Source: Acidimicrobiales bacterium
GTDB lineage: Bacteria > Actinomycetota > Acidimicrobiia > Acidimicrobiales > AC-9
Reading direction: 5' to 3'
Assembly: GCA_036270875.1 (NCBI GenBank)
Contig: DATBBR010000089.1
Location: 1 to 39,393 of the forward strand
Length of the DNA stretch: 39,393 bases
The position numbers were made by a program, and so were the translations under genes. A model generated the notes under the pieces. The model did no database searches and was not told where the DNA came from. It saw nothing but the letters and a program-made list of their open reading frames with translations. Shown in pieces: positions 1 through 39,393 of the stretch (the stretch's first letter is position 1; each line of letters begins with the position of its first letter).

Positions 1-723
1 GAGGCGGTGACGGTGCCGGTCATCGCCGGCGCCGGCACCAACGACACCCGACACTCCGTCGAGCTGACGAGGCTCGCCGAGGTCGCGGGGGCGGCCGCCA
101 TCCTCGCTGTGACGCCGTACTACAACCGGCCCTCGCAGGCCGGGCTGGCCGCGCACTTTCGGGCCGTGGCCGGCGCGACGTCCCTCCCGGTGCTCGTGTA
201 CGACATCCCGGTCCGCACCGGTCGGAGGGTGGCCCGCGAGACCCTGCTCGGGTTGGCCCGCGAGGTGCCGAACGTGGTGGGCGTGAAGGACTCGGCGGGC
301 GATGTCGCGGGGTCGGCCAGGCTGCTGGCCGAGGCGCCTCGTGACTTCGACCTCTACAGCGGCGAGGATCCCCTCAACCTCGCCCTGCTCGCCCTGGGCG
401 CGTCGGGCGTGGTCAGCGTGTGCAGCCACTGGGCGGGCCCGGAGATCGCCGAGATGGTCTCCGCCGTCGGTGGGGGCGACCTCGACAGGGCGCGAGCCCT
501 CAACACCGACCTGCTGACGTCCTACGCGTTCTGCAGCACGGATGACGCCCCGAACCCGCTGCCGGCGAAGGCCATGATGCGCCGCCTGGGGTTGCGCGTC
601 GGCCAGTGCCGGCTTCCGATGGGACCAGCGTCGGCGTCGCTCGACGAGCGGGCGGCCGACGTGCTGGCCGGCCTGCGCGCCAGGCCGCGGGCGGGCCATC
701 CGGCTCGAGAGCCCGTTGGCTGA
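1..723 (+). CDS. dapA: 4-hydroxy-tetrahydrodipicolinate synthase, 3' part
   Basis: Condenses pyruvate with aspartate semialdehyde in the first committed step of lysine and diaminopimelate synthesis, in the cytoplasm. The reading frame is open through base 1, so the N-terminal part (the strand carrying the GTTGE-type motif) lies outside the window; the GTG at 7 is an internal valine. Visible family hallmarks in order are VIAGAGTN, the TPYYNRP stretch, the active-site tyrosine in LVYDIPVRTG, the Schiff-base lysine in VVGVKDSAGD, and the LYSGEDPLNL and GVVSVCSH segments. The stop overlaps the TTG start of the RNase J gene by 8 bases, so the two are probably translationally coupled. The order dapA-rnj-ftsK is common in actinobacteria. 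The family call is secure. Confidence 0.95.
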   Translation, partial: EAVTVPVIAGAGTNDTRHSVELTRLAEVAGAAAILAVTPYYNRPSQAGLAAHFRAVAGATSLPVLVYDIPVRTGRRVARETLLGLAREVPNVVGVKDSAGDVAGSARLLAEAPRDFDLYSGEDPLNLALLALGASGVVSVCSHWAGPEIAEMVSAVGGGDLDRARALNTDLLTSYAFCSTDDAPNPLPAKAMMRRLGLRVGQCRLPMGPASASLDERAADVLAGLRARPRAGHPAREPVG

Positions 724-2377
724 TCCCGTCCGGATCACCTTCCTGGGTGGGCTGGGGGAGATCGGTCGCAACTGCGCCTGCATCGAGCTGGACGGCCGCA
801 TCATGCTGCTCGACTGCGGGCTGATGTTCCCCAACCTCGAGATGCCGGGCGTCGATCTGGTGCTCCCGGACTTCACCTACCTGCGCGACAACGCCGATCG
901 GGTCGAGGCCTGCATCCTCACCCACGGGCACGAGGATCACACCGGTGGACTGGCGTACCTGTTGCAGGACCTGTCGCTGCCGGTGTACGGCTCGGCCCTC
1001 ACCCTCGGCCTGGCCCGCAATCGCATCGAGGAGGCGGGGATGCTCGCCCGGGTCGAGCTGATCCCGGTCGCCGACGGCGAGCGCCGCCGCATCGGACCCT
1101 TCGACGTCGAGTTCATCCCGGTGACCCATTCGGTTCCCCACGGGTATGCCACCGCCTTCCACACGCCGCAGGGAGTCGTGCTGCATTCGGGGGACTTCAA
1201 GCTCGACCTGGCTCCGGTCGACGGCCGCTACACCGACCTGTCCCGGATCGGCGCCATCGCGTCCGAGCACGGCGTCCGCCTGCTGCTGTCCGACTCCACC
1301 AACGCTGAGGAGCCTGGCTACACGGCGAGCGAGTCGGCCGTCGGTGTCGCACTTCGGGGTCTCTTCGAAGAGCACGGTGACAAGCGCATCATCACCGCCT
1401 GCTTCGCCAGTCATGTGCACCGCGTCCAGCAGGTGTGCGATGCAGCCATTCGCAGCGGCCGTTACGTGGCCACGCTCGGGCGGTCCATGGCCAAGAACGT
1501 CGCGCTGGCCCGCCGGCTCGGCGTGCTCCGTCTGCCCGATGACGCCCTGATCGACATCGAGCACCTGGACGACTACGACCCCACTCAGGTCTGCGTCGTC
1601 TCCACCGGCTCCCAGGGAGAGCCGATGTCGGCGCTGTCCCTCATGGCGGCGGGCGAGAACAAGTGGTTGCGGGTGGGGGAGGGGGACCTGGTCATCATCA
1701 GCGCCCACGCCATACCCGGCAACGAGTGGGCGGTGGCCAAGGTGATCGACGGCCTGTACCGGCGCGGCGCCGAGGTGGTCCATTCCGATCAGGCCGAGAT
1801 CCACGCCAGCGGTCACGGCAAGCAGGCGGAGCTCCAGACGATGCTCGCCGTGGCCAAGCCCGACGCCTTCATCCCGGTCCACGGAGAGTTTCGTCACCTC
1901 ACCCACCACGCCCGGCTGGCCGAGGGCATGGGCGTCGAGGAGTCGAAGGTGCTGCTGTGCGAGGACGGCGACGTCGTCACCCTCGGCGACGGTGGGATCG
2001 CCAAGACGAGCCAGGTGCCGGCTGGTTACCTCTACGTCGACGGCATCGTGGGCGACGTCGGCCACGGGGTCCTGCGCGACCGCCGGGCGCTCTCCGCCGA
2101 GGGACTGATCGTGGTGGTGGTCACGATCGACGGGCAAGCGGGCAAGCTCCTCACCGGGCCGGAGATCATCACCCGGGGTTGGGTGCACGCCCCGGAGGCC
2201 GAGGGCCTGCTCGAGGACGCCCGCGCTGCCGTCCAGGCCAGCGTGGAGCAGGCCGTCGAGGAAGGGGCCACGGATCACGACACGCTGAGGCGGCACGTGC
2301 GCTCGGCCATGGGCCGGATCGTCAGCGAGCGCACCCGGCGGCGGCCCATGATCGTCCCCGTGGTGATGGAGGCGTAG
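716..2377 (+). CDS. rnj: Ribonuclease J
   Basis: Metallo-beta-lactamase/beta-CASP ribonuclease with 5'-3' exonuclease and endonuclease activity in mRNA decay and rRNA processing. The 553-residue length is normal for the family. The N-terminus has the typical FLGGLGEIGRN start; the zinc motif HGHEDH is at residues 70-75, followed by HSVPHGY and LHSGDFKLD. The beta-CASP region carries STGSQGEPMSAL, and the later VHGEFRHLTHHA supplies further metal-site histidines; a C-terminal domain follows. The start is a TTG lying inside the end of dapA, chosen because MADPVRITFLGG matches the family start. The next gene, ftsK, begins 74 bases downstream. Confidence 0.96.
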   Translation: MADPVRITFLGGLGEIGRNCACIELDGRIMLLDCGLMFPNLEMPGVDLVLPDFTYLRDNADRVEACILTHGHEDHTGGLAYLLQDLSLPVYGSALTLGLARNRIEEAGMLARVELIPVADGERRRIGPFDVEFIPVTHSVPHGYATAFHTPQGVVLHSGDFKLDLAPVDGRYTDLSRIGAIASEHGVRLLLSDSTNAEEPGYTASESAVGVALRGLFEEHGDKRIITACFASHVHRVQQVCDAAIRSGRYVATLGRSMAKNVALARRLGVLRLPDDALIDIEHLDDYDPTQVCVVSTGSQGEPMSALSLMAAGENKWLRVGEGDLVIISAHAIPGNEWAVAKVIDGLYRRGAEVVHSDQAEIHASGHGKQAELQTMLAVAKPDAFIPVHGEFRHLTHHARLAEGMGVEESKVLLCEDGDVVTLGDGGIAKTSQVPAGYLYVDGIVGDVGHGVLRDRRALSAEGLIVVVVTIDGQAGKLLTGPEIITRGWVHAPEAEGLLEDARAAVQASVEQAVEEGATDHDTLRRHVRSAMGRIVSERTRRRPMIVPVVMEA

Positions 2378-2393
2378 CCGGGTTCGAGCCTCC
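2368..2393 (+). terminator. GC hairpin across the rnj stop codon
   Basis: GGAGGC at 2368-2373 pairs perfectly with GCCTCC at 2388-2393 around a 14-base loop, spanning the rnj stop codon. There is no T-tract after it, so it could be an attenuator, an mRNA-stabilising hairpin or chance in GC-rich DNA. Confidence 0.25.
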
Positions 2394-2451
2394 TGCTGGG
2401 GCTCCTGGGGCCACGGTGGCTGGTGGGGCTGGTGTTACCGTTGTGCTCATT

Positions 2452-4947
2452 GTGACCACCACGAAACGCCGCCCGACCGGGCCGACGAGACGCAGAACCA
2501 CCCGATCCCGGCGCACCCGCCGGGGGTTGGGGGCGTCGATGGGCCGCCTGCTTCCCGGCAGCGGCAAGCCGAGGTCGCGCCGCGGGCCGTCCCTCGGCGC
2601 GCGGACGGTCTCGGGCGCCGCTGACCTCGTCGCCCGTCTGGTGCGCCAGCCCGCCGACGTGTGGGGCCTGGTCCTGCTCGTGGCCGGCGTGCTCGCCGCC
2701 CTCGCCGTGTACGGCAACGTCCTCGGACCGGCCGGCCGGCTCCTCGACCACGCCGGCCGGTCCACCCTCGGGTGGGCAGTCGCCCTGGTGCCACCGGGGC
2801 TGGTGCTGGTCGGTTGGGTGCTCGTGCGCGGACGCGAGGACGTCGAACCGGAGCCGGCTCGCAGCGTCGTGGGGGCGACGCTGGTGCTGGTGTCGGTCAG
2901 CGGGTTGGCCGACCTGGCCGCCGGTGCTCCCAAGCTGGCTGACCGGCTCGCCACCCTGCGGGACGCGGGTGGCTACGTGGGGGCCGCCATCGGCTACCCC
3001 CTCCATCTCGCCCTGGCCACGTGGGGTGCAGCGATCGTGCTGGTAACCACGCTGGTGCTCGGGCTGCTGACAGTGACGGGCACCACCGTGCGCGAGGCGA
3101 CGACCGGCCTCGCCGGCGGCTTCGCTGCCCTGGGCCGGCTGGGACGTCGGGCGGTGGAGGCGGCGACGACCGTCGTCGCCGACAGCCGAGGTGGCGGGCG
3201 CGGCGCGCACGCACCCAGCGCACGAGCCGGCCGCCGGCCGACCAGCGCGGTCGAGACGGACGATTCACAGGGCGACGGCGACGCCGGTGAGCCCGAGGAC
3301 GTCGTGTCCTCGCTCGACGGCGGCCCCCCCGGCACCACCGCGTCGCCGGCTGATGGCGAGTCGTCCGACGACCGCTCGCCAGCGGCGTCGGTGGCTGCCG
3401 CCGCCAGCGCCACGCCGTTCACCGCCGACCGGGCCGGTCACCGGGGCGGAGTCGAGCAGCTGTCGATGGAGCTCGGTCCGACGGTGGGATCGTGGTCGCT
3501 GCCGCCCGGGCGGCTGCTGAGCGCCAGCCAGGCCCAGAAGGTCGACCGCCGCGAGATCGAGACTGCGGGCAGGATGCTCGAGGACGCCCTGGCCGCCCAC
3601 GGGGTGGCCACCAGGCTGGTGGGGATGACGGTTGGTCCGACCGTGACCCGCTACGAGCTCGAGCTGGGCGCGGGCGTCAAGGTGGCCAGGGTGACGAGCC
3701 TGTCGAAGGACATCGCCTACGCCATGGCATCCCCGGACGTGCGGATACTTGCGCCCATACCCGGGCGCTCCGCGATCGGGGTCGAGGTGCCCAATCGCCA
3801 GCGCCAGCTCGTGGCGCTGGCCGACATCCTGAGCTCCGACGAGGCCCGGCGGGCCGTCCATCCCCTCGAGGTGGCCCTGGGTCGTGACATCGCGGGGCGG
3901 CCGGTGATGGTCAACCTGGCCGAGATGCCGCACGTGCTCATCGCCGGCGCCACCGGCGCCGGCAAGTCCTCGTGCATCAACTCGGTCGTCACCTCGATCC
4001 TGATGCGGTCCACCCCGGACCAGGTGCGGCTCATCCTCGTGGACCCGAAGCGGGTCGAGCTCGGCCACTACAACGGCCTGCCCCACCTCCTCACCCAGGT
4101 CGTGGTCAACCCCAAGCGGGCCGCCAACGCCCTGATCTGGGCCGTGCACGAGATGGAGCGCCGCTACGACATCCTGGCCGAGGCCGGGATGCGCGACGTC
4201 GCCGGCTACAACCGAGCCGTCGACGCCGGCGAGCTCGTCAACGAGCCGTCCCCGAATGACGGGGAGGAGCGGCCGGTCACCCGGCTTCCCTACGTGCTCG
4301 TCGTAGTCGACGAGCTCAACGACCTCATGATGGTGGCGGCGCGCGACGTCGAGGACTCGATCTGCCGGATCGCCCAGATGGCGCGCGCCGTCGGGATCCA
4401 TCTCGTCATCGCCACCCAGCGACCGTCGGTCGACGTGATCACCGGGGTGATCAAGGCCAACATCCCGTCCCGGCTCGCCTTCTCGGTATCGTCGCTCGCC
4501 GACAGCCGGGTCATTCTCGATCAGGCGGGGGCGGAGCGGCTGATCGGCAAGGGCGACCTCCTCCTGCTCACGGCGTCCTCGAGCAACCCCCGACGCCTCC
4601 AGGGTCCGTGGGTCGGCGAGACCGAGGTCCGCGCCGTTGTCGCCCACTGGCGTCGCCAGAGCCAGCCCCGGTACGTCGAGGGAGTCGAGGGCGACGGTCC
4701 GTCGGAGGAGGACCGCAGCTTCGGCGACGAGGGCGACGACGAGGAGCTGGTCATCCAGGCCATGGAGCTGGTGGTGCGGTCACAGCTGGGCTCGACGTCG
4801 ATGCTCCAGCGCAAGTTGCGAGTGGGCTTCGCCCGGGCTGGTAGGTTGATGGACCTGCTGGAGCGACGAGGCGTGGTGGGGCCCTCCGAGGGATCCAAGG
4901 CTCGTGCCGTGCTCATGACCCCCGAGGAGCTTGATCAGCGGGCATGA
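2452..4947 (+). CDS. ftsK: DNA translocase FtsK/SpoIIIE
   Basis: Septum-anchored hexameric ATPase that pumps double-stranded DNA and supports chromosome dimer resolution during division. With the GTG start at 2452 the protein has 831 residues. An Arg-rich N-terminus is followed by four membrane segments (about 70-88, 106-125, 138-157, 185-209), then a Ser/Pro/Ala-rich linker. The motor has Walker A GATGAGKS at 499-506 and Walker B VVVDELND around 616-622, where most homologues read DELAD. A winged-helix gamma domain (about 763-831) ends the protein. The open frame extends upstream to 1663, but that part lies inside rnj and is a shadow. GTG 2443 and ATG 2539 are alternative starts. The stop overlaps the next ATG as ATGA. 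Confidence 0.94.
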   Translation: MTTTKRRPTGPTRRRTTRSRRTRRGLGASMGRLLPGSGKPRSRRGPSLGARTVSGAADLVARLVRQPADVWGLVLLVAGVLAALAVYGNVLGPAGRLLDHAGRSTLGWAVALVPPGLVLVGWVLVRGREDVEPEPARSVVGATLVLVSVSGLADLAAGAPKLADRLATLRDAGGYVGAAIGYPLHLALATWGAAIVLVTTLVLGLLTVTGTTVREATTGLAGGFAALGRLGRRAVEAATTVVADSRGGGRGAHAPSARAGRRPTSAVETDDSQGDGDAGEPEDVVSSLDGGPPGTTASPADGESSDDRSPAASVAAAASATPFTADRAGHRGGVEQLSMELGPTVGSWSLPPGRLLSASQAQKVDRREIETAGRMLEDALAAHGVATRLVGMTVGPTVTRYELELGAGVKVARVTSLSKDIAYAMASPDVRILAPIPGRSAIGVEVPNRQRQLVALADILSSDEARRAVHPLEVALGRDIAGRPVMVNLAEMPHVLIAGATGAGKSSCINSVVTSILMRSTPDQVRLILVDPKRVELGHYNGLPHLLTQVVVNPKRAANALIWAVHEMERRYDILAEAGMRDVAGYNRAVDAGELVNEPSPNDGEERPVTRLPYVLVVVDELNDLMMVAARDVEDSICRIAQMARAVGIHLVIATQRPSVDVITGVIKANIPSRLAFSVSSLADSRVILDQAGAERLIGKGDLLLLTASSSNPRRLQGPWVGETEVRAVVAHWRRQSQPRYVEGVEGDGPSEEDRSFGDEGDDEELVIQAMELVVRSQLGSTSMLQRKLRVGFARAGRLMDLLERRGVVGPSEGSKARAVLMTPEELDQRA

Positions 4948-6212
4948 CTGGCGTACCGACCCGGCCGGCGATCCTCAAGCCGCTGGGTCCAATACGGACG
5001 CCGAGGCGGTCGCGCCGCATCCTCGTGTGGCTGCTGGTGGTGCTCGTGCTGGCCGCCGGCGCGTTCGTCGGGTTCCAGCTGATCCGAGGCGTGCCGTCAC
5101 CCGCCGTCCGCTCGGCCGTGCCGCTGAGCATCCAGGTACCGGGAGCTCCGCCCGCCCTTCCCTGGCCGGCCAAGGGGGAGGCCGTGGTGGGTCTGGTGGG
5201 GCAGGGACCGCTCGGCTCGTCCGGGGGGAGCGCTCCCGTGCCGATCGCCAGTGTCACCAAGGTCATGAGCGCCCTCGTCGTCCTGCGCGACCACCCCATG
5301 GGGCCGGCGGACCCCGGGCCCCCGGTTGCCATCACCCCGACTGACGTCAACCAGTACAACGCCGCCGTGGCCGGAAAGGAGTCGGCGGTGAAGGTGGCCC
5401 CCGGCGAGATGATCACCGAGCGCCAGATGCTCGACGGCCTGCTCGTCGGCTCGGCCGACAACATCAGCTCGGTCCTGGCCAACTGGGATGCCGGTAGCGA
5501 GCCCGCCTTCCTGGCCAAGATGAACGCCGCCGCCGCGGCGCTCGGGATGGGCGCCACCCACTACGTCGACCTGAACGGCCTCAACGCGGCCACGGTCAGC
5601 ACGGCGAGCGACCAGCTGACGCTGGCCCAGGCGGCACTGGCGGTCCCGACCTTCGCTGCCATCGTGCGCCAGCCCGAGGTCACGCTCCCGGTCGCCGGCA
5701 GGGTGTTCAACTTCAACCGCCTGGCGGGCAAGGACGGGATCGTCGGCGTCAAGACCGGCAACACGATGGCGGCCGGGTCGTGCTGGGTGTTCGCGGCCGA
5801 CCGGGTCGTCGCCGGCCAGCATGTAACCGTCGTCGGCGTCGTCCTGGGCCAGCCCGGTCCGGCCGCCCCGCAGCCGGCATTGGACTCGGGCAAGGCGTTG
5901 TTGGACGCCGCCGGCGCCACCCTTGCCTCGGTCACGGTGGTGCCGGCGGGACAGCCGGCTGCTACGGTGACCGCCCCCTGGGTCAGCGGTAAGGTCCCGG
6001 CGTCGACCGGCGCTCCCGTCAGCTTCCTCGGGTGGCCCGGGATGCAGGTGCAGACGCACTTCCAGCCCCGGCAGGTGGGCTCCTCCTTCCCCGCCGGAAC
6101 TGTCGTGGGCACCCTCACGGTGCGGGCCGCGGGTCAAGCGCGCCAAGTGCCGGTCAAGGCGACGTCGGCGCTGCCCGGGCCCTCGCGGCAGTGGCGCCTC
6201 CGCCACGTCTAG
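4944..6212 (+). CDS. D-alanyl-D-alanine carboxypeptidase (peptidase S11)
   Basis: Penicillin-binding-protein-type carboxypeptidase that trims the terminal D-Ala from peptidoglycan stem peptides outside the membrane. The 422-residue protein has a basic N-terminus and a signal anchor at about 26-47 (RILVWLLVVLVLAAG). The catalytic SxxK motif is SVTK at 103-106 and the KTG triad is at 270-272 (GVKTGNT). The middle motif, normally SxN, aligns with SAD at 170-172, an unusual change. A C-terminal region (from about residue 330) is predicted beta-rich, as in PBP5-like proteins. The ATG overlaps the ftsK stop by 4 bases, tying a cell-wall trimming enzyme to the division translocase. Confidence 0.9.
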   Translation: MTGVPTRPAILKPLGPIRTPRRSRRILVWLLVVLVLAAGAFVGFQLIRGVPSPAVRSAVPLSIQVPGAPPALPWPAKGEAVVGLVGQGPLGSSGGSAPVPIASVTKVMSALVVLRDHPMGPADPGPPVAITPTDVNQYNAAVAGKESAVKVAPGEMITERQMLDGLLVGSADNISSVLANWDAGSEPAFLAKMNAAAAALGMGATHYVDLNGLNAATVSTASDQLTLAQAALAVPTFAAIVRQPEVTLPVAGRVFNFNRLAGKDGIVGVKTGNTMAAGSCWVFAADRVVAGQHVTVVGVVLGQPGPAAPQPALDSGKALLDAAGATLASVTVVPAGQPAATVTAPWVSGKVPASTGAPVSFLGWPGMQVQTHFQPRQVGSSFPAGTVVGTLTVRAAGQARQVPVKATSALPGPSRQWRLRHV

Positions 6213-6256
6213 TCTTCCTCGGCCGGCGACAACGCCAGCGGGCGACGAGGAGGCCG

Positions 6257-7018
6257 ATGGCGCAAGGTTTGCAGGGCAGGGTCGCCCTGGTCACCGGCGG
6301 GAGCCGAGGTATCGGTCGCGCCATCTCGCTCGCCCTGGCCGAGGACGGCGCCGACGTGGCGGTGAACTTCCGCCGCGATCAGGAAGCGGCCGATGAGGTG
6401 GTAGCGCAGATCGAGTCCATGGGGCGTCGGGCCCGGACGTACCGGGCCTCGATCGACTCGTGCGACGAGGACCGGGACATGGTCGAGGCCGTCGTCGCCG
6501 ATCTGGGACCCGTCGACATCCTCGTCAACAATGCCGGTATCGCCAGTCGCGGGCTCTCGATCGCCGACACCGACCCGGCCGAGCTCGAACGGGTGGTCCG
6601 CGCCCACGCCCTCGGCCCCCACCAGCTCTGCAAGCTCGTGCTCCCCGGCATGCGCAGCCGCCCCCGCGGTGATGTCATCATGATCTCGAGCACGGCGACG
6701 GCGTTCATGGCGGCCAACGGCGCTCCGTACAACATGGGCAAGGCGGCGATGGAAGCCCTGGCCCTCACGCTGGCCAAGGAGGAGCGGGGAAACGGGATAC
6801 GGGTCAACGTGGTTGCGCCCGGCCTGGTGGAGACCGAGATGGGGCGGCGTCTCGTCCGGGCCATGGGTGTCGAGGACATCGGCACCATGGCTGCCCGCTC
6901 ACCGTTCGGGCGGGTCTGCCAGCCCTCCGACGTCGCTGCCGTGGTGCGCTTCCTGGTGTCGGAGCCCGCCGGCTACCTGAGCGGCCAGCGGATCGGCGTC
7001 GACGCCGGCACGACCTGA
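6257..7018 (+). CDS. SDR-family oxidoreductase (FabG-like)
   Basis: Short-chain dehydrogenase/reductase using NAD(P)H; the substrate cannot be told from sequence. The protein has 253 residues, the classical SDR length. It shows the cofactor loop TGGSRGIG at 13-20, NNAG at 91-94, the catalytic serine in MISSTAT (144-145) and YNMGK with Tyr158 and Lys162, then VNVVAPGLVETEM. The C-terminus SGQRIGVDAGTT matches FabG-type 3-oxoacyl reductases. The ATG at 6257 is preceded by a strong GAGGAGG ribosome-binding site at 6247-6253, which rules out the longer in-frame opening from 6032. A strong hairpin follows the stop. Confidence 0.9.
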   Translation: MAQGLQGRVALVTGGSRGIGRAISLALAEDGADVAVNFRRDQEAADEVVAQIESMGRRARTYRASIDSCDEDRDMVEAVVADLGPVDILVNNAGIASRGLSIADTDPAELERVVRAHALGPHQLCKLVLPGMRSRPRGDVIMISSTATAFMAANGAPYNMGKAAMEALALTLAKEERGNGIRVNVVAPGLVETEMGRRLVRAMGVEDIGTMAARSPFGRVCQPSDVAAVVRFLVSEPAGYLSGQRIGVDAGTT

Positions 7019-7048
7019 GGCCGAGGGGCCGCAGCCCCAACCTCGGCC
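7019..7048 (+). terminator. Probable terminator after the SDR gene
   Basis: GGCCGAGG at 7019-7026 and CCTCGGCC at 7041-7048 form a perfect 8-bp GC-rich stem directly after the stop codon. An alternative inner stem, GGGGC (7025-7029) with GCCCC (7034-7038), is possible. No T-tract follows, which is usual for high-GC actinobacteria. Confidence 0.5.
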
Positions 7049-7073
7049 AGCCGCCTGACCCTTCGGGGCGAGG

Positions 7074-7103
7074 TTGCACCCGCCCTCTCGGCCTCGCTAT
7101 TAT
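7074..7103 (+). promoter_or_regulatory. Putative sigma-70-type promoter of the MFS-TetR operon
   Basis: TTGCAC at 7074-7079 resembles a -35 box and TATTAT at 7098-7103 a -10 box, with an 18-base spacer. The stretch is much more AT-rich than its surroundings. The predicted transcription start, near 7110, falls inside the adjacent palindrome. Confidence 0.55.
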
Positions 7104-7124
7104 GAAACGGGTTCGACTCGTTTC
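7104..7124 (+). promoter_or_regulatory. Palindromic operator, likely for the TetR repressor at 8768
   Basis: A 21-base imperfect palindrome has perfect outer arms GAAACG and CGTTTC with a 9-base centre that also keeps GT/AC symmetry. It starts on the base after the -10 box, so bound protein would block transcription initiation. The right arm, CTCGTTTCGATAT (7117-7129), is repeated as CTCGTTTCGCTAT at 7135-7147, exactly 18 bases on, suggesting two adjacent binding sites. Confidence 0.6.
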
Positions 7125-7160
7125 GATATAGCTGCTCGTTTCGCTATGGCTGGAGGTACC

Positions 7161-8771
7161 GTGCGAGTGCGGAGACCGTGGTGGATCCTCGCTGTGCTGT
7201 GCGTGAGCCTGCTGATGATCGGGCTCGACAACACCATCCTCAGCGTGGCCCTGCCGACCCTGGTGCGCGAACTGCACGCCTCGTCGAGCCAGCTCCAGTG
7301 GATCGTCGACTCGTACACGATCGTGTTCGCCGGCCTCCTGCTGGTCGGTGGCAGCCTGGGCGATCGCTTCGGGCGCAAGTGGGCCCTCCTCGTCGGCCTG
7401 GCCGTCTTCAACGTCGGATCGGTCCTGTCGGCTTTCGCCGCGTCCCCGGAGATCCTGATCGGCACCAGGGCGCTGATGGGCGTGGGTGGCGCGCTGGTGA
7501 TGCCGGCCACCCTGTCGATCCTGACCAACGTCTTCGTCGAGTCCCGGGAGCGGGAGAAGGCGATCGGCATCTGGGCTGGGGTAGCCGGTGTGGGCGTGGC
7601 GGTCGGGCCCATTGCTGGCGGGCTGCTGCTCCAGCACTTCTGGTGGGGCTCGGTGGTCCTCGTCAATGTTCCGGTCGTGGCGGCCGGCATGCTGGCTGCG
7701 GCCTTCCTCGTGCCCAACTCCGCCGATCCCAGCGTCCCCCGCCTCGACCCGGTGGGATCGGCCCTGTCGATCGCCGGGCTCTGCGTGCTGCTGTGGGGGA
7801 TCATCGAGGCGCCCACCACCGGGTGGGGATCGACGCGGGTCCTGGCCGGGATGGTAGGCGGGATCGCCATCCTCGTTGCGTTCCTGGCCTGGGAGCTCCA
7901 CACCGACCACCCCATGCTGAACCTGGGGTTCTTTCGCAACCGGAGGTTCAGTGCGGCGTGTGCCGCCGTGTCGCTCGTGGTCTTCGCCCTGTTCGGCATG
8001 CTCTTCGTGGAGACCCAGCACCTGCAGTTCGTGCTGGGCTACTCGGCCCTCGCGGCCGGCATCCGCTTCATCCCGGTGGCTGGCACGCTCCTCCTCGGGG
8101 GGCCGCTGTCGACTCTCCTCGTCCGCCGGCTCGGTACCAAGGTGGTGGCGGGCAGCGGCCTCGTGATGGTGGCCGCCGGACTGGCGTGGCTGGCCACCGT
8201 CTCGGACGGGTCGACGTACCTGAGCGCCGTCCTGGGCCCGTTCATCATCATGGGGCTGGGGATGGGCCTCACCATGGCGCCGGCGACCGAGGCCATCATG
8301 GGTGCGCTTCCGAGGGCCCAGGCGGGAGTGGGCTCGGCCATGAACAGCGCGGTCATGCAGGTGGGCGGGGCCATGGGCGTCGCCGTCATCGGCAGCGTGC
8401 TGGCCTCCGGGTACCGGTCGGTCGTCGGCGGCACCCTGACCGGTCACGCCATCCCCGCCGTGGCGGTCACGGCGATCAAGAGCTCGGTAGGAGGCGCCCT
8501 CGAGGTGGCGCACCGAGCCCCCGCCGCCCTGGGCGCGGCGCTGGCCGCGGTCGCCCGCCACGGCTTTGTCCACGGCATGGGATTGGCCATGCCCGTGGCG
8601 GCCGGTGTCGCCCTGGCCGGAGCCCTGGTGGTCCTGATCTTCCTGCCCGCTCGGGCCGAGGGGGACCCCGACGCCGCCGACGCCGCCGACGCCGCCCGGC
8701 GGGCCGACGACGAGGTGCAGCCGGCGGCGAAGGCGCAAGCCGAGCCGGCGTCGGTCGGGGCCCGCCGGTGA
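7161..8771 (+). CDS. MFS drug efflux transporter, DHA2/EmrB-QacA type
   Basis: Proton-driven exporter of the 14-helix DHA2 family, probably moving a toxic or amphipathic compound out across the cytoplasmic membrane. TM1 is at once recognisable (WWILAVLCVSLLMIGLDNTIL). Motif A reads GGSLGDRFGRKWAL, and the antiporter motif C reads GVAVGPIAGGLL. Long hydrophobic segments continue to a charged C-terminal tail rich in Ala/Asp/Glu. GTG 7161 is preferred because GGAGG (7152-7156) lies just before it; ATG 7146 is in frame but has no such site, and a start at 7074 would overlap the promoter. The stop overlaps the TetR start (GTGA), so pump and regulator are co-translated. Confidence 0.9.
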   Translation: MRVRRPWWILAVLCVSLLMIGLDNTILSVALPTLVRELHASSSQLQWIVDSYTIVFAGLLLVGGSLGDRFGRKWALLVGLAVFNVGSVLSAFAASPEILIGTRALMGVGGALVMPATLSILTNVFVESREREKAIGIWAGVAGVGVAVGPIAGGLLLQHFWWGSVVLVNVPVVAAGMLAAAFLVPNSADPSVPRLDPVGSALSIAGLCVLLWGIIEAPTTGWGSTRVLAGMVGGIAILVAFLAWELHTDHPMLNLGFFRNRRFSAACAAVSLVVFALFGMLFVETQHLQFVLGYSALAAGIRFIPVAGTLLLGGPLSTLLVRRLGTKVVAGSGLVMVAAGLAWLATVSDGSTYLSAVLGPFIIMGLGMGLTMAPATEAIMGALPRAQAGVGSAMNSAVMQVGGAMGVAVIGSVLASGYRSVVGGTLTGHAIPAVAVTAIKSSVGGALEVAHRAPAALGAALAAVARHGFVHGMGLAMPVAAGVALAGALVVLIFLPARAEGDPDAADAADAARRADDEVQPAAKAQAEPASVGARR

Positions 8772-9391
8772 GCCCCGTCGTCGGGGGGTCCGTGCTCAAG
8801 CGGGGACCCGGTCGGCCCCGGAGCGCCGAGGCCCACCGAGCCATCCTCGACGCCGTCCTGGTGCTGCTGGCCGAGGAGGGTTTCGCCGGCCTGAGCGTGG
8901 AGGCGGTGGCCGCCCGGGCGGGCGTCGGCAAGGCCACCGTCTACCGGCGCTGGCCGTCCAAGGTGCCCCTGGTGATCGAGGCGCTGGACACGGTGGCGTC
9001 GGAGCGGATCTCGGCTCCTGACACCGGTAGCGCCCGTGGTGACCTCACCGAGTTCCTGACCCAGCTGGTCCGGGCCATGGATGGGCCCGACGGCCGCCTC
9101 GTCGCGCCCTTGCTCGAGGGGATGAGCCGCAGTCAGGAGCTGGCTGAGGCCTTTCGGAGGGACCTGATCGCGCCGCGCCGGGACGTGATCATCGAGATCA
9201 TCCGGCGCGGCATCGCTCGGGGCGAGCTGCGCCCCGACCTCCACCTGGACGTGGCGCTGGACGCCCCCGTGGCGATCGTGTTCCACCGGCTTCTCCTCAC
9301 GGGACAGGTGGTCGACGAGGCGTTGGTGGGGCGGATCGTCGACCAGGTCCTCGACGGCATCGCGGCGACAGGTGGTCCGGCGACCCACTGA
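8768..9391 (+). CDS. TetR-family transcriptional regulator
   Basis: One-component repressor of about 207 residues. The N-terminal helix-turn-helix is textbook: GRPRSAEAHRAILDAVLVLL, then VEAVAARAGVGKATVYRRWPSK. The C-terminal all-helical ligand domain resembles the TetR_C group with LLEGMSRSQELAEAFRRD. GTG 8768 overlaps the efflux gene stop; GTG 8792, which has a G-rich stretch before it, is an alternative. Placing the regulator last in the operon it most likely controls fits autoregulation through the palindrome at 7104-7124. The inducer is unknown, but is probably a substrate of the pump. Confidence 0.92.
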   Translation: MSPVVGGSVLKRGPGRPRSAEAHRAILDAVLVLLAEEGFAGLSVEAVAARAGVGKATVYRRWPSKVPLVIEALDTVASERISAPDTGSARGDLTEFLTQLVRAMDGPDGRLVAPLLEGMSRSQELAEAFRRDLIAPRRDVIIEIIRRGIARGELRPDLHLDVALDAPVAIVFHRLLLTGQVVDEALVGRIVDQVLDGIAATGGPATH

Positions 9392-9449
9392 CCGAGCCTC
9401 GGCGCGTCGGGTGTCGGCGCGCGGCTACACGTTCCCCCGCACCGGGCGT

Positions 9450-10049
9450 ATGGTGCCATGGATGGACGTCGAGCTCGATCCCGGCGGCGCCGCCCTGGAG
9501 GGCGATGGCCGGAAGGGGGCCGGCCCGGGTGTCGGCGGCGGCGTCGGCGGCGCGAACCTCCGGGAGGTGGTCGCCCGCTGGTGGCGCATCCCGCTCGTGA
9601 CCCGGGTCGTGCGCTACGCGCTGGGCTCCGTGGTGGCCAGTTTCGTGAGCCTGGTCACCTTCGTCGTCGTCTACGGCGTCCTCGGCGGGCTCAGCCCCCG
9701 CCTGACGAGCGTCGTCGCCAGCCTGGTGGGCATGGTGCCGGCGTACTTCCTCAACCGGAACTGGGCCTGGGGCCGCCGGGGCCGCTCCCACCTGCTCAAG
9801 GAGGTCATTCCCTATCTGGCCGCGTCCGTGCTGGGCCTGGTGGCGGCCATGTGGTCGGTGGACGCCGTCTCCAGCCACGTGAAGTCGCTCACCAGCGACA
9901 GGACCCTCCAGGTCACGCTGGTCGCCATGGCCTATGTGGGCACCTACGCCGCCCTCTGGATCCTGAAGTTCCTGTTCTTCAACATCCTGTTCACCGGACC
10001 CCACCGTGGCGCCGACGACGAGTCCGCGCCCGGCGAGCGGGTCCCCTGA
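9450..10049 (+). CDS. GtrA-family membrane protein (putative lipid-linked sugar flippase)
   Basis: Small polytopic protein of about 199 residues. GtrA/GtcA-family proteins are thought to flip polyprenyl-phosphate-linked sugars across the cytoplasmic membrane. The Gly-rich cytoplasmic N-terminus is followed by four membrane segments: VVRYALGSVVASFVSLVTFVV, LTSVVASLVGMVPAYFLNR, VIPYLAASVLGLVAAM and VTLVAMAYVGTYAALWILKF. The family signature is NRNWAWGRRG after helix 2 (usually FxxNRxWtF). ATG 9450 and ATG 9462 are both possible starts. The last 59 bases overlap, tail to tail, the YfhO-type gene on the other strand, whose product would use the flipped sugar in a Gtr-type pathway. Confidence 0.85.
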   Translation: MVPWMDVELDPGGAALEGDGRKGAGPGVGGGVGGANLREVVARWWRIPLVTRVVRYALGSVVASFVSLVTFVVVYGVLGGLSPRLTSVVASLVGMVPAYFLNRNWAWGRRGRSHLLKEVIPYLAASVLGLVAAMWSVDAVSSHVKSLTSDRTLQVTLVAMAYVGTYAALWILKFLFFNILFTGPHRGADDESAPGERVP

Positions 10050-12837
10050 GCGACCAGGCCAGCCCGAAGATCCCGAGGGCGGCCAGTCCGGTCAGCGAGA
10101 TGGCGACGCCGACGGTCACGCTCGCCGGTCGGTAGCTCCAGGTGACCGAGGAGGTCCCGGCAGGCACCGGGACGGCCTGCACCAGCGCGCCGCTCGACGG
10201 CACTGGGACATCACGGGACACCCCGTTGGGCCCCGTCCGTACCGTCGCGGACCATCCCGGCGCGGCGGCGACGCTGCGGACGACGACGGACGGTCGGGAG
10301 GTGGCGACCACGACCGCCTGATTGCCCGTGAGCGGGTCGTCGGTGACGCGCAGCGTCGCCGCGGGCGCGGGCCCGCCGTCAGCGGACGCCACCCAGAAGC
10401 GTCCCCTGGCCGCCGTGTTGTGGAACACCACGAAGCTGCCCAGGGTCTTCACGAACTGCCACCGGGGCGGGGTGACCGCTCCCTGGAGAGGACCGGCGAG
10501 CAAGAGGCGGCCCGAGCGCGCCGTGTCGACCGTTGCCGAATCGACGGTGAGGGCGCAGGCGCCGCTGTTGGCGACGACGATCCCGACAGCGGTGGTCGTC
10601 CCGTCCAGGGCCGCGACGGTAGAGCCCGCCCGGCTGGGGTCGGCGGTCAGCGAGCTGGACACGGGCCTGGTGACGCCGCTCGGTGTCAGCAACCCGAGCC
10701 CCAGCCCGCCGGGCGGTGGGGGACAGGTCGGATCGGGGCGCAGCTGCATGCTGACGCCGGTCAGCTGGAGGGGCGAACCGAGGTACCAGGCCTGCTGGCC
10801 TCGGGGGGGCAGGGTCTCGGGCATGGCGCCGGCGGGCGCCGCCGTCGACCCCGAAGGAGCGGGGCGGGAGAGGTAGCCGGGCCTGGTGACCAGCGTGGTC
10901 AGGTTGAGGTCGTCGAAGGTGGACCCGGCCAGCGCCGTCACCGTCAGGTCGGATTGCTGGTGGGAGCCGGTGGCCCGGTCGTAGTCGCCCCGGACCAGCG
11001 ACCCGTAGCCCTGCACGCTTCCGAGGCGTCGCAGGACGTTGAGGTCGGGCTCGCCGAGGTCGTTGAGTGCAACGGGGTCGCTCCGGTCCGGGTCATAGAT
11101 GGCAAAGCGCCCGGAGGGGCCCGTCTGGGCGGCGATGGCCGTTGCCATCCCTGTGGAGTCGGTGAGGGCGCTCCGGGGCGCAGGGGTCAGCCAGAACTGG
11201 TTGGCCTGGTAGATGACCAGGTCGACCGCAACGACCACCACTACCGCCCGCAGGAGATGGCGCCGCGGGATCCGGTCCCACCCGGCGGCCAGGAGGCTTC
11301 CGACCACGGCCAGCACGAGGCCGGCGGCCAGGTAGGCCTCCAACCGGTGGAACGAGCCCAGGGGGACCGGCGACCCGAGCTCCTGTGACAGGACCACCGG
11401 GCTGGCCACGAGGGCGCCGACGAGGCCGACCAGGCAGGCCGCGGGCAGGAGCGTCGCCGCCCGCTCGGACCGGCTGGGGTGGGCCGGAGCGGGGCCGGCC
11501 TGGGAGGCCGGGCCGGAAGCAGGGCGCGCACCGACCCGCTGCCGCACACCGTCGACCCAGTAGGCGAACAGGACCGCCAGGCCGATGTCGACCGCCACCA
11601 GGTTGCGGTTCTGCAGCCGCTGCTGGCCGTAGATGGGGATGTGGACGAGGAGGTGGCCGAGCGGGGTGTACCCGCCGAAGGACAGCACCAGCCCGACCGC
11701 GATGAGCAGGTACCAGACCCCGAGTCCCTCCGATGCCCGGCGGGACCGCCACGGTCGGGTGAGCATGGCGAAGGCGGCGCAAACGGGGAGGATGCCGATG
11801 TACGAGCTGACCTCGGCCAGGTTGTACTGGCCGTGGTACAGCGGCAGGCCGAAGCGTCCGTAGCTCCCGAGCAGGTACGGCATGGCCGTCAGGGCGGTGA
11901 GCTTGGGCGGCAAGGACCCGGTGACGAAGAAGGCGTACGAGCTGCCTGATCGCTGCGACTGGGACGCGAAGACCAGTCCCGGGAGCCACTGGATGCTGGC
12001 GACGACGAGGGCCGCGGCGGCGGCGATCGCCATCTGGACGAGTATCCGGCCCGCCCGGTGGCGCCAGGCCAGCCACGCCCCGTAGACGGCCACCAGGATG
12101 GAGTCGTCGATCAGGGCCTCGGGCGACCCCGTCAGGATCAGCAGGCTGATACAGGCGCCCAGCAGCACCGCGGTCCATACCGCTGGCCGCTGCACGGCCC
12201 CCGGCGGCGCCCCAGAACCGCCGGAGGCCGGGGCGATCCTGCGCGCCCCCGGATGGGCCATCGCATGGACGGCGATCAGCATCCAGGGCACCAGGCTCGC
12301 CCCCTGGACCAGGTCGATGTGGCCCAGCTGGGCGCTCATGAAGCCCCCGACCGAGAACGACAGGCTCCCGAGGAAGGCGGCCCCGACCGAGAGGCGCGAT
12401 CGGCGCAGGAACACGTACAGGCCGACGGCGGCGACGACGTACACGAGGATCTCGTTCACGACCCACGCGGCTTCGGCGGGCAGCACCGTGAACAGGAGCG
12501 TCCCGGGATAGAAGGCGCCGGCGTTGAGACCGCCCAGGAGGGCGGTCCCGCTCCAGATGTAGGGGTTCCACAGCGGGAGGTGCCCGTGGTCGAGGTTGCG
12601 GGCGACGAGCACCCGGAGGGGGAAGTTCTGGATGAGGTCGTCGGCGCTGACCAAGGGATGCCCGGCGAGGGACGGCACCGAGAAGGTCAGCACCGGCACG
12701 AGGACGAGCACGGTCACGGCCAGGGGGCCCGGCCGGAAGGCGCCGGTGAGCGCGTGGCGGGGTCGGGTCGGGCTCTCGACTCGTCCCTCCGCGCCGGCAG
12801 GCGACCGCCCGGCGCCGTCGCCGGCCGAGCTGGTCAC
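9991..12837 (-). CDS. YfhO-type GT-C membrane glycosyltransferase
   Basis: Large membrane protein of 948 residues. Its N-terminal half matches YfhO-like proteins: VLVLVPVLTFSVPSLAG (TM1), then an extracytoplasmic loop with SADDLIQNFPLR (likely catalytic acids, as in GT-C enzymes), then GHLPLWNPYIWSGTALLGG, the family hallmark. About a dozen membrane helices follow. From about residue 560 a long extracytoplasmic beta-rich domain precedes a last helix and an Arg-rich tail. YfhO proteins in Firmicutes transfer sugars from lipid-linked donors to lipoteichoic acid. The acceptor here is unknown. The GTG start overlaps the GT2 gene stop (GTGA). The donor-making and flipping roles are provided by its two neighbours. 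Confidence 0.8.
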   Translation of the reverse strand: MTSSAGDGAGRSPAGAEGRVESPTRPRHALTGAFRPGPLAVTVLVLVPVLTFSVPSLAGHPLVSADDLIQNFPLRVLVARNLDHGHLPLWNPYIWSGTALLGGLNAGAFYPGTLLFTVLPAEAAWVVNEILVYVVAAVGLYVFLRRSRLSVGAAFLGSLSFSVGGFMSAQLGHIDLVQGASLVPWMLIAVHAMAHPGARRIAPASGGSGAPPGAVQRPAVWTAVLLGACISLLILTGSPEALIDDSILVAVYGAWLAWRHRAGRILVQMAIAAAAALVVASIQWLPGLVFASQSQRSGSSYAFFVTGSLPPKLTALTAMPYLLGSYGRFGLPLYHGQYNLAEVSSYIGILPVCAAFAMLTRPWRSRRASEGLGVWYLLIAVGLVLSFGGYTPLGHLLVHIPIYGQQRLQNRNLVAVDIGLAVLFAYWVDGVRQRVGARPASGPASQAGPAPAHPSRSERAATLLPAACLVGLVGALVASPVVLSQELGSPVPLGSFHRLEAYLAAGLVLAVVGSLLAAGWDRIPRRHLLRAVVVVVAVDLVIYQANQFWLTPAPRSALTDSTGMATAIAAQTGPSGRFAIYDPDRSDPVALNDLGEPDLNVLRRLGSVQGYGSLVRGDYDRATGSHQQSDLTVTALAGSTFDDLNLTTLVTRPGYLSRPAPSGSTAAPAGAMPETLPPRGQQAWYLGSPLQLTGVSMQLRPDPTCPPPPGGLGLGLLTPSGVTRPVSSSLTADPSRAGSTVAALDGTTTAVGIVVANSGACALTVDSATVDTARSGRLLLAGPLQGAVTPPRWQFVKTLGSFVVFHNTAARGRFWVASADGGPAPAATLRVTDDPLTGNQAVVVATSRPSVVVRSVAAAPGWSATVRTGPNGVSRDVPVPSSGALVQAVPVPAGTSSVTWSYRPASVTVGVAISLTGLAALGIFGLAWSLRGPARRARTRRRRHGGVR

Positions 12838-13607
12838 CGGTCCCGCAGCCAGGTCGCCAGCACGACCCGGGCGTAGCGGTAGCCGTAGGCCAGGTTGCTC
12901 CCCTTCTTGGTCGTCCCCGACGAGCGCGGCCTCATGACGCCCGGGCGCTCGGCCACCCGGTAACCGGCCAGGATGGCGGCGATCAGCAGCTCAGCCGCCT
13001 GGTATTGGGACTGCTCGAGGGCGAGCGCGGCCGGCACCTCCGCCTTCATCGCCCGCAGGCCGAAGGCCGGGTCGGTGATGCGGTGGCGGGTGAGGAGCGT
13101 GATGAGGGCGGCGAAGACGACGACGCCCGCCGCCCGCACCGGGTCGCCGACGTCCGACGACCCGAGCCGGCGCGAGCCGGTGACCAGGTCCGCCTCGTCG
13201 TCGATCAGTGGCTGGACGAGCCCCGCCAGCTCGGCGGGGTCGTACTGCCCGTCGGCGTCGATCGAGGCGAGGTAGCGGGCCCCGTGCTCGAGCGCCATCC
13301 GGTACCCGAGACGCAGGGCCGCGCCCTGGCCCCGGTTGCGCGGTGCCACGCAGGCATAGGCCCCGCGGGCCCGCGCGATCATCTCGGTGCCGTCGTGGCC
13401 GCCGTCCACCACCACCAGCACCGAGACGGCCAGCCCGCACACGCGCTCGGGGATCGAGTCCAGCACCCGGCCGATGTTGTGGGCCTCGTTGTAGGCGGGC
13501 ACGAGGACCGTGAGCGGGGCCAGTTGGGGAGAGCCGTGATGGGCAGCGAACTCCGCCTCGGCCTCGGCGTCGACCGGTGACCCGGCCGACGAGGCTCGCC
13601 GACGCAC
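12834..13607 (-). CDS. GT2 glycosyltransferase, polyprenyl-phosphate sugar synthase (DPM1/CsbB-like)
   Basis: Transfers a nucleotide-activated sugar to a polyprenyl phosphate on the cytoplasmic face. The 257 residues contain the GT-A features VPAYNE (36-41), VVVDGGHDGT (65-74), where most relatives read DDGSTDGT, and the metal-binding DxD in IDADGQYDP (Asp117, Asp119), then VTGSRR. It lacks the two C-terminal membrane helices of GtrB/CsbB, so it is closer to the short DPM1 type, although residues 155-170 form one hydrophobic stretch. The start is GTG 13607, 11 bases after the UDP-sulfoquinovose synthase gene stops, and the stop overlaps the YfhO-type gene. Operon position suggests the sugar could be sulfoquinovose; that is inference. 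Confidence 0.85.
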   Translation of the reverse strand: MRRRASSAGSPVDAEAEAEFAAHHGSPQLAPLTVLVPAYNEAHNIGRVLDSIPERVCGLAVSVLVVVDGGHDGTEMIARARGAYACVAPRNRGQGAALRLGYRMALEHGARYLASIDADGQYDPAELAGLVQPLIDDEADLVTGSRRLGSSDVGDPVRAAGVVVFAALITLLTRHRITDPAFGLRAMKAEVPAALALEQSQYQAAELLIAAILAGYRVAERPGVMRPRSSGTTKKGSNLAYGYRYARVVLATWLRDR

Positions 13608-13618
13608 CCGCCCCGTGA

Positions 13619-14872
<1,254 letters not shown>

Positions 14873-14933
14873 TTAAACCCCGCTAACCCCGGGGCCCCAG
14901 CAGCCTGAATCCAAGAGACGCGTCAGCTTAGCT

Positions 14934-15890
14934 TCACCCCGGGGGTACCCCGCGATGGTCCCCTCCACCTGCTCCGCTGCCCGGGGCGCTGTCACCGAAG
15001 GCCTCCCACGTGGCGGCGAGCCCTCGGCGCAGGCTGGTGCGGGGCTGGAAACCGAGCTGCCGGGCTCTGTCGATCCTCACCCTCACCCCCGGCATCTCGC
15101 CCGGGCGGGGAGCCACGTGGGGAAGCGGCCGGTCGACACCGGTGACCGCCTGCGCGATGTCGTAGAGCTCGTTGACCGAGGTCGAGCTCCCTGAGCCGAT
15201 CGTCAGCGGCCCCACCAGGTCGCCGTCGAGGGGGAGGAGGAGGCCCTGCACGGCGTCGTCGACGTAGACATAGTCGCGCACCTGATTGCCGTCGCCGTAG
15301 ATGCTCACCGATCCCTCGTCCCGGCAGGCTCGCATCACGCGGGCGACGAGGCTGTCCTTCTGCTGCATCCCGGGGCCGTAGACGTTGGTGAGGCGCACGG
15401 CGGACCCGACGAGGCCGTAGGACCCCGAGTAGGCCGACACCAGCATCTCCGCCGCCGCTTTGGTGGCGCCGTAGGGGGTGAGGGGCCGCAGCCGCGATTC
15501 CTCGTCGATGACGGCGTCTCCAACGTCGCCGACCACGGCGTTGGTCGAGGCGAGCACGAAGTGGCCGACACCGTCGGCGCGGCACCGCTCGAGGAGCGAG
15601 AGGGTCAGCGCCACGTTGGTCTCGTAGACCTCGACTGGGCGCGACATCGAGGCCAGCACCGATGTCTCAGCCGCCAGATGGATGACGGCTGTGACGCGAC
15701 GGGCCATCGCCTGGTCCAGGATCTCGGGCCGACGGAGGTCGCCCGTGATGGCGCGCGCGCCGCGATCGGCAAGGGGTCGGATGTCGGCGACGGTCACCTC
15801 GGCGCCCCGCTCGAGCAGGCTGCGGGTCACGGCTGTGCCGATGAAGCCGGCGCCGCCCGTCACCAGGACGTGCTCGACAGGCGTGCTCAT
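14934..15890 (-). CDS. NAD-dependent nucleotide-sugar epimerase/dehydratase
   Basis: Extended SDR, probably UDP-glucose 4-epimerase-like, acting on a nucleotide sugar in the cytoplasm. The 318 residues carry VTGGAGFIG (10-18), HLAAETSV, LASTNAVVGD with Ser115/Thr116, the catalytic pair TPYGATK (Tyr140, Lys144), RLTNVYGPGM, and YGDGNQVRDYVYVDDAV. The C-terminus is Gly/Pro-rich. The ATG at 15890 lies 5 bases after the GH30-type gene stop; the much longer open frame to 16901 is a shadow over that gene. It is upstream of and on the same strand as the UDP-sulfoquinovose synthase, across 139 bases. The exact sugar product cannot be read from sequence. Confidence 0.87.
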   Translation of the reverse strand: MSTPVEHVLVTGGAGFIGTAVTRSLLERGAEVTVADIRPLADRGARAITGDLRRPEILDQAMARRVTAVIHLAAETSVLASMSRPVEVYETNVALTLSLLERCRADGVGHFVLASTNAVVGDVGDAVIDEESRLRPLTPYGATKAAAEMLVSAYSGSYGLVGSAVRLTNVYGPGMQQKDSLVARVMRACRDEGSVSIYGDGNQVRDYVYVDDAVQGLLLPLDGDLVGPLTIGSGSSTSVNELYDIAQAVTGVDRPLPHVAPRPGEMPGVRVRIDRARQLGFQPRTSLRRGLAATWEAFGDSAPGSGAGGGDHRGVPPG

Positions 15891-15895
15891 CCCGG

Positions 15896-17590
15896 TCAGG
15901 CTCGCGCTGTCCTCCGGGTTTGCACCAAGGTGCCTCGCCCGCTCGTCTGGTTGGCGCCCCGTCCCGGCTGCCGCAGGGCAGCGGTGGTCTGGCGGCGGCC
16001 GGAGGGCACGTTGTTCAACACATAGGTGGTGACGCTGTGCGGGGCGACCGAGGCTGACATCGTCCCGCCCCGATAGCGCGGCAGCGGGACCGGGTCGAGG
16101 TTGAGGGTGTCGCTGGTCTGCACGGCGGTGACCGGCGACAGGGTGTGCCCGCCGTTCGGGATGTGCAGGCTGAGGGGGGTCGGCGGTGTGCCCGCGGGAG
16201 TGTCGTCGATGACGACGACCGACCACCCGCTCTTGGAGCTGAAGGCGGCGGCCCGGGTGCCGGGGGGGGCGCCGGTGACGTTGTGGAGCACGGCGCCGGG
16301 ACGCACGTAGCGGCTGAAGTTGCCAAGCGCCCAGTACCGCTTGGTCGGATAGATGGTCTCGTTGTGGTCGACGGTGGCGGCCGCGTCGTAATAGAGAAGG
16401 CCGTCGTTGCGGCCCAGTGGGTTGACCCTCGTGGTACAGGAGGGGTCGGCGACCGGGTTGCACCCGATCCTCGGCGAGAGCGCGGTCCACCAGTCGAACG
16501 CCGAGTCGTGGGCCTGGGTGAGGTCGGCCCAGATGGTGTTGGCCAGCCACAGGCCGCTCGCCATCGTCGGATCGAACTGGTAGCCGAATCCCCGGTTGTT
16601 CCGACAACAGATCTCGCTGGCCCACAGTGGCTTGTGGAACTGGCCGCCCAGCTGGGCGACCTGATGCAGAACGGGCATGGGCGGATAGTCGTAAGTGTGG
16701 TGGGCGATGGCGGCCACCGACGACGCGGCGCCGGGGACGGAGAGCCAGCGGGGCGCTTCGGGCAACAGCTGGGACGCCACCAGGCTCGACTCGTCGGCGA
16801 TGACATGGGCGTAGGGCGCCCGCTTGTTGAGCGCGCTGGCCACCGCCTTTACCAGACCGGCCCGCTGGCCCACCGGCACCACCATGCCCTCCTGCCGGCA
16901 CGTGGGCTGCGAGGCGTCGGGCTCGTTCATGGGGCTGACGTAGGACAGGGTGACGTGATCGACGTCGTGGAGGTGGGCCACGACCGTGCTCAGGTAGGTG
17001 GCGAAGGCCGCCTGCGACGCCGGGACCAGGGCACCGCCGCAGCTCTTGTCGCTGGTGGTCCAGGCAACGGGCGCGCTGTTGACGAATCCGACGAGGGTGC
17101 GCACGCCGTGCTGGGCCGCCATCATGAGAAAGCCGACGCCGCCCGGATCAGCCGACCAGTCGTAGTTCCCGGGGCCGGCGAAGAATGTCGGGGCCGTCTT
17201 CTCGGGAGTCGTCACGCCCACGCCCCCGCCGCCGATGTTGTACCGGTACTGGCTGAGACCCAACCCGGAAGGATCGAACAGCAAACTGGCGACGTGGTCC
17301 TGGCCGGCGGCGCTGAAGTGCTGGAGGTCGTTCGGCCACCACGCTCCCGACGCGCCGAACCCCTGGATCTGCTGTCCGGAGTCGCTGCTGACGGCGGCGC
17401 CGGCGGGGGCGGCATCGGTGTCGAGCGACGGGACCACCAGGCTGCTCAGACCGAGAAGGCTCAGGGCGACAGCGGCGCCGGCGCTGACCCGGGCGAGCCA
17501 GGCGCGCCTCGTCAGTCGTCGCCAGAGCGATCCGGTCGGGGCCCCCACGGTCACCGAGGGTAGAGCATCGCCGGACACGCGGAGACCCAC
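15896..17590 (-). CDS. Secreted glycoside hydrolase, GH30-like
   Basis: Exported or membrane-anchored O-glycosyl hydrolase of 564 residues. A basic stretch and a hydrophobic segment (about 36-54, SAGAAVALSLLGLSSLVVP) form an uncleaved anchor or Sec signal. The mature part opens with the GH30-type IQGFGASGAWW (75-85). The likely acid/base is Glu223 in SPMNEPDA and the nucleophile Glu326 in LWASEICC, a Cys-Cys pair following. The C-terminal beta domain ends in SVAPHSVTTYVLNN, typical for GH30/GH5-like folds. Endo-beta-1,6-galactanase or glucanase activity is possible. The gene is followed after 5 bases by the epimerase gene, which suggests joint use in making or remodelling a surface polysaccharide. 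GTG start. Confidence 0.78.
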   Translation of the reverse strand: MGLRVSGDALPSVTVGAPTGSLWRRLTRRAWLARVSAGAAVALSLLGLSSLVVPSLDTDAAPAGAAVSSDSGQQIQGFGASGAWWPNDLQHFSAAGQDHVASLLFDPSGLGLSQYRYNIGGGGVGVTTPEKTAPTFFAGPGNYDWSADPGGVGFLMMAAQHGVRTLVGFVNSAPVAWTTSDKSCGGALVPASQAAFATYLSTVVAHLHDVDHVTLSYVSPMNEPDASQPTCRQEGMVVPVGQRAGLVKAVASALNKRAPYAHVIADESSLVASQLLPEAPRWLSVPGAASSVAAIAHHTYDYPPMPVLHQVAQLGGQFHKPLWASEICCRNNRGFGYQFDPTMASGLWLANTIWADLTQAHDSAFDWWTALSPRIGCNPVADPSCTTRVNPLGRNDGLLYYDAAATVDHNETIYPTKRYWALGNFSRYVRPGAVLHNVTGAPPGTRAAAFSSKSGWSVVVIDDTPAGTPPTPLSLHIPNGGHTLSPVTAVQTSDTLNLDPVPLPRYRGGTMSASVAPHSVTTYVLNNVPSGRRQTTAALRQPGRGANQTSGRGTLVQTRRTARA

Positions 17591-17665
17591 CCCGGGGGCG
17601 GCAGACGATGCTCCCGGAGACGGAGTAAACGACTCCCCGCGACGGTGAGCAGGCCGGGTGAGCGG

Positions 17666-18163
17666 TCAGGGCAGGGTCGGACCTGCATCGGCCGCGGCCG
17701 GGGCATCGCTCCCCGTCCACTCGAAGTGCTGGACCTCGATCATCAGCGGCAGCAGGTAGCGGACGTAGAAGCTGTGGAGCTTGAGCATCCCGTAGTCCTC
17801 TATCTTCCGGTCGATGATCTCGACCCGCTCGTCGCGAGCGGCGAAGGCCTTGCTCCGAGCCAGGAGCTCGTCCAGCTCCTCACCGGTGCCCACGGACATG
17901 CCGAAGTGGTCGAGTCCCGGACAGGTCATGTGCGGCTCGTCGGCGATGAGGAACACGAACTGCTCGTAGGTGTAGGCCTGGAGCACGAGCCGGTGCCGAT
18001 CCTCGGTCAGGGTGGGGAGCTCCTCCCAGCCGAAGACCTCCCGATAGAACTCGACGATCTCCTTTCGCCCGGTGCCGTCGAGCGCGTCGGCCGGCATGCT
18101 CATGGCGACATGGTTGAAGCGAGGCTGGCGCCGCCCCTCGGTGGACGTGTCGGTATCTGCCAT
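17666..18163 (-). CDS. VOC-superfamily (glyoxalase/dioxygenase-like) protein
   Basis: A 165-residue protein with paired beta-alpha-beta-beta-beta modules: FNHVAMSM at 16-23 opens the first, with EIVEFYREVFGWEELP after it, and LDHFGMSVG at 84-92 opens the second. Candidate metal ligands are His18, His86 and Glu143 (LMIEVQHFEW). The family includes glyoxalases, extradiol dioxygenases and epimerases, and the substrate is not evident. ATG 18163 follows GGGGGAGAG closely. The gene lies 14 bases after the zinc dehydrogenase stop and is the last member of the four-gene catabolic operon. An open frame to 18517 on the same strand is a shadow. Confidence 0.78.
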   Translation of the reverse strand: MADTDTSTEGRRQPRFNHVAMSMPADALDGTGRKEIVEFYREVFGWEELPTLTEDRHRLVLQAYTYEQFVFLIADEPHMTCPGLDHFGMSVGTGEELDELLARSKAFAARDERVEIIDRKIEDYGMLKLHSFYVRYLLPLMIEVQHFEWTGSDAPAAADAGPTLP

Positions 18164-18177
18164 CTCTCCCCCTCGAG

Positions 18178-19230
18178 TTAGGGATTGTCGTGGCGGGCCA
18201 TCGGACCGGCCACCATGACCTTGCCGGCGATATCGCCCGCGGCCAGGCCCTCCATGGCGGCGAGCAGGCCGGCGAGCGACACGTCGTCGTCCTCGATGAG
18301 CAGGTCGGTGGCCAGCCGGCCGCCCGCCAACAGCTCGAGGGCGTCGGTGAACCCGTCGGCGTCGTAGCAGAAGGCGCCGGTGACAACGAGCTCGTTGAGA
18401 ATGATCCGGTTCGGGTCGAACCGGGGCGGCACGATGCCGGCCCCGACGAGGACCAGGGTGCCCGCCACGGCAAGCTGGCCCAGGGCCGCCTCCATGGCAT
18501 CCGCCCGCCCGGAGCACTCCAGGACAGCGTCGAAGGGCTGGTCGACGACCGACGAGGGCCAGTCCGGGGCGACAAGCTGATCGGGGGTGACCGTCGCCGC
18601 CCCCAGGTCGGCGGCCAGCCGGCGGCGCCGCTCGCCGGGCTCGCTGACCGTCACGTCGGTGACGCCGCGAGCGAGGAGAGCTGCGGTGACGAGGCTTCCG
18701 ATCGGTCCGGCCCCCGTGACCAGGATGCGCTGACCTGGTTGGGCTCCACTCAGGGTTATCCCGTGGAGGGCGACGGCCAGCGGCTCGGCCAGGGCTGCGA
18801 CGCGAGGTGACAGGCCCTCAGGGATGGGGGTGAGGGCCTGCTCGTGCTCCCGCACGTAGCCGGCGAAGGCGCCCTGCCATTCGCCGCTTCCCACTCGCCC
18901 GCGGTCCGTGCACAAGGTGGGTCGGCCTGCCCGGCAGTACCGGCACGCGCCGCAGGAGTTGACGCCCCCGACGACCTGGTCTCCGACCGACCAGCGGCTC
19001 ACCTCGCTGCCGACGGCGGCGACGACGCCGGACCACTCGTGGCCTCCGATCGATCCTGGGCTGCCCCACCCGTCGATGACGAAATGCAGGTCGCTTCCAC
19101 ACACTCCGCAGTGGCCCACCTCCACCAGCACGTCCTGCGGCCCGAGGGTCGGCACCGGTCGCTCCTCGACGCTCACCGACCGCCGGCCGAACACGGCAAC
19201 AGGCATGGTGGCGGGCAGTTGGGAGATCAT
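18178..19230 (-). CDS. Zinc-dependent alcohol/polyol dehydrogenase (MDR family)
   Basis: Medium-chain dehydrogenase of 350 residues oxidising a secondary or polyol-type alcohol with NAD(P). Catalytic zinc ligands are Cys41 (CGVCGSDLH) and His64/Glu65 (GGHEWSG). The structural zinc site has four cysteines at 93, 96, 99 and 107 (SCGACRYCRAGRPTLC). The Rossmann motif is VTGAGPIGSLV. It resembles the threonine/sorbitol dehydrogenase branch more than ethanol dehydrogenases. The ATG overlaps the aldolase stop by 4 bases (ATGA), so the two are translationally coupled. Met9 (MPVAVFG) is an alternative start. The aldolase and hydroxyacid dehydrogenase neighbours indicate sugar-acid or polyol catabolism. 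Confidence 0.88.
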   Translation of the reverse strand: MISQLPATMPVAVFGRRSVSVEERPVPTLGPQDVLVEVGHCGVCGSDLHFVIDGWGSPGSIGGHEWSGVVAAVGSEVSRWSVGDQVVGGVNSCGACRYCRAGRPTLCTDRGRVGSGEWQGAFAGYVREHEQALTPIPEGLSPRVAALAEPLAVALHGITLSGAQPGQRILVTGAGPIGSLVTAALLARGVTDVTVSEPGERRRRLAADLGAATVTPDQLVAPDWPSSVVDQPFDAVLECSGRADAMEAALGQLAVAGTLVLVGAGIVPPRFDPNRIILNELVVTGAFCYDADGFTDALELLAGGRLATDLLIEDDDVSLAGLLAAMEGLAAGDIAGKVMVAGPMARHDNP

Positions 19231-19862
19231 GGCATCGGGTTCTTGCGGAGGTACTCGTAGACGCCGCGGAAGTTCTGGTTCGTCTTCTCCGGTAGGGGGT
19301 GCTCGCCGCCGAGCAGCCGGGCGCCGTGCACGATCTGCGCGCTGCGCTCGACCACCAGGGCGACGTGGAGGGCCTCCGTGGGCGTCGGCCCGATGGTGAT
19401 CATGCCGTGGCTGGCCAGCAGGGCGGCGCTCGTCTGCTCCAGGTTGCGCACGGCCTCCTTGCCGAGGTCGGCGGTGCCCGTGAGCGTGTAGTCGCAGACC
19501 GGGACGTCGCCGCCCACGAAGACGACGAACTCCTCGATCGCGGCGGGGACGGGCTGGCGGGCACAGGCGAACATCGAGCCGTACACAGGGTGGGAGTGGA
19601 TCACGCCGCCGACCTCCTCGAAGGACCGGTAGCACGCCAGGTGGAGGTCCTTCTCCGACGTCGGGGTGCGGTGGCCCTCGATCACGTTGGCGTCGAGGTC
19701 GACCACCACGAGGTCGCCGAGGGTCATCGACTCGTAGGGCACCGAGGACGGGGTGACGCAGACCGAGCCGTCCGGCATGCGGGCGGAGACGTTGCCGGAC
19801 GTGCCTTCCACCAGGCCCTTGCGGTACATCTCCTTGGCCGTGTCGAGGACGAGTTGCTTCAC
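19227..19862 (-). CDS. Class II aldolase/adducin-family protein (fuculose-phosphate aldolase-like)
   Basis: Zinc-dependent aldolase or epimerase of 211 residues that would split a ketose or keto-acid phosphate. It shows GTSGNVSAR (20-28), SEKDLH at 69-74 where the catalytic acid normally sits, zinc-binding His89 and His91 in VIHSHPVYG, and the third zinc histidine, His152, in ASHGM. The C-terminus QNFRGVYEYL is typical of actinobacterial members. Both ends overlap neighbours by 4 bases, with the 2-hydroxyacid dehydrogenase upstream and the zinc dehydrogenase downstream. No sugar kinase is present, so the substrate may be non-phosphorylated or phosphorylated elsewhere. Confidence 0.88.
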   Translation of the reverse strand: MKQLVLDTAKEMYRKGLVEGTSGNVSARMPDGSVCVTPSSVPYESMTLGDLVVVDLDANVIEGHRTPTSEKDLHLACYRSFEEVGGVIHSHPVYGSMFACARQPVPAAIEEFVVFVGGDVPVCDYTLTGTADLGKEAVRNLEQTSAALLASHGMITIGPTPTEALHVALVVERSAQIVHGARLLGGEHPLPEKTNQNFRGVYEYLRKNPMP

Positions 19863-20851
19863 TTGAGGACCTCCGGGTTCACGATGTGGAGCGGCGGCTC
19901 GCCGGCCAGGAGGCGAGCGAGGTCCTCCGCGATCAGGCGGGAGTGGTTGGTCTCGGTGTCGTAGGTCGCCCCGCCGATGTGCGGCGTGAGGACGACGTTG
20001 TCCATGGACACCAAAGGGTGGTCGACGGGCAGCATCTCTCCCTCGAAGTGGTCCAGGCCCGCGGCCACGACCTTCCCCGAGCGCAGAGCCGCCACGAGGG
20101 CATCAGTGTCGTGAAGCGCCGCCCGGGCGGTGTTGAGGAAGATGACGCCGTCCTTCATCCGGGCCAGCTGCTCGGCGCCGATGAGGCCTGTCGTCTCCGG
20201 GGTCACAGCGGCATGCATCGAGATCACGTCGGATTGGACGAGCAATTCGTCCAGCGAGCTCGTGGCGTCGTCGGCGTACGGGTCGTAGGCCAGGACATGC
20301 AGACCCAGGCCCTCGAGGCGCCACCGAAGGGCCCGGCCGACCGCGCCCAGACCGACGAGCCCGGCGGTGCGGCCGTTGAGCTCCCAGGACCGGTAGCGCT
20401 GGTATGGGATCGTGCCGTCCCTGAAGATCTGGCCGGTGCGCACATCCCGGTCGGCGGGGAGCACCCGTCGGCAGGCAGCGAGCAGTAGAGCGACGGCGAG
20501 CTCGGCCACTGCGTCGGCGTTGCGGCCCGGTGCCCGCAGCACGGGGATACCCGCCGAGGTGGCCCCGGCCACGTCGACGTTGGTGGGGTCGCCACGCGTC
20601 GAGCCGATGGCTGCCAGAGGGAGATCGAAGACCGGGCCGGCGCAACGGTCGGCCTCGCTCACGATGATCGACGCGCCCTCTCGGCCGGCCCGCTCGGCCA
20701 GCTGCTCGGCCGAGTAGATGCGCAGCGGGTCGTGGTCGATCCACGGGTCCAGCACCACCTCGGCGACGGCGCGGAGCCGGTCGAGGCCCTCTCCCCGGAA
20801 GGGAGCGGTCACCAGGGCACGCGGGCGGGGGTCGGGGCTCACGGTCGCCAT
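19859..20851 (-). CDS. D-isomer-specific 2-hydroxyacid dehydrogenase
   Basis: NAD-dependent oxidoreductase of 330 residues interconverting a 2-hydroxy acid and 2-oxo acid. The cofactor motif is GLVGLGAVG (164-172). Family catalytic residues are visible as Arg243 (NTARAALHD), Glu272 (HFEGEMLP) and His291 (TPHIGGAT). The N-terminal substrate domain has GDPTNVDV, similar to phosphoglycerate dehydrogenase-like enzymes of sugar-acid catabolism. The ATG lies only 13 bases from the palindrome at 20865-20878, so the mRNA leader must be very short or absent. It is the first gene of the operon and overlaps the aldolase start (ATGA). Confidence 0.9.
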   Translation of the reverse strand: MATVSPDPRPRALVTAPFRGEGLDRLRAVAEVVLDPWIDHDPLRIYSAEQLAERAGREGASIIVSEADRCAGPVFDLPLAAIGSTRGDPTNVDVAGATSAGIPVLRAPGRNADAVAELAVALLLAACRRVLPADRDVRTGQIFRDGTIPYQRYRSWELNGRTAGLVGLGAVGRALRWRLEGLGLHVLAYDPYADDATSSLDELLVQSDVISMHAAVTPETTGLIGAEQLARMKDGVIFLNTARAALHDTDALVAALRSGKVVAAGLDHFEGEMLPVDHPLVSMDNVVLTPHIGGATYDTETNHSRLIAEDLARLLAGEPPLHIVNPEVLK

Positions 20852-20864
20852 CTTGGCAAGAGTA

Positions 20865-20878
20865 TGACGCCGCTGTCA
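20865..20878 (-). promoter_or_regulatory. TGAC-N6-GTCA operator candidate, site A (catabolic operon)
   Basis: Perfect 4-bp arms with a CG centre: TGACGCCGCTGTCA on the plus strand. On the coding strand it continues GTCATACT, which could act as a -10 element immediately before the start of the 2-hydroxyacid dehydrogenase gene. The match to the site at 37028 extends over AGTATGAC..CG.TGTCAG. Confidence 0.6.
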
Positions 20879-20926
20879 GAAAGCCGGGACGGGCCCCGAG
20901 GCTCCGTCGGGCGAGGCGCGGTTCCA

Positions 20927-20984
20927 CCTCTTGTCGAAAAGTGGCCTGTGCGCTGCCGCCGACGCGACCGTTTTCGACGCAAGG
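20927..20984 (-). repeat. Long-spaced inverted repeat between MFS and catabolic operon
   Basis: GTCGAAAA (20933-20940) and TTTTCGAC (20971-20978) are perfect inverted 8-mers 30 bases apart, with partial pairing continuing outside a 2-by-2 mismatch (CCT 20927-20929 with AGG 20982-20984). It lies just after the MFS stop, so it may be a terminator stem or a pair of protein-binding half-sites. The A/T run stands out in GC-rich DNA. Confidence 0.4.
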
Positions 20985-21025
20985 TGAAACAGGGTCGTCA
21001 TCGACGCTCTCCCGGGCCGGCGCCG

Positions 21026-22453
21026 TCAGGACGGCCGGCGGCGGGACTCAGCCAGCACGAAGGCGAGGTCGCGGGGGTAGGTGCGCAGGGCCAGCAGCAT
21101 CAAGAGGCCCCCGATGGCGTAGATGGGCGTGAGGGCGACCAGGGCCAGCCGCAGCCCGATGAGCGTCGACATCGCGCCGATGACGAGGGGCCCGACTGTC
21201 GACGCGGACCGCAGGGCCGATCGGACGCTGGCTGCCCGCCCTCGTAGGCGAGCCACGACGACGTCGGTGAGCATCGCCTCGGCAGGGGCGACCGGAAGGG
21301 TGACCGCTACGCCGCCGAAGGCGAACAGGGGAATCGTCACGGGCAGGTCGGTGCTGGCGAACGCCGCAGCAAGGAGAGGTGTGGCGGCCAGCGAGGCGAT
21401 GGCGATGACGTACACCCGGGCGCAGACCACACCCCGGCGCATGAGGCGGTCGGCGAGGGTCCCGCCTCCGAGGATGCCCACGATGGCGCTGACCCCGAGG
21501 ACGCTGGTGACGAGACCAGCCTGGGCCGGGCCCATGTGGTGGACCCTCCGGAAGTAGGGCACGGCCCAGAAGCTGAGGCCGTTCAAGAGCAGTCCGGAGA
21601 CGGTGAGCGAGACGATCCCGAGCCACATGGTGCGGATGTGGAGGAACTCCCGCGCCACCTGGCCCAGGCTGGCCCGCTCGTAGTCGAGTGTGCCCGTCCG
21701 GGTGGGCGCCCCGAGCCTCGTCGTCACCGCGGCGGCGGGGCTGGCCCCGTCCGCCTCGGCGAGGAAGTGGGCGTCCTGGTGCCCCCGTTCGGGCTCGGGA
21801 GTCCGCAGCATGAACCAGCAGACGAGCAAGCCCGCCGGCACCCACATCCAGAAGGCCCACCGCCACCCACCGACGGCGACGGCGACACCCCCGCCGACGA
21901 AGCCGAGGAGAGAGCCGGCCAGCGAGCCCGCCTGGTAGTAGCCCATCATGCGGCCCCGGTCCTGGACCGGGTAGTGGTCGGCGATGAGCGAGGTCGACGC
22001 CGGGCTGGTCGCTTCGAGCCCGCCGACGCCAAGGCGACCGAGGAAGACCATCAGGTACGAGGTGGCAGCCCCGTTGAAGGCCATGCACGCCGTCCACAGA
22101 GCGGTGGCGGCGGCGAGCAGGCGTGTCCGCCGCAGGCGGTCGGCCAGGATGCCCATGGGAATGGCTCCGATGATGCCCACGCCCGCCATGGCGAACGGGA
22201 TGAACCCCACGGCGACGTCGGAGACCCGGAAGGCATGCTCGATCCCGGGGATGGCCTGCGACAGCGACGACATCTCGCCGTTCTGGATGGCGAGGGTCGT
22301 CGCCAGAGCGAAGATCGGGAACCACCCGTACCGCTTGGCGACGGCGAGGGCCGTCGTCCCCTCGACGTGGGCCTCGGCGAGGTCGGTCGCGCTCAACGCC
22401 CCGCCGGCCCCAGCCACGGGCTCACGATGGTCAGTACCTGACGGCGTCGTCAT
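21026..22453 (-). CDS. MFS transporter, 12-helix (spinster-like)
   Basis: Secondary carrier of 475 residues for a small organic substrate. A polar N-terminus of about 45 residues precedes TM1 (FPIFALATTLAIQ). The motif A equivalent is MGILADRLRRTRLLAAA, and RYGWFPIFAL and GRMMGYYQAGSLAGSLLGF are typical of Spns-like MFS members. The second half has FWAVPYFRRVHHMGPAQAG and a second ADRLMRRG loop. ATG 22453 gives a 16-base gap from the LivF stop, with no clear ribosome-binding site; the open frame continues to 22531 inside livF. The palindrome at 22439-22452 overlaps the start codon. It is probably the last gene of the ABC operon, giving a second entry or exit route for related compounds. Confidence 0.85.
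   Translation of the reverse strand: MTTPSGTDHREPVAGAGGALSATDLAEAHVEGTTALAVAKRYGWFPIFALATTLAIQNGEMSSLSQAIPGIEHAFRVSDVAVGFIPFAMAGVGIIGAIPMGILADRLRRTRLLAAATALWTACMAFNGAATSYLMVFLGRLGVGGLEATSPASTSLIADHYPVQDRGRMMGYYQAGSLAGSLLGFVGGGVAVAVGGWRWAFWMWVPAGLLVCWFMLRTPEPERGHQDAHFLAEADGASPAAAVTTRLGAPTRTGTLDYERASLGQVAREFLHIRTMWLGIVSLTVSGLLLNGLSFWAVPYFRRVHHMGPAQAGLVTSVLGVSAIVGILGGGTLADRLMRRGVVCARVYVIAIASLAATPLLAAAFASTDLPVTIPLFAFGGVAVTLPVAPAEAMLTDVVVARLRGRAASVRSALRSASTVGPLVIGAMSTLIGLRLALVALTPIYAIGGLLMLLALRTYPRDLAFVLAESRRRPS
22439..22452 (-). promoter_or_regulatory. TGAC-N6-GTCA palindrome, site E (on the MFS start codon)
   Basis: On the coding strand the start region reads ATGACGACGCCGTCAGGT, which holds TGACGACGCCGTCA. 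It shares the CG centre and the GTCAGGT flank with the other sites. Being within coding sequence it may be chance, or an operator that blocks an internal promoter. Confidence 0.35.
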
Positions 22454-22469
22454 GGTCCGAGTCCGGCTC

Positions 22470-23192
22470 TCAACCCACGCCGAGATACGAGCTGGTGAGG
22501 GCGTCGCTTCTCTGGAGCTCCGCGGGCTCACCCACGAAGGCGACGGTTCCCTTCGCCATCACGTAGCACAGGTCGGCGAAGCGCAACGCGTAGGTCAGGT
22601 ACTGCTCGACCAGCACGATGGTGAGGCCCTCGGCCTTGAGTGTGGCCACGCTCTCGAAGAGCTGCTCGACGATGGTGGGAGCCAGGCCCATCGAGATCTC
22701 GTCCATCATGAGAACCCGAGGGGAGGCGAGGAATGCCCGCGACAGGGACAGCATCTGCTGCTCGCCTCCCGAGAGCGTCCCGGCCCGCTGGTCCATGCGC
22801 TCGCGCAACCGGGGGAACAGCTCGAGCACCCTCTCGATATTGCGCGACCGCTCGCCGCTCCGCAGCCCGCGGGCCGCGTTGGCGCCGATGGCGATGTTGT
22901 CGCGTACGTCGAGCCCGGGAAAGATCCCCCGCCCTTCGGGGATCAGGGTCAGCCCTCTCGTGGCGATCTCGTACGCGGAGCGGCCGCTGATGGTCCGCCC
23001 GTCGAGGCGGACGTGCCCCCGCCACACGGGGAGGGTGCCGGATATCGCTCGCAGGGTGGTCGTCTTGCCGGCGCCATTCGGTCCGAGGAGGGCGACCACC
23101 GCGCCCGGAGGCACGGCGAGGCTGACGTCGTGCAGGACCTCGACCTTGCCGTAGCCGGTGGTGACGTGGTCAAGCTCGAGCTGGGCCGGCAC
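22470..23192 (-). CDS. livF: Branched-chain amino acid-type ABC transporter ATPase, LivF
   Basis: One of two ATPases of a Liv-type importer. With the GTG at 23192 it has 240 residues, normal for LivF. Walker A is [10 protein letters not shown], followed by the LivF-typical [17 protein letters not shown], the signature [15 protein letters not shown], Walker [14 protein letters not shown] and the switch His-equivalent region [11 protein letters not shown], where the usual histidine-containing EQN/EQH segment reads EQYL. The start overlaps the C-terminal extension of LivG by 23 bases; the open frame further upstream to 23588 is a shadow of LivG. The MFS gene follows. Confidence 0.93.
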
Positions 23193-24045
23193 CGGCGCCC
23201 TCTCTGGGTTCGGACCGGCCGCGGAGGCCGAGTTCCCCGGGGTCCCCCGCCTCGGGCTCGCCTTCCTCCGGACCTCCGGCCTCGGGACCTCCGGCCTCGG
23301 CGCCGAGGTACGCCGCTCGAACGGCATCGTTGTTGGCGATCTCCTGAGGGTCGCCGACGGCGATGACCCGGCCGAAGTCGACGACGTAGATCGTCTCCGA
23401 CACCGCCATGACGAGGTCGACGTCATGCTCGATGAGCAGGATCCCGACGCCACTGTCGGCGATGTCGCCGAGCACGGACTGCAGGTGGTCGGTCTCGGTC
23501 GAGTCGAGGCCGCTGCCAGGCTCGTCGAGCAACAGGACGGCGGGTTCGGTGCACAGAGCCCGTCCAAGCTCGACCAGCCTGAGCGCACCCGTGGGCAGGT
23601 CGCCGGCCATGAGGTCGCGCACCTCGCCCAGCCCGACCTGGTCGAGGACGTCGTGCACGCGGGCCACGACCGCGGGCTCGTCCGGATGTCGCAGCTGGAA
23701 GACGCCTCGAAATGTCCTGCCTGGCCGGGCCGTCTCCGCCGCCACCTGGAGGTTCTCGAACACGGTCATCCCCGTGAAGACCTCGAGGCGCTGGAACGTA
23801 CGTCCCAGGCCGAGGCGGGCCCGGACGTGGGTCTCGAGGCGGGTGATGTCCCGGCCCGCCAGTCGCACCGTCCCCTGGTCCGGCTCGAGGAGGCCGGTCA
23901 GGCAGTTGAACACCGTGGTCTTGCCTGCACCGTTCGGTCCGATCAACGACGTGATGCTGGCCTCGGGGACGTCCAGGGTCACCTGATCGACGGCGAGCAG
24001 GCCGCCGAAGCGCTTGACGAGGTCGGTCGCCTCGAGAAGGCTCAC
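23170..24045 (-). CDS. livG: Branched-chain amino acid-type ABC transporter ATPase, LivG
   Basis: Second ATPase of the first Liv-type importer, 291 residues. Walker A is [10 protein letters not shown], then [21 protein letters not shown], Walker [14 protein letters not shown] and the switch histidine in [11 protein letters not shown]. The ABC signature is degenerate ([15 protein letters not shown]). Family members usually end near residue 255; here a low-complexity acidic Gly/Pro/Glu tail is added ([18 protein letters not shown]), coded partly by a tandem repeat at 23270-23299. The GTG start overlaps the permease stop (GTGA). The open frame further upstream, to 24468, lies over the permease gene. 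Confidence 0.92.
23270..23299 (-). repeat. 15-bp tandem repeat in the livG tail
   Basis: GGACCTCCGGCCTCG occurs twice without a mismatch (23270-23284 and 23285-23299), encoding two in-frame copies of EAGGP in the LivG C-terminal extension. The following bases toward LivF are degenerate versions of the same unit. Confidence 0.8.
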
Positions 24046-26219
24046 TCCGACCGGCCTTGCAGCACCCGTTCGGCGAACGGCGAAGGGACCAGGTCCTCTT
24101 CGCCCGCCGACCCGTTGCCGGCTCCGGGCGCGAGCACGGCGGTGCGCCCCAGCGTGGCTGACGATCGGTGCCCGTTGCCCACCGGACCCTGCGACCGGGC
24201 CGCCGGCGCAGGCAGGGCGCCAGTGGCGGCGGCGTGGGCGAACGCCTCGATCAGCCGTCGGGGCTCTCGCACCCGAGCGCTCAGCTGCATCGCCATGCCG
24301 GCCAGGGATCCACCCGGCAGGTAGCCGATGAACAGGGCCAGGAGGGCGAAGATGAGATCGGAGAAGCCGGCCTGGTGCACAAAGGTGTTGAGCATGACGA
24401 ACAGCACCGCTCCGACCACCGCGCCCGAGAGGCTGCCCACCCCCGCCACCACCACGACGAGGAACCACGTCAGGCTGGTGAACGGGTCGAAGGCGAAGGG
24501 CGTGAAGACCTGGGTCTGCTGGGCGAGCAGGGTGCCACCGATCCCGGCGATGAAGGCGCTGACGGCGAATATGAACAGCTTGTACCTGCGCAAGTCGATG
24601 CCGACTGACCGCGCCGCGGTCTCCGAGTCCCGCATGGCGGCCAGGATGCGACCGAGTCGTCCGCTGCGCAGGTTGCGGGCCAGCACGAGCATCACGACCA
24701 CCCAGAACAGCTCGAACCAGTAGAAGGCCCTGTCGCCCGCGAAGGAGAGCCCGAGCACGCTCGCACGGTGCGCCGTCAGCCCCCCCGATCCACCCGCGAA
24801 GACGTTGCTGGAGAACACGAACTGGTAGGCGAGCAGGCCGATGGCGAGGGTGGTGAGACCGAGGAAGAGGCCCCGCCGCTTGAGGGCCGGGTAGCCCGCC
24901 ACCAGCCCGAGGACGAGGGCGGCCAGCGCGCCGACCAGCATGGCCAGGATGACGGGAAGGCCGAGGGCGTTGGCCACCCGGGCGGCGACGTAGGCGCCGA
25001 TGCCGGCGAAGGCGGCCTGGCCGAGGGTGATATAGCCGCAGAAGCCGGTGATGCAGACGATCGAGGTGAAGACCACGATCAGGGCCAGCACCTCCTGGGC
25101 GTCACCGAGCCTGATGGTGTCGAGGGTCAGCGGCACCACGATTGCGATCGCGGCGGCGACGACGAGCAGCGCGGCACGAGGAGTGCTGACGCCGGCTCCC
25201 GCCGGGCGTCGGAGGCGCCCGACCGTTTGCAGCAGGAGGCCCGGTCCACCCGAGGCGCCGCCCACCTCGTCGAGCTTGCGCAGCACCAACAGGGCCACGA
25301 ACAGGATGACGACGGACAGGTTGGGCTTGAGCTGGTCGAACCCGGTGGCGACCCCGGACGGCAGCTTGAGGCCGATCACCGGCAGCGTCACGAGGTGGAA
25401 CTCGGTCAGCAGGCTGTTGACGACCCCGAGCAACAGGACGCCCGCGCCGGCCGCCATGGGGAGGCTGACCAGACGCGCGACCACCGCGATAGAGAACGTC
25501 TCGATGACGAGGAGGGTGAGGTGGAACGGGTCGAGCCCGAACTGAGGTGCCAGCAGCACCCCGGTCAGGCCCGCCAGCCCGCAGCCCAGGGCCCAGGAGA
25601 AGCCGGCCACCCGGTTGGCCGGGATGCTCGAGAGCTCCGCAAGCTCTCGCCGGTCGACGACCGCCCGGATCTCCATGCCGATCCGGGTGAAGCGGAACAG
25701 CAGCCACAGGGCGACACTGATCACCCCGACGATGACCACCACCGCCAGCTGGTCGGTGCCGATGTACAAGCCACCGCCGAGGTTGATGGACGTCGAGCTC
25801 ACGAGGGCGGGCGCCTGGCGCACGGTGCCCGTCCAGACGGCGTAGGCGAGCCCGAGCAGGCCCAGGAAGATGCCAAGGGTGGCGACCAGCTTCTCGGTCT
25901 GTCCCGCGCCGCGCCGCTCCAGGGGCCGGAACACCACGCGCTCGAGGAGCAGACCGATGCCCGGCCCGACGACTACGAGGGCGATGATCGCGGCCGGGAC
26001 CAGCGGTACGTGCCATCCGCTCGCCAGCTGCCAGAGGGAGTAGGCGACGATCATGGCCACGGCGCCGTGGGCGAAGTTGAACACGCCGGTGGCCTTGTAG
26101 GTCAGTACCACCCCCATGCCCGCGAGGGAGTAGATGCAGCCGGTGGCGATACCGGCGATGACGACTTGGAGCCAGAAGGTGATGCCTCCCGAACCCTGGC
26201 TGGCGGCCGCCAGGATCAC
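24042..26219 (-). CDS. Fused ABC permease LivH-LivM
   Basis: A single 725-residue chain with both permease halves of a Liv-type importer. Residues 1-300 are LivH-like ([35 protein letters not shown]), and from about 345 the chain is LivM-like ([38 protein letters not shown]). About 16-18 hydrophobic segments are visible. In most bacteria these are two genes. A polar tail of about 70 residues follows the last helix and ends inside the LivG start (GTGA). The GTG start lies 10 bases after the stop of the small membrane protein gene. The substrate could be a branched-chain amino acid, amide or short organic acid. Confidence 0.93.
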
Positions 26220-26229
26220 CTGCTGGTCC

Positions 26230-26895
26230 TCACCGGTCGGAGGGAACCGGATCGCACAGCCGGCACGGCTTGAGGCCCTCGCCGCGCGCGTCGTCCACGG
26301 TGATCGCCTCGACCTCGGCCTTGCCCTCGACCATGGAGCATCCGAGCCGGTGGAACGTGGTGCCTCCGGGCAGGGCGATCAGCTCGTCCGCGTCGTCGGG
26401 ACCGTAGAGATCGCGCTCGTGCTTGCCGTTGGGGTGACGAGGCGACTCTCGCTCGCCCAGGCTCACGTCGGGCGCATCGGCGCGGGCCAGGAGGACCGCA
26501 TGCAGCTGGGCGATCTGCTTCTCCAGGCGGTCGAGGCGACCGGAATCGTTGCGCAGGTCCTCGGTGCCGAGGATGACGGCGCCGATGGCGACGAGGGCGA
26601 TGCCACCGATCCCGCCCGAGATCAGGAACGGGAGCTGCTTGGCGACCAGCGCCTGACCCGAGATGCCGAACCAACCCAGGAAGATGGCCAGCAGCCCGAT
26701 ACCGGTGAGCACCCATCCGACCACGGGGCGGCTCGTCTTGCCCAGCGACCGGGCCGCCCATTTCCAGAACTGCGCCGGGTCCACCAGGTCCTCGGGCAGC
26801 GCCGGTCGACGGCTCCCGTCGGGGACAGGGCGAGGTTGGTCGGCTTCGCCTCGAGCGACGGGAGAAGCGATGGTCTGGGTGCGCTCAGCGGCCAT
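26230..26895 (-). CDS. Two-helix membrane protein with Ada-like Cys motif
   Basis: Protein of 221 residues with no confident family. A polar N-terminus (1-55) precedes two membrane helices (about 56-76 and 87-110), then a likely short coiled coil (117-138, RLDRLEKQIAQLHAVLL) and a C-terminal domain with His182, Cys186, Cys211 and Cys214 in the arrangement FHRLGC...GLKPCRLC. That pattern resembles the zinc-binding module of Ada-type DNA repair proteins and related fingers, but here sits on a membrane protein. A good AGGAGC site precedes ATG 26895. Position between the secreted protein and the Liv permease suggests co-transcription with the transporter. Function unknown. Confidence 0.72.
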   Translation of the reverse strand: MAAERTQTIASPVARGEADQPRPVPDGSRRPALPEDLVDPAQFWKWAARSLGKTSRPVVGWVLTGIGLLAIFLGWFGISGQALVAKQLPFLISGGIGGIALVAIGAVILGTEDLRNDSGRLDRLEKQIAQLHAVLLARADAPDVSLGERESPRHPNGKHERDLYGPDDADELIALPGGTTFHRLGCSMVEGKAEVEAITVDDARGEGLKPCRLCDPVPSDR

Positions 26896-26916
26896 GGATG
26901 CTCCTGACCAATGACA

Positions 26917-28473
26917 TCAGCGGCCGCGGGGCAGCCGGGCGGGTATCAGCAGACGCGAGCCGAGGAAGAGACCCGCGAACGCCAGCGTGAAGGCCAGGTA
27001 GACGGCGTCGAGGCGATGGGTGACGAGGGCCTGGTCGATGATCTCGCCGATGAACCCGGAGCCGCCGGGCGTGGCGTGCGCACCGCGTCGGCCGGGCGAG
27101 GAGGTGGCCAGCGAGCCGGGAGTCGCCGGGCTGCCGGGCGTCCCCGGGAGCGCGGAGGTGCTCGAGAGGGCCGCGCCCTGGTCCGGGGATGCCAGTGCTC
27201 CCTGTGTCGCGCCGCTGGCGCCTCCGACGTCGGTCCCGCCGGTGCCGGCGCCGCCGAGGTCGGATGCCAGCTGGGCGCTGGTCGTCGCCGCCGTGCACGC
27301 GCTGGCGAGGGTGAGGTCGGTGAAGAACAGGTCACCCATGGGCACCTGCGAGGCGTCGGCCTGGAGGTGAAGGAGCAGACCGTCCGCCTCCGCCTTGCCG
27401 CATCCGGTGCCACCGATGGGCTGAGGCGGGTTGGTCGTGTCGCCCACGAGGTGAACCTGTGATCCCGACGCCTGGAGCGCGGACTGGAGGGCGCTGTTGA
27501 TGGAGTCGAGGATGGGGCCGCCCTGGGTGCTGCCTCCGACTGTGACGCCGTTCTGGTCGATCGAGGCGGGCTGACCGCCTGCGGTGACACCGTGCACGGT
27601 CACGTGGTCGACGTGCTTGTCGGTGCCGTGGTCGTTGGCCTGGTAGTCGGAGGTGGCGAGGATCGAGTCGACGTGGATCATCCCTCCGAGCAGGTCGACC
27701 CCCGCCAGACGTGTCTCGGCGTGGACGACCATGGTCGACGGATCCTTCGGTGCGAAGGACTGCTTGGTGTGGGACTCCGAAGAGCCCACCTGGGCGACGG
27801 TCCCGTCCGTCGCCGTGGGCTGGACCGAGCCGGCAGCCTGAGGACCGTGCGTGATGGCCGCCACCTGACGGCGGAAGCCCAGACTGGCGGCGGCAAGCGC
27901 CTGGCCGGCCTGGGCCGAGGAAGCCCCGCCACCTCCGGTCCCGAGGGTGTAGCCACCGTCGACGGCGTCGGTCGAGACGCCGTCGGGGTCGGCGTGGGCG
28001 GCTGCGCCGAGGGCGGCGAGACTTGCCGGCGCTCCGCCGCCCCCGAGGTTCTGAGAGGAGGCGGTGTGGGCGTCAGGGGGCGACCCGCTGGTCTGGGCCG
28101 AGAGGGGGAACGGCGGGAACCCGCAGCCGGGGGTGGCCCCGGCCGTGCACAGGAGGCCGCCGAGCCCGTTGACGGTGGCGCCAGGCCAGTAGGTGGACCC
28201 GCGGGCGAGCAGCGTGCTGTCGGAGAACTGGCTCAGACCGTCGGGGAAGCTGCTGTAGATGGGCTCTGACGTGGGGCCGATCCCAGCCTTGCCGTTTGTC
28301 TCCTGGTGGATGGCCGTCGCCGCGGCCACCCCGGAGAACACGCCCGGGCGGGCACCGCCCGAGGCGCTGTCAGCGCCCGCCACGGTGGGGCCGAGCAACG
28401 CGACCATGCCGAACAGCGCCGCCCCCCCGAGGCAGGAACGACGTACCCACCTCAGCGCTCTGGTCTCGCTCAC
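26917..28473 (-). CDS. Secreted, C-terminally anchored hypothetical protein
   Basis: A 518-residue protein with no recognised enzyme domain. It has a Sec signal peptide (RRSCLGGAALFGMVALLGP, cleavage probably in VAGADS), a long Gly/Ala/Ser-rich ectodomain with four cysteines in two pairs (CTAGATPGC; GTGCGKA and SACTAA), a Gly/Ser/Pro-rich stalk (about 425-480) and one C-terminal membrane helix (AVYLAFTLAFAGLFLGSRLLI) with a short basic tail. The central part (DSILATSDYQANDHG, HVDHVTVHGVTAGG) looks beta-rich, similar to choice-of-anchor proteins. GTG 28473 is preferred because GGGGAGAG precedes it; the frame is open to 28563. It is the first gene of the ABC operon, divergent from the binding protein. 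Confidence 0.7.
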   Translation of the reverse strand: MSETRALRWVRRSCLGGAALFGMVALLGPTVAGADSASGGARPGVFSGVAAATAIHQETNGKAGIGPTSEPIYSSFPDGLSQFSDSTLLARGSTYWPGATVNGLGGLLCTAGATPGCGFPPFPLSAQTSGSPPDAHTASSQNLGGGGAPASLAALGAAAHADPDGVSTDAVDGGYTLGTGGGGASSAQAGQALAAASLGFRRQVAAITHGPQAAGSVQPTATDGTVAQVGSSESHTKQSFAPKDPSTMVVHAETRLAGVDLLGGMIHVDSILATSDYQANDHGTDKHVDHVTVHGVTAGGQPASIDQNGVTVGGSTQGGPILDSINSALQSALQASGSQVHLVGDTTNPPQPIGGTGCGKAEADGLLLHLQADASQVPMGDLFFTDLTLASACTAATTSAQLASDLGGAGTGGTDVGGASGATQGALASPDQGAALSSTSALPGTPGSPATPGSLATSSPGRRGAHATPGGSGFIGEIIDQALVTHRLDAVYLAFTLAFAGLFLGSRLLIPARLPRGR

Positions 28474-28518
28474 GGCTTGCTCTCCCCGGCGAGGGTTGTA
28501 CCAAGGCCCCCACGGGCC

Positions 28519-28547
28519 AGGATTCGACGACCCCGACAGCGAATCCT
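28519..28547. promoter_or_regulatory. Inverted repeat in the divergent intergenic region
   Basis: AGGATTCG (28519-28526) and CGAATCCT (28540-28547) are perfect 8-bp arms around 13 bases, and pairing extends by GC/GC beyond one mismatch. A second small stem, GGCCC/GGGCC (28505-28518), lies beside it. It may be an operator between the two divergent genes or a leader hairpin for the minus-strand operon. Confidence 0.45.
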
Positions 28548-28576
28548 TGCCTGCTATGTCCACCTGTAAAGTTTTC

Positions 28577-28590
28577 CGACGTTGATGTCA
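28577..28590 (+). promoter_or_regulatory. TGAC-N6-GTCA-like operator candidate, site B (first binding protein)
   Basis: CGACGTTGATGTCA has one arm mismatch (C for T). It is followed by GGTTAG, as at 31394 and 36880. A possible -10 box, TACACT, lies at 28597-28602, so the site would fall between -35 and -10 of the binding-protein gene that starts at 28636. Confidence 0.45.
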
Positions 28591-28635
28591 GGTTAGTACA
28601 CTTTGTCCGTTTCACCGTTGGACGGGAGTTGGGGG

Positions 28636-30150
28636 ATGCGTCGTTCGAGACTCGCGGTGATCGGGGTGACAATCGGGGCGCTGACGCTCTCTGCGTGCGG
28701 CACGCGATTGGGCAACGCGGCGTTCCTTCAGGCCCAGCGGGGCTCGGCCAGCTCAGGCGACCTCTCGGCGGGCGATCAGGGCAGTGCCGGCGGCGCCAAC
28801 GGCTCGGGCGCTACTGCCGGAGCCCAGGGGGTCACGGCAGGAGCAGGCGGCGGAGGCTCGGCGGGAGCCGCAGGCACCGGCGGTGGGAGCGCCGGCGGCG
28901 GCGGTGGCGGTGGGGGCGCGGGTGCACCGGGGAACACGGCCAGCGACGTCGGGGTGACGCCCAACAGCATCACGATCGGCAACATCACCGCGACAGGCGG
29001 GTCCTTCGGCCCGCAGGCCTTCGGCGTGACCCAGAACGGTCTGAAGACCTGGGTCCAGTCCGTCAACGCCAAGGGCGGCATCAACGGGCGCAAGATCAAC
29101 CTGGTTACGTGTGACGACGCCGAGGACGGCTCGCAGAACCTGGCCTGCGCCACCAAGCTCGTCGAGCAGAACCACGTCTTCGCCTTCATCGCCAACAACA
29201 GCGATGCCAGCGCCCGGTCGGCCACCTACGAGTTCAGCCACAACGTCCCCGACCTCGGCTTCCCGCTCAACAACGGGTACTACAAGTACCCCAACATGTT
29301 CTCCTATCTCGGGGGCGGCGGGTATCCGCGCAATGGCAAGCAGGTGGGCAACAACGGGACGCTGGAGCAGCAGCCGTGGCAGTTCCAGTGGTTCCACCAG
29401 AACATGGGGGTCAGCAACGGCGGCTTCTGCTTCTACAGCATCGCCGTGTCCCAGCAGCAGGGCATCGCCGAGGAGAAGCAGGCCCAGGGCTCGGGCATCA
29501 ACAACACCTACGACTGCGGGGGCTCCAACTCGGGGGCCAACCCCGCAGCGCCCACGTTCGACACCGACGCCGTGAACATGAAGTCCAAGGGCGTGGACGG
29601 TGTCTGGGACGCGCTCGACACCAACGCCAACGCCAAGCTGTGCCAGGCCTTCGACCGCAACCAGTTCCACCCCAAGGCCAAGGTCTCCACGATCGAGGCA
29701 TGGGGCCAGCTGGTCGGCACCTGGAGCGCCCCGTGCCGCAACTCGGTCTTCGTCACCGGCACCGAGGACTCGTACAACGACACGGCCAACCCGGCCGTGG
29801 CCCAGTTCCGTCACGACTTCGACGCCTACTGCAAGGGCTGCCCGCTGCACGAGTGGAGCGTCGACGGCTACGGGACCGGGCAGATGTTCGGCGATGCGCT
29901 CACCGCAATGGGTGGGGCGCCGACCAGGGCCGGCTTCGAGGCCTGGATGAACGGCCTCAACAACTACAGCAACCATGGGCTGTGGGCGCCCTTGGACTAC
30001 CACACCTACGACTTCAGCAAGCCGCACCAGCAGTGCTACATCATCGCCCAGTGGCAGGACTCGGCCAATGGCTTCGTCACGCGGGCGCCGCTCAGCACCT
30101 GCGGCGACTTCGGCTGGATCGGCTATCCCGCCAGCGACGACGGGTCCTGA
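28636..30150 (+). CDS. ABC transporter substrate-binding lipoprotein (Liv/Leu-Ile-Val type)
   Basis: Extracytoplasmic receptor of 504 residues. The lipobox is LSAC with Cys21. A long Gly/Ala/Ser-rich linker (about 35-108, including a run of glycines) tethers the folded domain, which begins at VTPNSITIGNITATGG and shows the type I periplasmic-binding pattern VNAKGGINGRKINLVTCDD. Several cysteines occur in the second half. ATG 28636 follows GGGAGTTGGGGG; a GTG at 28603 is in frame but has no signal-like start. The gene is divergent from the ABC operon 24042-28473 and probably serves it. The family covers amino acids, amides, short organic acids and aromatics. Confidence 0.88.
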   Translation: MRRSRLAVIGVTIGALTLSACGTRLGNAAFLQAQRGSASSGDLSAGDQGSAGGANGSGATAGAQGVTAGAGGGGSAGAAGTGGGSAGGGGGGGGAGAPGNTASDVGVTPNSITIGNITATGGSFGPQAFGVTQNGLKTWVQSVNAKGGINGRKINLVTCDDAEDGSQNLACATKLVEQNHVFAFIANNSDASARSATYEFSHNVPDLGFPLNNGYYKYPNMFSYLGGGGYPRNGKQVGNNGTLEQQPWQFQWFHQNMGVSNGGFCFYSIAVSQQQGIAEEKQAQGSGINNTYDCGGSNSGANPAAPTFDTDAVNMKSKGVDGVWDALDTNANAKLCQAFDRNQFHPKAKVSTIEAWGQLVGTWSAPCRNSVFVTGTEDSYNDTANPAVAQFRHDFDAYCKGCPLHEWSVDGYGTGQMFGDALTAMGGAPTRAGFEAWMNGLNNYSNHGLWAPLDYHTYDFSKPHQQCYIIAQWQDSANGFVTRAPLSTCGDFGWIGYPASDDGS

Positions 30151-30162
30151 CCGAGGTCCCGG

Positions 30163-31344
30163 CTAGTCGCTCGCGCCTGCAGCCACCACTGGGTGACGGA
30201 ACAGGCGGGACGCGTTCTCGTAGGTGAGCTTGCGCACCTCGGCGTCGGGCAGACTCCCGATTCGCCGCTCGGCCACGACCTGGGTGTCGGGCCAGGTGGA
30301 GTCGGCGTGCGGATAGTCGCTCTCGAGCATGATGTGATCGATCCCGATGCGCGCCCGCAGCTCCATCGTCGATGGGTCGTCGATGGTGCAGAACCAGAAG
30401 TTGCGCTGGAGCGCCTCGGAGGGCAGCAGCGGCCCGTCCCACACCCCGCCCTGCTGAGCCGAGTGGTGGACCACGTAGTCGAGGCGGTCCAGCAGCATCG
30501 GCACCCAGCCGATGCCCCCCTCGGCCATGGCTATCTTGATCCCCGGGAACCGCAGCGGGATCCGGGCCCACACCCAGTCTGCCGCGCTCGCCAGGGCGTT
30601 GGCCGGAAACAGCGTCGTGAGCAGCTCGAGCGGGGCGCCCGGTGAGGTGGCCGCGGTCCACGCCGACGATCCCGTGTGCAGGCACACGACGGTATCGGTC
30701 TCCTCACAGGCCCGGAGGAACGGATCCCAGTGGTCGGTGTGCATGGAGGGGAGACCGATGTTGGCGGGGTTCTCGGCGAAGCTGACCGCCTTGAAACCGC
30801 GCTCGGCGTTGGCGCGGATCTCCTCTGCGGCCACCGCTGGATCCGACAACCACGGGATCTGTAGCGGGATGATGCGCGCGGGATAGGTCCCCGCCCACAC
30901 CTCGCGGTGCCAGTCGTTCCAGGCCCGGACGCAGGCCAGGCCCAGCTCCTGGTCCTTGCTGCGGGAGAACACCGTCCCGGCGAACCCGGCGAGCAGCGAG
31001 GGGAAGTTGAGCGAGGCCTCGATGCCGCCGATGTCCATGTCCCGGATGCGCTCGTGGATGTCCCAGCATCCTCGGCGCATCTCGTCGAAGCGGGCGGGCT
31101 CCATGCTCCACTCGTCCTGGGGCCGTCCCACGACGGCGTTGAGCCCGACGTTGGGATAGTGGCTGCCCTCGTAGAGCCACATCTCGGCGCCCTCGTCGGT
31201 CTCGACCACCCGGGGTGCGTCCTCTGACAGCGCCTCGGGCATGCGCCCTTCGAACAGGTCGGGCGGCTCGATCAGGTGGTCGTCGACCGAGACGATCGTG
31301 TAGCGGCGGGGGCGGGGCTCGGGATCGGGCAGGAGGTGCGCCAC
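30163..31344 (-). CDS. Amidohydrolase 2-family metal-dependent hydrolase/decarboxylase
   Basis: TIM-barrel enzyme of 393 residues related to ACMSD-type decarboxylases and hydrolases. The first metal motif reads VSVDDHLIEPPDLF (Asp22, His23), where other families have HxH. VVCLHTGSS holds a central histidine and MLESDYPHADSTWP the C-terminal aspartate. Related actinobacterial proteins are often linked to aromatic-acid or CoA-thioester catabolism, but the substrate here is unknown. The GTG start is the only good candidate near the family start. It converges on the binding-protein gene, 12 bases apart. Upstream, at 31380, is a copy of the shared palindrome. Confidence 0.85.
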   Translation of the reverse strand: MAHLLPDPEPRPRRYTIVSVDDHLIEPPDLFEGRMPEALSEDAPRVVETDEGAEMWLYEGSHYPNVGLNAVVGRPQDEWSMEPARFDEMRRGCWDIHERIRDMDIGGIEASLNFPSLLAGFAGTVFSRSKDQELGLACVRAWNDWHREVWAGTYPARIIPLQIPWLSDPAVAAEEIRANAERGFKAVSFAENPANIGLPSMHTDHWDPFLRACEETDTVVCLHTGSSAWTAATSPGAPLELLTTLFPANALASAADWVWARIPLRFPGIKIAMAEGGIGWVPMLLDRLDYVVHHSAQQGGVWDGPLLPSEALQRNFWFCTIDDPSTMELRARIGIDHIMLESDYPHADSTWPDTQVVAERRIGSLPDAEVRKLTYENASRLFRHPVVAAGASD

Positions 31345-31379
31345 CGGAGCGGATGGTAGCTCCGTGTGCCGTCCCTCGC

Positions 31380-31393
31380 TGACACTGGCGTCA
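31380..31393. promoter_or_regulatory. TGAC-N6-GTCA operator candidate, site C
   Basis: TGACACTGGCGTCA lies between the divergent amidohydrolase gene (minus) and small lipoprotein gene (plus). It is followed by GGTGTAG, close to the GGTTAG after site B. Confidence 0.5.
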
Positions 31394-31400
31394 GGTGTAG

Positions 31401-31419
31401 GCTGATTCGACTAATCGGC
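31401..31419 (+). promoter_or_regulatory. Leader hairpin before the small lipoprotein gene
   Basis: GCTGATT (31401-31407) and AATCGGC (31413-31419) form a 7-bp stem with one G-U pair and a 5-base loop, ahead of the GGGAGGG ribosome-binding site. Confidence 0.3.
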
Positions 31420-31432
31420 CGGGAGGGACGAT

Positions 31433-31930
31433 ATGCGCACGTTGAGGCCCCTGTCAGTAGGCGTGGCGGTGGCGGGGATGGCTGTGGTCGTGGCCGCCTG
31501 TGGCGGGGGAAGCAGCTCCAGCAGCTCCACCACGACGACGCAGAGCCCAGCGCAGGCGACGGCGGTGATCACCACCAACTGGACAGCCTTCTTCAACGGC
31601 GGCAACCCCGACAACAACTCGAAGCTCCTGCTGCTGCAGAACAACAGCAAGCTCAGAGACCAGTTCTTCAAGAACTACGCCAACCCGTCCGCGGCCGTCA
31701 CGGCCGCCAAGGTCACGAACGTCTCCGTGCTGCCGGCCAGCCAGTGCCAGCAGGCCGCCCTGACGTCGCCCTGCGCCAAGGTCAGCTACGACCTGGTGAA
31801 CAGGTCGACCGGCGCCCCACTCCTGGCCGGGCAGACCGGCTATGCGGTGTTCCAGAACGGGAAGTGGCTGGTCTCGCAGAACACCTTCTGCGCCCTGATC
31901 TCCCTCGTCGGCGGACAGTGCCCGGCATAA
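31433..31930 (+). CDS. Small lipoprotein, possible NTF2/MTB12-like fold
   Basis: A 165-residue lipoprotein with lipobox VAAC (Cys23), then a Gly/Ser/Thr-rich stretch. The folded part starts near residue 45 with WTAFFNGGNPDNNSKLLLLQN and has two more cysteine-containing loops (SQCQQA, SPCAKV) and a WLVSQNTFCALI end. Short lipoproteins with AFFxG...K..LLQN are related to low-molecular-weight antigen MTB12-like proteins of mycobacteria; I offer this at low confidence. The start is supported by GGGAGGG five bases before ATG. It stands alone, divergent from the amidohydrolase gene, and converges on LivF of the second ABC system. Confidence 0.75.
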   Translation: MRTLRPLSVGVAVAGMAVVVAACGGGSSSSSSTTTTQSPAQATAVITTNWTAFFNGGNPDNNSKLLLLQNNSKLRDQFFKNYANPSAAVTAAKVTNVSVLPASQCQQAALTSPCAKVSYDLVNRSTGAPLLAGQTGYAVFQNGKWLVSQNTFCALISLVGGQCPA

Positions 31931-31952
31931 CCGGGTAGTCGGCCCGACCCGG
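31931..31952. terminator. Bidirectional hairpin between convergent genes
   Basis: CCGGGT (31931-31936) pairs with ACCCGG (31947-31952); the inner bases GTCG/CGAC can pair too. It starts on the base after the lipoprotein stop and ends just before the LivF stop, as expected for a shared terminator. There is no T-tract. Confidence 0.45.
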
Positions 31953-31955
31953 AGG

Positions 31956-32705
31956 TCAGCGGGCCGGGGTGCCCGGCAGCAGGTGCTCGATCACATCACC
32001 GAGCTCGCTGACCGGCCCGGCGTGCATGACTTGGCCCTGGTTGAGGAGCACGGCGCGATCGGAGATCTGGAGCGCTCGCCCCACGTGCTGTTCGACGATG
32101 AGCAGTGTGGTGCCGGCCCGATGGATGTCACCCAGGATGCGGAAGACATCGTCGAGCACGATCGGAGCCAGCCCGAGCGACAGCTCGTCGACCACGAGAA
32201 GCCGAGGCGGGTTGGCCAGCACCTTGGCCAGCGACAGGATGCGCTGCTCGCCCCCCGAGAGGGTGCCCGCGCTCTGGTCGCGGCGCTCGCCCAGGCGGGG
32301 GAAGGCACCATAGGCGCGATCCAGCGCCTGGCGCATGTGCTTGCGGCCGAGGGCCTGGCGGAACGTCAGGACCAGGTTCTCCTCGACCGTGAGTGACGCG
32401 AACACCGAACGACCCTCGGGCGCGTGGGCGATGCCCATGCGGGCCAGCCGCCAGGCCGGAAGTCCCGTCACGTCCTGGCTGGCGTAGCGGAGATGGCCTG
32501 ACGTGACCGGGACGAGGCCGGTGCAGATCCGGGCGATGGTCGACTTGCCGGATCCGTTGGGCCCGAGCAGCGCCGTGGCCGAGCCTTCAGGCAACGAGAA
32601 GGACACGTCGAAGATGGCCCGGAAGGGCCCGTACGCCGAAGACACCCGGTCGAGCTCGAGCAGCGCACCGCCGGCTGCGCCCGATCCGTTGCCGAGGCTG
32701 GTCAC
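31956..32705 (-). CDS. livF: Second Liv-type ABC ATPase, LivF
   Basis: ATPase of 249 residues in a second importer. Walker A is GPNGSGKSTI, followed by HAPEGRSVFASLTVEENL, the ABC signature LSGGEQRILSLAKVL, Walker B LLVVDELSLGLAP and switch histidine in LLIVEQHVGRAL. The GTG at 32705 overlaps the LivG stop (GTGA); further upstream the open frame is a shadow. An N-terminal Gly/Ala-rich stretch of about 15 residues precedes the family start. It is the last gene of the operon 36836-31956. It is clearly divergent from the livF at 22470, so the two systems are not a recent duplication. Confidence 0.93.
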   Translation of the reverse strand: MTSLGNGSGAAGGALLELDRVSSAYGPFRAIFDVSFSLPEGSATALLGPNGSGKSTIARICTGLVPVTSGHLRYASQDVTGLPAWRLARMGIAHAPEGRSVFASLTVEENLVLTFRQALGRKHMRQALDRAYGAFPRLGERRDQSAGTLSGGEQRILSLAKVLANPPRLLVVDELSLGLAPIVLDDVFRILGDIHRAGTTLLIVEQHVGRALQISDRAVLLNQGQVMHAGPVSELGDVIEHLLPGTPAR

Positions 32706-33460
32706 ACCGCCTCCCCCAGGTAGGCACGCCGCACCTTCGCATCGCCCATGACGGCGGCGGTGGGCCCGTCGGCGATCAGCTGACCCAGGTCGAGCACGCA
32801 CAGGCGGCTGGCGACGCGCTGGACCATCTCGAGGTCATGCTCGACGAGGAGGATGGCCGTGTCCCGCTCCTGTGACAGCCGGCCGAGGACTCGCGCCAGA
32901 GCCAGCGACTCCATGCGGTCGAGCCCCGAGGACGGCTCGTCGAGGAGCAGTAGCCGGGGTTCGGTGACCAGCGCCCGGCCCAGCTCGACCAGCCGCCCGT
33001 GACCGAGGCTCAGCGCCTCCACGGGGAGGTCGGCCACGTCCTCGATCCCCAGGAGGCTGAGGACGGCGTCGGCCCGGACGCGCTCGTCGGTGGTCGGGGC
33101 GCCCTGGTTGAGGAGGTCCTTCCAGAGGGCCCCGCCACCCCGCCGGGCGCGCTCGGCCACGAGCAGGTGGTCGCGCGCCGACATCTCGGTGAACAGCTCG
33201 ATGCGCTGGAAGGTGCGGCCGATGCCGAGCCGCGCCCGCCGGTAGATGGGCATGCGGCTGAGGCCGTGGCCGTCGAAGGTGACCGTGCCGGTGTCGGGGC
33301 GGAGGATGCCGAGCAGGCAGTTGAACAGGGTCGTCTTGCCCGCCCCGTTCGGCCCGACCAGGCCGACCGCCTCACCAGTCTCGACTCCGAGCGACAGCTC
33401 GTACAGCGCGACGACGCCACCGAAGCGTTTGGAGATGCCGGTCGCCTCGAGCAGGGCCAT
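32702..33460 (-). CDS. livG: Second Liv-type ABC ATPase, LivG
   Basis: ATPase of 252 residues. Walker A is [10 protein letters not shown], then GIGRTFQRIELFTEMSARDHL, a signature [15 protein letters not shown], Walker B LLLLDEPSSGLD and switch histidine in LLVEHDLEMVQ. It lacks the long acidic tail of the LivG at 23170. ATG 33460 (MALLEATG) is preferred; the longer opening to 33568 overlaps the permease. Only one base separates it from the permease stop, and its own stop overlaps LivF. Confidence 0.93.
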   Translation of the reverse strand: MALLEATGISKRFGGVVALYELSLGVETGEAVGLVGPNGAGKTTLFNCLLGILRPDTGTVTFDGHGLSRMPIYRRARLGIGRTFQRIELFTEMSARDHLLVAERARRGGGALWKDLLNQGAPTTDERVRADAVLSLLGIEDVADLPVEALSLGHGRLVELGRALVTEPRLLLLDEPSSGLDRMESLALARVLGRLSQERDTAILLVEHDLEMVQRVASRLCVLDLGQLIADGPTAAVMGDAKVRRAYLGEAV

Positions 33461-33461
33461 C

Positions 33462-35501
33462 TCAGGATCCGCCCCGCGGTCGGGAGCCGGCAACGTCGGG
33501 CTCCACTTTGCCGTCGTCCCCGAGCTCCCGGGTGGGGACGTCGGGTGCGGCCAGCGTGCGCCGGTCAAAGGAAGCCGTGGTGGGCTCCCGACCCGCCCGG
33601 CGGTCCAGCCACGCGGAGATGCGCAACAGGGACCGGCGCTTGTTGTACTCGACGGCGCCCTCCGGGTGCCGGGCGTAGGTGAGGGCGCCGATCCCGAACA
33701 GGAAGAAGGCCAGCACCGTGAACCGGCTCCCGAGGTTGCCCAAGAGCTCGGGCACGACGACGAAGGCGATGCCGGCGTTGACCGCTCCTTCCACCGTCCG
33801 GACGCCGGTCGTGAGCACGAGCACGACGAACAGGAGCGAGAAGAAGGCGTTGTAGTCGCCCGCCGAGGTCGTGCCCTGGAGGGATCCGAACATCGCGCCG
33901 CCCACGCCGGCGATGCCCGCCGACAGGGCGAAGATGGTGATCTTGGCCCGCACCGGGTTGATCCCGATCGTCTCGGCTGCCACCTCGCTGCCCCGGAGGG
34001 CGGCGAGGTACCGGCCGATGGTGCCCTTTCGCACCAGGATCACGATCACCGCGCAGATGGCGAACACCGCCATGGCCAGCAGGAAGAAGGCCCGGTTGCC
34101 GCTGAAGCCGCCGGGCCTGGGCACGCTCACCCCGGTGTCGCCGTTGCCCAACCAGCTCTGGGGGAAGAGGACGTTGCTGGCCAGGAGCGCGAAGGCCAAG
34201 GTGGCCAGGGCCAGGTAGAGGCCCCTGAGACGCAACGTGGGGATGGCCACCAGTGCGCCCGCCGCGCCCGCCACTACTCCTCCGATGATCATGCCGACGA
34301 TGAAGTTGATGTTGAACTGGGTGGCCAGCTGGCCGGCGGTGAACGCGCCAATGCCGGCGAAGCTGGCCTGGCACAGGGATATCTGCCCGCTCATGCCGGT
34401 GAGGGCGGTGATGGACAGGAAGATGGTGGCGTAGACGATGCCCTGGGTGAGCAGGAACAGCCAGTGGGTTGGGACGAGGAACAGCGAGACCACCATGTAG
34501 ACGACGATGAAGACCGGGAAGATGATCTTGGTCAGCCGGTCGAGGGTCGCGCCTCGCAAGGAGGCGGCCAGGGCCGGCGGAGGCGGGTCACAGCCCGCCA
34601 GGGGGTCGGCGGCCTCACGGCGTCGCCGTACCGGCGGCCAGAACAGCAGGAGGAGGACGAGCACCACAAATGGGAACGAGGGCCGCAGCCCGGTGGCGAG
34701 GATGCTGTTCAGCGGCAGGTACCCCGTCAGTACCTGCTGGAAGATCCCCAGCAGGAGGCCGCCCGCCAGGGCGAGAGGCAGGCTGGCCAACCCCGCGAAC
34801 ACCGCCGCGGCGATGGCTGCGACCAGCAGGGAGATGAAGTTGAGCGGGTCGACGTTGGCGTAGTACGGGGCCAGCAGGACGCCGGCCAGGGCGGCGAGGA
34901 AGCTGGAGAGCATCCAGGCGAAGGAGCTGATCCTGCTCGAATTGATGCCCGCCAGCTCCACCATGCGGGGGCTCTCGACGACCGCTCGCATCTTGAGGCC
35001 CAGGGCGGTGAACTTGAACAGCAGGCCCAGGGCCGCCATCACCACGAGCACGGCGACGATGACGACCAGCTGGTTGCCGTCGATGTGGTAGCTACCGAAG
35101 TGGTAGACGGCGTTCGGCTTCGGGGAGAGGCTGGGCGGGTTCTGGTGCTGGCCGGGCCAGAAGAACTGCACGATCGAGGGCACGCCGATCAGCAGGCCGA
35201 GCCCGGAGATGAGCTTCACCACGGTGGGGGCGGTGCGCATGTGCCGGAACAAGAAGCGGTCCAGCAGGTACCCCAGCGCCGGTCCGGCCACGACCACTGC
35301 GAGCACGAAGCCCGCCCACTTGGACCAGTGGTGCTGGGACACCGCAGCGTAGAAGATCGCCGCCGACACGTAGGCCTGGGCCGCGAAGGCCAGGTTGAAC
35401 ACGCCCGAGGTCTTGTAGGTGAGGACCAACCCCACCGCCACGAGCGCGTAGACGAAGCCGAACGGGATGCCCGGTATGGCGAAGGACAGGAAGTGCGTCA
35501 A
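33462..35501 (-). CDS. Second fused ABC permease LivH-LivM
   Basis: Permease fusion of 679 residues. Residues 1-290 are LivH-like (GFVYALVAVGLVLTYKTSG), with GVFNLAFAAQAYVSA where most relatives read NFAHG. The second half, from about residue 320, is LivM-like (GMSGQISLCQASFAGIGAF, PTLRLRGLYLALATLAFA). A polar tail of about 50 residues follows the last helix. The start is a TTG at 35501, chosen because nothing upstream fits: the binding-protein stop is 6 bases away. It shares the fusion with the permease at 24042 but has low identity by eye. Confidence 0.92.
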   Translation of the reverse strand: MTHFLSFAIPGIPFGFVYALVAVGLVLTYKTSGVFNLAFAAQAYVSAAIFYAAVSQHHWSKWAGFVLAVVVAGPALGYLLDRFLFRHMRTAPTVVKLISGLGLLIGVPSIVQFFWPGQHQNPPSLSPKPNAVYHFGSYHIDGNQLVVIVAVLVVMAALGLLFKFTALGLKMRAVVESPRMVELAGINSSRISSFAWMLSSFLAALAGVLLAPYYANVDPLNFISLLVAAIAAAVFAGLASLPLALAGGLLLGIFQQVLTGYLPLNSILATGLRPSFPFVVLVLLLLFWPPVRRRREAADPLAGCDPPPPALAASLRGATLDRLTKIIFPVFIVVYMVVSLFLVPTHWLFLLTQGIVYATIFLSITALTGMSGQISLCQASFAGIGAFTAGQLATQFNINFIVGMIIGGVVAGAAGALVAIPTLRLRGLYLALATLAFALLASNVLFPQSWLGNGDTGVSVPRPGGFSGNRAFFLLAMAVFAICAVIVILVRKGTIGRYLAALRGSEVAAETIGINPVRAKITIFALSAGIAGVGGAMFGSLQGTTSAGDYNAFFSLLFVVLVLTTGVRTVEGAVNAGIAFVVVPELLGNLGSRFTVLAFFLFGIGALTYARHPEGAVEYNKRRSLLRISAWLDRRAGREPTTASFDRRTLAAPDVPTRELGDDGKVEPDVAGSRPRGGS

Positions 35502-35507
35502 GCCGGG

Positions 35508-36836
35508 TCAGCTGGTCTTGGGCGTCGGTTGGGTCGAGTTGAAGAACGTGGTCGGATCGTTCGGGAACGGGACCGGGTTCATGGTGGTGGCGTTGGGCGC
35601 CTGGAAGCAGACGAAGGGGTTCTTGCCGCTCCCGAACACAGAGGTGAAGTGGCCCTGCTGGACCTGGAGGAAGGCGTTGCAGTCGATTGGCCCGCTGCTG
35701 GTGTGCTGCACCGTCCAGTCGATCCCCGGTGAGATGCCGCCCGCCGTGTAGTGGGTCATCTTGTTGATCGTGTTGACGACGTTCTGGCGGGTCACGTTGG
35801 GGCCCACCTGGCGCAGCGCGGTGACGAACAGGTCGGCGTTGATCCAGCCGGCCAGGGTGACGTCGCTGACCGGCGCACCAGCCTTCGCCATGGCGTCGAG
35901 GTAGTTGTCCATCCCCTGGGTGAACCCGTGGGCGTAGGGGACGAAGCCGGTCTGGAAGTAGACGCCCTCCATGAGCGGTGCGAACTGGTTGAGCACGCTC
36001 TGGTCGTAGCCGTTGGGCCAGTACTGCTTGACCTGGTTGTAGAGGCCAGCCTCCTGGAGGCCCTTGCTGAGCACGGTGTTGCCGGTCGGGTCCATGCAGG
36101 TGCCGACGAACTGGGCCCCGCTGTTCTTGAGCTGGGTGATGTCGCCGCTGATGTCGGTGAAGCCGAACGGGAGGCTGGTGTCCTTGAGCACCACCTGCTG
36201 ACCGGTCTGGGGGGCGAACTTCTGGAAGGTGTTGATCGTGCCGGTGGCGCAGTCGGCCGATTGGGAGACGGTGTAGGCGATAACGCCGACCTTCTGGGCG
36301 CCGACCCGGTTGGCCAGGTATGCGACCAGGGGCCCCTGGTGGGTGAAGTTGAGGAAGGAGCCCTTGTCGCCGAACAGGCTGGGGCCCGCGGACCACTCGG
36401 GGTTGACGTTCCAGCCGAAGGTGGGGACGTTGTTCTGCGCCAGGTACTTGCCGCCCGGGAACTGTGGCGTGGCCACGCCCACGACGGCGAACACGTTGTC
36501 CTGGGTGACCAGCGCCCGGGCCTGTGAGACGTCGAGCGAGGGCAGGGTCTGGTCGTCGAGCTGGGCGACGTACTTGATCTTGCGCCCGTTCACCCCGCCG
36601 GACGCGTTGACCTGGTCGAGGTAGGCCTGCACGCCCTGGAAGATCGGTCCGTACTGGTTGGCCAGGGGCCCGGTCTTGGCGGCGATGCCGCCGATGTCGA
36701 TCTCGTTGGACGTCACCCCCTGCGTCTGACTGCCGCCGCCGCCTCCGCCCGAGGCGTTGCCGCAGGCAACCAGTATCAGGCTGAGGACGGCAGGAAGGGC
36801 GACGAGGCGGAAGGCCCTGGTGGCCAGACGGGGCAT
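35508..36836 (-). CDS. Second Liv-type substrate-binding lipoprotein, LivK-like
   Basis: Receptor of 442 residues. The lipobox LVAC has Cys25, followed by a short Gly-rich linker. The type I periplasmic-binding fold begins with VTSNEIDIGGIAAKTGPLANQYGP and continues with VNASGGVNGRKIKYVAQLDD, then ALVTQDNVFAVVGV. The C-terminal region has three cysteines. ATG 36836 has a strong GGAGGT ribosome-binding site. It is the first gene of a complete binding protein-permease-LivG-LivF operon and divergent from the acyl-CoA synthetase gene. The substrate cannot be named, but the neighbour suggests an organic acid that is activated with CoA. Confidence 0.92.
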   Translation of the reverse strand: MPRLATRAFRLVALPAVLSLILVACGNASGGGGGGSQTQGVTSNEIDIGGIAAKTGPLANQYGPIFQGVQAYLDQVNASGGVNGRKIKYVAQLDDQTLPSLDVSQARALVTQDNVFAVVGVATPQFPGGKYLAQNNVPTFGWNVNPEWSAGPSLFGDKGSFLNFTHQGPLVAYLANRVGAQKVGVIAYTVSQSADCATGTINTFQKFAPQTGQQVVLKDTSLPFGFTDISGDITQLKNSGAQFVGTCMDPTGNTVLSKGLQEAGLYNQVKQYWPNGYDQSVLNQFAPLMEGVYFQTGFVPYAHGFTQGMDNYLDAMAKAGAPVSDVTLAGWINADLFVTALRQVGPNVTRQNVVNTINKMTHYTAGGISPGIDWTVQHTSSGPIDCNAFLQVQQGHFTSVFGSGKNPFVCFQAPNATTMNPVPFPNDPTTFFNSTQPTPKTS

Positions 36837-36855
36837 GGCGACCTCCGGTGGGGGG

Positions 36856-36884
36856 CTGCGGTCAACTGCACTGCGGTCAGGTTA
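36856..36884 (-). promoter_or_regulatory. Direct repeat and half-site upstream of the second ABC operon
   Basis: CTGCGGTCA occurs twice (36856-36864 and 36871-36879), a 15-base period. The second copy runs into GGTTA; on the coding strand this reads TAACCTGACCGCAGTG, sharing TAACCTGAC with site B. It may be a weaker site for the same regulator. Confidence 0.35.
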
Positions 36885-37027
36885 CGAAGGTCGCGCGCGC
36901 GTTGTCGCGTCCAGTCCGATCGCCCCAGTCGACCCGCCCGAACCCGCGGGATCGGCCCGGCCGTCGAGCCTGGGCCGTCGTGACGAGCACCGATACCCCC
37001 CGTGCCTGGTCCCACTGGGCGCAAGTA

Positions 37028-37041
37028 TGACATCGTTGTCA
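37028..37041. promoter_or_regulatory. TGAC-N6-GTCA operator candidate, site D
   Basis: TGACATCGTTGTCA has 5-bp perfect arms (TGACA/TGTCA). It lies 36 bases before the acyl-CoA synthetase start and in the divergent region of the second ABC operon. AGTATGAC..CG.TGTCAG is shared with site A. The remaining 241-base intergenic region shows no coding signal. Confidence 0.6.
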
Positions 37042-37077
37042 GCATCATGGGCAACAGGACGCCTTCGCACACTGACG

Positions 37078-38592
37078 ATGCCTGCTGATCCCCAGTACGG
37101 CATCCCTGCCGCCGCCGCCGTGCGCCCGGGCCATCCCGCCCTCGTGCTGGGACCCGAGATGCGCACCTACGCCGACCTGGACGACCGGGCCCACCGGACC
37201 GCCGACGCCCTCTCGCGCCTCGGTGTGGCGCGAGGCGACCGGGTCGGCGTGATGCTGCCGAACTCCTTCGAGTGGTTCGAGGTCGTTCACGGCGCCGGGC
37301 GACTCGGGGCCGTGGCCGTCCCGGTGAACATCCATTTCAAGGCGGCCGAGACCGGATGGGTGCTGACCGATTCGGACTGCCGGGCCGTGGTGGTCGACCC
37401 CGAGCTGGCCGCGAGCCTGGCCGACGTGCCGGGCATCCCCCGACTGGTGGTGGGCGACGGCTACGAGGAGGCCCTGGCTGACTCTTCGGGCCGGCCTCCC
37501 GGGCCGGGCCCCGCCGGGCCGGGCGAGGGCGATGGCGACGGCTGGCCTACGACCATGGTGTACACGTCGGGTACGACGGGACGCCCCAAGGGCGTCGTGC
37601 CCGGCGGCGACGACCTGCGCCGAACGGCGGCGGGGATGGCGGGGATGGGTGCCCGGTGGGGCTTCGGCCCGGACGACGTCCATCTGCTCGTCGGGCCCTC
37701 CTACCACTCCGGGCCGGCCGCCTTTGCCCAGGCGCACCTCGCCCTCGGGGCGACCGTGGTCATCATGCCCCGCTGGGACGCCGAGTCCTGCCTGGCCCTC
37801 ATCCAGGATCACCGGGTGACCAACACGCACATGGTCCCCTCCAACTTCATCCGCATCCTGGACCTGGAACCGAAGGTCCGGGCGTCCTACGACCTGTCGT
37901 CGCTGCACGTGGTGCTGCACGCCGCCGCCCCGTGCCCGGTCCCTGTCAAGCGGGCGTTCATGGAGCTGGTGGGGCCGGAGAAGGTCTTCGAGTACTTCGG
38001 CGCCACCGAGGGAGGCGGCACCGCCATCTCGCCGCAGGAGTGGCTGGAGCACCCGGGCAGCGTGGGGCGGGCCATCGGCGGCAACGAGATCGTGATCCTC
38101 GACGACGAGGGCCGGGTCCTCGCTCCCGGAGAGGTGGGGCTGGTGTACGTGCGACCGGAGTCGGCGCCCTTCCGGTACCACCGTGATGACGAGAAGACGT
38201 CGGGCGCGTTCAAGGGCGAGCGCTTCACCGTGGGCGACATGGGCTATCTGGACAAGGACGGCTACCTGTTCCTCACGGACCGCCGGGCTGACATGGTGAT
38301 AACGGGCGGCGTGAACGTCTACCCCCGCGAGATCGAAGACGTGCTCTACCTGCACCCCGACGTGGCGGACTGCGCGGTCTACGGCGTGCCCGACGAGCGC
38401 TGGGGGGAGGCCCTCAAGGCCGTGGTCCAGCCCCGCGCCGGCGCCAGCCTCGACACCGACGAGGTCGTGGCCTGGTGCCGGGAGCGGCTCGCTGACTACA
38501 AGCGGCCCCGTCAGGTGGCCTTCGTCGACGAGCTGCCGCGCGATCCCAACGGCAAGATAGCCAAGCACCGCCTGCGCGCAGCGGAGGCCTGA
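37078..38592 (+). CDS. Acyl-CoA synthetase (AMP-forming, ANL superfamily)
   Basis: Activates a carboxylic acid with ATP to an acyl-adenylate and then to a CoA thioester. The 504 residues show the P-loop YTSGTTGRPKG (162-172), YFGATEGGG, GDMGYLDKDGYLFLTDR, the hinge region DRRADMVITGGVNVYPREIE and the catalytic C-terminal Lys493 in PNGKIAKHRLR. It resembles the FadD/long-chain or aromatic-acid group; chain length cannot be told. The open frame extends back to 36757, but ATG 37078 gives the family-typical length and lies just after palindrome D. Transport by the neighbouring Liv-type system followed by activation here is a reasonable inference. Confidence 0.92.
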   Translation: MPADPQYGIPAAAAVRPGHPALVLGPEMRTYADLDDRAHRTADALSRLGVARGDRVGVMLPNSFEWFEVVHGAGRLGAVAVPVNIHFKAAETGWVLTDSDCRAVVVDPELAASLADVPGIPRLVVGDGYEEALADSSGRPPGPGPAGPGEGDGDGWPTTMVYTSGTTGRPKGVVPGGDDLRRTAAGMAGMGARWGFGPDDVHLLVGPSYHSGPAAFAQAHLALGATVVIMPRWDAESCLALIQDHRVTNTHMVPSNFIRILDLEPKVRASYDLSSLHVVLHAAAPCPVPVKRAFMELVGPEKVFEYFGATEGGGTAISPQEWLEHPGSVGRAIGGNEIVILDDEGRVLAPGEVGLVYVRPESAPFRYHRDDEKTSGAFKGERFTVGDMGYLDKDGYLFLTDRRADMVITGGVNVYPREIEDVLYLHPDVADCAVYGVPDERWGEALKAVVQPRAGASLDTDEVVAWCRERLADYKRPRQVAFVDELPRDPNGKIAKHRLRAAEA

Positions 38593-38619
38593 CCAACGCG
38601 TCATCCGGCGGCCGAGAAG

Positions 38620-39393
38620 TCAGGCGAGCTCGAGCAGGAGCGTGACGACCTCGAAGGGCCGCAGTCGCAGCGGGATCGAGCCGTCGTCGTCAAGGTCCAC
38701 AATCTCTTGTGGCCGCTCGAGCAGATCCGCGCGCCGAGCCTCGGCCACGGGGGCGGCGCACGTCAGCCGGACCGGGCCCCGCTGGCCCCACGCCTCGTAG
38801 AGCCGCACGACCATGTCGTCGGTGTCCTCCGCTTTCTTGACGGCATCGACCACGACGCCCGGTTGGTCGACCCGGAGCAACGACTCCCGTCGGGCCCGCT
38901 GCCCGCCGCTGGGCGCCGTGGGCACAGGCCGCAGAGGGACGTTGAGCTCGTAGCCCGCGTCCACCACGCCACCGTCACGGAGGTCGCCCGAATGCGGCAG
39001 TAGCGCGTACGTGAACCGGTGCTCGCCGCGATCGGCCTGCGGGTCGGGCCACCCCGGTGCGCGCAGGAGCGAGAGGCGCATGACGTTGCCCTGTATGTCG
39101 TAGCCGTACTTGCAGTCGTTGAGGAGGGCCACGCCGTAGCCCGGCTCCGACAGGTCGGCCCAGCGCTGCGCGCACACCTCGAAGCGGGCCAGGTCCCAGC
39201 TCGTGTTGGCGTGGGTCGGTCGCTCGACGTGGCCGTACTGGATCTCGTAGGTGGCCCGCTGAGACCGGACGTCGACGGGAAAAGCCACCTTGAGGAGGCG
39301 GCGTGACTCCTGCCAGTCCACCGTGGTGGCGAAGTCCAGTCGGCCCGAGCCGGCCGACAGCGAGATCGTCTGGGTGACCCGGGAGTCGCCGAG
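38620..39393 (-). CDS. Alpha-mannosidase GH38, C-terminal part
   Basis: The visible 257 residues form the C-terminal beta-domain of a GH38 mannosidase: VDWQESRRLLKVAFPVDV, ATYEIQYGHVERPTH, NTSWDLARFEVCAQRWADLS and ALLNDCKYGYDIQGN are near-invariant in actinobacterial alpha-mannosidases. The frame is open at base 39393, so the catalytic domain and the start are outside; the GTG at 39321 is an internal valine. It converges on the acyl-CoA synthetase gene, 27 bases apart, and is probably unrelated to it. Its job is likely breakdown of mannose-containing glycans. Confidence 0.93.
   Translation of the reverse strand, partial: LGDSRVTQTISLSAGSGRLDFATTVDWQESRRLLKVAFPVDVRSQRATYEIQYGHVERPTHANTSWDLARFEVCAQRWADLSEPGYGVALLNDCKYGYDIQGNVMRLSLLRAPGWPDPQADRGEHRFTYALLPHSGDLRDGGVVDAGYELNVPLRPVPTAPSGGQRARRESLLRVDQPGVVVDAVKKAEDTDDMVVRLYEAWGQRGPVRLTCAAPVAEARRADLLERPQEIVDLDDDGSIPLRLRPFEVVTLLLELA

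Follow-up and report, generated by a model that had tools for sequence, protein, structure and literature searches.

What does a small membrane protein ending in a finger that resembles the zinc module of Ada do within an operon for a Liv-type ABC importer? The question is raised by a 39,393-nucleotide stretch of DNA from an Acidimicrobiales bacterium (contig DATBBR010000089.1; hereafter the window), in which a minus-strand run encodes, in order, a surface protein, the hairpin-finger protein studied here, a fused LivHM permease, LivG, LivF and an MFS transporter. The genes at issue are as follows.

22470–23230, minus strand: LivF ATPase, start approximate (open frame to 23588); ABC_tran match.
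23170–24063, minus strand: LivG ATPase, start approximate (open frame to 24468); ABC_tran and BCA_ABC_TP_C matches.
24042–26219, minus strand: fused LivH–LivM permease, 725 aa; BPD_transp_2, E 5e-58.
26230–26895, minus strand: hairpin-finger protein, 221 aa; supported by the ORF, homologues in relatives and dN/dS.
26917–28563, minus strand: surface protein with an N-terminal signal-like segment and a C-terminal transmembrane (TM) segment, supported by homologues and the NCBIfam model choice_anch_P; by homologue comparison, a start at 28473 is likelier than one at 28563.
28603–30150, plus strand: LivK-type substrate-binding lipoprotein, divergent from the minus-strand run; Peripla_BP_6, E 3e-39.

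A preliminary description, made from the sequence, had placed the gene between a secreted protein and a Liv permease. This was borne out: on the minus strand the gene starts 21 bp past the end of the surface-protein gene, and 10 bp separate its end from the fused LivHM gene. The ORF is real, and it carries His182, Cys186, Cys211 and Cys214 exactly as described. It is more than a chance ORF, because dN/dS was 0.25 and 0.30 against two orthologues of the same genus; a chance origin was ruled out on values of 0.25–0.33, although this DNA is rich in G+C and its antisense frame is open as well. A second Liv system (LivF, LivG, LivHM and a LivK-like protein; window positions 31956–36836) adjoins the first and has no hairpin-finger gene.

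The protein consists of a basic N-terminus, a two-helix membrane hairpin, a helix, a disordered linker and the C-terminal finger, of which three parts can be assigned to the minus strand of the window.

26566–26730, minus strand: membrane hairpin, residues ~56–110; alignment, AF2 model and charge analysis.
26485–26565, minus strand: helix continuing TM2, residues ~111–137, a possible coiled coil; AF2 model.
26248–26385, minus strand: Ada-like finger, residues 171–216, with predicted ligands H182, C186, C211 and C214; models, fold match and masked profile.

An AF2 model of the full-length protein, built on 14 sequences, placed helices at residues 40–50, 56–79 and 88–137, with low confidence at 145–168. 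Overall scores were pLDDT 66.4 and pTM 0.28, with a hairpin of low confidence, and the finger (~171–216) reached pLDDT 87–89. When a 29-row alignment was examined, the invariant columns outside the finger (G67, G77, Q87, P89, S93, G98 and G105) all fell within the hairpin. Lysine and arginine residues averaged 3.1 in the stretch of 15 residues that precedes TM1 and 3.0 in the 15 that follow TM2, against 0.65 in the loop. The flanks were the more basic side of the hairpin in 82 of 84 ORFs, and this charge bias therefore predicts that both termini, and hence the finger, lie on the cytoplasmic side. Weak Pfam and NCBIfam matches of the hairpin to antiporters, holins and TctB were scattered over the members and were taken as chance.

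We next turned to the finger, for which the preliminary description had proposed a likeness to Ada. A model of the finger alone (56 aa) had pLDDT 83.6 and pTM 0.65. Searched against the PDB with Foldseek, it gave 13 matches led by the Ada structures 1wpk (probability 0.85, E 0.08) and 1zgw (probability 0.44); the remaining 11 had probabilities of 0.05 or less. VIA-align returned Z of at least 2 for 4 of 30 chains, and all four were Ada; the best, 1u8b, reached Z 4.7 (54 residues aligned, 3.1 Å), modest scores for a predicted model. Such scores are unremarkable alone; the weight lies in the lack of competing unrelated chains. The whole-model search yielded only common helical matches among those listed and no Ada chain, because hairpin matches filled the list. 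The likeness also appears at the level of profiles: although the window protein had no PF02805 match up to E 10 and falls short of the Pfam cutoff, 22 of 53 family fingers matched the Ada_Zn_binding profile at E ≤ 0.1 (best 4.4e-4). The predicted fold matches that of the Ada N-terminal zinc domain (PF02805; 1adn, 1u8b, 1zgw and 1wpk), and the two share the ligand spacing x-x3-C ... C-x2-C and a C-terminal GxxPCxxCxP block. The C-terminal half of DUF6233 (PF19746) was matched by 40 of the 53 fingers at E ≤ 0.1, and the window protein stays below its cutoff of 27.6 (13.7 bits for the full length, 17.0 for the finger alone); this domain explains nothing about the family, since it is itself without known function.

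The family finger also differs from that of Ada. At residue 38, Ada has a zinc-ligand cysteine, which we take to be its methyl acceptor, and the family finger has histidine there (in an alignment to 1adn that is not significant by itself, E 0.27). According to excerpts of PMC4999995, four cysteines of Ada are chelating and one of them accepts the methyl group. No Pfam match to a helix–turn–helix (HTH) or methyltransferase domain was found in the window protein. Together with the histidine at the Cys38 position, this led us to reject a role in DNA repair and agrees with the earlier suggestion of a function other than repair. From sequence and models, the domain is best described as an Ada-like, predicted structural finger.

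Could the finger nevertheless read nucleic acid, as a membrane-tethered regulator that links the state of the transporter to operon expression by binding DNA or RNA close to the membrane? The Ada finger contacts DNA, and the fold match to Ada makes the idea natural, as does the frequency of arginine or lysine beside the ligands (arginine follows the histidine in 38 of 53 fingers). However, the family finger is far less basic than that of Ada: its core has a net charge of −2 in the window protein and a mean of +1.0 over the 53 fingers, whereas four Ada fingers range from +6 to +8, which argues against DNA binding. With no HTH domain found in the window protein, a lone 45-residue finger on a hairpin would also be an unusual reader of DNA, and we regard such a regulator as improbable.

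To assess the ligands without circularity, we masked the four ligand columns of a finger profile and ran it on 82 homologous ORFs; the A1 and A4 rows had been picked by their H/C motif, so that ligand invariance there reflects selection, which the masked profile avoids. It found the finger in 62 of the 82 ORFs, all 62 with the four ligands including the histidine, and the domain was absent from the other 20. The finger is either complete or wholly lost, as expected for a metal site, and the putative zinc site is, judged from these sequences, most likely structural. A predicted cytoplasmic Cys3His site with such constant ligands could also act as a metal or redox sensor, losing zinc on oxidation or zinc starvation and so switching the importer off. 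Excerpts of PMC4999995 describe zinc-coordinating cysteines that are reactive, in Ada as well as in other fingers. This sensor reading seems unlikely to us, given that the gene neighbourhood holds no pointer to zinc or redox and that 20 of 82 homologues work without a finger.

We then asked how the gene is distributed. Homologues occurred in 21 of 59 related genomes, and a scan of the phylum matched 69 of 396 genomes, a count that includes finger-only and Ada-type matches; the homologues are spread over many families of Actinomycetota. For neighbourhood analysis we took stretches of DNA (L numbers below) comprising 40 from relatives, 40 from higher-scoring rows of the phylum scan and 14 named loci, all from Actinomycetota metagenome-assembled genomes (MAGs), mostly Acidimicrobiia where a class was named, with one Frankiaceae MAG. 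This sample left out 14 relative rows on other contigs, at least 6 of which have a LivHM match on the same contig, and lower-scoring phylum rows with a hairpin. No homologous ORF was detected by the script in L057 or L071, which contribute nothing to the linkage count. With permeases called at E ≤ 1e-8 and duplicates still in, one accompanied 36 of 41 ORFs (window included), 13 of 14 and 40 of 43, with all positives no more than 5 kb away.

After removal of duplicates, 83 of 92 homologues had a Liv-type permease gene, each within 5 kb, compared with 3 of 40 random 16-kb stretches drawn from contigs that bear a homologue; two of these three (L174 and L175) overlap or abut a homologue locus. Co-occurrence with the transporter, on which the preliminary description had staked its proposal, is therefore strong. 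All nine homologues without a permease (L040, L050, L051, L055, L058, L084, L117, L132 and L152) either sit on a contig shorter than 5 kb or have a contig end no more than 0.5 kb away, and a LivF-like gene is nevertheless present in L117 and L152. Genomes with the gene had a median of at least 15 Liv permease matches (21 genomes) versus at least 4 in those without it (38 genomes), both counts being lower bounds because scoring stopped at 18 candidates in some genomes. One genus supplied three genomes of 9–10 Mb, each with 6 to 9 permease rows, and in these the hairpin-finger gene immediately precedes a LivHM gene. Distances between hairpins correlated with those between neighbouring LivH sequences (Spearman 0.42 over 71 pairs; none of 2,000 permutations was as high), and nearest neighbours agreed in 26 of 71 pairs; shared descent contributes to this correlation.

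Which part of the protein carries the link? The hairpin is common to all homologues of the family, and the existence of fingerless members makes the finger dispensable. A permease was in the stretch for 18 of 20 fingerless homologues, so the Liv link follows the hairpin and not the finger, a point that goes beyond the preliminary description. Conversely, Liv markers appeared in only one (L208) of 20 stretches with a finger but no hairpin, a contrast that is weaker than it appears because these stretches (4.4 to 6.7 kb) are shorter than those of the family. L208 has a short ORF that resembles a broken member of the hairpin-finger family. Taken together, these counts make the hairpin, rather than the finger, the mark of the transporter. 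Tandem hairpin genes lie beside a Liv operon in L065 (8344–9131), L069 (7350–8080) and L124 (1153–2118); both copies are fingerless in L065 and L069, and one of two in L124.

The adjacent secreted protein proved to be a recurrent partner, which the preliminary description had likewise not foreseen. In 44 of 92 loci the gene immediately 5′ of the hairpin gene, often overlapping it by 4 bases, codes for a single-pass surface protein. These proteins form one homologous family and have a C-terminal TM segment and, where the sequence is complete, an N-terminal hydrophobic segment. Within the family, the near (15) and distant (28) groups are homologous (hhalign probability 99.9, E 4.6e-34). The surface protein of the window scores 26.1 bits against the choice-of-anchor P model (NF040603), just below the 27-bit cutoff, and its relative in L042 scores 38.8; 6 of 10 relatives scanned had no match to this model at E ≤ 0.01. 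A cysteine, often as Cys-Pro, is present in the short tail that follows the C-terminal TM segment of 13 of 43 partners (L042, L044, L053, L059–L061, L117, L119–L123 and L128). A link between this cytoplasmic tail and the finger was dropped because L060 has the tail and its hairpin partner is fingerless. At three loci without a surface protein (L039, L043 and L141), the gene adjoining the finger gene looks to us like DUF1015.

Where both the surface protein and a permease are present (n = 40), finger gene and permease share a strand in 40 loci and are opposed in none; without the surface protein, they share a strand in 22 and are opposed in 21. These 21 homologues are therefore outside the permease operon, and proximity is kept even where no shared transcript is possible. 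The same 21 loci would suit a gene with some other membrane function that travels with Liv gene cassettes spreading together, and so would another kind of two-TM protein that ends in an Ada-like finger, encoded after a divIVA-like gene in L205 (2285–3136) and L207 (2870–3298), in what we take from gene names recognised in the sequence to be sepF–divIVA clusters. Hairpin-plus-finger proteins are therefore not confined to transporters, and a protein of this kind may also serve cell division or polar growth. Because the linkage persists across many families of the phylum and across differing gene orders and orientations, we give mere hitch-hiking a small chance.

Similar fingers were also seen at the ends of secreted- or membrane-looking proteins (L196, L199, L200, L202, L211 and L212), which we take to be metallo-beta-lactamase-fold, SLH-repeat, staphylococcal-nuclease-like and repeat proteins, and the family profile retrieves phylum proteins with an Ada-type C-RPSC finger (L203, L204, L214 and L215). 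The Ada-like finger seems to be a portable module.

Steady proximity across gene orders, association through the hairpin alone and the surface partner lead us to propose that the protein is an accessory membrane subunit serving some of the Liv/HAAT ABC importers of Actinomycetota, a reading we hold with slightly better than even confidence and in which the association itself is what we infer. Counting against a subunit role, most Liv systems lack the gene: LivHM matches occurred in 58 of the 59 relatives versus 21 of 59 for the hairpin-finger gene. In such a subunit the hairpin, with its conserved glycines and a Gln-x-Pro at the entry of TM2, would pack against LivHM and, where present, against the TM segment of the surface protein. 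The TM2 helix would run on into the cytoplasm, and the flexible linker would leave the zinc finger, on the cytoplasmic side, free to dock on a protein partner, with LivG/LivF or a second copy of the same protein the likeliest, so as to hold the complex together or tune it. On the outer side, the surface protein might, for instance, scaffold LivK or substrate. Linkage is not the same as interaction, and we infer both the docking on LivHM and the partner of the finger. The proposal is compatible with either the sensor or the assembly-factor role suggested in the preliminary description. A bolder version, in which surface anchor and hairpin-finger protein form a phylum-wide two-protein transmembrane accessory complex on Liv importers and the Ada-related finger, lacking the reactive cysteine, responds to the surface partner by reporting or setting the state of the cytoplasmic ATPases, is conceivable but rather doubtful.

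This accessory protein appears to be undescribed. No Pfam or NCBIfam model covers it at its cutoff, a search of a plasmid collection gave no match, and literature searches on the module, choice-of-anchor P and Liv accessory proteins, judged from their listings, returned no description. If the proposal is true, a conserved extra subunit linked to many Actinomycetota Liv systems would alter the annotation of these importers and offer a way to probe by experiment why they are so numerous in some of these genomes. It would also be a case of the Ada zinc domain put to use on a membrane protein for a purpose other than repair.

Accessory proteins are familiar from ABC importers in general. Liv/HAAT importers are generally portrayed as having five parts, and the hairpin-finger protein is presumably none of these usual subunits. 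Unlike Ada, it has neither an AraC-type HTH nor a methyltransferase domain and carries its finger on a membrane hairpin, and the window encodes it beside all the parts of a LivKHMGF importer.
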